This document shows, one piece after another, positions 1 to 48,384 of a DNA stretch of 48,384 bases (position 1 is the stretch's first letter; each line of letters opens with the position of its first letter). The notes below the pieces were generated by a model. The model did not search any database and was not told the origin of the DNA. It was given only the letters and a program-made list of their open reading frames with translations. Both the position numbers and the translations under genes were made by a program. The stretch is from Nitrospirota bacterium (GTDB lineage: Bacteria; Nitrospirota; Thermodesulfovibrionia; Thermodesulfovibrionales; Dissulfurispiraceae): assembly GCA_004321915.1 (NCBI GenBank), contig SCQE01000078.1, positions 1 through 48,384 of the forward strand, written 5' to 3'.

Positions 1-405
1 AGGTCCTGCGGATTCGGGGCGATAAGTCGCCTGATGGAGATGCAGGGCATGGATTTTTACAGTCTTCAGGTGTTAAATAAAGGGGGCGGTATTCATCCCA
101 AGCTTATAGACCGCACGGAGGAGATAAATAATTTTGAAGACACGGCCGGATTGATAAACAACCTCGATCTTGTAGTGACCGTGGACACGGCAATCGCCCA
201 TCTTGCGGGCGCCATGAACAAAGAAGTGTGGCTGATGCTGCCCTATGTGCCTGACTGGAGGTGGCTGCTTGAGAGGGAGGACAGTCCATGGTATCCGTCC
301 ATGCGCATATTCAGGCAGGATAAACCTAAAGACTGGGGTACTGTAGTAGAAAGGGTCATGGAAGCCGTAAACGTAAAGACTACCCGGTTTTCCGGGCCAC
401 AATAA
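1..405 (+). CDS. C-terminal part of a GT9/heptosyltransferase-like protein (5' truncated by window edge)
   Basis: The reading frame is open from the first base and ends at 405, so about 134 residues of a longer protein are visible. An in-frame ATG at 34 lacks a convincing ribosome binding site and lies inside the conserved fold, so it is probably internal. The segment DTAIAHLAGAMNKEVWLMLP followed by PDWRWLLEREDSPWYPSMR is the nucleotide-sugar-binding C-terminal half seen in glycosyltransferase family 9-like proteins, often fused behind TPR repeats. The Asp-Thr-x-x-x-His-x-x-Gly stretch is the family hallmark. It would act in cell-surface glycan or protein glycosylation, which fits the methyltransferase and glycosyltransferases next door. 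It converges on the methyltransferase with a 26-bp 3' overlap. Family assignment is fairly secure; substrate is unknown. Confidence 0.75.
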   Translation, partial: RSCGFGAISRLMEMQGMDFYSLQVLNKGGGIHPKLIDRTEEINNFEDTAGLINNLDLVVTVDTAIAHLAGAMNKEVWLMLPYVPDWRWLLEREDSPWYPSMRIFRQDKPKDWGTVVERVMEAVNVKTTRFSGPQ

Positions 406-1093
406 GATACTGGACCGTATATAGCTTTACGGCCTCTTCAAAGGTCACGTCTTTCAATAATACATTCCCGAAATCAAGGTCTCTCGGCCATCCGTCATAC
501 TCAAATTCGGGCTGAATATTGTTGATGCACTGCGCTATTCTATACCGCGTGCCGTTAAACAGCCTGATTATTTCGTTCATCGTAAAAAACCTTACATGGG
601 TAGCATCCAGCAAACCGTATTTGTCGTAACTCCAGTTGCCCTTCAGCAGGTGAAGGACGAGATGAATGTTCTGGACATTCGGAATGCTCGCAATGACCTT
701 CCCGTCCGGTTTCAGAAAATCCCTTACCGTATACAACGCCTTCCACGGATCGTAAAGATGCTCAAGCACATCTGCGAAGATGACTGCATCGAAAGCCCCC
801 TTTTCAATTCCCGCTGCAGCGAGATCGGAACGTTCCATATCTGCTGCAATAACATTATCGAGGCGTGCAGCCGCTATAGCGGCTGCGCTTTCATCCAGTT
901 CCACCCCCTCATAAATCATATTCGGGAATTTCTGTTTCAGCAAACGCCCGGTAGCTCCTGTGCTGCAGCCTATTTCAAGGACCCTTTGGTCTCCCTGCGA
1001 GATAAGGTCGGCTATATCCAGACGTGGAGTGTCGTCGTACTTTGTATTGTGCTCAGGTTTTAACGGCGAGTAGTAATTCAGCCCCATGGTCAA
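380..1093 (-). CDS. Class I SAM-dependent methyltransferase
   Basis: The protein has 237 residues. Motif I is VLEIGCSTGATGRLL near residues 39-53, the glycine-rich S-adenosylmethionine loop. An acidic residue ending strand 2 (EGVELDE) and the FADVLEHLYDPW segment near residue 106 match the Methyltransf_11/23 type. Such enzymes next to glycosyltransferases usually methylate sugars or lipid carriers of O-antigen-like glycans; that role is inferred from context. The start codon overlaps the stop of the preceding glycosyltransferase by 4 bp, indicating translational coupling in a three-gene minus-strand unit. Its 3' end overlaps the convergent GT9-like gene. Confidence 0.85.
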   Translation of the reverse strand: MTMGLNYYSPLKPEHNTKYDDTPRLDIADLISQGDQRVLEIGCSTGATGRLLKQKFPNMIYEGVELDESAAAIAAARLDNVIAADMERSDLAAAGIEKGAFDAVIFADVLEHLYDPWKALYTVRDFLKPDGKVIASIPNVQNIHLVLHLLKGNWSYDKYGLLDATHVRFFTMNEIIRLFNGTRYRIAQCINNIQPEFEYDGWPRDLDFGNVLLKDVTFEEAVKLYTVQYLIVARKTG

Positions 1094-2115
1094 CCTAAAA
1101 CAGCATGCAGCCGTCTCAGCAGATACATGGCCCGCTTGGTGGTGGTATGGAACTTAAGCAGGTGTTCCCGGCCCGCCTCTACCAGTTCATCCGGGTGGAC
1201 CTTTCCCTCAAGCACGGCATCGACAGCCCTGCGCAGTTCATCCGCATTCGAAAATCTGAGGATATGTTTATTGTCTTCGAAATCGTTGGGGATATAGATC
1301 GGCATACGCTGCGCAATATGGACGGCATTGCAGGCCGCGTTCTCCCAATACCTGAAGGTATCGAATCCCAACCCCGGCAGATTGAGTACGATCCTGCATC
1401 TCTGCATGTACCTGTAATAATCGTTCCTGTTAAACCTGCCGTGCGGATTAGGGTTGTCTTCCGAAGGGACCACAGTAGTTTTCAAAAGACTGTCGGGATA
1501 AAACTCAGCTATCGCCTCGATGAGCTTCCTTCTGCCCTCCGAATACTCGTTAAAGCTTCCAAGGAAGCCTACAGAGTAACGTTTTTCTTCATTATCGTAA
1601 GCGCTGATCCACTCGAATATTTCATCGGGCAGCGCCATAGGCAATGGGATAGTGTTGCCTGCGTTGGTGGTTTCGCGTCTGCATACGACATAGTTGCCGG
1701 ACGGAATCTTAAGGGGGGCGTCGCCTCCGTCTATAATAACAAGCCCGTCAGGCACAGGCAGCGCTTCGTCGCGGAAAAAAGGTATGGCATTTACATCGCT
1801 TTTAATATCTATGATGAACTTTTCAGAAAGCTGCGTCCAATCCGTCCATGTCAGCCGCGAATCGCAGATTATATATTTGAAAAAACCCTTCCTCACCTTT
1901 TCAGGAATGTCTTCCCTGTCGATGATGCCGTCATCTGATGGAAACCAGTTGAAGAAAACCTCGTTTTCAGCCGGGACGCCCAACAGTTCCCCGTCATACA
2001 GGCTGTCCTTGCGCGGATAATCGACCACGCGGCCCCCGATCAGTTTCCTCAACCCGTGCAAAAGAAGGTCAGGCACATAGTTGGGATAAAAATGCGTGAG
2101 GAAGAGAATATTCAT
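1090..2115 (-). CDS. CgeB/GT1-like glycosyltransferase
   Basis: A 341-residue protein beginning MNILFLTHFYPNYVPDLLLHG. The C-terminal half contains YRYMQRCRIVLNLPG, GFDTFRYWENAACNAV and HILRFSNADELRRAVDAVL, which match the spore-protein CgeB/YkvP-like glycosyltransferase C-terminal domain (a GT-B fold in which the region after VLNLPG binds nucleotide sugar). No signal peptide or membrane segment is visible, so it is likely cytoplasmic. It is coupled by 4-bp overlaps both to the family 2 glycosyltransferase upstream and to the methyltransferase downstream. Glycan target and sugar donor cannot be read from the sequence. Confidence 0.75.
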   Translation of the reverse strand: MNILFLTHFYPNYVPDLLLHGLRKLIGGRVVDYPRKDSLYDGELLGVPAENEVFFNWFPSDDGIIDREDIPEKVRKGFFKYIICDSRLTWTDWTQLSEKFIIDIKSDVNAIPFFRDEALPVPDGLVIIDGGDAPLKIPSGNYVVCRRETTNAGNTIPLPMALPDEIFEWISAYDNEEKRYSVGFLGSFNEYSEGRRKLIEAIAEFYPDSLLKTTVVPSEDNPNPHGRFNRNDYYRYMQRCRIVLNLPGLGFDTFRYWENAACNAVHIAQRMPIYIPNDFEDNKHILRFSNADELRRAVDAVLEGKVHPDELVEAGREHLLKFHTTTKRAMYLLRRLHAVLG

Positions 2116-2855
2116 TCAGGCTTCGGACCGTAAAGCCGGTGCCACTTCTTTATAAAACGGTTTCTGTTCTCGAGAAGCGCCTCGTCGCGGGTAATGTCCC
2201 TCCCGAAATAGTTTATAGGCGACTCCGACCCCTTCGAAACCCCCCAGTGATGCTCAAAACCAGCCACCGGAACGGCATAGCACGCAAGTCCTTTCTGCAT
2301 CACCTGAATTCCCATGTCCCACTCCTCAAAAAAGCAGGGACTGAACTGTATGTCGAACATAAGATTGTGACTCAAAAACCTTTCCGCATGTATAGCAAAA
2401 AGAAACCCTGAGACATCGTTGGTCCGGACAGGTTCGTTAAAAGTCCCTTTTTCGAAATACCTCGCAACACTGAGCTTGGGGAAGTCTATGTAAGACCCCT
2501 GCGGGCCCACTATGACCGCATTCTCAAGACTGAACAGATATGTCTCGAGTTCGTCGAACAGGGAAGGCGCCACATGGAGGTCGGCGTTCAGTATGGATAT
2601 CGTCCGCCCCTCGGAGAGGTTTATGCCCATGTTCCACGACCTGCTTACCCCCGCGTTGAGTTTGTTGTAGCAGTACTTGTCTATCCTCGGGTGGCCGTTC
2701 AATTCGTCGTACACCTCTTTGGAGTTGAAGATGCAGATGACCTCTCCTTCAACTCCGTCTAGGTCTTCGAGCAGCGTCCTTATATTGAACTCGCTGTGGG
2801 GTGAGAAATCCAAAACAGGTATTACGATGCTTCTCTTTATCTGTTCCTTGACCAA
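2112..2855 (-). CDS. Glycosyltransferase family 2 protein
   Basis: A 247-residue GT-A type protein. It opens with RSIVIPVLDFSPHSEFNIRT, the nucleotide-binding strand, and has ISILNADLHVAPSLFDEL near residue 88, where NAD occupies the DxD-like metal-binding position. The later FEEWDMGIQVMQKGL segment matches the ED acceptor/catalytic motif of family 2. The start is a TTG at 2855 with GGAG six bases upstream; no better ATG exists. It is the first gene of the glycosyltransferase-glycosyltransferase-methyltransferase unit, all joined by 4-bp overlaps. The likely job is adding one sugar to a surface glycan; donor and acceptor are unknown. Confidence 0.82.
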   Translation of the reverse strand: MVKEQIKRSIVIPVLDFSPHSEFNIRTLLEDLDGVEGEVICIFNSKEVYDELNGHPRIDKYCYNKLNAGVSRSWNMGINLSEGRTISILNADLHVAPSLFDELETYLFSLENAVIVGPQGSYIDFPKLSVARYFEKGTFNEPVRTNDVSGFLFAIHAERFLSHNLMFDIQFSPCFFEEWDMGIQVMQKGLACYAVPVAGFEHHWGVSKGSESPINYFGRDITRDEALLENRNRFIKKWHRLYGPKPE

Positions 2856-2951
2856 TCAAGCTCCGTATTAAAAATAGATTTATTCATATTATCATATCGT
2901 GCTTTACGCAAGACTCTTTACCGGTTTGCGGGGCACCTGCCCTTCGGCATG

Positions 2952-3929
2952 TTATGCGACTTCTACCCTGTTACGTCCGCCCGCCTTAGCCCTATAGAGC
3001 GCCCTGTCAGCATCGGCAATAAGCGCTTCAGGAACATTGTTTATGACAGGGTCAGCGCAAGCGACCCCTAAACTGATGGTAACACAGGGGGCAGTCGTCG
3101 AATTCTCGTGTGCGATGCCGGCCGACTCCACCGTCTGCCTCATCTCTTCAGCGACCTTAAGCGCGCCGACCTCGTCCGTAGCAGGAAGCACTACGACAAA
3201 TTCCTCACCCCCGTATCTCGCGATAAAGTCGGCAGGTCTCTTGATAAGGGCCTTAAGCGCTGCAGTGACCATCTTGAGACAATCATCCCCTGCGAGATGT
3301 CCGTATCTGTCGTTATAAGCCTTAAAATAATCCACGTCTATCATTATCAGAGAAAGCTTCGAAGATTCGCGGAAGGCCCTCTTCCATTCGATTTCAAAAT
3401 GTTCGTCAAAAAAACGGCGGTTCTGAAGTCCGGTAAGTCCGTCTTCCGAAGATATCCTCATCAAGATGCGGTTTGCATCTTCAAGACGGCGTGAAACCTC
3501 CATGAGTTCGTGCTCCCTCTCCTTGCGCTTGTCCGTCTCATGCTTCAGCCTGATAACGGACCTTATCCTCGATATAAGCTCAAATTTGTTGATAGGTTTC
3601 ATAATATAATCGACAGCGCCTAGGGCAAAAGATGCCTGCAGCTTGTCGCTGTCATTGCTCGCCGTAATCATGATCACAGGGACATCTTCTAACGACTTAT
3701 GGCTCTTAATGCGTCTTACAGCCTCGATACCGTCCATCCCGGGCATATAAACATCGGTCAGTATCATATCTATCTTGGCCGCAGGCACGCATTCGTCCTT
3801 GATTCCCAAGATACAGAACGCCTCTTCCGCAGAACCCGCAACAAAGACATCCTTGTACCCGGCATCCCTCAGTATCTTTTTTAACAACAAAAGAGAATCC
3901 CTTTCGTCATCGATAATAAGTATATGCAT
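2952..3929 (-). CDS. Response regulator with GGDEF diguanylate cyclase output
   Basis: 325 residues. The N-terminal receiver (about 1-120) has the acidic pair IIDDERDS and the phospho-acceptor Asp in ILTDVYMPGMDG, with the conserved Lys in IMKPINKFEL. A short helical linker (about 121-160, rich in Arg/Glu) leads to a GGDEF domain with DGLTGLQNRRFFDEH and the active-site loop RYGGEEF. RPAD lies five residues before the loop, the RxxD inhibitory I-site. The expected reaction is synthesis of cyclic di-GMP from two GTP, switched on by phosphorylation and subject to product inhibition. It is a WspR/PleD-like protein without the second PleD receiver. It appears monocistronic, with no kinase adjacent. 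Confidence 0.93.
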   Translation of the reverse strand: MHILIIDDERDSLLLLKKILRDAGYKDVFVAGSAEEAFCILGIKDECVPAAKIDMILTDVYMPGMDGIEAVRRIKSHKSLEDVPVIMITASNDSDKLQASFALGAVDYIMKPINKFELISRIRSVIRLKHETDKRKEREHELMEVSRRLEDANRILMRISSEDGLTGLQNRRFFDEHFEIEWKRAFRESSKLSLIMIDVDYFKAYNDRYGHLAGDDCLKMVTAALKALIKRPADFIARYGGEEFVVVLPATDEVGALKVAEEMRQTVESAGIAHENSTTAPCVTISLGVACADPVINNVPEALIADADRALYRAKAGGRNRVEVA

Positions 3930-3982
3930 TATCCACCTTAGGGTATATTAAGAGAAGCGCACCGGAAAAAAACAGTCGTTCA

Positions 3983-4020
3983 AGAAAAAAAAACGTATTC
4001 TCCGTTTCCGGAGAATACGT
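3983..4020 (-). terminator. Rho-independent terminator of the acpS-ndk operon
   Basis: A perfect 12-bp stem (3993-4004 with 4009-4020) and 4-base loop is followed, reading the minus strand, by a run of eight T (3985-3992). It lies about 20 bp past the ndk stop codon and so closes the minus-strand housekeeping operon. Confidence 0.9.
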
Positions 4021-4039
4021 CGGGGACAGGACAGCCGGG

Positions 4040-4774
4040 TTAGTCGGTATTTCCGTTTATAAGGTATTTTGCGGCCACAGCCTCGATCGTGCATGGCGCT
4101 GCAGAACCCTGACTCAACAAACGGAGGGCGTCCATGTCAGACTTCCAGACAACGTCGCCGGGAGCGACTATGCAGACGCTCTCTTTCTCATATTCTTTGT
4201 AGAGTTTCCCGGGTTTGAAATAGTAGTGTTCGGAACTGACTTCCGTAGGGTATATGCGCATAAGCGGCGGGATGTCTCCGGGCACGAACCAGAGTTTGAT
4301 CTCACGTTCGGCATCATCCGTATTTGCCGAGGCATGGATCAGGTTGTCGATACGGTCGCCGATCGGGTTTCCTGCCGCGTCCTTCAGCGGGACTATCGTG
4401 CCGAGAGAACGAATGCAGCCCGGCCTCTTGTCCCTCGCCACATGAGGGTTAGTAGGACCTGATATGTCGCGTATCTTTTGCACCGCGTCCTCTCCCTGAT
4501 ATACAAGAGCGACTGTCCTGCGCTTCCACGGCTCATCAGGATAGTGGCTCATACCGATAATATACTCGATAAGAGGCGCGTAAAACGGCTTGCCCCTGTG
4601 CTCCGCATAATGCTCCTCCGCCAGCATTTTGTTGACATTCACTATCTTTGCTCCGGCAAAGCGCAACCCTGTATGAAACTCCGAAAGCTGCGAAAGCACA
4701 TAGCCTGTCAAAGAGTTCTTCATAGCGTCGGGCTTTATAAGCACCAGAGACTGTTCCAACAATTTTCTGTCCAT
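4040..4774 (-). CDS. ndk: Nucleoside diphosphate kinase, long form
   Basis: The start is taken at ATG 4774, with AGGAG eight bases upstream, rather than the in-frame TTG six bases earlier. This gives 244 residues, about 100 more than the usual 140. The N-terminal QSLVLIKPDAMKN, the HYAEHRGKPFYAPL loop, ISGPTNPHVA and NLIHASANTDDAEREIKLWF are all NDK signatures; the His in NLIHAS is the phospho-acceptor. The enzyme transfers the gamma phosphate between NTPs and NDPs. The extra length comes from an insertion near GTIVPLKDAAGNPIG and a roughly 75-residue C-terminal extension after IKLWF with no recognised domain. It is the last gene of the operon, 11 bp after mdh, just before a terminator. Confidence 0.9.
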   Translation of the reverse strand: MDRKLLEQSLVLIKPDAMKNSLTGYVLSQLSEFHTGLRFAGAKIVNVNKMLAEEHYAEHRGKPFYAPLIEYIIGMSHYPDEPWKRRTVALVYQGEDAVQKIRDISGPTNPHVARDKRPGCIRSLGTIVPLKDAAGNPIGDRIDNLIHASANTDDAEREIKLWFVPGDIPPLMRIYPTEVSSEHYYFKPGKLYKEYEKESVCIVAPGDVVWKSDMDALRLLSQGSAAPCTIEAVAAKYLINGNTD

Positions 4775-4785
4775 CAGCAAATCTC

Positions 4786-5712
4786 CTATGATTTTAGTTT
4801 TTCGACGAGCATCTTAACGGCGACTACCGACTTGTCCAGATCCTTCTCTTCTTCGATATTAAGCTTCAACTCAACTATTCTTTCCACCCCTGATGCCCCC
4901 AGCACCACCGGAACGCCTGTGTAATACCCTGTAACGCCGTATTCTCCGTTTAGATAGGCGGCGCATGGAAGCAGTCTCTTTTCGTCCAGAATAACGGATT
5001 TCACCATCTGGAAAGTCGAGGCCGCAGGCGCATAGTATGCGCTCCCGCTTTTCAACAACGATACGATCTCCGCGCCTCCGTGTCTCGTCCTCTGTACCAA
5101 GGCATCTATCCTTTCCGCGCTGAAGAGTTCGGTTATAGGCACACCCTTGACCGTGGTAAATCTCGGCATCGGCACCATCAGGTCCCCGTGTCCGCCAAGA
5201 ACTAGCGCCTCGACATCTTCAGGAGACACTCCAGCCTCCCACGCAACAAACGTCCTGAATCTTGCCGAATCGAGTATTCCGCCCATCCCCATGACCCGCT
5301 CGGAAGGGAACCCCGACACATCCATACTGACTTGGGCCATGACATCCATGGGATTGGTAACAGCGATTATTAAAGAATCCGGAGAAAGCTTAGATGTGGC
5401 CTCCACAACATCGGACACAACCTTCGCGTTGGCAAACAGCAGGTCGTCCCTGCTCATCCCCGGCTTCCTTGGAAATCCGGCAGTAACAACGATTATGTCG
5501 GAACCGGTTGTGTCTGCGAAATCATTGGTCCCAACAACAGACGACGAAGACTTCCATACAGGACAAGCTTCGGCGAGATCCAAAGCCTTACCCTGCGGGA
5601 CCCCCTCCGCTATATCGAATAAAACTACGTCCGCTATTCCGGAATGTACGATCAACTGTGCAAGCGATGCACCGACGTTCCCCGCCCCTATTACAGAAAC
5701 CTTCTTTTTCAT
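4786..5712 (-). CDS. mdh: Malate dehydrogenase, LDH-like type
   Basis: 308 residues from ATG 5712, which is preceded by a strong purine-rich GGGGAGGGGAAG site. A longer frame reaches 5745 but would add an unconserved 11-residue leader overlapping the previous gene. VSVIGAGNVGASLAQ is the NAD-binding GxGxxG loop and FDIAEGVPQGKALDL carries the Asp that selects NAD. GFPRKPGMSRDDLL contains the Arg pair that recognises malate/oxaloacetate, with Arg rather than Gln at the LDH/MDH switch, and LVLGGHGDLMVP has the catalytic His. It interconverts malate and oxaloacetate. It sits between a small unknown gene and ndk in a metabolic operon. Confidence 0.95.
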   Translation of the reverse strand: MKKKVSVIGAGNVGASLAQLIVHSGIADVVLFDIAEGVPQGKALDLAEACPVWKSSSSVVGTNDFADTTGSDIIVVTAGFPRKPGMSRDDLLFANAKVVSDVVEATSKLSPDSLIIAVTNPMDVMAQVSMDVSGFPSERVMGMGGILDSARFRTFVAWEAGVSPEDVEALVLGGHGDLMVPMPRFTTVKGVPITELFSAERIDALVQRTRHGGAEIVSLLKSGSAYYAPAASTFQMVKSVILDEKRLLPCAAYLNGEYGVTGYYTGVPVVLGASGVERIVELKLNIEEEKDLDKSVVAVKMLVEKLKS

Positions 5713-5738
5713 CTTCCCCTCCCCTGTTTCAATTTCGG

Positions 5739-5969
5739 TCAGCATAAACTGAAAGGCGGCTCAATCTTTATGTTGGCAGCCCCGTCTGTCAAATCCTTTG
5801 AGTAAATACAGCGGTGGGACTTCAGATAAATCTCGAACTTCTTCAGATCGCCTGCGCTGCAGTCGAGCGTAACCTGCACATCGTCATACACTGTGCATAC
5901 GCCGTCGAAGGCCTCGATAAACTTTTTAATGTGGGCAGGATTCCCCAACCCTCTCGCATCGATTATCAA
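5739..5969 (-). CDS. Small protein of unknown function, possibly TusA-like fold
   Basis: 76 residues, overlapping the end of fabD by 4 bp (ATGA), so it is translationally coupled. It begins MIIDARGLGNPAHIKKFIEA. The DxRGLxxP pattern followed by a helix resembles the start of TusA/YedF sulfur-carrier proteins, but the catalytic Cys that normally precedes the Pro is Asn here. The rest (VYDDVQVTLDCSAGDLKKFE, then KIEPPFSLC) has two Cys residues, one at the extreme C terminus. The resemblance is weak and no function can be assigned. Its fixed place between fabD and mdh suggests a role linked to the operon. Confidence 0.65.
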   Translation of the reverse strand: MIIDARGLGNPAHIKKFIEAFDGVCTVYDDVQVTLDCSAGDLKKFEIYLKSHRCIYSKDLTDGAANIKIEPPFSLC

Positions 5970-6895
5970 TTCTTGACCTCTGCGATAAATTTATCGAGGG
6001 ATGCCGTATCCTCGACATTATAAATCTTGGCCGAAGGCTCTATCCTCTTTATCAGGCCTGACAGCACCTTGCCGGGGCCGACTTCGACAAAGGCCTCTGC
6101 GCCCGAGGCCGAGGCTGTCCTCACACAGTCCTCCCACAGCACGGATTCGCTCAACTGTTTGACCAGAGAACTCCTTATGTCGGCAGGTGTCGAGATTAAC
6201 GCGGCTCCGGTATTGTTGATAAATTTTATGCCTGCCTCGTTTATGGAGATATTATGGAGTTCATTCTCAAGACGCTTTCCTGCATCCTCCATCAGCCTGC
6301 AGTGAGACGGCACGCTTACAGCAAGAGGTATTGCCCTTTTCGCTCCGGCCTCTTTTGCCTTTGCCATCGCCTCTTCCACAGCAGGTTTCTCACCCGAAAT
6401 CACTATCTGCCCCGGACAGTTATAGTTGGCAACGCCTGCATATCCTGCGGTTACACTGCCGCAGATAGAATCGACAACCTTTCTGTCGAGGCCGAGTATC
6501 GCGGCCATGAGGCCTTTGCCTTCAGGCACCGCCTCCTGCATTATTCTGCCGCGCTTCTCCGTTATCTTCACAGCGTCTTTAAACGAGATGCTGCCTGCTG
6601 CAACGAGCGCAGAATATTCGCCGAGACTGTGGCCTGCCACAACAAACGGTTTGATACCTTTTGTCTCGATCGCTTTCAGGGCCGCAATGCTCGCGGTCAA
6701 AAGACAGGGCTGAGTTATGAAAGTCTTGTTGAGCTCTTCCTGAGGTCCTTCAAAACTGACCTTGGCTGCATCATAGCCGAGTTCGTCAGAGGCAATCTTA
6801 TAAAGCTCACGGACCTCAGCAAGGCTGTCGTAAAGCTCTCTTCCCATGCCTACGGACTGCGAACCCTGTCCCGGAAAAACAAAGCACAGCTTCAT
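5966..6895 (-). CDS. fabD: Malonyl-CoA:ACP transacylase
   Basis: 309 residues, full length for FabD. LCFVFPGQGSQSVGMGRELY opens the fold, GHSLGEYSALVAAG (near residue 90) holds the nucleophilic Ser of the GHSxG elbow, and SVPSHCRLM supplies the catalytic His. The Arg of KITEKRGRIMQEA binds the malonyl carboxylate. It loads malonyl groups from CoA onto acyl carrier protein for fatty-acid elongation. It lies one base downstream of etfA and overlaps the next small gene by 4 bp. No other fab gene is adjacent, but acpS, which activates the carrier protein, is at the head of the same gene run. Confidence 0.95.
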   Translation of the reverse strand: MKLCFVFPGQGSQSVGMGRELYDSLAEVRELYKIASDELGYDAAKVSFEGPQEELNKTFITQPCLLTASIAALKAIETKGIKPFVVAGHSLGEYSALVAAGSISFKDAVKITEKRGRIMQEAVPEGKGLMAAILGLDRKVVDSICGSVTAGYAGVANYNCPGQIVISGEKPAVEEAMAKAKEAGAKRAIPLAVSVPSHCRLMEDAGKRLENELHNISINEAGIKFINNTGAALISTPADIRSSLVKQLSESVLWEDCVRTASASGAEAFVEVGPGKVLSGLIKRIEPSAKIYNVEDTASLDKFIAEVKN

Positions 6896-6896
6896 A

Positions 6897-8090
6897 TCAG
6901 GCCTTTGCTTCCTTAAGCTTCTTGATCATCATCGGCACAACATCGTAAAGGTCTCCGACTATTCCGTATGTGGCAACATTAAAGATCGGAGCTTCCTGAT
7001 TTTTGTTTATCGCAATAATCACGTCCGACGAGGACATCCCGACAAGGTGCTGCACCGCACCTGATATCCCGCAGGCAATATAAATCTTGGGGCAGACCGT
7101 CTTTCCTGTCTGTCCGACCTGATGGCTGTAAGCTATCCAGCCCTCGTCAACAGCCGCCCTTGATGAGCCTAAAGTTCCATCCAAAAGCCCTGCAAGCTCT
7201 TCAAGCAGCTTAAAGCCCTTTGCATCGCCGAGCCCCCTGCCTCCGGAAACGATAACCTCGGCCTCCTGCAGGTTAACCTTGCATGAGGATTCCTCTGTCA
7301 CGGTTTCGACAACTTTGGTTCTGCATAGCAGATTGCCTGACTCCACCTTGATAATCTCGCCGCTTCTATCCGAGACATACTCGCCCCTCTTCATAACACG
7401 GGGACGCACAGTAGCTATCTGCGGCCTGTTGTTTGGGCATAGTATCGTGGCCATTATATTGCCGCCAAAGGCCGGCCTGACTTGAAGAAGATTACCGGTT
7501 TCAGCGTCTATCTCTAAAGATGTGCAGTCCGCTGTTAGTCCTGTTTTAAGTTTTGCTGCAACTCTCGGAATAAATGAACGGCCTATAGGCGTAGCACCTG
7601 CAAGCACTATCTCCGGCTTATGTTCTGATATAAGCCTCGAAAGAAGTTCAGAACAAGGCTCATCGTTAAAGTCCTTGAAAATAGCGTCTCCGCAGAAATA
7701 GACCCTGTCAGCGCCCCATTTTACAAGCTCTTTCGCCTCATTCTCGGATGAGCCGAAGAGCACGGCAGAAAGGGTTGTCTTTCTTGCATCGGCGAGCTTT
7801 CTGCCCACGCCAAGCAGTTCAAAGGCTACGGAAGCGATGTATCCATGTCTCTGCTCGGCAAAGACCCATACGCCCTTATAATCAGAAATATCTGCGGGCT
7901 TTACTTTGTCGCCCTCTTCGGCAATCTCGATAATCGCGCCTTCAGGACAGACACTGACGCAAGCCCTGCAGAACTGGCAGTATTCATTTATAAAAGCCTT
8001 GTCGTCTTTCATCACGATTGCGGTATATGGACACGAATCTATACAGACTTGGCAGCCTACGCATTTTTCTGATCTGACCTCTATACGCAT
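6897..8090 (-). CDS. etfA: Electron transfer flavoprotein alpha subunit with N-terminal 2[4Fe-4S] ferredoxin domain
   Basis: 397 residues. Residues 1-60 carry two ferredoxin motifs, CVGCQVCIDSCP and CQFCRACVSVCP, each CxxCxxCxxxCP. The ETF alpha core follows, with LAGATPIGRSFIPRVAAKL in the N-terminal domain and the FAD-binding C-terminal domain VSGGRGLGDAKGF, SRAAVDEGWI, HQVGQTGKTVCP and IACGISGAVQHLVGM. With EtfB it forms an FAD heterodimer that passes electrons between dehydrogenases and quinone or ferredoxin. The fused ferredoxin is typical of anaerobic EtfA forms, some of which take part in electron bifurcation. The start overlaps etfB by 10 bp. Confidence 0.95.
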   Translation of the reverse strand: MRIEVRSEKCVGCQVCIDSCPYTAIVMKDDKAFINEYCQFCRACVSVCPEGAIIEIAEEGDKVKPADISDYKGVWVFAEQRHGYIASVAFELLGVGRKLADARKTTLSAVLFGSSENEAKELVKWGADRVYFCGDAIFKDFNDEPCSELLSRLISEHKPEIVLAGATPIGRSFIPRVAAKLKTGLTADCTSLEIDAETGNLLQVRPAFGGNIMATILCPNNRPQIATVRPRVMKRGEYVSDRSGEIIKVESGNLLCRTKVVETVTEESSCKVNLQEAEVIVSGGRGLGDAKGFKLLEELAGLLDGTLGSSRAAVDEGWIAYSHQVGQTGKTVCPKIYIACGISGAVQHLVGMSSSDVIIAINKNQEAPIFNVATYGIVGDLYDVVPMMIKKLKEAKA

Positions 8091-8863
8091 TTCATCACCC
8101 CCAACTCCTTCACAAGGGCATCCACCTGCTCCTCAAGGGTCCCGGAAAGCACCTTTCTGTCAACCTTGGCATCAGGGGCAAAAATATTCTTTACCTGAGT
8201 GGGAGAGCCCTTCAGCCCTACATTCTCCACCTCGGCGCCTATCGCATTTATGTCCATCTTGGTTATAACGGCCTTCTTGGCCGCCATCTTGCCTTTGAGC
8301 GAAGGCAGGCGCGGAATGTTTATCTCCTTAACAACCGTAAGCAGCACAGGCAGGGAGGACTCGACAACATCGTAACCGTCATCCATCAAACGCTGGACAC
8401 GGATGGATTTATCGGACACATCCTCCACCTTTCTCACATACGCTATGTGAGGGATGTTCAGAAATTCGGCCACTTCAGGCCCGACCTGCGCTGTGTCTCC
8501 GTCTATAGCCTGCTTGCCGCAAAGGATTATGTCAAAGCCTATCTTGTCTATCGCCTTGTAAAGCGCGTAGGATGTGGCCCATGTGTCCGCGCCCGCAAAC
8601 GCCCTGTCGGATATGAGCCTGACATCGTCGGCGCCCATCGCAATAGTCTCTCTCAACGCATCCTCGGCCTGCGGCGGCCCCATAGTTATGACCGTGACCT
8701 TTGCCCCTGTCTTATCTTTTATCTGGAGCGCGGCCTCTACAGCATGCGTGTCATAAGGATTTATGATGCTCGGAACCCCTTCTCTTATAAGGGTATTCGT
8801 CTCAGGGTTTATCCTCACCTCTGCGGTGTCAGGAACCTGTTTTATGCAGACGACAATATTCAC
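8081..8863 (-). CDS. etfB: Electron transfer flavoprotein beta subunit
   Basis: 260 residues, normal for the family. It starts MNIVVCIKQVPDTAEVRINP, contains NPYDTHAVEAALQIKD and GADDVRLISDRAFAGADTWA, and has the adenine-nucleotide-binding loop CGKQAIDGDTAQVGPEVAEF. The subunit binds AMP or a second FAD beside EtfA. DGDTAQVGPEVAE is the segment that in bifurcating ETFs contacts the extra flavin, but bifurcation cannot be decided from it alone. The stop overlaps the etfA start, so the subunits are co-translated. A 43-bp gap separates it from acpS upstream. Confidence 0.95.
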   Translation of the reverse strand: MNIVVCIKQVPDTAEVRINPETNTLIREGVPSIINPYDTHAVEAALQIKDKTGAKVTVITMGPPQAEDALRETIAMGADDVRLISDRAFAGADTWATSYALYKAIDKIGFDIILCGKQAIDGDTAQVGPEVAEFLNIPHIAYVRKVEDVSDKSIRVQRLMDDGYDVVESSLPVLLTVVKEINIPRLPSLKGKMAAKKAVITKMDINAIGAEVENVGLKGSPTQVKNIFAPDAKVDRKVLSGTLEEQVDALVKELGVMKCV

Positions 8864-8906
8864 CTAAGCCCTCCTGCAAGAATTTCTGAAACAGAAATTA
8901 TAATCT

Positions 8907-9272
8907 TTATGAGCTTTTTCTTTCAAGAACAGCCGATGCTATAGCATGGCCTTTTTCGTGTGAAACGCTCAGATGGATCATGAGTCCGGAATCGAGCGGG
9001 GACGACAGCCTGACATAAGGCCTGCCCGAAGGCTCGTTAAGTATCTCTATGTCCCTTAGTCCGCCCAGTTTTGAAAGACCTCCGAACGCCTTGATAACAG
9101 ACTCCTTGGCAGCAAAGCGCCCGGCAAAACAGGGATAAGGATTCTTGTTTTGCGAGCAATAGGCTATCTCATCAGGACTAAAAATCCTTTTTAGAAAAGT
9201 ATCGCCCCACTTTTCTACAGAGCTTTTTATCCTGCTTATCTCAACTATGTCTGTGCCGATGCCGAGAATCAT
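8907..9272 (-). CDS. acpS: Holo-[acyl-carrier-protein] synthase
   Basis: 121 residues, the family norm. MILGIGTDIVEISRI holds the Mg-binding Asp, RIFSPDEIAYC and FAGRFAAKESVIKAFG (the AKE motif) form the CoA and active-site pocket, and HLSVSHEKGHAIASAV is the C-terminal signature. It transfers 4'-phosphopantetheine from CoA to apo-ACP. It probably heads the etfBA-fabD-mdh-ndk operon. A TATAAT-like box lies on the minus strand at 9301-9306, but no matching -35 was found. Confidence 0.95.
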   Translation of the reverse strand: MILGIGTDIVEISRIKSSVEKWGDTFLKRIFSPDEIAYCSQNKNPYPCFAGRFAAKESVIKAFGGLSKLGGLRDIEILNEPSGRPYVRLSSPLDSGLMIHLSVSHEKGHAIASAVLERKSS

Positions 9273-9313
9273 GGGTTAATAAGGCAGTGTTAATAGGCTT
9301 ATTATAGATCTCA

Positions 9314-9667
9314 TTATTTTTGCTCACTCTTTAAATCTTCAAGGACTTTTTTTATTTTCGGCTTGAGTTGAGGCAATTTTTTCTTTATAACCCGCCAGAC
9401 AATATCATAGCGAATTCCAAAATACTCATGCGCGAGTTTATCCCTCATGCGCGCCAAGTCGCTCCACGGAATATCTTTTTGTCTGACTCTTACCTGTTGG
9501 GGAATATTCTTTACAGCCTCGCCGATAATCTCAAGCCGTTTTATTACTGCGTTCTTTGTCTTCTCATCCGAAACAAATTGTTCAAAATCCATATTTGCGA
9601 CAAATTCCTCGATGAAAGTTATCGACTCAACAATATCTTTCACATAAAGGGTATATTCACGCTTCAT
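9314..9667 (-). CDS. hepT: HepT-like toxin (DUF86 / HEPN RNase family)
   Basis: 117 residues, mostly helical. The catalytic HEPN motif RDKLAHEYFGI (Rx4HxY) near residues 72-82 is intact, which in characterised HepT proteins is the RNase active site that the partner antitoxin inactivates by AMPylation of the Tyr. Other family landmarks are DEKTKNAVIKRLEIIGEAVKN and YDIVWRVIKKKLPQL. The gene overlaps the 3' end of the nucleotidyltransferase gene by 4 bp, the standard antitoxin-first order of MNT-HEPN modules. It lies directly upstream of acpS, so the module has been inserted next to a core operon. Confidence 0.9.
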   Translation of the reverse strand: MKREYTLYVKDIVESITFIEEFVANMDFEQFVSDEKTKNAVIKRLEIIGEAVKNIPQQVRVRQKDIPWSDLARMRDKLAHEYFGIRYDIVWRVIKKKLPQLKPKIKKVLEDLKSEQK

Positions 9668-9957
9668 AAATAGACAACTTCCTTTAAAATTATATCTTTC
9701 AATTCAGGCCTTAAGCCTTCCCTGTCAATCAAATCAACCTTTTTCTTTAAAAGACGCTCCAGATAACGCTCAAGTTCTATAAATTCGAGCAAATCGGGTA
9801 TTTCATAAAAATCAACAAGGATGTCTATATCGCTCCTTTTTTTCTGGTCTCCCCGAACAAACGAACCGAAAATGCCGATCTCACTCACTTTATATTTTTT
9901 GCATACATTTTCTTTATTGCTTTTGATAATCGTCTTTATTTCATCTAATGTTTTCAA
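9664..9957 (-). CDS. mntA: MNT-type minimal nucleotidyltransferase antitoxin
   Basis: Start chosen at TTG 9957, with GGAGG ten bases upstream. The frame stays open to 10020 from an ATG with no ribosome binding site, and the added residues are not conserved. This gives 97 residues. EIGIFGSFVRGDQKKRSDIDILVDF is the GSx(10)DxD nucleotidyltransferase motif, complete with both metal-binding Asp residues. In HepT/MntA pairs this protein poly-AMPylates the toxin Tyr and silences it. It overlaps hepT by 4 bp. Confidence 0.88.
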   Translation of the reverse strand: MKTLDEIKTIIKSNKENVCKKYKVSEIGIFGSFVRGDQKKRSDIDILVDFYEIPDLLEFIELERYLERLLKKKVDLIDREGLRPELKDIILKEVVYL

Positions 9958-10150
9958 AACCCTTTGCCCTCCTATATTGAAGATTATAGCAAAACTATGC
10001 CCTATTGACTCGCCTGCCATCCATACCGATACCGAGGATTATGGGTTAATCTCCTGATGGTGCGTAAAATAAAAAGCCTTTTGCGGCTGTGTCTTTAAAT
10101 TGTACCTGTTTTTATAACACATTCATGCCTGTTTTTTACAAAGTCTATGT

Positions 10151-10196
10151 CATTGTTGAATCCCACATTGTTGAATCCCCGATATTCTGATAAAAT
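10151..10196 (+). promoter_or_regulatory. Candidate promoter with tandem operator-like repeats before the 84-residue gene
   Basis: The 14-mer CATTGTTGAATCCC occurs twice, at 10151-10164 and 10166-10179, one and a half helical turns apart. TTGTTG (10168-10173) and TAAAAT (10191-10196) are separated by 17 bp and could be weak -35/-10 boxes, so the second repeat would cover the -35. This layout suits autoregulation, but that is inference. Confidence 0.4.
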
Positions 10197-10214
10197 ATAT
10201 TTCAAGGGTGGCTT

Positions 10215-10469
10215 ATGAAGAAGGAGAACAAACAGAAGATTAACGATGATCTGCGCCCAGAGTATGACCTGAAGGAACTATTGAAAACAGGCGTTCGCGG
10301 AAAATATGCCCGTCGTTTTCAGGAGGGAACCAATCTGGTGCTGTTGGAGCCCGATGTTGCAGATGAATTTCCGGATGGTGAGACAGTAAATAAAACATTA
10401 AGACTGGTAATGCAGTTAAGAAAACATCCTAAGCCCAAGCCTGCTTTGAGAAGGGCAGTTCGGGCATAG
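10215..10469 (+). CDS. Small hypothetical protein, antitoxin-like
   Basis: 84 residues, ATG with AGGGTGG upstream. The sequence DDLRPEYDLKELLKTGVRGKY, then GTNLVLLEPDVADEFPDGETVNKTLR, belongs to a widespread family of small proteins (LRPEYD...GVRGKY...NLVLL.PDVA..FP) often found near toxin genes. The second half looks like a short helical segment similar to antitoxin C termini. The molecular role is not established. No toxin-like partner is next to it: about 100 bp downstream comes the end of a mobile-element repeat. It may be an orphaned antitoxin. The N terminus is lysine rich. Confidence 0.7.
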   Translation: MKKENKQKINDDLRPEYDLKELLKTGVRGKYARRFQEGTNLVLLEPDVADEFPDGETVNKTLRLVMQLRKHPKPKPALRRAVRA

Positions 10470-10541
10470 TTTGGAATGGTCAAACTATGGGGCTAATTGA
10501 ATCCGAGAAGTTGTCTTTATTTTCCCACACACATATTGCAT

Positions 10542-10556
10542 TGCAAGACCTGACCC
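10542..10556 (+). repeat. Solo copy of the RAYT-element end motif
   Basis: TGCAAGACCTGACCC is identical to the right end of the transposase element at 12323-12339 and inverted relative to the copies at 11286-11302 and 11399-11415. The preceding bases TTGCAT also match the 12317-12322 flank. It sits 13 bp before the start codon of the 211-residue gene. Confidence 0.75.
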
Positions 10557-10569
10557 TATGACCTGACTC

Positions 10570-11205
10570 ATGCTACAAACACTTACAAAAAACGCGTTTC
10601 CTGAAATAATCAGCTCTACGCTTTACGCGGTAGACGCCGGGGTGCTGCACTATGTTTATGTCGGACGAAATGCGTGGCATTCCATCTGGGTAACTCTTTA
10701 TTCGGAAGGTTGCATGCACTTATCGCTAGAGTCCGCTAAACAGTATGCCGAGAGAAATAGAACTCAGGGTTCTGTTTTCAACATCAAAGAACTTCCTTGC
10801 TTAATACTTCGTTCCGAAGGAGGGAGTGTTTTTGTAACGCAAATAAACACCCAGCATCCGCTGAAAGATTATTTGGCAACTGCTGTTCGCTCCGAGCCGG
10901 GTAGGAATCTAGTGCTAATTGAAAACGCAAGAAACTGCTACTTGGAGAAGGGTGCCCAAATGCAAGGCGCGGTTCTATCCTTTGCTTGGAATAGTCGATT
11001 CTGGGAGAAAGATCAGCCTTCAAACAATTCCGTAATTGTCGTTGCGTCTAACGACCCAGAAGAGAAAGCACAGCGTATTTTAAGCCAAGAATTTCAGTTA
11101 CGAGTATCCCGTTCATATGGCAGAAACTATCTTCTAGGTTGGCGAGAGATGCAAACAAAGATTTCGGCGGAATCCGTCGTAAGACTTGCCGCCCCCTTTG
11201 CCTAA
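10570..11205 (+). CDS. Hypothetical protein, probable integron-type gene cassette
   Basis: 211 residues with no recognised domain, signal peptide or membrane segment. Cys is rare and aromatic residues are frequent (YVGRNAWHSIWVTLYSEGC). No good ribosome binding site precedes ATG 10570. Composition and context differ from neighbouring core genes. The stop codon TAA is embedded in GCCTAAC at 11200-11206, the usual position of the R'' core of an integron attC site, and a hairpin-forming sequence follows. Cassette genes of unknown function ending this way are common in environmental integrons. The gene lies between inverted copies of the RAYT end motif (10542 and 11286). Function unknown. Confidence 0.6.
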   Translation: MLQTLTKNAFPEIISSTLYAVDAGVLHYVYVGRNAWHSIWVTLYSEGCMHLSLESAKQYAERNRTQGSVFNIKELPCLILRSEGGSVFVTQINTQHPLKDYLATAVRSEPGRNLVLIENARNCYLEKGAQMQGAVLSFAWNSRFWEKDQPSNNSVIVVASNDPEEKAQRILSQEFQLRVSRSYGRNYLLGWREMQTKISAESVVRLAAPFA

Positions 11206-11261
11206 CACCACGCAGTTGAGCGGCTCACTCCTGAACCTTCACTCCGCTGCGCTACGTGAAG
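11200..11261 (+). other. Half attC-like recombination site
   Basis: GCCTAAC (11200-11206) fits the RYYYAAC core and is followed by CACCACGCAGTTGAGCGG, an L''-like arm. CTTCAC (11237-11242) pairs with GTGAAG (11256-11261) around a CCGCTGCGCTAC-like terminal loop. The right arm and GTTRRRY core expected next are absent, and a transposable-element end begins about 20 bp later. Likely a broken attC. Confidence 0.45.
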
Positions 11262-11280
11262 AACCAAGAGTTCGTCAGCA

Positions 11281-11501
11281 CACAATGGGGTCAGGTCTTG
11301 CATCGTGCAGAAATATCTTTCTCTATTTCCGTAACCCGCTTGACAGCTCTGCTTATTGTCGAATAGTGCACCTTAAACCCCTCTGCAACAATACACAATG
11401 GGGTCAGGTCTTGCATCGTGCAGAAACCCCTTTCTCTCTTTCTGTCACCCGCTTGACAGCTCTGCTTATTGTAGAATAGTGCACCTTAAACCCCTCTGCA
11501 A
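11281..11501. repeat. Tandem duplication of the RAYT element 3' end
   Basis: Two 108-bp copies, 11281-11388 and 11394-11501, are repeated with a period of 113 bp and differ at only a handful of bases. Each begins CACAATGGGGTCAGGTCTTG and ends CCCCTCTGCAA. The right copy is the functional 3' end of the transposase gene, coding for its last residues. The left copy is a detached duplicate of the same end. Confidence 0.9.
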
Positions 11502-12339
11502 TCTCTCTCAAGGTATATCCATATTTTACATGCGCATCATAAATCTGCCGGTCTTTATCATCATCAGCCTTCTTTCCGATTCCTTTGAGCAGTTCTTTCA
11601 GCGGCGGCCTTGTAGCGTGACGCTGCTCTTTCGGCACTTCCTTTATATCCTGCTTTCCCAGCAAAAGGTTTTCAAATCTATCGACAAATTCATCATGCCC
11701 GAGTATCAACTGCCCGCGAACAGCCTTCAATGGCGATTCCTCGCTCATGCCGCTCCGCACAAACTCTCTGTACCTCTGCACTGCGTTCTCTCTCTTTTCT
11801 CCGAACTGTAAAAGTATCCAATCCGTCGTCAGGCAAGAAACTTTTATGTTTTTTCCGATTGTGGCGTTATAGCTGCTCCATCCCCAGTCTCCGGGACTTT
11901 TCGCCAATCCCGCTCTCACCGGATTCAGTACGACATAACGGCACAGTTCAAGAAGATAGCTATCTTTATCAACGAGAATTGCCTTGTACCTTCCCTGCAA
12001 TATGTGCCCAACTCTCTGGTGTCTGCGATTAAATCGCTGTGTATAAACTCCGTTAAGCTGTCTCATTCCTTTTGACAGATTGCCTTCCGTGGTCTCAACC
12101 AACAGGTGATAATGATTGCCCATAAGGCAATAGGCATGCAGTATCCATGAGTAACGTTTTACTATAGAGCAAAGGGTGTCCAGAAAATCGGAGCAATCGT
12201 TTTCATCAGGGAAGATGGTCTCACGCGCGTTGCCTCTTGAGGTCACATGATATACAGCTCCGGGGATTTCTATTCTCAGCGGCCTTGCCATGGATAAATG
12301 ATACCATGCTTTTATGTTGCATTGCAAGACCTGACCCCA
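11399..12339. mobile_element. RAYT (Y1 transposase) element with 17-bp inverted ends
   Basis: TGGGGTCAGGTCTTGCA at 11399-11415 is the exact reverse complement of 12323-12339, and the single gene between them is a REP-associated tyrosine transposase. The right end has interrupted the dnaJ-like gene. A further duplicate of the left end lies at 11286-11302. Confidence 0.8.
11404..12291 (-). CDS. REP-associated tyrosine transposase (Y1/HUH family)
   Basis: The start is placed at ATG 12291 (MARPLRIEIPGAVYHVTSRG), the conserved beginning of this family; an upstream in-frame ATG would run into the element end. About 295 residues. GNHYHLLVET is the HUH metal-binding motif, and CRYVVLNPVRAGL contains the likely nucleophilic Tyr of the Y1 domain. 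After the catalytic domain (about 1-170) a C-terminal region ends in YTLREIAEGFKVHYSTISRA, a helix-turn-helix that probably helps DNA recognition. Such enzymes cut and join single-stranded DNA at REP-like hairpins. The gene looks intact. Confidence 0.9.
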   Translation of the reverse strand: MARPLRIEIPGAVYHVTSRGNARETIFPDENDCSDFLDTLCSIVKRYSWILHAYCLMGNHYHLLVETTEGNLSKGMRQLNGVYTQRFNRRHQRVGHILQGRYKAILVDKDSYLLELCRYVVLNPVRAGLAKSPGDWGWSSYNATIGKNIKVSCLTTDWILLQFGEKRENAVQRYREFVRSGMSEESPLKAVRGQLILGHDEFVDRFENLLLGKQDIKEVPKEQRHATRPPLKELLKGIGKKADDDKDRQIYDAHVKYGYTLREIAEGFKVHYSTISRAVKRVTEREKGVSARCKT

Positions 12340-12785
12340 AATCTATGCACAAAACCCAAGGAAAATGTTATCACCATACCAACGAAACCAAAAAGCAACA
12401 TGAACAGTGCCCCTGAATCTGGCATATTATAACGCAAATATTTCTTGATTGCCGTTATTCTTGATGAATAACTTTTTGAGGCATGAAAATCGGATCTATC
12501 ATTATATTGAGTGGACTGAGCAGTATTTTTAGAATCATACCTCTGTTCTGCAAAAGGCTTAGAGGGTTTTTGGTACGAATTATTAGTTAAATACTTTTGT
12601 ATTTCCTCATAAGCTTTATTTATTTGTTGTAGTTTTTTTTGAGCTTTTGGATGCAACTTTTCATCATGAATATGCTTGTCTGGATGCCAAACTTTGACTA
12701 AATCCCTATAAGCTTCTTTTATTTCTGTTGGAGAAGCCCCAAGTTCTAGACCAAGAGTTGCATAGTGCTTGCTTATGTCAGACAT
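12312..12785 (-). CDS. DnaJ-domain membrane protein, C terminus replaced by mobile-element sequence
   Basis: 157 residues. The J domain is residues 6-66, with HPD in VKVWHPDKHIHDE and the helix KAQKKLQQINKAYEEIQKYL. It would stimulate the ATPase of an Hsp70. A polar Gln/Ser/Asn-rich linker follows, then one hydrophobic segment (FMLLFGFVGMVITFSLGFVH, about 128-147), so the J domain would face the cytoplasm from the membrane. The last eight residues, GVRSCNAT, are encoded by the right end of the RAYT element (12323-12339), and the stop lies inside that element. The original C terminus has therefore been lost. Confidence 0.75.
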   Translation of the reverse strand: MSDISKHYATLGLELGASPTEIKEAYRDLVKVWHPDKHIHDEKLHPKAQKKLQQINKAYEEIQKYLTNNSYQKPSKPFAEQRYDSKNTAQSTQYNDRSDFHASKSYSSRITAIKKYLRYNMPDSGALFMLLFGFVGMVITFSLGFVHRFGVRSCNAT

Positions 12786-12857
12786 TTTAAAAATATAATT
12801 CGCTGCCTGTCAATTTGTCCTGGATCATACCCTCCACTTCCAAGAATCTGTGGTGGC

Positions 12858-13058
12858 TCATCCACAACTAATCCCATACAGCGCATTGCTGCCACCCATA
12901 ATCAAAAGAAACAGAACCACAAACACTAATCCGACATCCAGAATTGCACGAAAACGTGAACCACCCTTGCTCCGCCTATCCTTATACGCAAAGGGTCCCA
13001 AAAAAACGCAGATACCAAGCGCGGTGCCGATAAATCCGCCCCAATTAATTATTGTCAT
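12858..13058 (-). CDS. Small two-helix membrane protein, unknown function
   Basis: 66 residues, with two hydrophobic stretches: GGFIGTALGICVFLGPFAY (about 7-25) and LDVGLVFVVLFLLIMGGSN (about 40-58). A basic loop, KDRRSKGGSRFR, joins them and by the positive-inside rule would be cytoplasmic. No family is recognised and the ribosome binding site is poor. It lies 72 bp upstream of the dnaJ-like gene in the same direction and could be co-transcribed with it. Coding status rests on the clean helix-loop-helix pattern. Confidence 0.5.
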   Translation of the reverse strand: MTIINWGGFIGTALGICVFLGPFAYKDRRSKGGSRFRAILDVGLVFVVLFLLIMGGSNALYGISCG

Positions 13059-13182
13059 TGATTTGGAAATAGAAAATGATATCGAGGATGCATTTTACAC
13101 AAACCTCCTTAATCAGCTAATTCATTTACTATACAATATCACAATCGCCACTCGATAAAAAAACAAATAAATATTGCATTAC

Positions 13183-15486
13183 CTAGTCTTCCTCAATGCT
13201 ATCTACCGCAAACTGGGGAAATTCATTAGATTGAACGAACCCTACCAGTTCATTCAATAATGCATTATTTTGCATAAAAGCGAATTCTCCTTGCTCCTTT
13301 TCTTTCACCCAGTTAAGAGCGTCATCGTAGTAAGTTAATTTAGCATGGCAACCTTTTTCCCAAAGACCAATGACAATTTTTGTTGCTATAAATACTTTCA
13401 GGCTTTCTACTAACGCATCCTCCACCAAAAGCTGTTTTAAAATTGAATCTATTCGTTGTTTGATAATATCACTATCTTTTAACCCGTCAATGACATCATA
13501 GCCGAAACTGCCATCTTCTATATTTAGTTTCATGACCTCTTCGTATGCAGAAAGTAATTTATTTCTTATAACTTCTAAGTCTCTTGGCGGGGCTTCGCGT
13601 GAACACTCCATCATTGCTATCGATGGTTTTATGGGTGATGCTAAACTAAATTTCCCATTTTCGATTCCGTGCCATCCCTGAGTAAGCATTACAGGAACCT
13701 TTCTTAATTCACACTCTTCGATGGTTTTGTCTTTGTCTTCACGTTGTTCTATACCGATAAAGCTTGTATGTTTGGAAAGAATGCCAAACTCTTTAGACAG
13801 TTCGACTATCTTGTTTTTGACTATATTCGACTTTCTTTTTTTCTGTTTTGTGCCGGAGTTTTCATTTAAAGACTTTGCTTCCATTTCTCTGATTATTTCG
13901 CGAGCCCAGAGCTTAGAAATAGGGCTTTGAATTCCCTCTATAGCGAATACAGGAATAGACCATTTTACCTTGCTGCCTTTGAACACACCATTTACGGCTA
14001 TCTCATCTTTAATCTCAGCCTCTTTAATTCTTGCGAATATTGTGGTGATGGTTCTTTTATATGCAAATGCCGCAGCAGGCGTCTGCTCGATCTTTTTACC
14101 TGATATTTTTATATCTTCCACACATCCACCTGTAAATCTGCTTAACAGCCTTAGCATTTTAGTCTTTACTGATTCACCGGGCGCAATCATTTCATAAGTT
14201 CCACCCGAAACCCGGGATGTCTCCTTTATTAGTTGCTCATTCGGTCCATATCCGATGCCTACCGTGAATAGTTTGTTTTCTCTGGCATGCTTGCTGACCA
14301 ATTCAGATATCTCTGATTCATTTCCTACTTCACCATCGGTTATCAGTATTACATCGCGCTTGTTCTCAACAGATGGTGTGCCCTCAAAAATATTGCTAAG
14401 GGCATCGTAAACTTCAGTGCCGCCCATGTCGGCATCTATCTTGGCGATATAATCTATCGCCTTTTTCCGTGTGTTCTGATTAACTGCCATGCTTTTTTTG
14501 AAGAGCTTTGTATATTCACTGCCAAACTTATATATGTTGAAATAAACACCATCACCCAGCGACTTTACCAAAATATCTAATGCATCTTTGGCCTCAGTGA
14601 TAGAACTGCCTGACATAGACCCGGAGCAATCAAGAAGAAATACAATCTCTTTTTCATTGTCATCCTTATCACTGTTATCGCCTGCAATTTCGTCCGGATC
14701 TAATAAGTCTATCTGTAGAAATTTGTCCCCGGTGTTATCTACACATAAGTATGCTTTTGACTTTGAATCTTCCTTATGCTTTACATTTAAGACAAAATCT
14801 TTATCCATTTCGACTGTATCGGCAGAAAACTCTACCATGATTGATTCAGCATTAAAAGATGTTCTTATCTTATGAGAAGGCGATTCCACAGCGGTGATAG
14901 TTTCCTTGCCGTGAATATTGAGTTTGATGCTTAATCCATAAGAAACATGTGATCTGAATTCAGGATTGACCCTCTCTCCTTCAGGTATGCCGTTATAATC
15001 GGGCATATTGTCAGGAATATACCTAGGTGAGATTGTTGTAGGCAGATAAAAACGCACCTCATTGTCGTTATTTTCAAGCAAAGTAACATATTCTGTTTCA
15101 ATGGTTACGGTTGATTTGGGGTTTAGGTTTCCGACCGAAAGTGTAAATATATTGCTTCTTTCCTGATCCAAAAGGTATGCGCCATCCCCCTCTGAAAGGG
15201 CTTTGTCGTATTGCTCAAACGCAGCTTCGCGCTCATCAACAGAACCCACTACAGTTTTTTCATTGGTCTTGATTGTAAATCCGCAAACCGCTGCGCCTTC
15301 CGGCAAAGGGTATTTATAAATCGCCTCTAATGGACAGTCTTCGTTATTTTTAAAGCGGTGAATGATTTTTACTCTGGCGGCGGTTCCTGTTATATCGCCT
15401 ATTACCTCTACCCCCATTAGAGGAATTTCGACCTCTCTTTTATGATCACCCTCTGCAATAACGCCTACGAGCACTGTCTCACTCAT
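13183..15486 (-). CDS. VIT and von Willebrand factor A domain protein
   Basis: Start chosen at ATG 15486, preceded by AAAGGAGG at nine bases; the frame stays open to 15597 but that part overlaps the merR-like gene. 767 residues. The N-terminal VIT domain (about 1-130) has the typical KNNEDCPLEAIYKYPLPEGA and SEGDGAYLLDQERSNIFTLS. The VWA domain (about 280-450) contains VFLLDCSGSMSGSSI, an intact DxSxS MIDAS metal site, plus VILITDGEVGNE. The C-terminal third is alpha-rich with GILSKHTSFIGIEQRED. No signal peptide was seen, so it is probably cytoplasmic. Bacterial VIT-VWA proteins are thought to scaffold protein interactions; the partner is unknown. It overlaps the merR-like gene by 8 bp. Confidence 0.88.
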   Translation of the reverse strand: MSETVLVGVIAEGDHKREVEIPLMGVEVIGDITGTAARVKIIHRFKNNEDCPLEAIYKYPLPEGAAVCGFTIKTNEKTVVGSVDEREAAFEQYDKALSEGDGAYLLDQERSNIFTLSVGNLNPKSTVTIETEYVTLLENNDNEVRFYLPTTISPRYIPDNMPDYNGIPEGERVNPEFRSHVSYGLSIKLNIHGKETITAVESPSHKIRTSFNAESIMVEFSADTVEMDKDFVLNVKHKEDSKSKAYLCVDNTGDKFLQIDLLDPDEIAGDNSDKDDNEKEIVFLLDCSGSMSGSSITEAKDALDILVKSLGDGVYFNIYKFGSEYTKLFKKSMAVNQNTRKKAIDYIAKIDADMGGTEVYDALSNIFEGTPSVENKRDVILITDGEVGNESEISELVSKHARENKLFTVGIGYGPNEQLIKETSRVSGGTYEMIAPGESVKTKMLRLLSRFTGGCVEDIKISGKKIEQTPAAAFAYKRTITTIFARIKEAEIKDEIAVNGVFKGSKVKWSIPVFAIEGIQSPISKLWAREIIREMEAKSLNENSGTKQKKRKSNIVKNKIVELSKEFGILSKHTSFIGIEQREDKDKTIEECELRKVPVMLTQGWHGIENGKFSLASPIKPSIAMMECSREAPPRDLEVIRNKLLSAYEEVMKLNIEDGSFGYDVIDGLKDSDIIKQRIDSILKQLLVEDALVESLKVFIATKIVIGLWEKGCHAKLTYYDDALNWVKEKEQGEFAFMQNNALLNELVGFVQSNEFPQFAVDSIEED

Positions 15487-15871
15487 CTGATGAATCCTCC
15501 TTTGCGATGGCTCTTGCCACCTGAATAATCTGCGATACTTTACGCCTATGGATATCTTCAATATCGCCTCTAATTGATATTTCAATGCCGGGTGCAATTT
15601 CGTACTTGGACCAAACCTCCCTCAATGAAACTTTGTCTGTATCTGCACTTCCATGTTTAAGGTATTCAGTTATTGAGGCAAGGTTCATTCCCTTAGATTG
15701 CAGGCTTTTAATTTGGCGAAGTTTATCCAAATGACTGTCATTATAAAAGCCCCCTCTACCTCTACCGGCAGGCGGATCTATTAGTCCAATCTGCACGTAA
15801 TACCTTATATTCCTTCGTGTCATACCGGTTAGGCTGCATATTTCTTCAATCGTGTATTGTTTTTTATTCAT
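15479..15871 (-). CDS. MerR-family transcriptional regulator
   Basis: 130 residues. The winged helix-turn-helix occupies residues 6-75: YTIEEICSLTGMTRRNIRYY, then GLIDPPAGRGRGGFYNDSHL and LRQIKSLQSKGMNLASITEYL. The ligand-sensing C terminus is short (about 50 residues) and lacks the Cys residues used by metal- or redox-sensing MerR proteins, so no effector can be inferred. It is coupled to the VIT/VWA gene by an 8-bp overlap, which implies it controls that gene and itself. The predicted promoter lies so close that the transcript may begin at the A of the start codon. Confidence 0.88.
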   Translation of the reverse strand: MNKKQYTIEEICSLTGMTRRNIRYYVQIGLIDPPAGRGRGGFYNDSHLDKLRQIKSLQSKGMNLASITEYLKHGSADTDKVSLREVWSKYEIAPGIEISIRGDIEDIHRRKVSQIIQVARAIAKEDSSDE

Positions 15872-15877
15872 GCCTGT

Positions 15878-15906
15878 ATTGTGACAGTTAAATGTTATTT
15901 TGTCAA
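15878..15906 (-). promoter_or_regulatory. Predicted sigma-70-type promoter of the merR-VIT/VWA operon
   Basis: On the minus strand, TTGACA (15906-15901) is a perfect -35, followed by a 17-bp spacer and CACAAT (15883-15878) as -10. Counting from the -10 puts +1 at about 15871, the first base of the start codon. The spacer includes an imperfect dyad (TGACAG...TTGTCA), a plausible MerR operator. Confidence 0.55.
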
Positions 15907-16206
15907 GACGAGAATTATCGTTTCGATCTGACCAACAAAAAGAAAAAGGGGCAGGTGGTTGTTAGCTCTTGATTTTGACCTGAATTATTTGTAAGCATCA
16001 ACCAAGAAATTCAAAAAGGGAATTTATCTCTTTTTCTTTATTTCGGCTGCTATTTCATCAGCGCCATTCTGGACAGCGACCGTTAAACGGCATAAACGCG
16101 CTTGCACCTCTGAACTTCACACGGTTTACAAAATCACCGATAATTGCAATAACACCCGGCGGGTTGACAGTTGCTCGCCCCTAATGCCTACTGTTTTTGA
16201 TGAAAA
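15907..16206. other. Intergenic stretch without a supported gene
   Basis: Between the divergent merR and brnT promoters. A 24-codon open stretch on the minus strand (about 16029-16103, ending EIAAEIKKKR) reads like the tail of a lost gene but has no start and no recognisable family. TTGACA occurs at 16165-16170 on the plus strand without a good -10. Nothing else is seen. Confidence 0.4.
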
Positions 16207-16239
16207 CTCAAAGATATTGACAACAGCAATACCTTTGAG
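16207..16239 (+). promoter_or_regulatory. Inverted-repeat operator upstream of brnT
   Basis: CTCAAAGATATTG (16207-16219) and CAATACCTTTGAG (16227-16239) form a 13-bp dyad with one mismatch and a 7-base centre. A perfect -35 hexamer TTGACA (16217-16222) lies inside it; the -10 is weak. Binding of the antitoxin here would block transcription, as in known autoregulated brnTA operons. Confidence 0.6.
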
Positions 16240-16260
16240 CAAAACTTATTCATGGAGATA

Positions 16261-16524
16261 ATGGAGTTTCAATGGGACGATAACAATATCGCCCACATTG
16301 CACGGCACAGCATATCGCCTGATGAGGTTGAAGACGTGGCATTTGATGATGACCCTTGGATTAGAAAGGGTAAGAGCGGCACTCGCTATATGCTTGGGTA
16401 TACCATAGGCGGAAGATATCTGTTTGTCGTATATGCCTTGAAAGGCAAGGGCACTGTAAGGGTTATTACAGCAATGGATATGGACGATAAGATAAAAAGA
16501 CTTTACAAGAAAAGGAGCAAATGA
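16261..16524 (+). CDS. brnT: BrnT-like toxin
   Basis: Start chosen at ATG 16261, with GGAG directly upstream; an in-frame ATG nine bases earlier has no such site. 87 residues. MEFQWDDNNIAHIARHSISP is the DUF497/BrnT opening (FxWDxxKxxxNxxxHxI pattern), followed by EVEDVAFDDDPWIRKGKSGT and the beta strands YLFVVYALKGKGTVRVITAM. BrnT proteins are RelE-fold ribonucleases. The C-terminal KIKRLYKKRSK resembles the usual basic end. The stop overlaps the antitoxin start (ATGA), and the toxin-first order is typical of BrnTA. Confidence 0.82.
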   Translation: MEFQWDDNNIAHIARHSISPDEVEDVAFDDDPWIRKGKSGTRYMLGYTIGGRYLFVVYALKGKGTVRVITAMDMDDKIKRLYKKRSK

Positions 16525-16793
16525 TGAAAAATATGCCTGTTATGAAAACAGAAGAAGATGAAATAAAGTTCTGGGAAAGCCATTCTATCGGAGATTACTG
16601 GGATGACCTTCAGAAATGCGGGGATGTCTTTAAAAGACCTAAACTCACTCCTGTAACCTTAAAGTTTGACCCGCTGGTACTGAAAAAGATAAAGATGCTT
16701 GCGCGTAAAAGAGGGCTTTCCTATAACGCCTATATTCGTTATCTGCTTGCAAAGAGCGTCGAGAGGGATATAACCGCTGCTGTCAGCCGATAG
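16521..16793 (+). CDS. brnA: BrnA/CopG-like antitoxin
   Basis: 90 residues, coupled to the toxin gene by a 4-bp overlap. The N-terminal half (EDEIKFWESHSIGDYWDDLQ) is acidic and likely wraps the toxin. The C-terminal half, VTLKFDPLVLKKIKMLARKR followed by LSYNAYIRYLLAKSVER, is a ribbon-helix-helix DNA-binding fold. This arrangement, toxin-binding part first and RHH last, matches BrnA-type and other CopG-like antitoxins with the KFWExH signature. It should repress its own promoter through the dyad at 16207-16239. Confidence 0.8.
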   Translation: MMKNMPVMKTEEDEIKFWESHSIGDYWDDLQKCGDVFKRPKLTPVTLKFDPLVLKKIKMLARKRGLSYNAYIRYLLAKSVERDITAAVSR

Positions 16794-16799
16794 GTTTTA

Positions 16800-16892
16800 T
16801 GTGTAGAAATTGGGACGGTTCTATTTACGGTCAAGATAATCGATTTATCCTGTCTTGCCAGTAGTCCGGTTTCCTGTGTCAAATTCGATTTG
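16800..16892 (+). repeat. 93-bp dispersed direct repeat, copy A
   Basis: Nearly identical to 20143-20235 (two mismatches, same orientation). It begins TGTGTAGAAATTGGGACGG and ends CAAATTCGATTTG. It starts 6 bp after the brnA stop codon. A GGGGTCTGTCCC stretch at 16905-16916 resembles sequences found near Y1-type transposase elements, so the repeat may be debris of such an element. Confidence 0.9.
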
Positions 16893-17027
16893 GAGTAAAT
16901 TCGAGGGGTCTGTCCCTATTTCCCTACAAAATTTTGACCTTAAAATCGGCCTATTGTATGATAAGTTCCCCTTTCCCGTGCTATTTTACTCTCATGCTGA
17001 AAAAGCAATTTCTTATCAGTATCAGTC

Positions 17028-17267
17028 AGTTATCAGTTCCTTTATTCCTATGCCCATTCCAACCCTTACGAAACAGAGCTTGTATTTACCTACTCATGCG
17101 TCCACAATGGGCCGTTGTCCTTTAACAGGGAAGAGATAGACGAGGTCGGGTACTGGAACATCGAAGAAATTAAAAACGCAATGGGCAAGGGAATTTTAAG
17201 CGACAACTTTGAATCCGAGATAATGAAGTACATAGAATCCCTGAAAGCAAACGGCGGGTCATTCTGA
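17028..17267 (+). pseudogene. C-terminal fragment of a Nudix hydrolase
   Basis: An open frame without a start codon encodes QFLYSYAHSNPYETELVFTY, then HNGPLSFNREEIDEVGYWNI and ends at TGA 17267. This is the C-terminal half of Nudix hydrolases related to isopentenyl-diphosphate isomerase-like proteins (FLYxYxxxNxYETELVxTY...HNGP...EEIDEVxxW). The Nudix box and N-terminal half, which should lie upstream, are missing. The preceding 130 bp is non-coding and follows repeat copy A, so the front of the gene was probably lost when that element arrived. The remnant overlaps the convergent kinase gene by 9 bp. Confidence 0.7.
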
Positions 17268-18890
17268 GTCCTCAGTGATCGGGATGACGATCGTGAAGGT
17301 CGTCCCCTTGCCGACTTCGCTTTCAACCAATATCTCTCCGTCGTGTTTCTTTATTATGTCGTAAGCTATACTGAGGCCGAGCCCTGTTCCTTTGCCGACA
17401 TCCTTAGTCGTGAAAAAAGGCTCGAATATCCTGCCCAGCTTATCCTCCGGAATCCCGCAGCCGGTGTCCGCTATGGAAACTTTTAAGTATGCGCCCTCAC
17501 GCCACGTCCTGACGGCTATCTCGCCGTGCTGTTCAATAGAATGAGCGGCATTGATCAGCATGTTCATAAATACTTGGTTCAGTTGGCCTGGATTGCAGTT
17601 GATCAGCGGGATGTTACCGTAATCTTTTTTTACCGTCGCCTTGTATTTCAGCTCGTTCCATACGATATTTATGGTGCTCTCCAGCCCGGCATTGATATCG
17701 GTCATTTTGAGTTCAGCTTCATCTACCCTTGAGAACCCTTTCAAATCCTGTACTATATTCTTCACTCGTTCGGCACCGTCAAGAGACTCACTGATAAGAT
17801 TGTCTATGTCCTCCGTAATGTAATCAAGCTTCATCGCTTTTTGATGGTCTCTTACGCTCCTGAGGACAGCATTGTCATCGCCGGTAGAGAGTTCTTTGAG
17901 GGCCTCAGCCTGTATCCGTATGAACTCTGAGCGCTTGGCGGAGTATTTCTGCAGAGACTTCAGATTACTCATTATGAAACCGACGGGGTTGTTTATCTCG
18001 TGGGCGACACCGGCAGCAAGCTGGCCTATGGAGGCCATTTTTTCCTGCTGCAGGATGCGGGATTGGGCGGCCTTTAATTCATTATAGGCGACTTCAAGTT
18101 GCCGGGCAAGCAGTGTAAGCTCTGAGTTGGCTGCTTCTAACTCGCTAGTACGGGCCGTTACTCGCTGTTCGAGTTCTTCGCTTAGCTTGCGGTACTTTTC
18201 CTCGGCGACCATTTGCTGTTTGAGTGCCCTCTCCATTTGGGTATGATAGATATAGTTTTCTATGGAAGAGGACAGGAGTTCAACTAGGTTGCCCACGCCC
18301 AGCAGGGCCCCTTCGTCGTCGTTGACCCTGCGATAAAAGCCCGCATTTTCGAGCGAATTGCCGGCGGCCAGAAAACCGAATGGCCAAGTAGCGGAAACCA
18401 AGGGATAGATAACATATTCATTCATGAGCAGCTTGTCTTGCCACCCGGCAAGGCGCTTATTTTCATCACACGCCCTGCAAATAAGATATTCTTTGCCGTC
18501 CCGCAAAGCAGAGAGAAGGGCGTCGTTCCGTTTTATAGTGACGCCCATGACATGTTCTTTTTCTTCCTGTTTGTAATATCCGTCAAGGGCACAGACTGTA
18601 AAATCATCGGCGCCTTCGACCTGCTGAAAAATCAGGACCCTCTCGTATTCAAGTTTGTGGATTGCATATTCTACGGCGTACTTAAGTATATTGCCAATAT
18701 TAACTGTTGCATGGAGCTTTCTGCTAAGGTCATAGAGTTCCTGGTATTCTTTCAACTGGGCATCGAGTTTTTCCTGGTATTCGTAAAGCTTGCCCTCTGC
18801 CCTGATAAGCCGCTTTACCTGTTGGGAAAGAATTTCATTTTCCCGTTTCAGTTTCGCTGTTTCCAGTGCATCGTCCTGAGGTGGGTTCAT
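17259..18890 (-). CDS. Soluble sensor histidine kinase with coiled coil and GAF-like domain
   Basis: 543 residues with no membrane segment. A coiled coil (about 10-55, rich in Lys/Glu/Leu) leads into a GAF-like sensory domain (about 58-215, [20 protein letters not shown] to [15 protein letters not shown]). A second coiled coil follows, then HisKA with [20 protein letters not shown] (phospho-acceptor His about 292), and an HATPase with [28 protein letters not shown] and [17 protein letters not shown]. It should autophosphorylate in response to a cytoplasmic cue. The FIST-domain gene lies 44 bp upstream on the same strand, so the two probably form a sensory pair. No response regulator is adjacent. 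Confidence 0.9.
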
Positions 18891-18934
18891 TTTAGCTCTC
18901 TCTTTTCCATTGCCCGGCAGTTAAAACATCGGCA

Positions 18935-20128
18935 TCAGTATATCGCGGTCACCACAGCCGTGAAATTATGAAAGCAGTTGTATTCTATAATCGGCCCGAT
19001 CTCCCCGTAGGTATAAAAACCGATCCAGGGTATGTCAGCGCCGATATCTTTCTGGAGGGACCTGATCAATTCGATCTTTTCCCTCTCCCGGAAAACCACC
19101 TTCCCACGGCCCACGCATTCGAAATGCAGAATGAATTTCGGTTTTTTATCTCCAGCCATTTTTTGTACTTGGCGGGAGATGTCCTTCAAGCCGTCCCTGA
19201 TCAAATCCTTGTCGCGGCGGACTATCCAGAGGGGAGAGCCTTTCTCGACGTCGGACTGGATTGTTACATAGTTTTCCCGGTCGTTTTTACCCATCATGTA
19301 CCGGATAATGTAGTCGTTATAATCTTTCCTTATATGCTCCGGGGTGTTGAACCCGAGACAGAGATTTAAGGAAGTTTTGTTCCATTGGGTTTTCCAGTCA
19401 TCATCGAAATATTCCTTCAGGGCTTCAAGGGCCGGGACCCCGTCAATTTCATATATTATGTTGCCCTCGCTTTTCGTTATTGTCCGTTCAGTGCCGACTG
19501 GCAGGCAACCGTGGTTGATTCCCCATGCGATATCACCTTTGCCCGACATGAGCACGCAGGAAATGCCCTCGGAAAATACCTGGTCATTGTGATACTGGTA
19601 GGTTTTTTGTGAAGCCCAGTTGTCCGCGGCCAATCCGCCGAAGAGGGGTATGCTCTTTTCACTTTGGAGTGTCTTTTCAAAGGCCGCCAGGAAGGGATCG
19701 AAATTAAAAACGAGCCCGTCCGCAAGGATAAAGCAGGCGATGTTGTCAGGGGCGCAAAAAGGTCTTATATCAGCCGCCAGAAGCTCTCCGGCAATGCCGA
19801 TTCTGCCGCCTATTTCCTTTGCGCAGGCATTATTAAACCTTAGTTCGTCGGAGCGGATTGCCATAACGGAAACGCCGAAATTGGTTTCGTCGGCAATCCC
19901 CTGCGTTATTATCCCCTCGCCTGAACAGCCGCTTAAAGGCGCTCCTGAAGTTGTTTCTCTTATTGAGCTTATGAGGACCTGCTGGTTGTACCCGACTGTG
20001 GCAAAGACAAAGACGAAATCAGGCTTCTCAATTATGCCGGCCTGTTCCAGCGCTTTCAGCGCGGCCTCTTTACCCGCCTCTGCCGGGTCCCTGTGAATAC
20101 TATAACCGACACCTACGTTTGTTCCCAT
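18935..20128 (-). CDS. FIST signal-transduction domain protein
   Basis: 397 residues. The FIST_N part (about 1-210) is recognisable from NVGVGYSIHRDPAEAGKEAA, SGAPLSGCSGEGII and LFGGLAADNWA. FIST_C (about 225-390) is recognisable from ECVGRGKVVFRERE and IPWIGFYTYGEIGPI, ending FHNFTAVVTAIY. FIST domains are predicted sensors of small ligands such as amino acids. No kinase or output domain is fused, and the adjacent kinase probably receives the signal. AGGAGGG lies eight bases before ATG 20128. Repeat copy B starts only about 15 bp upstream of the start codon, so the native promoter is in or beyond the repeat. Confidence 0.9.
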   Translation of the reverse strand: MGTNVGVGYSIHRDPAEAGKEAALKALEQAGIIEKPDFVFVFATVGYNQQVLISSIRETTSGAPLSGCSGEGIITQGIADETNFGVSVMAIRSDELRFNNACAKEIGGRIGIAGELLAADIRPFCAPDNIACFILADGLVFNFDPFLAAFEKTLQSEKSIPLFGGLAADNWASQKTYQYHNDQVFSEGISCVLMSGKGDIAWGINHGCLPVGTERTITKSEGNIIYEIDGVPALEALKEYFDDDWKTQWNKTSLNLCLGFNTPEHIRKDYNDYIIRYMMGKNDRENYVTIQSDVEKGSPLWIVRRDKDLIRDGLKDISRQVQKMAGDKKPKFILHFECVGRGKVVFREREKIELIRSLQKDIGADIPWIGFYTYGEIGPIIEYNCFHNFTAVVTAIY

Positions 20129-20142
20129 TTTAACTGCCCTCC

Positions 20143-20235
20143 TGTGTAGAAATTGGGACGGTTCTATTTACGGTCAAGATAATCGCTTTATCCTGTCTTG
20201 CCAGTAGTCCGGTTTCCTGTGTCAAGTTCGATTTG
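20143..20235 (+). repeat. 93-bp dispersed direct repeat, copy B
   Basis: Same orientation and all but two bases identical to 16800-16892. It separates the FIST gene from an antitoxin-like gene and touches the FIST ribosome binding site. Confidence 0.9.
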
Positions 20236-20261
20236 AGCGATCTCAAGAAACCTTATTGTCA

Positions 20262-20480
20262 TTATTTCCTGTATTTTAACAAGACTTCTTCAAGCGAGAC
20301 CGCCCTCATTTTACCGGACTGGTAAGCATTGACTCTATCTTCAACTTCTTTTCGCCAGAAAGAGTCTATGTGTTCATCAGGCTGGTCTAGGCTTGATAGA
20401 AGATGATCTGCAAGACTCGCCCGTTCCATGGCCGGCAGTTCCAATGCCTCTTTTAATATCTGATGGGTGTCTGGAGCCAT
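20262..20480 (-). CDS. Putative addiction-module antitoxin (TIGR02574-type), orphan
   Basis: 72 residues from ATG 20480, which has GAGGAGG about seven bases upstream. ILKEALELPAMERASLADHL, then SSLDQPDEHIDSFWRKEVEDR and a C-terminal AVSLEEVLLKYRK, match the family of small helical antitoxins that neutralise RelE/ParE toxins. The toxin normally follows the antitoxin directly. Here 27 bp downstream is repeat copy B, and no RelE/ParE-like sequence is present, so the partner has been lost. The AT-rich upstream stretch (20520-20545) holds three near-copies of TTTATAAA that may be operator sites. Confidence 0.8.
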   Translation of the reverse strand: MAPDTHQILKEALELPAMERASLADHLLSSLDQPDEHIDSFWRKEVEDRVNAYQSGKMRAVSLEEVLLKYRK

Positions 20481-20647
20481 TTGCAACCTCCTCAATAATC
20501 TAATACCCTATTATTGCAATTATTTATAAATTTATAAATTTGTAAACGCATAGCGAAACAAGACATGGTGGATTAAGCTGCAGGGGAACCAGCTGCTATG
20601 CCGACACTGTCCGCCGTTTTTTTTTGTCCGGAATAAGTTACTAAGAA

Positions 20648-21103
20648 CTAACATGACAAAGCCTCACATCTGGCATCATCAGGCTTGACCCGGGGATCCA
20701 GTATTTTCAAGATATTTCTGGATTCCCGCCTTCGCGGGAATGACAAATCGTGTGGCATTGTAAATGTATTCCTTAGTATAGCGCCTTCTAATGCCTTCTG
20801 AACAAACTGGTTAAGCGATACGCCGGAAAGCGCCGCCTGCTGCAACGCCTTGACGTGGAGACTTGAGGGTATGCGAACATTAAAGCTGCCCTTGCAGGAC
20901 CGTAAAGGTTCCTTGCCTGCTTCTTTGCACAGTTCGATGTAATCGTCCACGGCTTCATGAAATGCTTTCACAAGTTTCTTGACGCTCTGCCCTTCAAAAG
21001 AAATCAAGTCCGCTACACCTTCGATCTTGCCGTGGAAAACCTTATCTTCGGCGCTGAAGTGCATGGAGCCTATGAATCCCTTATGTGTTAAAACATCTTT
21101 CAT
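20648..21103 (-). CDS. HicB-family antitoxin with repeat-derived C-terminal tail
   Basis: 151 residues from ATG 21103 (GGGGGG upstream). The N-terminal HicB fold (about 1-70: GFIGSMHFSAEDKVFHGKIE, then FHEAVDDYIELCKEAGKEP) is followed by an Arc/RHH-type DNA-binding segment, GSFNVRIPSSLHVKALQQAA and LSGVSLNQFVQKALEGAI. The domain normally ends near residue 110. The rest, with DLSFPRRRESRN and LDPRVKPDDAR, is translated from a palindromic genomic repeat (20672-20744) and is unlikely to be native. No hicA lies on either side, so the antitoxin is an orphan. Confidence 0.82.
   Translation of the reverse strand: MKDVLTHKGFIGSMHFSAEDKVFHGKIEGVADLISFEGQSVKKLVKAFHEAVDDYIELCKEAGKEPLRSCKGSFNVRIPSSLHVKALQQAALSGVSLNQFVQKALEGAILRNTFTMPHDLSFPRRRESRNILKILDPRVKPDDARCEALSC
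20672..20744. repeat. Palindromic interspersed repeat of the SFPRRRES type
   Basis: ATTCCCGC (20722-20729) and GCGGGAAT (20734-20741) form a perfect 8-bp hairpin with loop CTTC, flanked by GGATCCAG/CTGGATTC arms and AGGCTTGACCCGGGGATCC. Translated on the minus strand it gives the well-known SFPRRRES...DPRVKPDD peptide seen in many genomes wherever such repeats invade genes. Only one copy is in the window. Confidence 0.8.
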
Positions 21104-21223
21104 TATTATCACCCCCCGCTTTTTTTGAGTTCACTGTCTATGTCATTTATCTGCTAAGCCTTCAATTCAGGGTTCGGGTGCGGCTTATGCAGTCGAATAA
21201 ATCGGGGCACGTTACTACACGGG

Positions 21224-21254
21224 CGGACCCGACTTCAGGCCGAGGTCCGTTTTT
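21224..21254 (+). terminator. Possible terminator-like hairpin in the hicB-MCP gap
   Basis: CGGACC (21224-21229) pairs with GGTCCG (21244-21249) and is followed on the plus strand by five T. No plus-strand gene ends here, so it may belong to a small RNA or be coincidental. The rest of the 170-bp gap (21104-21273) shows no gene. Confidence 0.3.
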
Positions 21255-21273
21255 GTACTCTGCAGCCATCACT

Positions 21274-22899
21274 TTATACTCTAAACTGTCCGACGATGCG
21301 CTGCATATTAGAGGACAGCCTAGCAAGGTCGGAAGAAGCCTGCGCTATCTGCCCTGAACTGGCCGAGGTCTCCTTCGAGACCCGTGCCACCGTCTCTATA
21401 TCGCTACTAATTGTTTCTGACACCGTCGACATCTCCTCCGTAGCAGATGCTATCTGCTGCACCATCGTCTGCAGGGTATTTACGCTCTCAACTATACTGT
21501 TCAGCGAATCACCGGCCTTTGTGACATCCTCCGCCCCCAATGTCACTTTTTCCGTAGCTTCATTCATGGATTCGACCGCCTGCCCCACTTCCTTCTGTAT
21601 CGCGCCTATCATCCCGCCTATCTCAGACGTTGCCTTTGCTGTCCTTTCCGCGAGTTTCCTAACTTCATCCGCGACCACCGCAAAACCGCGTCCCTGTTCT
21701 CCGGCCCGGGCCGCCTCTATTGCAGCATTAAGGGCCAGCAGGTTTGTCTGGTCTGCAATATCTTTGATAACGTTTATGATCTCTCCTATCTGCTTTGATC
21801 TCTCTCCAAGGGATTCGATCAGTTTTGCTGTTTCGCCTACCGTATTGGCAATAGCGTTCACTTCATCAACTGACCTGCTTACTATCTCCCTTCCGCTGGA
21901 TGCGATTCTTGCGGTATTACCGGACGCTGCGGCTATTTCCGATGCGTTCTTTGCTATATCAACCACCGTCTGTGACATCTCGGTGGTCGAAGTTGCTATC
22001 TGTGATGCCCTCGCCGATTGTTCAGTCACGCCCCTAGACATCTGCTCGGAGCTTGAGCTCAACTGCTCGCTTGAGGACGCAATAGTGTCAGACGAAGTTT
22101 TAATATCACTGACCATAACTTTCAGCCTCTCAGACATCTTTTTTACCGAAGCAAAGATTCCAGTATCCGAACTGGCACCTGACGTGAACTTCAAACTAAG
22201 GTCTCCGTTCGATATTTTTTCAGCGATATCAGCTACATAAGAAGGCTCACCTCCGACCTGCTTCAATATGTCCAGTGAAACCAGATAGGCTATGAATATA
22301 GAAACCACAATCGCTAAAACGGCAATTATAATGGCTATCATCATTGCCGTTTTTCTGACCGAGTCGAAATAACTGTCGCCTTCTTTCATTTTCTGCCCAA
22401 AAAGATCTGATATCCTTGTCATATTTTCCCTAACCGTTTTGACGTCACTATCTATCTTGCCGTCAATCTCCCTGACCCCCTGTGTAACTCCCGGGGAACT
22501 CGCAAGCAGAGGGAGCATTTCCTTTTCAAATTGAGTGATAATATTTACTGCAGCCTTTTTTGAGTCTTCCGCAAGCCTTCTTTGCTCCGGTGAAAGCTGA
22601 AGCTTCATGACGTCATCAATTTTTTTGAGATTCTGCTCTTTACGCTCCGCCCATTCCTTTGCGTTTTCTGACAGGTTCCTGTTTATGACCGCATCTGCAA
22701 TTGTCTGGTAAAAACTGACACCTACGTCGGCTGCGCTTGTCGCTAGCACCGCCTCATCTGCCATCTCCGCTCCTTTGTCTTGGATATTGCCCAGCCTGCC
22801 CATCTGATAGATCTGTATTATCACAGCAGCGCCCAACATGATAATCGTCACGAGAAATCCTGCCACAAGCTTCTTTCTTAACCCCATGTTCTTGAACAT
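21274..22899 (-). CDS. Methyl-accepting chemotaxis protein
   Basis: 541 residues. The first membrane segment is about 11-31. A four-helix-bundle periplasmic sensor follows (about 35-185), then a second membrane segment ([20 protein letters not shown], about 187-208), a HAMP domain (about 210-265) and the long cytoplasmic hairpin. The tip is the highly conserved [20 protein letters not shown], which contacts CheA/CheW. Methylation-type Glu/Gln heptads flank it. There is no C-terminal CheR-binding pentapeptide. It is the last gene of a kinase-regulator-receiver-chemoreceptor run, 15 bp after the lone receiver. No cheA or cheW is present in the window. Confidence 0.93.
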
Positions 22900-22914
22900 A
22901 TTCCCTCCTTGCTT

Positions 22915-23289
22915 CTAGTCTTTCGTTTTGCTGTTTATAATTTTTTGAATTGTCTCTATCAATTCCCTTGACTCAGTTGTTTTATCAAAAAAGTAATCCG
23001 CGCCTTCTGCCATACATCTCTCCCTGTACTGGGGATAGGGATAGCTCGTGTACATAATTACAACCGCGCCGGTTGTTGTAACCCGGATATGCCGTAGAAC
23101 GTCAATGCCGCTGCCGCCAGGCATTTGGATGTCTAGTATCGCAATATCCGGGTCTTCACGTTCTAAATGCTTAATAGCCTCTTCGGCGCTCCTCGCCTCA
23201 AGTACACTATAAGCAACTCCCGGCATCCGAAATATATCAACCAGCCGCTTGCGTACAATATCGGAGTCGTCTGCTATCAATATCTTCAT
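22915..23289 (-). CDS. Single-domain response regulator (receiver only)
   Basis: 124 residues if started at the ATG before KILIADDSD (23289); an in-frame ATG at 23319 is also possible, and neither has a strong ribosome binding site. The acidic pair is in IADDSDIVRKRL, the phospho-acceptor Asp in IAILDIQMPGGSG, and the conserved Lys in YFFDKTTESREL. The segment SYPYPQYRERCMAEGADYFF closely matches the lone receiver at 45755-46138, marking a specific subfamily. There is no output domain, so it may act as a phosphate sink or as a CheY-like diffusible signal for the adjacent chemoreceptor pathway. Confidence 0.88.
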   Translation of the reverse strand: MKILIADDSDIVRKRLVDIFRMPGVAYSVLEARSAEEAIKHLEREDPDIAILDIQMPGGSGIDVLRHIRVTTTGAVVIMYTSYPYPQYRERCMAEGADYFFDKTTESRELIETIQKIINSKTKD

Positions 23290-23396
23290 AATTAATTTTA
23301 TGCTTTTCGGCAGGGGCATGATATAGGTATAGCCATGATTTTGGTGTGGTAAAAGACGTGATTATTTTGTAGAAGATTCTACTACACGAAAGAGAT

Positions 23397-24026
23397 TCAG
23401 TTTATCAGCCTTTTTTCGACTGCATAGCGCACCAGTTCTGTGTTCGTCTTTACCTGCATCTTTTCCATTATCCGCATCCTGTAGGTGCCTACAGTACTGG
23501 TGCTTATGAATAGGTTCCTCGCTATCTCTCCGGTGGTCTTACCCGAGGCGATCATAAGCATGATCTGCAACTCACGGTTAGACAGGTTCTCATGAGGCAA
23601 TACATTGTCTGACGTTAAAATGCCTGCGAGTTTCTCTGCAAGAATTGAACTGACGTATTTCCCTCCCCTGCTTACTTTTCTTACAGCATCAATCAGTTCT
23701 TTAGGGGCGCTGTTTTTTGTCATGTATCCGGACGCTCCGGACTTCAGGGCTCTGATCGCATATTGCTCTTCCGGGAACGCACTCAGGACAAGCACATGTG
23801 TTTTATTATTTCGGACCTTAATAATATCCAGCACCTCAAGTCCGCTCCTGTCCGGCAGTGAAATATCGAGGATAACAACGTCAACATCCGTTTTATCCAG
23901 AAGCTCAAGGACTTCATGCGCGCTGGAGGCTTCAGCAACAACTTCTATGCCGGGTTCTGCTGATAACAGCTGCCTTATGCCCTGAAGCACAATAGGATGA
24001 TCATCCGCTATAGCTACTTTAATCAT
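23397..24026 (-). CDS. NarL/FixJ-type response regulator
   Basis: 209 residues. The receiver (1-120) has IADDHPIVLQGIRQLL and the phospho-acceptor in VVILDISLPDRSG, with Lys in YMTKNSAPKEL. The LuxR-type helix-turn-helix is at about 145-205: ENLSNRELQIMLMIASGKTT, then ISTSTVGTYRMRIMEKM. Its gene begins 3 bp after the stop of the Cache-domain kinase, its obvious partner. It likely activates or represses promoters on phosphorylation; targets are unknown. The lone receiver gene follows after 107 bp. Confidence 0.92.
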   Translation of the reverse strand: MIKVAIADDHPIVLQGIRQLLSAEPGIEVVAEASSAHEVLELLDKTDVDVVILDISLPDRSGLEVLDIIKVRNNKTHVLVLSAFPEEQYAIRALKSGASGYMTKNSAPKELIDAVRKVSRGGKYVSSILAEKLAGILTSDNVLPHENLSNRELQIMLMIASGKTTGEIARNLFISTSTVGTYRMRIMEKMQVKTNTELVRYAVEKRLIN

Positions 24027-24029
24027 GTC

Positions 24030-25793
24030 CTATCCCTTAATGGGGACAGAGACCGACACACTGGTCCCCGTGCCCTCAGATCCTTTAATATCAACCATCC
24101 CTCCAAAAGAATTTGCCCGTTCCTTCATCCCCAACAGGCCCAACGCGTACTGGTCGCGCATTCCGGCTTCAGTAAAACCGGATCCGTTATCATTGATATT
24201 CATAAGCAGGTTCCCATCGTTTTTTTCCAGTATGACTTCGACCTTCGTCGCATTGGCGTGACGGACTATATTGGTCAGGGCTTCTTGGAATATTCTGAAC
24301 ATGGCTGTCGAGATATCCCTGTCGATAATAATATCATAGTCAACTCTGAATTCATAAGAAAGGCCCGTCTTTTTCCGGAATTCCTGCAACTGCCACTCTA
24401 TTGCAGGCGAAAGACCGAGGTGGTCCAGTATACCCGGCCTGAGTTCCATCGCAATATCATGGACCGTACCTGATATATTATCTATAAAATCAAAGATCCC
24501 TTTTACCTTGGCGTCAATAGCTGGTCTTTCTTCAGGCCCCAGCCTGTCAAGGTCCGTGGAGAGGCTCATCACATCCATCTTCAGAGCGGTCACCATCTGG
24601 CCAAGGTTGTCGTGTATCTCCCTTGATATCCGTTTCCGCTCTTCTTCACGAACTTCCTGAAGGTATGAGGCGAGCGACTTTATCTGATTGTAAGACTCCT
24701 GAAGCGCTGCTGTACGGTCTTTTACTTTTTCTTCAAGTTCGAGCTTGTTTTTTTCGAGTTCCCTGTTCTTTTCGAGAATCTGTTGTTCTGTCCATCTGCG
24801 CTGCAACGATTGTCTGTAGTTCCATATGAAGCCGATGCCGGATGTGATACTTACAATAAAAAGCCCGACAATTATCGAAACTATCCAGAAAAGCCTGTTA
24901 ATTTCAGAGTACACCTCATCAATGTTAACCTTCGAAACCAGAAACCATGGAGTATGCGGTACCTTCCTAGTATATGCAAGAACTTTCATTCCTTGATAGT
25001 CGATACCCTCAACAAGTCCCTGATACCCCCGAACTGTCATGGCTGAGGGCATTTTGGGCGTATCCACCGGAAGATCAAAGGTCAGTGCTTTGTTGTCCTT
25101 GTGCCGAAGTCTGTTAAGGAATACAACCTTGCCTTTCTCCTCCCGGATCAGCAGGGTTTCGGCCGTATGGCTCGGGACCGGCCATAAGCTTATCAGCGGA
25201 TACAGATACTTATTGGGATCAATACGTAATACCAAGACTCCTGCTGGCAGAGAGGCACCGTTCCTGTTGACCAACAGTGGGACTACAATATCAAGGTGAA
25301 TGTACCCAACGCCGTCCTCGCTGTGAAGGTCGGACACTCTGATCTTTCCTGTTTTGATAGCATCCAAAGCCGCTACCACATCGATCTCAACAGCCTGCTC
25401 CTCCCGGTTTGTGGTAAGAACCATCTTCCCGGCGGGGTCAAGTAGGAAAACATTCCGATAGGAATAGTTCTTCTTTGTAGACTCCATCCACCTGAGTATG
25501 TCCTGTTTCAATGGTAGAGAGGGATTCCGCACCATCTTTCTGACACCATCAATAATCATCGGGTTTTCATAAACAACCGCGGCATCCGACAGAAGCTCCA
25601 TATACCACGTCTCAATCTGTTTTGTTTTAAGGTCGGCTATCGACGAGAGTGTTTTACCTGCTTCATTTTTTATAATGTCCCTGTATTTTAGATAATAGAT
25701 ACGGCCGGCTACCGAAATTACCATGATGACCAGCAGAGAAACTACCAGAAAGGGTAATGGGCCGCGAAAAAAATAATTATTTTCGTTTTTCAT
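24030..25793 (-). CDS. Cache-domain sensor histidine kinase, NarX/DesK-type
   Basis: 587 residues, ATG 25793 with AAGGAAC upstream. The first membrane segment is about 13-32. A large periplasmic double-Cache-like sensor follows (about 35-310, with ENPMIIDGVRKMVRNPSLPL and VPHTPWFLVSKVNIDEVYSE), then a second membrane segment (about 313-333) and a coiled coil. HisKA_3 has EERKRISREIHDNLGQMVTA (phospho-acceptor His about 395), and the HATPase has NDNGSGFTEAG and LGLLGMKERANSFGG. It would sense a small extracytoplasmic ligand and phosphorylate the NarL-type regulator encoded 3 bp downstream. The 179 bp upstream up to the IS remnant contain no gene. Confidence 0.93.
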   Translation of the reverse strand: MKNENNYFFRGPLPFLVVSLLVIMVISVAGRIYYLKYRDIIKNEAGKTLSSIADLKTKQIETWYMELLSDAAVVYENPMIIDGVRKMVRNPSLPLKQDILRWMESTKKNYSYRNVFLLDPAGKMVLTTNREEQAVEIDVVAALDAIKTGKIRVSDLHSEDGVGYIHLDIVVPLLVNRNGASLPAGVLVLRIDPNKYLYPLISLWPVPSHTAETLLIREEKGKVVFLNRLRHKDNKALTFDLPVDTPKMPSAMTVRGYQGLVEGIDYQGMKVLAYTRKVPHTPWFLVSKVNIDEVYSEINRLFWIVSIIVGLFIVSITSGIGFIWNYRQSLQRRWTEQQILEKNRELEKNKLELEEKVKDRTAALQESYNQIKSLASYLQEVREEERKRISREIHDNLGQMVTALKMDVMSLSTDLDRLGPEERPAIDAKVKGIFDFIDNISGTVHDIAMELRPGILDHLGLSPAIEWQLQEFRKKTGLSYEFRVDYDIIIDRDISTAMFRIFQEALTNIVRHANATKVEVILEKNDGNLLMNINDNGSGFTEAGMRDQYALGLLGMKERANSFGGMVDIKGSEGTGTSVSVSVPIKG

Positions 25794-25972
25794 ATGTTCC
25801 TTTCTCAGTCAACTCTGTTGCGTAAAGGGAAGTATAATTCAGCGTAATGCCGTCTTCTGTTTCAGCAACATCGTTTAAAGAAAACACAATAATGAAATAA
25901 AAGTAAAGGGCCGACAAATCCTCGACACGACAGGGTTAAGTTACACTAAATCATTCACAAACTAAGCCTTAA

Positions 25973-26245
25973 TGGGCTTCTGCTGGTCAAACTCCTGTTG
26001 TGAAGGCTACAGGCGCGCGCATTTCTTTGAATATAATCTCCTCTGTAAATGCCCTTGGCCATTTCCGTTTTATGACAGCAGAAGGAAGAGTCAACGCTAC
26101 CGTATTTAGAGGCTTCCTAGCACGGTTGATTACCGGAATGGAATGAAAGATTTTTTTGATAGTAGATGGTCATCCCACTCATAAAGCCAAGGCGGAGTTG
26201 CCTATGGCAGAAAGACTATCTCAGATTTTTTATAAAGGCGTGTGA
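25973..26245 (+). pseudogene. IS630-family transposase remnant
   Basis: An open frame without a start encodes GQTPVVKATGARISLNIISS, then VNALGHFRFMTAEGRVNATVF and IFLIVDGHPTHKAK. These are the central DDE_3 segment of IS630-type transposases, including the IVDGHPxHKA strand with its catalytic Asp. A stop codon (26144-26146) interrupts the frame between the two parts. The N-terminal region and the final catalytic Glu region are missing, so it is inactive. No terminal repeats were found. It marks the boundary between the signalling cluster and the arsenosugar-type cluster. Confidence 0.75.
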
Positions 26246-26301
26246 AATGGGCAGCAAGCCTGCATTCGACAATCTGAAGCAGGTCTCTGAATGAATTCGC
26301 A

Positions 26302-26895
26302 TTAATCTGGCTTCCATTGTCCAAGCCCCTCCAGATCATCAATGTCATGCCATTGCGGGAGCAAGGCATACGAGATATTGTGTTTTTCAGCGCGTTTAAT
26401 AGTCTCTCCAAGCACCCGGTCGTCGCCCCACTCCATGTCATCAAAAAGAAAGCCCAGAGGTCTTTTCATTCCGATTAGATAATATCCTCCGTCCTCAGCT
26501 GGTCCGAGCACAAGATCATTGAGATCCAAATGGTCAAACGCATCATGTATGTATTGTACCGGCAAATCTGGGATATCAGACCCGATAAGGGCGGCTTTAT
26601 AATACTTAAAGCCAAGCATCAACTTAAGGGCTTTATGCATGCGTTCACCGAGGGTTTCGCCCTGCTGCGGGAAAAACTCAATAATCGGATTTGGCGGCAA
26701 GCCGAATGGTTTTAAGCCGTCATAAAAACCAAAGACATCAATTCCCCTGAGATTACCCAGATTGTTAAAGGTCGCAGAGAGCATGGCCTTATAAACATCA
26801 AACGCCTTTTCCTCCCCGAGGGCCACGGCAAGACGGCTTTTGCATCTGCCCATTTCCGGTGTTCTGAAAAATACGCCCAACGCCGCTCTTTTCAT
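26302..26895 (-). CDS. TIGR04282/DUF2064-family glycosyltransferase-like protein
   Basis: 197 residues from ATG 26895, which has CAAGG upstream; a longer frame from GTG 26916 would overlap the previous gene. ALGVFFRTPEMGRCKSRLAV is the family's nucleotide-binding opening (FxKxPxxGxxKTRL pattern), followed by QQGETLGERMHKALKLML, ALIGSDIPDLPVQYI and VLGPAEDGGYYLIGMK. This GT-A-like family is named for its association with arsenosugar biosynthesis loci and is found with TIGR04283 proteins, also present here. It is the third gene of the minus-strand arm, 13 bp after the oxidoreductase. The substrate is not demonstrated. Confidence 0.85.
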   Translation of the reverse strand: MKRAALGVFFRTPEMGRCKSRLAVALGEEKAFDVYKAMLSATFNNLGNLRGIDVFGFYDGLKPFGLPPNPIIEFFPQQGETLGERMHKALKLMLGFKYYKAALIGSDIPDLPVQYIHDAFDHLDLNDLVLGPAEDGGYYLIGMKRPLGFLFDDMEWGDDRVLGETIKRAEKHNISYALLPQWHDIDDLEGLGQWKPD

Positions 26896-26908
26896 AATTA
26901 GCCTTGTA

Positions 26909-28354
26909 TCACCCACATGCCCTGCCCTTGAAGTTGAAAACCAGCTTGAGCCCCTTTTTCATGCGCTCTGAAAATATCCAGCGGGAAAACACATTGCCGG
27001 CAATCTTTTTATTGATCTCGGACAAGGTCGGATACGGGTGTACGGATGACGCCATTACGGACAGGTTAATTCGTCCATTCATGGCCGTTATCCATTCACC
27101 TATGAGGTCTCCTGCGTGTTGTCCAAGTATTTGCACGCCGAGAGGCCTCTCCTTTTCATCCAGAAGCATTTTTATTTGGCCGGCTTCAGTGCCCCCGGCA
27201 ATTGCCCGGTCATTTGCCCTGAACTCTTCAGTCCATGCGGTATAATGCTTTCCGCTCGCAATCGCCGCCTTCTCATTCATCCCGATACTCGCAAGTTCGG
27301 GATCAGAATAGGTGCACCATGGGAACAGCGAATAGTCAACCTTGCGAGGCAGATGAAAGATTGCATTGCTTATCACAATGCCACCCTCGTACCCGGCAGC
27401 ATGTGTGAATTGATATGCCCCTGTTACATCGCCAGCAGCATAGATATGCTTTCTGCTCGTCCTCAAGCGCTTGTCTACATTTATCCCTCTTTTCGAAAAT
27501 TCGACGCCGGCATTCTCCAATCCAAGACCATCAACGTTTGCACGGCGGCCGGCGGCAACGAGTATTGAATCTGTCCTGACGTTGAGCGTCTCGTTCCCCT
27601 TGCGAACAAAAACCTCCTTTTCGCCACCGCTATCGCGCACCTCTGTAACAGATGCGTTGAGATGAAAGAGTACTCCTTCAGAAGACAGGCGTTCCATGAT
27701 AAGCCCTGCCATATCGCTATCTTCTCTGGCAAGTATCTGGTCTGCAATTTCAACGATAGTGATCATAGTTCCAAGCCTTGCGAATGCCTGTGCCATTTCA
27801 ACCGCAATCGGGCCACCGCCGAGGATTACCATTGACTTGGGAAGTTCATCTATGAAGAAAAGCTCCCTGTTTGTTAAATAATTTGTTTTGTCCAGACCGG
27901 GGATGCTTGGGATAGACGGACCTGAGCCTGTTGCAATGACCCAGTTCCGCGCCGAAACCGCCTTGCCGTCAATCTTCACCTCATGGTCATCGGCAAACTC
28001 CGCGTGTCCGAACTCAACCCTTGCCCCCATGCCGCAAAAACGCTCCGGAGAGTCATGCCTCTGGATAATCTCTATTACAGAGCGTATCCTTTGCGAAATG
28101 TCCCTGAAATCGACCGCAGGCAGTTGAACTGGAGGGAGTCCGAAGCTCCGGGCGTTAAGCATAAGATGGCGGACCTTTGCCGTTTTGATCAGTGTCTTGC
28201 TGGGCACGCATCCGTAATGCAGACAGTCTCCTCCAAGTTTAGCGTCCTTGTTGATCAGTATGGTTTTTGCGCCGAGCTGCGCCGAGCCGGCGGCCACCGT
28301 CAAACCTGCGGCGCCACCACCTATAATGCCTATATCATAATCATACGATGCCAT
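26909..28354 (-). CDS. FAD-dependent pyridine nucleotide-disulfide oxidoreductase (mercuric reductase/lipoamide dehydrogenase-like)
   Basis: 481 residues. IGIIGGGAAGLTVAAGSAQL is the FAD-binding loop, GGDCLHYGCVPSKTLIKTAK holds the redox-active CxxxxC pair, and MVILGGGPIAVEMAQAFARL binds NAD(P). IYAAGDVTGAYQFTHAAGYE closes the FAD site, and HPYPTLSEI provides the active-site His. The vicinal Cys pair that binds Hg at the C terminus of true MerA is absent and there is no HMA domain, so mercury reduction is unlikely. Such proteins are commonly encoded beside TVP38/TMEM64 membrane proteins, as here (14-bp gap). The physiological disulfide substrate is unknown. Confidence 0.87.
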   Translation of the reverse strand: MASYDYDIGIIGGGAAGLTVAAGSAQLGAKTILINKDAKLGGDCLHYGCVPSKTLIKTAKVRHLMLNARSFGLPPVQLPAVDFRDISQRIRSVIEIIQRHDSPERFCGMGARVEFGHAEFADDHEVKIDGKAVSARNWVIATGSGPSIPSIPGLDKTNYLTNRELFFIDELPKSMVILGGGPIAVEMAQAFARLGTMITIVEIADQILAREDSDMAGLIMERLSSEGVLFHLNASVTEVRDSGGEKEVFVRKGNETLNVRTDSILVAAGRRANVDGLGLENAGVEFSKRGINVDKRLRTSRKHIYAAGDVTGAYQFTHAAGYEGGIVISNAIFHLPRKVDYSLFPWCTYSDPELASIGMNEKAAIASGKHYTAWTEEFRANDRAIAGGTEAGQIKMLLDEKERPLGVQILGQHAGDLIGEWITAMNGRINLSVMASSVHPYPTLSEINKKIAGNVFSRWIFSERMKKGLKLVFNFKGRACG

Positions 28355-28368
28355 TATGCCCCCCTCAC

Positions 28369-29055
28369 TTATTTATTTTGCCTGAACCGGATCACCGCCT
28401 TCTTCGCAATGAGCGGCAATAAGCCGATGAGACAAAACGAAAAGATAAGTCCCGGCGAAAACACGCTTGCAATGGAATCTATTTTCGACAGCTCTTTACC
28501 GGCGTTAACAAAGACTATAGTCGCCGGAAGCATTCCTATCTGGGAAACAAATGAGAATACCATTGTAGGCATAGTTGTGAGCCCCATGACCAAGTTAATA
28601 ATAAAAAAAGGGAACACAGGGATGAGCCTCAGTGTAAACAGATAGAAGGCACCCTCTTTCTCTATGCCCTCATTGATCAGGGTTATACGGTCCGTGAACC
28701 GGGCCTGCACCCAGTCCCTGAACAAAAAACGTGAAGACATAAATGCCAGCGTAGCGCCTATGGTACTGGCAAAAGATACAATCAGCACCCCTGTCCAGAA
28801 TCCGAACAACGCGCCTCCTGCAAGTGTGAGTACGGCTGCCCCGGGCAGCGACAAGGCCGTAACAAGGATATAAAGCACGCCATAACCGGCCATAAAGAGG
28901 TTGCTGTGAGCTGCATACAATTGCTCCAGCTGCTGTCTTGATGCCTTTATGTACGAAAGTTTCAGATATTCATCAAGCCCGAATGTCCTGAAAACAAGGG
29001 CGGCCAATACGATCACCGAAACAATAATAAGCCTTTGGACTGTTTTGCGTGACAT
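28369..29055 (-). CDS. TVP38/TMEM64 (VTT domain) membrane protein
   Basis: 228 residues from ATG 29055; an alternative ATG at 29091 adds 12 residues without better support. Hydrophobic segments lie near 9-22, 55-72, 78-102, 145-165 and 195-215. The VTT/SNARE-associated signatures are LSLPGAAVLTLAGGALFG and LRLIPVFPFFIINLVMG. Members of the wider VTT/DedA superfamily have been linked to lipid scrambling or small-solute movement. It begins the minus-strand arm and is divergent from arsS across 54 bp, so both arms may share a control region. A TATAAT sequence lies just upstream of the chosen start. Confidence 0.88.
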   Translation of the reverse strand: MSRKTVQRLIIVSVIVLAALVFRTFGLDEYLKLSYIKASRQQLEQLYAAHSNLFMAGYGVLYILVTALSLPGAAVLTLAGGALFGFWTGVLIVSFASTIGATLAFMSSRFLFRDWVQARFTDRITLINEGIEKEGAFYLFTLRLIPVFPFFIINLVMGLTTMPTMVFSFVSQIGMLPATIVFVNAGKELSKIDSIASVFSPGLIFSFCLIGLLPLIAKKAVIRFRQNK

Positions 29056-29109
29056 GGTGATATTATATCCCCTTTTCACAACTATGCACATTGCATTAAG
29101 ATATAGCTG

Positions 29110-30063
29110 ATGCCGGTTACATTTGAAGAAAAAATAAAAGGGATTGTTACAGGACCGCTCAGACCGCTCTCACTTGAGACACTCCAAGTCAACCTCGGCT
29201 ATCTATGCAACCTGCAATGCAGACATTGTCACCTGAGCGCCGGACCGGACAGGAACGAACTCATGAGCAGCGAGACCGTCTCAACGGTGCTTGAAGTCGT
29301 GAAAAATCATGGCATCGGAACTCTCGACATAACCGGCGGCTCCCCGGAACTGCATCCTGATTTCAGACGGCTTGTGTCCGAGGCGTCGGAGATTGACTGT
29401 AATATCATACTCAGGACAAACCTCACGCTCCTGACAGGCAATGAAATGGCGGACCTTCCTGAGTTTTTGGCACAAAAAAAGGTAGTAATAACCGCTTCTC
29501 TGCCCTGCTATCTCAAGGAGAATGTCGCAAAAACAAGAGGGGACGGCACATTCGAACTGTCCATAGCATCCCTGAAGAAACTCAATGAAGCCGGCTACGG
29601 CATTAAACCGGGACTATACCTGAACCTAGTATACAATCCGGCCGGAGATTTCCTATCACCATCCGAACAGATGCTCGATGAGACTTACCGGCGTGAGCTT
29701 TCCGGGAGATATGGGATAGCCTTCACAAGGCTTTATGCCTTTAACAATATGCCGCTTGGCCGTTTCAGGGACTTCCTGTCCGAAAAACACAGGCTTGACG
29801 CTTACAGTGAGCTGCTTCTAAATGCCTTCAATGCCTCAACACTCGACGGCCTGATGTGCAGAAGGATTATTAATGTCGGGTGGGATGGCGCCCTTTACGA
29901 CTGCGACTTTAATCAGGCCCTCGGTATGGGCGTTCTTTGTGACTCCCGGAACATCAGAGACTTCAGGTACAGAGAGCTTGCCGGACGGCGCATCGCCATT
30001 TCGGAGCATTGCTGGGCTTGCACTGCAGGACAGGGCTTCACCTGCACGGGTTCGATTCTTTAG
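29110..30063 (+). CDS. arsS: Arsenosugar-biosynthesis radical SAM protein ArsS-like
   Basis: 317 residues. VNLGYLCNLQCRHCHLSAGP carries the CxxxCxxC that ligates the [4Fe-4S] cluster binding SAM. TLDITGGSPELHPDFRRLV is the GGxPE-type motif. The C-terminal ISEHCWACTAGQGFTCTGSI is the CxxCTAGxGxxC element typical of the TIGR04167 family, which sometimes carries selenocysteine; here all positions are Cys. ArsS adds the 5'-deoxyadenosyl group to dimethylated arsenic on the way to arsenosugars. No arsenite methyltransferase (arsM) is in the window, so that step must be encoded elsewhere or the substrate differs. It leads the plus-strand arm. Confidence 0.9.
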   Translation: MPVTFEEKIKGIVTGPLRPLSLETLQVNLGYLCNLQCRHCHLSAGPDRNELMSSETVSTVLEVVKNHGIGTLDITGGSPELHPDFRRLVSEASEIDCNIILRTNLTLLTGNEMADLPEFLAQKKVVITASLPCYLKENVAKTRGDGTFELSIASLKKLNEAGYGIKPGLYLNLVYNPAGDFLSPSEQMLDETYRRELSGRYGIAFTRLYAFNNMPLGRFRDFLSEKHRLDAYSELLLNAFNASTLDGLMCRRIINVGWDGALYDCDFNQALGMGVLCDSRNIRDFRYRELAGRRIAISEHCWACTAGQGFTCTGSIL

Positions 30064-30093
30064 GGAGCCTTGGGGCTGACGCAAGTCCTAACT

Positions 30094-30876
30094 ATGAATC
30101 TAAAACCTTGGATATTGGTCTCTGCGCTCAGTCTGATCTTCTTTCTGGAAGGTATATTCCCTCATATGCGAGGCAGACAACAAAGGCTTCGCCACGCACT
30201 CCCTCATCTTGCCAATGCGCTAATAAACGGGCTCATAGCGGGCGTTTTCCTTGGATGGCTGACTTGGTATGCCGTGGGGTGGTCGGAAGACCACTCTTTT
30301 GGGATTGCCCGCTGGATAAAAGCCCCTTCACCGGTAACAGGCCTAATATCCATTCTAATATTTGATGCATACACGTATTTCTGGCACAGGGCCAACCACC
30401 GCTTCGATTTTCTCTGGCGCTTTCATAGGGCGCATCATTCCGACACCATGATGGATTCTACAACTGCGCTGCGCTTCCACCCCGGAGAGCTTGTCCTATC
30501 CTCAGTCTTCAGGGTCCCGGTAATCGCGCTGACCGGGATCGGCCTGACCGAACTCTACATTTTTGAAATCGCGCTCAGCACCCTGACGCTCTTTCACCAC
30601 AGCAACCTCGGACTCGGACAGAGGACAGACCGGGTGGTAAGACTTTTCATAACCTCCCCGGACATGCACCGCATACATCACTCCCTCGTCCTTTCTGAGA
30701 TGAACTCCAACTTCACAAGCATCCTCTCCCTATGGGACCGTCTCTTCGGCACTTTCCGTGAAAAGGACGATACGTCTAGGATCGTATTCGGTCTTACTGG
30801 ATTCAGAAAAGAAAGGTGGCAAGGGTTCGCAGGATTTATGCTCAGCCCCTTTATAAATGAAGAACAAGCGAAATAA
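30094..30876 (+). CDS. Sterol desaturase/fatty-acid hydroxylase family membrane enzyme
   Basis: 260 residues from ATG 30094; a TTG at 30070 is an alternative. Hydrophobic segments are near 5-20, 40-60 and 85-100. The di-iron His boxes are present in order: FWHRANH, FHRAHHSD, LFHHSNLG and MHRIHHS. This superfamily uses oxygen to hydroxylate or desaturate lipids. Its overlap with the TIGR04283 gene and closeness to arsS suggest action on a lipid in the same pathway, possibly an arsenolipid or glycolipid, but that is inference. An oxygen-using enzyme would imply at least microaerobic phases. Confidence 0.88.
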   Translation: MNLKPWILVSALSLIFFLEGIFPHMRGRQQRLRHALPHLANALINGLIAGVFLGWLTWYAVGWSEDHSFGIARWIKAPSPVTGLISILIFDAYTYFWHRANHRFDFLWRFHRAHHSDTMMDSTTALRFHPGELVLSSVFRVPVIALTGIGLTELYIFEIALSTLTLFHHSNLGLGQRTDRVVRLFITSPDMHRIHHSLVLSEMNSNFTSILSLWDRLFGTFREKDDTSRIVFGLTGFRKERWQGFAGFMLSPFINEEQAK

Positions 30877-31582
30877 TCCATCTATTTCACTGATAATCCC
30901 GGTCCTGAACGAGGCAGAATCCATCAATTGTGTTTTGGAACACCTTTTCTCGCTCAGATACGGAGGAATTCTTGAGATTATCGTAGTTGATGGGGCGGAC
31001 GATCATGGAACGCTCAATGCGATAAAGTATCCGGGGGTCAGAAAGCTTGCATCAACGAACGGACGGGCAAGGCAGATGAACCGGGGCGCGTCAGAGGCAA
31101 AAGGAGAGGTCCTCTTATTTCTTCATTCAGATACCGAACTGCCGGAGGACGGGCTTGAACTGATTGCCGATACGGTCTTCGGGGGATACAGATGCGGCGC
31201 CTTTGAGCTTGGGATAGCTTCCAAGAGACACATCTACCGTGTAATCGAGACGATTGTGAGAATAAGAACCCGACTTACCATGATACCTTACGGGGACCAA
31301 GCGATTTTTGTTACAAAGAGTTTTTTTGATTCTTTCGGAGGATATACTGAAATCCCGCTTATGGAAGACGTCGATATCATGAGAAAGGTAAGAAGAAATG
31401 GTGAGAAAATATGCGTTATAGAAAGGCAGGTAAAGACCTCCGCAAGACGCTGGGAAAAAGAGGGGGTGCTATACTGTATTCTGAGAAACTGGGTATTGCT
31501 TACGCTTTACCTTATTGGCGTTTCCCCTGAAAGACTTGTTAAGTATTACTCACCTCATAGACCTCTATCCCGAGCCCAATAA
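30857..31582 (+). CDS. TIGR04283-family glycosyltransferase
   Basis: 241 residues, overlapping the desaturase-like gene by 20 bp. ISLIIPVLNEAESINCVLEH opens the family 2 fold, EIIVVDGADDHGT provides a D-loop, VLLFLHSDTELPEDGLELIA includes the DxD-type HSDT motif, and GYTEIPLMEDVDIMRKVRRN is the acceptor/catalytic ED motif. The family is defined by co-occurrence with TIGR04282 and ArsS-type genes, both present here. A C-terminal hydrophobic stretch (WVLLTLYLIGVS) may tether it to the membrane. Donor and acceptor are unproven. Confidence 0.87.
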   Translation: MKNKRNNPSISLIIPVLNEAESINCVLEHLFSLRYGGILEIIVVDGADDHGTLNAIKYPGVRKLASTNGRARQMNRGASEAKGEVLLFLHSDTELPEDGLELIADTVFGGYRCGAFELGIASKRHIYRVIETIVRIRTRLTMIPYGDQAIFVTKSFFDSFGGYTEIPLMEDVDIMRKVRRNGEKICVIERQVKTSARRWEKEGVLYCILRNWVLLTLYLIGVSPERLVKYYSPHRPLSRAQ

Positions 31583-31651
31583 ATTTTTAAGACTTTTTTG
31601 ATATTATCGATTACAATTATATTCATAGACCCGTTAAAAAGGGAGGGAAGA

Positions 31652-32221
31652 ATGAAACACAAAGTTTTATTTCCGGTCTTATTTTCAGGAGTTCTGCTGT
31701 TAGACATTATCGCAGGAGGCATAGTCTTTCTTTACGGAACCGGCAGGACGACTTTAGCCGCAGAAATATCCTTGCCCCAGCCCATCAAGGTTTACTCTGC
31801 CGAAAAAAGGAGCTATGTCATGAGTGAAACCGTTGTTAAATCAAAAGAAGAGTGGAAAAAACTACTGACGCCGGAACAATTCCATATCCTGCGCGAAAAA
31901 GGCACCGAAAAGGCCTTTAGCGGAAAATACGCAAACCATCACGAGCACGGCATTTACCGATGCGCAGGCTGTGGACTCGATCTTTTCAGTTCGAAAGACA
32001 AGTATGAATCAGGTACGGGTTGGCCAAGCTTCACAGCCCCGATTGCCGCAGAGAATATCAGCACTAGGCCTGACAACTCTTTGTTTACGCGACGTACCGA
32101 AGTTCTTTGTCGCCGCTGCGGCGGGCATCTCGGCCATGTGTTTGACGACGGACCAAAACCGACCGGTCTGCGTTACTGCATGAACTCCGGGGCCCTGCAA
32201 TTCGCCGCAGCCAGCAAGTAA
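31652..32221 (+). CDS. msrB: Peptide methionine-R-sulfoxide reductase, exported/membrane-anchored
   Basis: 189 residues from ATG 31652, with GGAGGGAAG directly upstream; an earlier in-frame ATG at 31598 has no ribosome binding site. Residues 5-40 form a signal anchor (LFPVLFSGVLLLDIIAGGIV). The MsrB domain has structural Zn ligands in CAGC and CRRC, GTGWPSF, GHLGHVFDDGPKPTGLRYCM, and the catalytic Cys in RYCMNSGAL. It reduces the R epimer of methionine sulfoxide, here outside the cytoplasm. msrA follows after 11 bp, giving an envelope repair pair for both epimers. Confidence 0.93.
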   Translation: MKHKVLFPVLFSGVLLLDIIAGGIVFLYGTGRTTLAAEISLPQPIKVYSAEKRSYVMSETVVKSKEEWKKLLTPEQFHILREKGTEKAFSGKYANHHEHGIYRCAGCGLDLFSSKDKYESGTGWPSFTAPIAAENISTRPDNSLFTRRTEVLCRRCGGHLGHVFDDGPKPTGLRYCMNSGALQFAAASK

Positions 32222-32232
32222 GAGGACACAAT

Positions 32233-32841
32233 ATGAAAACGTTTATTACTTTTATGCTGGGGCTGTCAGGTATGCTTATCTCAGCAACCACGCTTATGGC
32301 TGCCGTTAATCTTGAGAAGGCGACCTTTGCCGGAGGTTGTTTCTGGTGCATGGAACACCCCTTTGACGAACTTCCCGGAGTGGTTTCAGTAACCTCCGGA
32401 TACACGGGCGGGCATAAGAAAAACCCGACCTATGAAGAGGTCTCAGCCGGGAAAACAGGACATGCCGAGTCAATCCAAGTTGTCTATGACTCTGCGCAAG
32501 TGACCTACGAAAAGCTCCTTGACGTGTTCTGGCATAATATCGATCCGACTACAAAGGATAGGCAGTTTTGTGATTCTGGGAATCAATATAGAAGCGCCAT
32601 ATTCTATCACAATGAAAAGCAGCGCCTGTTGGCGGTCCAGTCGAAGACTGCGTTGGGTACTTCCAAGCCTTTCAGCGCTCCCGTCGTCACCGAGATCACC
32701 CAAGCCGGAGAGTTCTACCCTGCTGAGGAGTATCATCAGCACTACTATAAGAAAAACCCAATTCGTTACAAATACTACCGCACTACTTGTGGTCGTGACA
32801 GTCGGCTAAAAGAACTTTGGGGCGATGCTGCCGGTCATTGA
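32233..32841 (+). CDS. msrA: Peptide methionine-S-sulfoxide reductase, exported
   Basis: 202 residues with an N-terminal signal peptide (about 1-23, MLGLSGMLISATTLMAA). FAGGCFWCMEHPFDELPGV contains the catalytic Cys of GCFWC, SGYTGGHKKNPTYEEVSAGK and TGHAESIQVVYD follow, and FYPAEEYHQHYYKKNP is the C-terminal signature. It reduces the S epimer of methionine sulfoxide and works with the MsrB encoded 11 bp upstream. An exported MsrA is less usual than a cytoplasmic one and points to oxidative damage control in the periplasm. Confidence 0.93.
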   Translation: MKTFITFMLGLSGMLISATTLMAAVNLEKATFAGGCFWCMEHPFDELPGVVSVTSGYTGGHKKNPTYEEVSAGKTGHAESIQVVYDSAQVTYEKLLDVFWHNIDPTTKDRQFCDSGNQYRSAIFYHNEKQRLLAVQSKTALGTSKPFSAPVVTEITQAGEFYPAEEYHQHYYKKNPIRYKYYRTTCGRDSRLKELWGDAAGH

Positions 32842-33023
32842 CAAGCGACAGGCTCAGGGCAAGTCTTGATATAGCTTTTATTTTTCGAGATCTGCCACGA
32901 TGACTACATCATTAATCTGACAACGAAAATCAGCTGTTTCTCCGTATGATAAAAAGCCGTATACGGAGTTGCTGAAATGGGCACAAAAACGTTGACTGAA
33001 ACAAGCTATTTTTTGCCCTCAAA
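32842..33023. other. Non-coding gap after msrA
   Basis: No gene is supported. An 8-bp inverted repeat (CTCCGTAT 32940-32947 with ATACGGAG 32961-32968, loop of 13) is present without a following T run, so it is a poor terminator candidate. Confidence 0.45.
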
Positions 33024-33240
33024 TCACCGCTCAACATCCAATTTCTGTTTCTGCAGCCTCTTGTAATAAAAGTTCTGGCCGTACAGGACGCTGACTGGAT
33101 TATGGCCTGTAACCCATATTGTCCTGTGAGGGGCAGTAGGCAGGTTTGGCCGGGGCTGTTTCAGGGCTGCCGCTCCAACAGTTTGTAGCTCCGCTTTTCT
33201 GCCATACCGAACCGCAAAGACTGCAGTTGAATTGCGTCAT
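33024..33240 (-). pseudogene. Possible degenerate small gene, Cys-rich start
   Basis: ATG 33240 follows GGAG at a normal distance and begins MTQFNCSLCGSVWQKSG, then TNCWSGSPETAPAKPAYCPS, stopping at 33100 after 46 residues. A CxxC and further Cys-Pro elements suggest metal binding, loosely like DUF1847-type proteins. In another frame the same DNA is open from 33236 to 33024 without a start codon and ends GHNPVSVLYGQNFYYKRLQK. The two frames may be pieces of one frameshifted gene, or only one is real. Family identity is uncertain. Confidence 0.3.
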
Positions 33241-33264
33241 ATAGTCTCCATTCTTCAACAAATA

Positions 33265-33966
33265 CTATTTGTTTTTTACGGAAATAAGTTCCACCTCGAA
33301 AACAAGCACGGAATTAGGGCCTATATGCTGCCCTGCCCCCTGCTCGCCGTAAGCCAGTTTTGAGGGAATGAAAAGCTGCCATTTTGCGCCCGGCTTCATC
33401 AACTGCAGGGCCTCGGTCCATCCTGCTATAACGCCGTTCACAGGGAATTCTGCAGGCTTGCCCCTGCGGTATGAGCTGTCAAACTCGGTCCCGTTAATAA
33501 GTGTGCCGCGATAATGCACCGATACCGTATCTGATGCCTTAGGTGATTCTCCTTTGCCTTCGGCCATTATCTTATACTGCAGACCGCTCGGCAGGGTTTT
33601 CACTCCGTCTTTTTTCTTGTTTGCTTCAAGGAACTGTTCACCCTCTTTGGTGTTCTTGCCGGAGGATTCCTTTCTCAGTTTTTCATGTTTTGCCCTGAGC
33701 TCGTTTTGCAGTGCGGTTTTGCTCGCGTTTATTTCAGCGTCGCTCAAAAGCGGCTTGCTGCCTGACATGGCGTCTTTAAAGCCTTTTATGAAGGCATCCT
33801 GTTCAAGTATTATGCCCTGAGCCTTAAGGCTGTTTCCTACATCCAGACCCACGCTGTAACTGTTCTTGCTCTTCTGTGTCTTAAGGATGTTTTTCTCTGC
33901 GGCAAGGGACTGCGAAGCAATAACAGCAGATACTAAAACTATCGAAATCCAAAATTTCATCTTCAT
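33265..33966 (-). CDS. FKBP-type peptidyl-prolyl isomerase, exported (FkpA/Mip-like)
   Basis: 233 residues. A signal peptide spans about 1-22 (WISIVLVSAVIASQSLAA). The N-terminal helical dimerisation domain (about 25-125: SYSVGLDVGNSLKAQGI to QFLEANKKKDGVKTLPSGLQ) precedes the FKBP catalytic domain (about 126-230), with DTVSVHYRGTLINGTEFDSS, FPVNGVIAGWTEALQLMKPG, KWQLFIPSKLAYGEQG and NSVLVFEVELISV. It catalyses cis-trans isomerisation of prolyl bonds and acts as a chaperone for periplasmic and outer-membrane proteins. GGAGG lies just before the start. It is 34 bp downstream of the HAD phosphatase gene. Confidence 0.92.
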   Translation of the reverse strand: MKMKFWISIVLVSAVIASQSLAAEKNILKTQKSKNSYSVGLDVGNSLKAQGIILEQDAFIKGFKDAMSGSKPLLSDAEINASKTALQNELRAKHEKLRKESSGKNTKEGEQFLEANKKKDGVKTLPSGLQYKIMAEGKGESPKASDTVSVHYRGTLINGTEFDSSYRRGKPAEFPVNGVIAGWTEALQLMKPGAKWQLFIPSKLAYGEQGAGQHIGPNSVLVFEVELISVKNK

Positions 33967-34000
33967 ATGACCTCCAAGGTTTTTGTATTGCCTGAAAAAA

Positions 34001-34678
34001 TCAGTTCATTGTTCTTGCGAGTTCGCCGAAGTCTCTTATTGACTGGAAGCCTTTGGCCTCGGCGGATTCTTTTTTAGAATTGCCGCGCGCTTTAAAGCAG
34101 ACATGCTTTATTCCGAACTTTTTTGCAGTATGAAGTATCTCGACAGTATCGTCGATGAACAGCGCGCTCTTCCTGTCAAAGCCCAAGAGTTTTTCCGTTT
34201 TTTCCCAGAACTCGATCATCTCTTTCGGATACCCTATTTCGAAAGAGGTAACGCACCTGTCGAAATATTTTCCTATATCGGTCTTTTTCAGTTTGATGTC
34301 GAGCACTTTATAATGGGCGTTAGTGAGCATGTAGACCTTTTTATTGCTGCTCTTCAGCGCCTTTAGAAAATCCTCGACATGCGGATGCACTTCTATAAGA
34401 TGCTTTATCTGCTCTTTCAGCGCGGGTATATCGAGGTTCAACTCCCGCGACCAGAAATCTATATCGGTCCAGTTTAGAGTGCCCTCATGTTCCTTGTAAA
34501 GCGCCAGCAGGACTTCCTTTGCCTTGCCGAATGTGACCTTATGCTTCTCGGCATACTTTTCCGGAACAAGGTGCTCCCAGAAGTAATCATCGAAATACTT
34601 ATCGAGCAGCGTGCCGTCCATATCGAGAAGCACGACGCTGATCCCTGAAAAATCTATCAATCCTCGCCCCTGTACCAT
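34001..34678 (-). CDS. HAD-superfamily hydrolase (GMP/IMP nucleotidase YrfG-like)
   Basis: 225 residues. VVLLDMDGTLLDKYFDDYFW is HAD motif I with the nucleophilic Asp and an extended KYFDDYFW segment typical of YrfG-type nucleotidases. MLTNAHYKVLDIKLKKTDIG is motif II, and SALFIDDTVEILHTAKKFGI is motif IV with the acidic pair. The helical cap lies between about 30 and 95. Predicted activity is dephosphorylation of purine mononucleotides. The start overlaps the upstream acidic-protein gene by 22 bp. Confidence 0.87.
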   Translation of the reverse strand: MVQGRGLIDFSGISVVLLDMDGTLLDKYFDDYFWEHLVPEKYAEKHKVTFGKAKEVLLALYKEHEGTLNWTDIDFWSRELNLDIPALKEQIKHLIEVHPHVEDFLKALKSSNKKVYMLTNAHYKVLDIKLKKTDIGKYFDRCVTSFEIGYPKEMIEFWEKTEKLLGFDRKSALFIDDTVEILHTAKKFGIKHVCFKARGNSKKESAEAKGFQSIRDFGELARTMN

Positions 34679-35217
34679 GCGTAATCTATGTAGTCTTTGG
34701 TCCGGACGTAAATAAACTCAAGCAGTCCTTTGAGTTCGAAGAAGATCTCGTCGTAAAGTTCGTCGTCGAGTATTTCTTTCGAGTCGATGTCATAGAAATA
34801 AGATATTTCGAATTCCCTGCCGGTCTCCTCGCCGTCGAATATCTCTTTCGAAACTAGCACCGGCTCTATGTCGGGGAACTCCTCCTCTATTTCGCGCAGT
34901 ATCTTCTTAATGTCGGGGAGGTCCTTCATTATAGGGAAGAGCACCGTAAACTCTATCTCTATCGAGGTGTCGACGTCTGTGGTCTCATCCTCTTCAAGGT
35001 TCTCCTCATGTATGGTCATCCCGGTCTGAAATGCGTCATAAGTCAAGGATGCCGTCGCAGAAACGTAGTAAGGAGGCTCCTTGTCCGGTAGGCCGAAGAA
35101 AAATTTACACTCGCGGTCGAGCGTAAACTGCTCGATCATCACCTGCATGTTAAATATTTCGAGGTGTTCTTTGGCCACATCCGCCATCTTCATCTGGACT
35201 TCTTCAAATCTCGGCAT
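34657..35217 (-). CDS. Acidic protein of unknown function
   Basis: 186 residues from ATG 35217, with GGAGG four bases upstream. It is strongly acidic (EENLEEDETTDVDTSIEIEF; DSKEILDDELYDEIFFELKG) with alternating beta and alpha character. There is no signal peptide, membrane segment or recognised catalytic motif. The run EVQMKMADVAKEHLEIFNMQ looks like an amphipathic helix. It is transcribed with and overlaps the nucleotidase-like gene. Function unknown; the gene is well supported by coding pattern and ribosome binding site. Confidence 0.75.
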   Translation of the reverse strand: MPRFEEVQMKMADVAKEHLEIFNMQVMIEQFTLDRECKFFFGLPDKEPPYYVSATASLTYDAFQTGMTIHEENLEEDETTDVDTSIEIEFTVLFPIMKDLPDIKKILREIEEEFPDIEPVLVSKEIFDGEETGREFEISYFYDIDSKEILDDELYDEIFFELKGLLEFIYVRTKDYIDYAWYRGED

Positions 35218-35262
35218 CAAACCTCCGCTTGCTTAAATTGATTTGAAATTATAACATGAATT

Positions 35263-35982
35263 ATGCCGTTGCTGTCCGAGAAGGTTGTCGTAATTTCAGG
35301 CGGGACAAGGGGTCTCGGCAGAAGCCTGTTGTCGTCTTTCCTAGAAAACGGCTGTTTTGTGGCCTTCAACTATATCGCTTCCGTGGCTGTTGCGGATTCC
35401 ATCGCAAAAGAATTCGGCAATAGGGTTTTGGCAATCAGGTGCGATGCGGCCTCATCGGCCCAAACAGAATCTATGGCACAAAGGGTCGTTCGTAAATGGG
35501 GCAAGGCCGATGTTCTGATAAATAATGCGGGGACGGCATCCGATTCTCCGCTCCTCAGACAGAGCGAAGAGGAGTGGGACAAGGTATTAGGGGCAAATCT
35601 TAAAAGCGCGTTCAATATGACTAGGGCCTTTGCGCCTTTCATGCGCTGCGGCGGCCATATAATCAATATTTCCTCTTACTCGGGAATAAAGGGCCAAAGA
35701 GGACAGGCGGCGTACAGCGCTTCCAAGGCCGCGCTTATCGGCTTTACAAAATCTCTTGCAGCCGAACTGTCCCGTGAAAAAATAAGGGTCAATGCGGTGC
35801 TTCCGGGGTACATGCTTACGGATATGGGCGCTTCATCGCCGGTTGCCGCAGAAGCGGCAAAGGCGGAGAGCCTGATGGGAAGGCTTTCCAAACCTCAAGA
35901 GGCCGCGTTATTTATACGCTTTTTGTCCGGGACAGAAAACATCACCGGGCAGGTTTTTCCCTTGGATTCGAGAATAATTTAA
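35263..35982 (+). CDS. SDR-family oxidoreductase (FabG-like)
   Basis: 239 residues, normal for classical short-chain dehydrogenases. VVVISGGTRGLGRSLLSSF is the TGxxxGxG cofactor loop, VLINNAGTASDSPL the NNAG motif, INISSYSGIKGQRGQAAYSASKAA the Ser-Tyr-Lys catalytic set, and VLPGYMLTDMG the C-terminal substrate loop. The Asn-Tyr after the second strand (CFVAFNYIASVA) leaves cofactor preference open. It could be a 3-oxoacyl-ACP reductase or another ketoreductase. It is transcribed alone, divergent from the acidic-protein gene. Confidence 0.88.
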   Translation: MPLLSEKVVVISGGTRGLGRSLLSSFLENGCFVAFNYIASVAVADSIAKEFGNRVLAIRCDAASSAQTESMAQRVVRKWGKADVLINNAGTASDSPLLRQSEEEWDKVLGANLKSAFNMTRAFAPFMRCGGHIINISSYSGIKGQRGQAAYSASKAALIGFTKSLAAELSREKIRVNAVLPGYMLTDMGASSPVAAEAAKAESLMGRLSKPQEAALFIRFLSGTENITGQVFPLDSRII

Positions 35983-36043
35983 ATTCAGCATGCTATAATT
36001 CAGTACAAACCTTTATTAAAATATTCACTCCAAGGAGCCTCGA

Positions 36044-36790
36044 ATGAAACTCAAAATCTCAATTTTAGCCTGTACCTTGTCACTTTTCATGATCGCATCC
36101 TCTGTTCACGGCGAGGACAAGCCCGCGAGTCACGGCACGGCATCGCCGCATGGTTCTATGGGGGCCGAGACTGACGGAGGATTGATTACCGGCAAGGTGC
36201 TCGAAACAATGGACAGCGGCGGATACACATATGTCAGGGTCGAAAAAGACGGCAAGAAAATATGGCTTGCGATGCCACAGACAAAAGTACAGAAGGGCAA
36301 AACCATGTCTTTCACATCAGGCGGCAAGATGATCAATTTTGAAAGCAAAACACTCAAGCGCACCTTCAGCGAAATCATTTTCTCAGGGGGCCCGGTTATC
36401 AAGGCGGGCGTCACCGGCGCATCCTCGGGCAGCAAGAACAAAGTGATAAACATAACGGACCAGATAAAGATAGAAAAGGCATCCGGGGCCAACGCCTACA
36501 CGATAGCCGAGTTGTACAAAAATAAAGTCCGTCTCGATAAAAAAGAAGTTGTAGTGCGGGGCAAAGTGGTCAAAGTATCAGGCGGCATCATGGGCAAAAA
36601 CTGGATACATATACAGGACGGAACGGGAAACCGCAAAAAAGCCACTAACGATCTCGTTGTAACATCCGACGATAAGCCGACCGTAGGAGACACAATCACG
36701 GCCACCGGAGTATTGAGCAAAGACAAGGATTTCGGCGGCGGTTACAAATACGACCTTATAATCGAAAACGCGGGACTGGTCCCGTATTAA
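36044..36790 (+). CDS. Exported NrfJ/OB-fold-like protein
   Basis: 248 residues; AAGGAG precedes the ATG and a signal peptide spans about 1-23 (ILACTLSLFMIASSVHG). A His-containing low-complexity linker (ASHGTASPHGSMG) follows. The first domain (about 48-120: GKVLETMDSGGYTYVRVEKD, KIWLAMPQTKVQKGKTMSF) matches the NrfJ-like family. The second (about 140-245: DKKEVVVRGKVVKVSGGIMG, NWIHIQDGTGN, DTITATGVLSKDKDFGGGY) is an OB-fold type domain. NrfJ relatives accompany cytochrome c nitrite reductase, but no nrf gene is here. A TATAAT box lies at 35994-35999 without a clear -35. Biochemical role unknown. Confidence 0.8.
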   Translation: MKLKISILACTLSLFMIASSVHGEDKPASHGTASPHGSMGAETDGGLITGKVLETMDSGGYTYVRVEKDGKKIWLAMPQTKVQKGKTMSFTSGGKMINFESKTLKRTFSEIIFSGGPVIKAGVTGASSGSKNKVINITDQIKIEKASGANAYTIAELYKNKVRLDKKEVVVRGKVVKVSGGIMGKNWIHIQDGTGNRKKATNDLVVTSDDKPTVGDTITATGVLSKDKDFGGGYKYDLIIENAGLVPY

Positions 36791-36830
36791 ATTTATTACC
36801 ACTCCAATAAGACGGAAATAATGACGGTTG

Positions 36831-39800
36831 TCAGTTCTGTTTGTCCAACGTCTCCCGCACCTTTTTCAATAATTCCGCCGGGGTGACGGGTTTTAAAACC
36901 AACGACAACCCATCCTCAAGCAACACTTTCTGTCGAACCACGTCAGGGGCGTAACCGCTTGCAAACAGCGCCTTCACCCCCGGCGACATAGCCTTGATCT
37001 CATCATAGGCTACTTTTCCGGTCTTTTTCGGCATAATAAGATCGAACAGCAGAAGGTGTATCCTGTCCCTGTTCTCTTCATACATGCGGACAGCTTCCTG
37101 TCCGTCGCCCGCTTCGAGCACAGTGTATCCGAACTGCTCGAGCACGGTCTTGGTCATGTTTCTGACTGCTTCATCGTCCTCGGCAAGCAGGATAGTCTCA
37201 TTCCCTCCTATGGGTCGCACCTCCGCTACCGATGATATTGTTTCGTCCACATGCGCCGTGATAAGCGGCAGATATATCTTGATAGTCGTACCCCGGCCCG
37301 GTTCGCTGTACACGTTTATGAACCCTTCATGCTGTTTTATGATGCCGTACACCACCGCAAGCCCTAGGCCGGTGCCCTTACCCGCTTCTTTCGTAGTAAA
37401 AAAAGGCTCGAAAATATGCTCCTTGGTGGTCGTATCCATACCCTTGCCGGTATCGGAAATGGTTGTCAATGCATAGTGGTCGGGCTTGCCGTAGCCATGG
37501 ACACAAATGAATTCTTCATCAATACGCACCCGTTCGGTAGTTATTGTAAATATGCCTCCTGCCGACATGGCGTCTCGCGCGTTCGTGGCAAAGTTCATCA
37601 GGACCTGCTCGATCTGGTGCGCATCACCGAGAATATGCATTGCTTCATTACTGAGCCGCGTTCTGCATTCGACATCCTCCCCTATAACCCGTTTCAGGAA
37701 TTTCTGGACCTTCCTGATGATATCGTTCAAGTCCACTGACTTTCGTTCGCTGATCTGCTTTCTGCTGAACAACAGGAGGTCGTTCGTCAGATGCGCGGCA
37801 TGGTCCCCTGCATCGAGTATGTATTGGATTTCAAGACGCCGGGGATCATCATTCGCCATTTTCATGAGCGCAAGATACCCATAGCCTTTGATCGCGGTAA
37901 GGATGTTGTTGAAGTCATGGGCGATGCCGCCTGCGAGTGTGCCTATGGCCTCCATCTTCTGGGCCTGCCGCAGTTGTTCTTCGAGCTTTTTGCGTTCCGT
38001 GATGTCTTCCTTGACCGCAATATAGTTCGTGATGATATTGTTCTCATTTCTGAGCGGGGCGATCGTCGCCTTTTCCCAGAACAGTTCACCGTTCTTTTTC
38101 CTGTTGTGGAACTCTCCAGCCCATATCCCGCCCGAACTGATGGTCTTCCAGAGCCGCGTATATTGCTCCGGAGACGTTTCCCCCGATTTCAGAATACGGG
38201 GGTTTTTACCCATGGCCTCGTCATCCGTATAGCCTGTTACTTGGGTAAACTTTGCGTTGACGAACTCGATAGTGCCCGCAGCGTCAGTAATGACAATGGA
38301 TACCGGGCTCTGTTCGACCGCCTGCGAGAGTTTTCGGATGGACGCATCAGCCCGCTTGCTTTCGGTGATGTCGCGACCGATGGCAAGTACGCCGGTCACT
38401 TCGCCATGTTCATCGCGCTCTACGATCATGCGTATTTGATGAACAATCGGTTGTTTGCCCTGAACGGGCACTACAAATTCGATTTCTCGGTCCTTGCCGT
38501 CGGCGAGAACAGCGTCCACGGCTTGCGCGTAGGCTTCGTAACTCCCGTCGGTATGCCGTTCGCGGACGCTCATGCCGATCATGTCCGCGGCGGCAACGCC
38601 CAAGGTTTTTTCGAGCACCGGGTTGACGTAAACGGTCCTTCCTTCCCTATTGTAACGGCCCATGTTGTCCGGCAAACTCTCCGCCAGAGTACGGAATTCA
38701 TGCTCGCGCATCCTCAGTATGCGGTCGCTTCGTTCGCGGGCCAGTTCTGCGGCAGCACGCGTCGCCACCAGTTGCAGCAGTTGTGTGGCCGGTGCAGCGT
38801 CAGGAAGCGGCTTTCTGCGCATGAGGGCGATCAACCCTATCGGCCGTCCCGAGGAATCCCACAGCGGGATGCCGATATAACTTTCCACGCCCATTTCGGC
38901 CAACATGGCGTCTTCGGGGAACAGTGACTGAACGCCCTCAGGATAAACGCAGAGTCGCCGCCCCATGACGTTTTCGCACGGCGTGCCCTTGAGGGCGTAA
39001 CGCATGTTCGGAACTATTGCGCCTTTGGCATACAATGCGACCGTTTCCGCAACTTCAGGGTTTTCATCCAGCCTGTCTATGACGACGTAATCCATACCGA
39101 GTTTTTCGCCGAGATACTGCGCAAGGGCATCGAAAAAGTTTTCCGCGTCAGCCATACATCCGCGTTGAGCGACGAAAAACAAGGCATCTTCCATGCGCTT
39201 GCGCTCGGAAATGTCGCGCGCCAAAGCGAGGATGACCCTTCGGTCCTTGATTTGTATAAGCCCAAGCCTGACCTCGACCGGAAACAAGGTCCCGTCTTTT
39301 CTCTTATGCATCCCCTCCAAAGTGACCGGATGATCGGGCCCCAGTTCGCTCCAGAAATTCTTCACATGGTTATGACTTATAAATTCCGCATCCACTTCCG
39401 ATACGTTCCTCCCAAGGAGTTCATCTCTGGTAAAACCCAGACTGTCACAGGCCCTCTTATTGACATCAAGCAATCGTCCCTCCATGTCGTGCAGAAATAT
39501 GGCGTCGGCAGCTTGATCGACCAAGGTCCGGAAACGCATTTCACTTTCCCGCAGGTCCTGCAGGAACAGCAGACTGCTCAAGCCGTCGGCGGCCCTCCGC
39601 GCTATCTCTTTGAGGAGCTGCACATCCTGTCCGCTCCAGACACGGGCATACGAGCACTGGTGCATGCCGAGGACCCAAGGTTTTCCACTTTTCGGATAGA
39701 CCGCGGTCTGTATCTGGGACTGAACGGAGAACTGTTTGGCGACCTGAGGCAGCGCCCGGCCTGACTGAGGATCGTCGGCAACAGGGCCGCTGGAATTCAT

Positions 39801-41561
39801 GACATCGAGGAAAGTCTTGACGACTTCGGGAGTTGTCGGAAGATCAATGCCGACGGCGAGTGCGCCGGGATACTCCGTCCGGGTACGCTCCATGCGGACC
39901 CTCCATGTCGCGGCATCCGGATCGCAGGGGTAGATCAGCCACGCCCTGTCACACGCAAAGATCGAGAGCATCAAATCGAGAACATCGCCAAGCATCTGTT
40001 CGATGTCATTCGCCCCTTGGATAGCGCGGTTCACCCGATCCATGTTTTCGAAGAACCTGAGATGGGCCAAGCGGGTCTCCTCCAAACGTTTGCGTTCGGT
40101 GATGTCTGTAAGAACGCAATGGGTCTGGTTGAACCCGCCATGTTTATCCCGGACGATACGGCCTTCAACCGCGACGGCGATTATTCCGCCGTCCTTCTTG
40201 AGCATATCGAACTCGACACAGTGAATTTCTCCCGCATCCTTGAAACAGGAGAATCGCTCCAGAAAGAGATCAGCCATTGCAGGCGTCAGAAAAGAGCCGA
40301 TCCATCGTCCGATAACCTCTTCGCGAGCGTATCCGAAAACATCGAGCCACGCATTGTTGATTTCGATGATACGTCCCTCCTCGTCCAGAGACTGGTAGGG
40401 GACCGGCATCCTTTCATAAAGCAGACGGAAATGAGACTCGCTCTCCTGCAGCTCCAGTTCGGCCCGTTTGCGCTCGGTGATATCAAGTATTGCACCGATC
40501 AGACCGCTGACAGACCCCTGATTGTCGGTGAAAACCGCCTTGTTGAATATGACATCGCGCAGTAGGCCTTGCGCGTTTTTTACCCGGGCTTCGTAATGCT
40601 GCCCCCCCCTGCTCTCAAAGAGCTCCGAATCCTTGGCGTGATAGATTTCCGCAAACTCCGGAGGACTTACATCGAATACGGTCTTGCCGATCAGCCGTTC
40701 CTTTGTTTCGCCGAAGAAGGTCTCAAATGCGCGGTTGAATCCAAGGTATCGTCCACTCCTGTCCTTATAAAACACCGGAATAGGTACCGCATCGAGCAGG
40801 GTGATCAGAAAAGCCTCTTTCCCGCATAAATCTTCCTCCGCTTTTCCTCGCTGCAGCAGCGCCCGCTCAAGCCTGTTCCGTGAATACCACAGCCCTGCAA
40901 GCCCGATTACCCAAATTCCGCCGAGTTTCCAGAGAGTGGAATGCAAATGACCGCTGACCGCGTCTTGATAAGACTTCCACGACACTGCTACGCTGAGTCC
41001 GCCCCTGATGTCTCCGACCTTATAGCCCTGAGAGGCATGACATTCCAAACACCCGGCTTCTATTTTCAGAGGCCGCATCAGGCGCATGTGGGTAACATTC
41101 CCTATATTGTCTAGGGATGATACCTCTTGCACGCCCGACTCGAATGTACGCAGCGCCTTGGCCTCCCACTCATCAGGCGCATTCTCGGGCCGAATGGGGT
41201 TCAGGCTGGTGATGTGTCCATAGCCTCCATACAGCTCTTTTGCCAGTTTGTGGACTTGGCGCGTCATATAAGCCGGGTTCATCAAAGTAAGCTTTCTGCC
41301 GGAGTGGGTCTTGATGTCCCGTTCCGGGACGAAAAACAGATACGGGTTCGGAGGTGTTGTCTCCGTGATCGGCACATAGACCCCGCCGTGACGGGCCGCC
41401 CACAGACGATACGCAACGTCCCTGTTATAGGCGGAAAGGCATTCGGTGCGCGCCAGCGCCATGGCTGAGGCGTGCTCTTCCCTGTGCTCCCATAGGCACA
41501 GACCCGCAAGAAGCAGTGTCCAACCGAGTGCCATGACAAAGAAGAGTACTGACACTTTCAT
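36831..41561 (-). CDS. Hybrid sensor kinase with heme-type Tll0287-like (DUF3365) input, five PAS, two GAF and a receiver
   Basis: 1576 residues. Membrane segments at about 4-24 and 213-228 enclose a periplasmic DUF3365/Tll0287-like domain with CLECH (171-175), a c-type heme attachment motif. The order after that is PAS (about 245-370), PAS (371-492), GAF (495-660), PAS (675-797), GAF (798-955), PAS (956-1077), PAS (1078-1200). HisKA follows with [20 protein letters not shown], then an HATPase with [20 protein letters not shown] and a C-terminal receiver with [12 protein letters not shown] and [13 protein letters not shown]. It probably senses redox state or a gas through heme, with several cytoplasmic cues. 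It follows the CZB chemoreceptor gene by 42 bp. Confidence 0.92.
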
Positions 41562-41603
41562 GCTTTTAAAGATGCCCTTTAAACAAGTGTTTCATCGCCG
41601 GAC

Positions 41604-44414
41604 TTATGATTCTCTTTTTATAGAATCAACAAGCTCGGTTATTTGTTTTGATACGCTTTCGGCTTCTTTGTAAAGGCGCATGGCATTGTCTTTATTGCCC
41701 CTATTGTATTCATCTACAGCCTCATTGGATAGTCTATGTATGTCCCTATGAGGCCGGTCAATTGCAAGGTAGCTTTGCAATTGACCGAACTTTTGCTTGC
41801 CCTCGCTGCCATACCATTTGCCAAACATGCAGGAATTAATGTCCGGCAGTTCAGATGAACTTAGTTTCAAATCCCCTTCCATGCAAGAAGCGATTTTCCC
41901 CATAAATAACCTATGATCGCTTTTTGCAAGTTCCAGCATTGAAAACCCGTCGTCGGATATTTTGAACTTTCCTGTAGAGTTCCTAAGGTCTTGAGCGATA
42001 GTGGTCAGGCTGTTTACTTCATGCATGACATCTTCTGCAAGCTTATCCATATCTTTTGCAACCTTGGAGGTGTCCACTGCGCTTAAAGAGACCTCATTTG
42101 CGGTTGCCGACTGCTGCTCTACCGCTACTGCTACTTGGGTAATCTCGGTACGCACCCTCTGGACAGCCTTAAGAATGGATTCGAGCGCATCCCCCACCTT
42201 GCCTATGTAACCTGTCGCCTCGGTAACTTCGCGCGATGACTTCTTCATAGTTTCTGCGGTTTTGGTTGATTCGGTCTGTATGCCGGTTATCTTCTCGGAA
42301 ATCTCTGCTGTCGCCTTTATTGTCCTCTCCGCAAGTTTTCTGACTTCGTCGGCAACAACCGCAAAGCCCCGGCCTTGCTCGCCTGCCCTTGCCGCTTCGA
42401 TAGCGGCATTAAGGGCAAGGAGATTGGTTTGATCTGCAATATCTTTTATTACGGTTACTATATCTCCTATCTCTGATGCCCTCGAGTTAAGCTTTTCTAC
42501 CATGGCCGCAAGGCCTAAGGTTGAGTCGTGGACTTTGTTTATCGTATTTACCGCATTCTCCGAAATCTCTTTTCCGGCCTCTGCAACATCCATCGCGTTT
42601 TCGGTTGTCTTCGACACCTCCGAAACGCTTTGGGCGATCGAGTTTGATGTTTGGCTCAGCTGGTCTGCCGCAGTGGCTACGCTGTGCGACTGCTTGGTCT
42701 GTTTTTTAGCCCCGGCTTCGGTCTTTTCTGCGGTGGTCCTAAGAATATCTACCGTTGAAACTATGTTTCCCTCTTCGCGAAGCAAGTCTCTAACGACGCC
42801 GGTCAGGTTTTTAGCCGCTTTGTTGAAATATACCGCGAGCATTCCGAACTCATCTTTTCTGCTCTCATCAAGACTATGTTCCAGATTGCCGTTTCCAAAT
42901 CCTTCGGCCATACAGGCAAGCTCTTTTATAGGTTTTATGACGGACAAGCCTATCCACCGGTTCATTACTATCGAGGAAATAACGGCTATCACAACAATTA
43001 CAGTTATCACTTTCAACATGTTCCCGACAGCGGTCCTTACCGCAGCTACCGCATTCTCCTGAGTTGTCTTTGCGCTTGCAACTTTATGGCTCGTCTCTTC
43101 TATCTGTTTGGATACGATAGCCTTCATGGTCTGGTTTAACTTTGCAACCTCCTCCACATTGTTCAGTGTGGTCCTGATATTTTCAGCAACACCTCCTCTA
43201 CCCAAGAACCCCTGCTTGACGGAATTTACAGACTCGGCTGAAGCCTTGCTGAGGTCTAAAGCCTCCTGATAACCGCTCAACAACTGCTTGAGCTTTTGAT
43301 ATGTCTTGTCGTATTGAACAAATGCCTTCTCGATCATTGCGGTGGTTTTGTCCAATTCTCCGATATTTTTTATGGTGAGGCTGTAGTTTATTTTCGAACT
43401 GATTAGAGATACCAGCTCTGCGAGGTTTGCGGCCGTCATGAGTATATCATTCGTGCTGCTAAAAGAGTTTATACTGCCCGACATGTTCTGTGTACTGGAT
43501 TTCAACATGGCGTTCAACCGTTCGATCTCCTTCAGAACAACGGGCATGGCATACGCGATGTTGTAGTCGGCATCTTTGGACAATCTCTCCGACTTGGTTT
43601 TAAGATCTTCTTCCTCCTCCTTGATATATCTCAGTTTGAGGTTAACGGCATCTATCATTTTTGCAGCGATGTCCTTGGTTCTCCGTTCGAGTTCTTCTCC
43701 GGTGTTGCCTTGCCATTTGGTGTTCTTAATCATCTGTCTTATGGTATTAACGGTCGCCTCGACAACGTCTTTTATGCCTACCACGGAGCGCCGATCGTTT
43801 ATTGACGGCAATTGATTGATGTTAATAATGAGATCTTTATATCCGTCCCGTATAGTCATCAGATTTGCGGTTTGTTGCCGAATGACGGCAGTGCTGTCTA
43901 TGCTCTCGAGCATAGTGCCGGTAGAGTTCTTCTGGAGCTTCCTGATTGCAGAGTCCAAGTTGTTCAAGCGTTTCTCCGCATTGTCTGCGCTCTTTTTTAT
44001 CGCTTCGATAGATGTATTCGATTTATTTTGGAGTTGCAGCCTTTTTTCCGTTGTGTCGGCAATTTTACGCGTTATCCCTGATATCTCAGTATCGTCTGCG
44101 CTCCCCTTTTCGCCGAGCTTTGACGCGGTTTCTGCGGCCTGTGTCACCTCCTTGAGTGTCGCCGCAACGTTTTCAACATTCTGCTTGAATTCTTGGTCAG
44201 TGTCGGAAAATGCCATCTTCAGCAGTCCCGCCGAATGGGCCTGAAGCGCACGCTGATGATTAAATACCGCGATTTGGTATGGGGTGGATTTCTGTGTAAG
44301 TTCAGCAACCTTTTCCTGAATATACAGTATTCCCCAATAAGAGGCCGCCCCAATGAGGACCATCAGGAGAAGTATTATTCCGGCATTAAAGTTAAGCTTC
44401 GTACGTAAATTCAT
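41604..44414 (-). CDS. Methyl-accepting chemotaxis protein with C-terminal CZB zinc-binding domain
   Basis: 936 residues, long for a chemoreceptor. The first membrane segment is about 10-30. An unusually large helical periplasmic region (about 35-465) follows, then the second membrane segment ([19 protein letters not shown], about 468-487), HAMP, and the signalling hairpin with [20 protein letters not shown] at the tip. The last 120 residues are a CZB domain with [21 protein letters not shown] and RPHRDIHRL, supplying the His-Cys-His-His zinc ligands. CZB domains sense zinc or hypochlorite-type oxidants in known receptors. The gene starts 39 bp after the binding-protein gene, which may present ligand to it. 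Confidence 0.93.
41755..41787. repeat. Inverted repeat inside the CZB chemoreceptor gene
   Basis: CGGTCAATTGCAA (41755-41767) and TTGCAATTGACCG (41775-41787) form a perfect 13-bp stem with a 7-base loop, within the coding region for the CZB domain. It shares the CGGTCAATTG core with the hairpin at 46197-46237. Confidence 0.7.
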
Positions 44415-44453
44415 AGCACACCCTTCCCATACAACCTGTGAGCTGACGTATTG

Positions 44454-45722
44454 TTAATCTTCAAGGACGGCAGGCGCTCCAACCCTTGACCTGACAGCCG
44501 TCCAATCGTTTAGTTTGATTGCAGCGTCCTCGCCTTTCATCGTAGATATGATCTCGAAAAAATCCAAGCCGTATTTGCTGTTTTTGACCGCAGCCGCCGG
44601 TTTACATTTGACGGCATATACAGTCTGCACTGATTGATGGTCCCATTCTCTCCAGTACTGCTCGTCTTTAAGCCCGATATACTTATGCCCTTCCAATGCC
44701 TTTATGACCGCAGCCGTATCTAATGTCTTGGCCCTCTCGACCGCTTCTTTATATTGGTGGATTATCACATATGCCGAAGCGCCTGATGTGGTGGGATACC
44801 TGCCGTATTTCTTTTCGAATTTCTCGACAAAGGCCTTTCCTTTCGAAGTTTTTAACGCTTCGCTCCATATCCAAGGCGTGGCCCCGACAACCCCTTCCAT
44901 AGCCTCGGCTCCGGCGCCTTCGGCCATATCTTCCGTGAGGTTGGGGACGACAATCTGCATGCTCTTCTTAAGGCCCAACTCATAAGCCTGCTTTACCGCC
45001 ACCTCCATATCACGTCCGAATTGGACAAGAACGAGAACCGAGGCCCCTGAATCTTTTGCAATCTGCAATACATTATTGAAATCCGAATTACCGAGTCTCG
45101 TCAGCATTCCTTTGTGTTTTTCCTTGTCCAATGTATCGGTGTTTTTCCTGAAGGCATCTTCGGTCGTCCAGCCCCAAGTGTAGTCTGCCGTAATATAAAA
45201 ATAGGTTTTGCCGGCAAAGTTCCTTTTGAGATAATCTGCGAGGACCTTAGCGGCCATGCCGGAATCGTAACATTCCCTAAAGATGTATTTATGCCCCTCC
45301 TCGCCTGTGGTTTCGGTTGAATATGTAAGGGTGCCGAAATAAAGTTTTTTATGCCTTTTTGCCACCTTCCCGTTTGCGATGGCCACGGATGAGGCGCTGC
45401 CTCCGAGGGCTATAACAACCCCGTCGGAATACATCTTATCAAGGATGACCTTTGATTCTGCAGGCTTGCTCGGAGTGTCGACGGACACAAGTTCTATTTT
45501 CTTGCCCATAATTCCTCCGGCCGCGTTAATCTCTTCAACTGCCATGTCGGCTGCGCGTTTTTGGTCCAGCCCCTGTTTCCAGTAAGGGTCTCTCTGCTCA
45601 ACAGACTTGATATCAAGGGGAGCTGTCAACCCTATTTTTATCACGTCTGCCGCTCCGGTGTTTCCTGCAAACAAACACACAACAAAAATAACGGCTATTG
45701 CGGTAAAACAAAAACTTTTCAT
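44454..45722 (-). CDS. Periplasmic ABC-type substrate-binding protein, branched-chain amino acid/amide family
   Basis: 422 residues from ATG 45722, which follows GGAGGAGG; the frame is open to 45776 but that part has no ribosome binding site and precedes the signal peptide. A signal peptide spans about 1-24 (FTAIAVIFVVCLFAGNTGAA). The mature protein is a type I periplasmic binding fold (Peripla_BP_6): IKIGLTAPLDI, DMAVEEINAAGGIMGKKIEL, VIALGGSASSVAIANGKVAK and YFYITADYTWGWTTEDAFRK. No permease or ATPase genes are adjacent. The gene lies between a lone receiver and a chemoreceptor, suggesting a sensory rather than transport role. Ligand unknown. Confidence 0.9.
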   Translation of the reverse strand: MKSFCFTAIAVIFVVCLFAGNTGAADVIKIGLTAPLDIKSVEQRDPYWKQGLDQKRAADMAVEEINAAGGIMGKKIELVSVDTPSKPAESKVILDKMYSDGVVIALGGSASSVAIANGKVAKRHKKLYFGTLTYSTETTGEEGHKYIFRECYDSGMAAKVLADYLKRNFAGKTYFYITADYTWGWTTEDAFRKNTDTLDKEKHKGMLTRLGNSDFNNVLQIAKDSGASVLVLVQFGRDMEVAVKQAYELGLKKSMQIVVPNLTEDMAEGAGAEAMEGVVGATPWIWSEALKTSKGKAFVEKFEKKYGRYPTTSGASAYVIIHQYKEAVERAKTLDTAAVIKALEGHKYIGLKDEQYWREWDHQSVQTVYAVKCKPAAAVKNSKYGLDFFEIISTMKGEDAAIKLNDWTAVRSRVGAPAVLED

Positions 45723-45754
45723 AATGTCCTCCTCCGGGTTATTTTCTTGGTATT

Positions 45755-46138
45755 CTATTCCCTTGCCGACCGGCACTGATAATCTCTGACTATTTCTACT
45801 ACCTTTTCCATGTCCCTGTATTTAATTAGATAATAGTCCGCTCCGGCCAAAATGCATTTCGAGATGTATTCTTGGTACGGGTAATTTGTAAGCATTAGAA
45901 CTTTTGTCTCGGGCAGTATCATTTTTACATGTTCCAATATCTCGATGCCGCTTCGGTCCGGCAATCTGATATCGATAATCACCATGTCCGGATGCAGGTC
46001 ATTCAAGCGATCGTAGGATGAATTTGCATCTTTCGCCTCTGATACGCATACCCCTCCTATTTTTGATAGCGTCATTGCTAACCGTTTCCTGAACTCGTTG
46101 GAATCATCTACAATCAAAACATCCACACCGGCCCCCAT
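45755..46138 (-). CDS. Single-domain response regulator (receiver only)
   Basis: 127 residues. VLIVDDSNEFRKRLAMTL holds the acidic pair, MVIIDIRLPDRSGIEIL the phospho-acceptor Asp, and YYLIKYRDMEKV the conserved Lys. TNYPYQEYISKCILAGADYY aligns closely with the lone receiver at 22915-23289, so the two are paralogues of a distinct subfamily. There is no output domain. It lies 32 bp upstream of the binding-protein gene and behind a hairpin that separates it from the NarL-type regulator. It may carry phosphate from a shared kinase to another target. Confidence 0.9.
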   Translation of the reverse strand: MGAGVDVLIVDDSNEFRKRLAMTLSKIGGVCVSEAKDANSSYDRLNDLHPDMVIIDIRLPDRSGIEILEHVKMILPETKVLMLTNYPYQEYISKCILAGADYYLIKYRDMEKVVEIVRDYQCRSARE

Positions 46139-46190
46139 CGGAATAATTGTCGATAATTCATTTTATATCCGGCCCAATCTTTTTGGTATC

Positions 46191-46237
46191 GGTAAAATGC
46201 GGTCAATTGTAGGTCTTTTACCTACAATTGACCGCAT
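46191..46237 (-). terminator. Long hairpin between the NarL-type regulator and the lone receiver
   Basis: A perfect 18-bp stem (46197-46214 with 46220-46237) around a 5-base loop is followed on the minus strand by four T. It lies 63 bp past the regulator's stop and is a likely intrinsic terminator or attenuator. The stem is unusually long and its T run short, so another role is possible. Confidence 0.6.
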
Positions 46238-46300
46238 CGGCGGGTTTGTTACGGTATTGAAGTATTACGGATGGCGCGATTTCCGGAGGAGAATTGCTTT

Positions 46301-46933
46301 TTATTCTATTAGTTTGTGGTTGATGACATATCGTATAAGTTCTGCATTGCCGCTCAACTGCAATTTATCAAGTATCCTCGCCCGGTAAGTATTGACCGTC
46401 TTTACACTCAGATTTAGACTCAAGGCAATCTCTCTCGGTTGGCACCCTTGGGCTATCATGCATAGAACATTTAACTCGCGCGGAGAAAGGGTTTCATGCA
46501 AAGGCGTGTCGTGGTCCTTGGCTATCTCCAGCGAAAGTCTATCAGCAAGGCTCTCGGTAATATATCTGCCGCCTGAAGCAATCTTTTTTATTGCAATAAT
46601 AAGTTCATCGGGCGCGGTGTGCTTTGTCAGATATCCGGATGCTCCGGCCCTCAACGCTTTAAGGGCATAAGATTCCTCGGAATACATGCTGAGGATCAAT
46701 ACGGGCGTCATGGTCCCGTTATTTCGCATCTGAGACAGGACTTCCAGCCCGTTAATATCAGGCAGCCCTATGTCCAGAATAATTACATCGTATTTTTTTT
46801 TTGGAGCAAGCGCCAACGCCCCATTTCCGCTTTCCGCTTCATCTATCACGGCAATCGCCCCGTCTCGTGATATGATTTTCACAATCCCTGCCCTTACGAT
46901 AGTGTGGTCATCGGCGATCATTACGTTTATCAT
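46301..46933 (-). CDS. NarL/FixJ-type response regulator
   Basis: 210 residues. The receiver has IADDHTIVRAGIVKII, phospho-acceptor Asp in VIILDIGLPDINGLEVL and Lys in YLTKHTAPDEL. The LuxR helix-turn-helix (about 148-207) has LSPRELNVLCMIAQGCQPRE and LSVKTVNTYRARILDKLQLS. The start overlaps the kinase stop by 4 bp, so this is the cognate pair. It resembles the regulator at 23397-24026 along its whole length, including the CMIAQG/LMIASG recognition region, but the recognition helices differ, so target promoters probably differ. Confidence 0.92.
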   Translation of the reverse strand: MINVMIADDHTIVRAGIVKIISRDGAIAVIDEAESGNGALALAPKKKYDVIILDIGLPDINGLEVLSQMRNNGTMTPVLILSMYSEESYALKALRAGASGYLTKHTAPDELIIAIKKIASGGRYITESLADRLSLEIAKDHDTPLHETLSPRELNVLCMIAQGCQPREIALSLNLSVKTVNTYRARILDKLQLSGNAELIRYVINHKLIE

Positions 46934-48375
46934 GAGTCCTCCGTCCCGTCATTACCCAGCTTTAATAACGGCAGTTCAATATAAACCCTTGTGCCGGTCC
47001 TAAAGTTTCCGCTTATAATTGCTCTGCCGCCGTAAAGCTCCGCTCTCTCCCTTATGCCCAAAAGGCCGAGCGAACGCGGATCTGATAATTCTTCGGCAGT
47101 TATTCCTCTTCCATCATCTTGGATGGAAAAAACCACATCATTGTCTTTTGACGAAAGTTCGGCAACAACCGAGCCTGCGGATGAATGGCGCGCTACGTTA
47201 GTCAAAGCTTCCTGAAATATGCGATAGAGTGTTGTTGAACGCTCCTTGTCTATGTTGATATCAGCTAATGCTTTGACCTTGCAGGCAATACCGGTCCTTT
47301 TGCTGAATTCAGCGGCCTGCCATTCCAGCGCGGCCACCAGTCCGATGTCATCAAGGATGCTGGGTCTCAATCCCATCGCGATGTTCTGCACCGACTCGAT
47401 CATTCCGTCAATGAACTTTAACATCCCAATGAGCTTGTCGGAAAAAGGCTCCTTGCAGCTTGTGAATTTTTCGGTCATATCGAACAAACAGTCCGAAAGG
47501 TCGAATTTGAGCACAGTCAACGCCTGCGCGAGCACATCGTGAATCTCGCGCGAAATACGGGTCCTCTCCTCTTCGCGAATCGCTTCGAGATTTAAAGCAA
47601 ACGCGCGTAACTGTTTCCGTGAAGCCTTGAGCTCTTCCTCGTTTAGTTTGCGGCTTGTGATATTTGTGGCAATCTCGAGCCTAACTATGCGATTGTCCAC
47701 CCAACGTATTGCCTGATCATGGATTAAAAACCAATCTTTATTTTTGGTGTTCTCGAACTCCCAAACATAAACTCCCGTAGGGTTGCCCCCGGCGTCTACA
47801 ATCCTGCTGTTCGTGCAGAAATCGCATGGTTTGTCTTGATCGGACTGCAACGACTTCCAACACGTCTTACCTACAACGTCTCCAAGTGCAGCAATAGTCG
47901 CCCTGTTGCAGTAAAGCACTTCATAGGTTTCCATGTCCGCAACATAAACTAAAGCGTCAAGGTTGTCCAGTATCGTCAGCAGTTGTTTATGCGCCGTAAC
48001 AATGCCCTGAATCCTACGCTCTTCGGCAATGTTTTTCAATTTGGCTCGGACTATTAATTTTTCTATTATTGACGATAACTCCGGCTGTTTTACGGGTTTG
48101 ATAATAAAATCGCCGGCGCCGCCCCTAAAAGCCTGAATTATTATGTCCAAATCCGCGTGCCCCGTCATAACGACGACCGGAAGATTGGGGAAGCAGGATT
48201 GCAAATCGGAAAGCAGGTCAAAACCGGACTGCTCAGGCATTTGTATATCGGTCAAGACAATATCGAACTCGACAGTGCAAAGTATTAGATTACGCCGCCA
48301 TGCGTAACCCCGGTATTTTATCATGATCGGCATTATCGAGGATGATTTTCTTGAGTTCTGAGTCATGATCATCAC
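46930..48375 (-). CDS. REC-PAS-HisKA_3 sensor kinase, N terminus disturbed at the window edge
   Basis: The visible frame gives 481 residues. The receiver part keeps the phospho-acceptor (FDIVLTDIQMPEQSG) and the Lys (DFIIKPVKQPEL), but its first 35 residues look non-native. The start of a receiver (DDHDSELKKIIL) is in another frame nearby, so a frameshift around 48290-48310 is likely and the true gene extends past the window. A PAS domain (about 115-245) has Cys residues in GKTCWKSLQS and KPCDFCTN. HisKA_3 has RTRISREIHDVLAQALTVLK and the HATPase IQDDGRGITAEEL and LGLLGIRERAELYGG. It overlaps its NarL-type partner by 4 bp. No membrane segment is seen. Confidence 0.85.
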   Translation of the reverse strand: MMIMTQNSRKSSSIMPIMIKYRGYAWRRNLILCTVEFDIVLTDIQMPEQSGFDLLSDLQSCFPNLPVVVMTGHADLDIIIQAFRGGAGDFIIKPVKQPELSSIIEKLIVRAKLKNIAEERRIQGIVTAHKQLLTILDNLDALVYVADMETYEVLYCNRATIAALGDVVGKTCWKSLQSDQDKPCDFCTNSRIVDAGGNPTGVYVWEFENTKNKDWFLIHDQAIRWVDNRIVRLEIATNITSRKLNEEELKASRKQLRAFALNLEAIREEERTRISREIHDVLAQALTVLKFDLSDCLFDMTEKFTSCKEPFSDKLIGMLKFIDGMIESVQNIAMGLRPSILDDIGLVAALEWQAAEFSKRTGIACKVKALADINIDKERSTTLYRIFQEALTNVARHSSAGSVVAELSSKDNDVVFSIQDDGRGITAEELSDPRSLGLLGIRERAELYGGRAIISGNFRTGTRVYIELPLLKLGNDGTEDS

Positions 48376-48384
48376 TTAAGAGAA

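What the first reader, a model, noticed from the sequence alone, without database searches (positions are those of the whole stretch)
10570..11261. Integron-cassette-like gene with a half attC site
The 211-residue orphan gene ends with its TAA inside GCCTAAC, followed by an L''-like arm and a terminal-loop hairpin (11237-11261). This is how environmental integron cassettes usually end. The right half of attC is missing where a RAYT element end begins. No integrase gene is in the window, so this would be a stranded cassette.
Basis: partly seen in the sequence, partly recalled or inferred. Interest (0 to 1): 0.55.

Follow-up and report, generated by a model that had tools for sequence, protein, structure and literature searches.

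The report
Stranded integron scrap with palindrome half
A lone, uncharacterised mobile gene is followed by a broken piece of a hairpin DNA element that, in related bacteria, sits where integron gene cassettes are joined; the piece is a dead remnant here, but the element itself looks undescribed.

Summary
In detail: gene 10570-11205 (+) ends in GCCTAAC, an attC-like arm and hairpin follow, and a RAYT transposon end cuts them off at about 11281. It is not half of an ordinary attC: a covariance model of 20 ordinary attCs scores only 5.8 bits. Instead 11217-11282 (+) matches, at 30.1 bits, E 3.4e-6, a ~140-nt palindromic element that I modelled from relatives (changes on both sides in 15 of 40 pairs). 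The element occurs in 18 of 100 relatives. In 15 of 35 copies it begins exactly at a cassette junction: 11 after an attC, 4 after a conserved attI-like sequence. The window's own genome has one full copy directly after an attC, several attC arrays and a broken integrase. So the locus is integron debris, in the gene's own direction. Whether the gene is a true cassette stays open: one homologue lineage lies in a Vibrio cassette array, four homologues do not. The gene's family is unknown. The window feature is inert; the palindromic element is the interesting part.

The parts
10542..10559 (+). REP/RAYT-type end (TGCAAGACCTGACCCTAT), solo, just before the gene start
   Evidence: inverted repeat I1; the 15-mer occurs at 4 places on this contig and, with 1 mismatch, at 4 others in the genome
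10570..11205 (+). 211-aa mobile accessory gene of an unnamed protein family
   Evidence: no family hit in Pfam, NCBIfam, PHROGs or PADLOC above noise; homologues
11200..11206 (+). GCCTAAC, R''-like box containing the stop codon
   Evidence: fits RYYYAAC (consensus recalled)
11211..11224 (+). left arm of the palindrome (ACGCAGTTGAGCGG)
   Evidence: alignment A6; in isolation also scores as the complement of an attC right half, 12.3 bits
11217..11282 (+). partial copy of the palindromic integron-associated element (model positions 41-125 of 141); inner hairpin kept; head hairpin, third hairpin and right arm missing
   Evidence: 30.1 bits, E 3.4e-6; blastn
11281..11501 (-). tandemly doubled right end of the RAYT element that cuts the palindrome
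   Evidence: D1, 94% over 109 nt
11404..12327 (-). RAYT (Y1/IS200-like transposase) gene
12323..12337 (+). other RAYT end

Best explanation
The locus is a worn scrap of an integron cassette array. Gene 10570-11205 reads in the array direction. Directly after its stop codon lies the left part of a ~140-nt palindromic element that, in relatives, occupies the start of a cassette right at the attC or attI crossover. A RAYT/REP insertion (with loss of sequence) removed the rest of the palindrome and whatever cassette followed. SHOWN: the match to the element, its + orientation, its place at cassette junctions in relatives, the resident arrays and the broken integrase of the same genome. INFERRED: that the gene arrived as a cassette; that GCCTAAC is what is left of its attC, fused by a deletion to the next cassette's palindrome; that the RAYT made the break. 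As it stands it cannot be recombined: without the right arm no recombinogenic hairpin can fold.
For: Element model hit at 11217-11282 +; 61-nt 80% match to G089 and 50-nt 78% match to G030. Element copies in 18 of 100 genomes. Of 35 copies tested, 11 have an attC ending exactly at the element's TT (at most 3 of 300 shuffles as good); 4 more share an attI-like upstream, two of these with an integrase-like gene running away from it. Own genome: full copy at C92:8270-8405 with an attC directly before it, 7 attC hits on C136, truncated IntI at a contig end of C49. One homologue lineage lies in a Vibrio array with VCR-like repeats. The gene is absent from 394 of 395 phylum genomes searched, the exception being this genome.
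Against: The ordinary attC model does not see it, and the genome-wide element search with stricter filters listed only the C92 copy of this genome, not the window's. The closest homologues (40-44%) sit in viral/prophage contigs without attC hits, as does a Paraburkholderia one. In all 14 aligned copies the palindrome follows a head hairpin, which the window lacks. The missing half is not on the far side of the RAYT (read by eye; pattern search). No full attC in the window.
Confidence: 0.6

Rival explanations
1. The arm is the right half (L'-R') of an ordinary attC on the MINUS strand, so the gene stands backwards in, or next to, the cassette array.
For: Minus-strand GCCGCTCAAC + 8 nt + GTTAGGC scores 12.3 bits against 43 real sites, equal to the best of them, and 5.3 bits better than the plus reading; the only viral contigs match of an 18-base pattern made from it is inside a real attC in that orientation. 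Extrahelical bases belong to the R''-L'' arm (PMC2727003, passages) and are absent here.
Against: The palindromic element's left arm also lacks extrahelical bases in the plus direction, so the rule cannot decide; its inner hairpin, which is not symmetric in sequence, matches on plus. A spacer of 8 is outside the 4-7 seen in 43 sites.
Confidence: 0.15
2. The gene is an ordinary mobile accessory gene (phage or plasmid cargo) and only by chance lies beside a loose copy of the palindromic element, which can move or be left behind on its own.
For: Homologues in prophage-like contigs and Paraburkholderia without attC hits; 20 of 35 element copies have no recognised attC or attI-like start.
Against: The Vibrio homologue is in an array; the arm begins within a few bases of the stop codon, which itself lies in an R''-like box.
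Confidence: 0.22
3. Gene plus half-site is a unit carried between two RAYT/REP ends and moved by the transposase.
For: 18-bp inverted ends at 10542-10559 and 11285-11302.
Against: The ends face the wrong way: the RAYT gene's own ends have GGGG outside, whereas the gene lies on the outside of both; solo ends occur elsewhere in the genome.
Confidence: 0.03

Closest known systems
Integron gene cassette / attC site
   Same: R''-like GCCTAAC over the stop codon, GTTGAGC arm, hairpin; resident arrays in the genome
   Different: No L', no R', no extrahelical bases, no canonical-model hit
ORF-less integron cassettes (PMC6557892, search listing only)
   Same: A short stretch between two crossover points without a gene would describe the palindromic element
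   Different: Here a conserved, covarying three-hairpin palindrome in many genomes, most copies with ATT instead of GTT at the 3' end
REP-associated tyrosine transposase (RAYT) elements
   Same: Y1_Tnp gene with inverted REP-like ends
   Different: It only borders the finding; its ends face away from the gene

Membership tests
attC recombination site | R'', L'', L', R' boxes that fold into one hairpin | tested here: not met
   model R1 gives 5.8 bits, E 1.6, pairing only boxes within 22 nt; DNA fold z 0.40
attC recombination site | extrahelical bases in the R''-L'' arm (PMC2727003, passages) | tested here: not met
   GTTGAGCGGC against GTTCGAGCGGAC-type arms in a set of 43 sites
Integron gene cassette | single gene followed closely by its attC | tested here: inconclusive
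   GCCTAAC over the stop and a partial palindrome only
Integron gene cassette | homologues found in cassette arrays | tested here: inconclusive
   Vibrio lineage in an array; Paraburkholderia and three viral contigs not
Integron | IntI and attI next to the cassette | tested here: not met
   no TIGR02249 hit on this contig; only a truncated IntI elsewhere, C49:21157-21608
Palindromic cassette-junction element (named in this report) | significant score to model R2 | tested here: met
   30.1 bits, E 3.4e-6
Palindromic cassette-junction element (named in this report) | all parts: head hairpin, left arm, inner hairpin, third hairpin, right arm | tested here: not met
   only left arm and inner hairpin present
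RAYT/REP element | Y1 transposase with inverted short ends | tested here: met

The most novel reading that the evidence does not exclude
The ~140-nt palindrome is an undescribed integron component: a gene-less mini-cassette, or a leader shared by captured genes, which sits exactly at the attC/attI crossover in front of cassette genes, is kept by selection on its fold, and can be left stranded outside arrays, as in this window.
Probability: 0.5. Interest if true: 0.75.

Novelty: new variant of a known kind. Interest (0 to 1): 0.5.

Why it matters
The window's piece is dead DNA, but following it exposed a conserved, structured element placed at integron crossover points in related genomes (18 of 100 carry it). 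If it is a mini-cassette, it is an attC-like site that has lost the features that choose the strand; if it is a leader, it may set how cassette genes are transcribed or translated, an old question for genes far from the integron promoter.

Tried and rejected
Simple attC finders of my own missed Vibrio repeats and many arrays. The ordinary-attC model also misses the Vibrio repeats in L010/L022, so the Vibrio array rests and gene content. DnaJ-domain gene 12312-12785 (-) as the cassette behind a minus-strand attC: relatives show no shared gene order, and the idea was dropped with the minus reading. First AlphaFold model (3 sequences) pLDDT 40.6; second (6 sequences) 70.5, pTM 0.74, no fold match with E<=0.001 in PDB or BFVD, none by sequence in PDB. 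Rfam: nothing at gathering score in the window and nothing relevant on element loci. Plasmid blastn with the half-site: only chance-level hits. attG insertion (Loot et al. 2024, seen only as a reference entry and a mention) was considered and cannot be told from these data.

Full report
OBSERVATION. The gene 10570-11205 (+) ends inside GCCTAAC; ACCACGCAGTTGAGCGGC and a small hairpin follow; a RAYT end, tandemly doubled, begins at about 11281. The same RAYT-type end, inverted, lies at 10542-10559, so the gene sits on the outer side of two such ends.

GENE. Of 100 nearby genomes only this one has it, and of 395 of the phylum only this one. Homologues: a Vibrio plasmid gene, 31.8%, in a row of small genes separated by VCR-like repeats, with a closely similar place in V. 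coralliilyticus, and a Paraburkholderia copy; three viral contigs at 40-44%. The ordinary attC model finds nothing around the viral and Paraburkholderia copies. In L123 the neighbouring ORFs read to me like a cytosine methyltransferase and a Vsr-type endonuclease (not searched). The family shares a GRNAWHS...CMH...ELPAL-like core. No family, sequence or fold match. My guess, weak, is a defence or toxin-like accessory protein.

GENOME. The same genome holds attC arrays: 11 model hits at E<=1, 15 in the fetched stretches, 7 of them on C136, with small toxin-antitoxin-like genes by my reading. A TIGR02249 integrase survives only as two pieces in different frames, model positions 1-78 and 215-315, at the end of contig C49. 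In the phylum 15 of 118 genomes have an integrase over the cut-off.

HALF-SITE, FIRST PASS. Against 43 attC sites, none of which holds the pattern that had fetched part of the loci, the arm scores as the complement of a right half, 12.3 bits, 5.3 better than as a left half; shuffled windows reach 12.2 bits 0.0033 times each. Bouvier et al. 2009 (PMC2727003, passages) place the extrahelical bases in the R''-L'' arm, and the arm here has none. This pointed to the minus strand.

HALF-SITE, SECOND PASS. A DNA search of 100 relatives then found 11214-11274 at 80% identity in G089 and a shorter 78% match in G030. There it is the left part of a strong palindrome. Collecting copies (13 of 150 genomes) and aligning 14 gave a consensus with 40 pairs, 15 with changes on both sides: a head hairpin starting TTCCCCCC, then AA(T/C)GCGGCAGTTGAGCGG, an inner hairpin, a third hairpin, and CCGCTCAACTGCCGC(A/G)TT. 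The model of it hits the window at 11217-11282 on plus and 18 of 100 relatives (stricter filters, which list the C92 copy of this genome but not the window's partial one). The left arm of this element also lacks extrahelical bases on plus, so the first-pass argument for minus falls away, while the asymmetric inner hairpin fixes plus, the gene's own direction.

WHERE THE ELEMENT SITS. Of 35 copies tested, 11 are preceded by an attC whose crossover GTT (once ATT) is the element's own first TT, with at most 3 of 300 shuffles as good; an earlier count on 20 copies, partly the same, gave 7. Four more (L138, L165, L167, L168) share an upstream sequence ending AATAACTGGTT; in L167 and L168 an integrase-like gene runs away from it, so I read it as attI. 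That makes 15 of 35; the other 20 have no recognised junction, one of them (L172, 307-457) just missing the threshold at 6 of 300. Most copies are followed within about 50 nt by an ATG, which by itself is weak evidence. Copies come from related genomes and are not independent. In this genome the full copy on C92 follows an attC directly.

READING. The window therefore keeps a gene, an R''-like box over its stop, and the left part of the palindrome, all in array direction, cut by a RAYT end. Normal order would be gene - attC - palindrome - next gene. A deletion from the gene's attC into the palindrome, and the RAYT insertion, explain what is left; both are inferred. The remnant cannot work as a recombination site.

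LITERATURE. Searches listed no title or abstract start that describes such an element; I read passages only of PMC8352920, PMC8876359, PMC11023631, PMC11641012, PMC12444791, PMC9668308 and PMC2727003, and of PMC6557892 (ORF-less cassettes) only the listing. Absence from these is not proof that it is unpublished.

Noticed in passing
L101 (own genome C136) 7322-12135, minus: Resident cassette array: 7 attC model hits with small toxin-antitoxin-like genes by eye, running to the contig end.
   Followed up: partly
L019 6140-6612 (own genome C49 end): Integron integrase reduced to two pieces in different frames at a contig end; middle of the protein missing.
   Followed up: partly
L050 220-12926: An IMG/VR contig carries attC hits at 16 places, some on either strand (18 rows, 2 of them mirror hits); integrons in phage genomes are reported in PMC9892861 (listing only).
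   Followed up: no
L134 116-129 and 196-254 (G030): A RAYT end (CAAGACCTGACCCC) lies within 70 bp of an attC in a second genome of the family; possibly this transposon often lands in cassette arrays.
   Followed up: no
window 9314-10020, minus: HepT/nucleotidyltransferase pair (Pfam hits) close to the gene.
   Followed up: no
window 16252-16793, plus: Two small adjacent ORFs that read like a BrnT/BrnA toxin-antitoxin pair (by eye).
   Followed up: no
L123 4962-8854: Closest homologue of the gene lies beside ORFs reading like a restriction-modification set in a phage-like contig (by eye).
   Followed up: no
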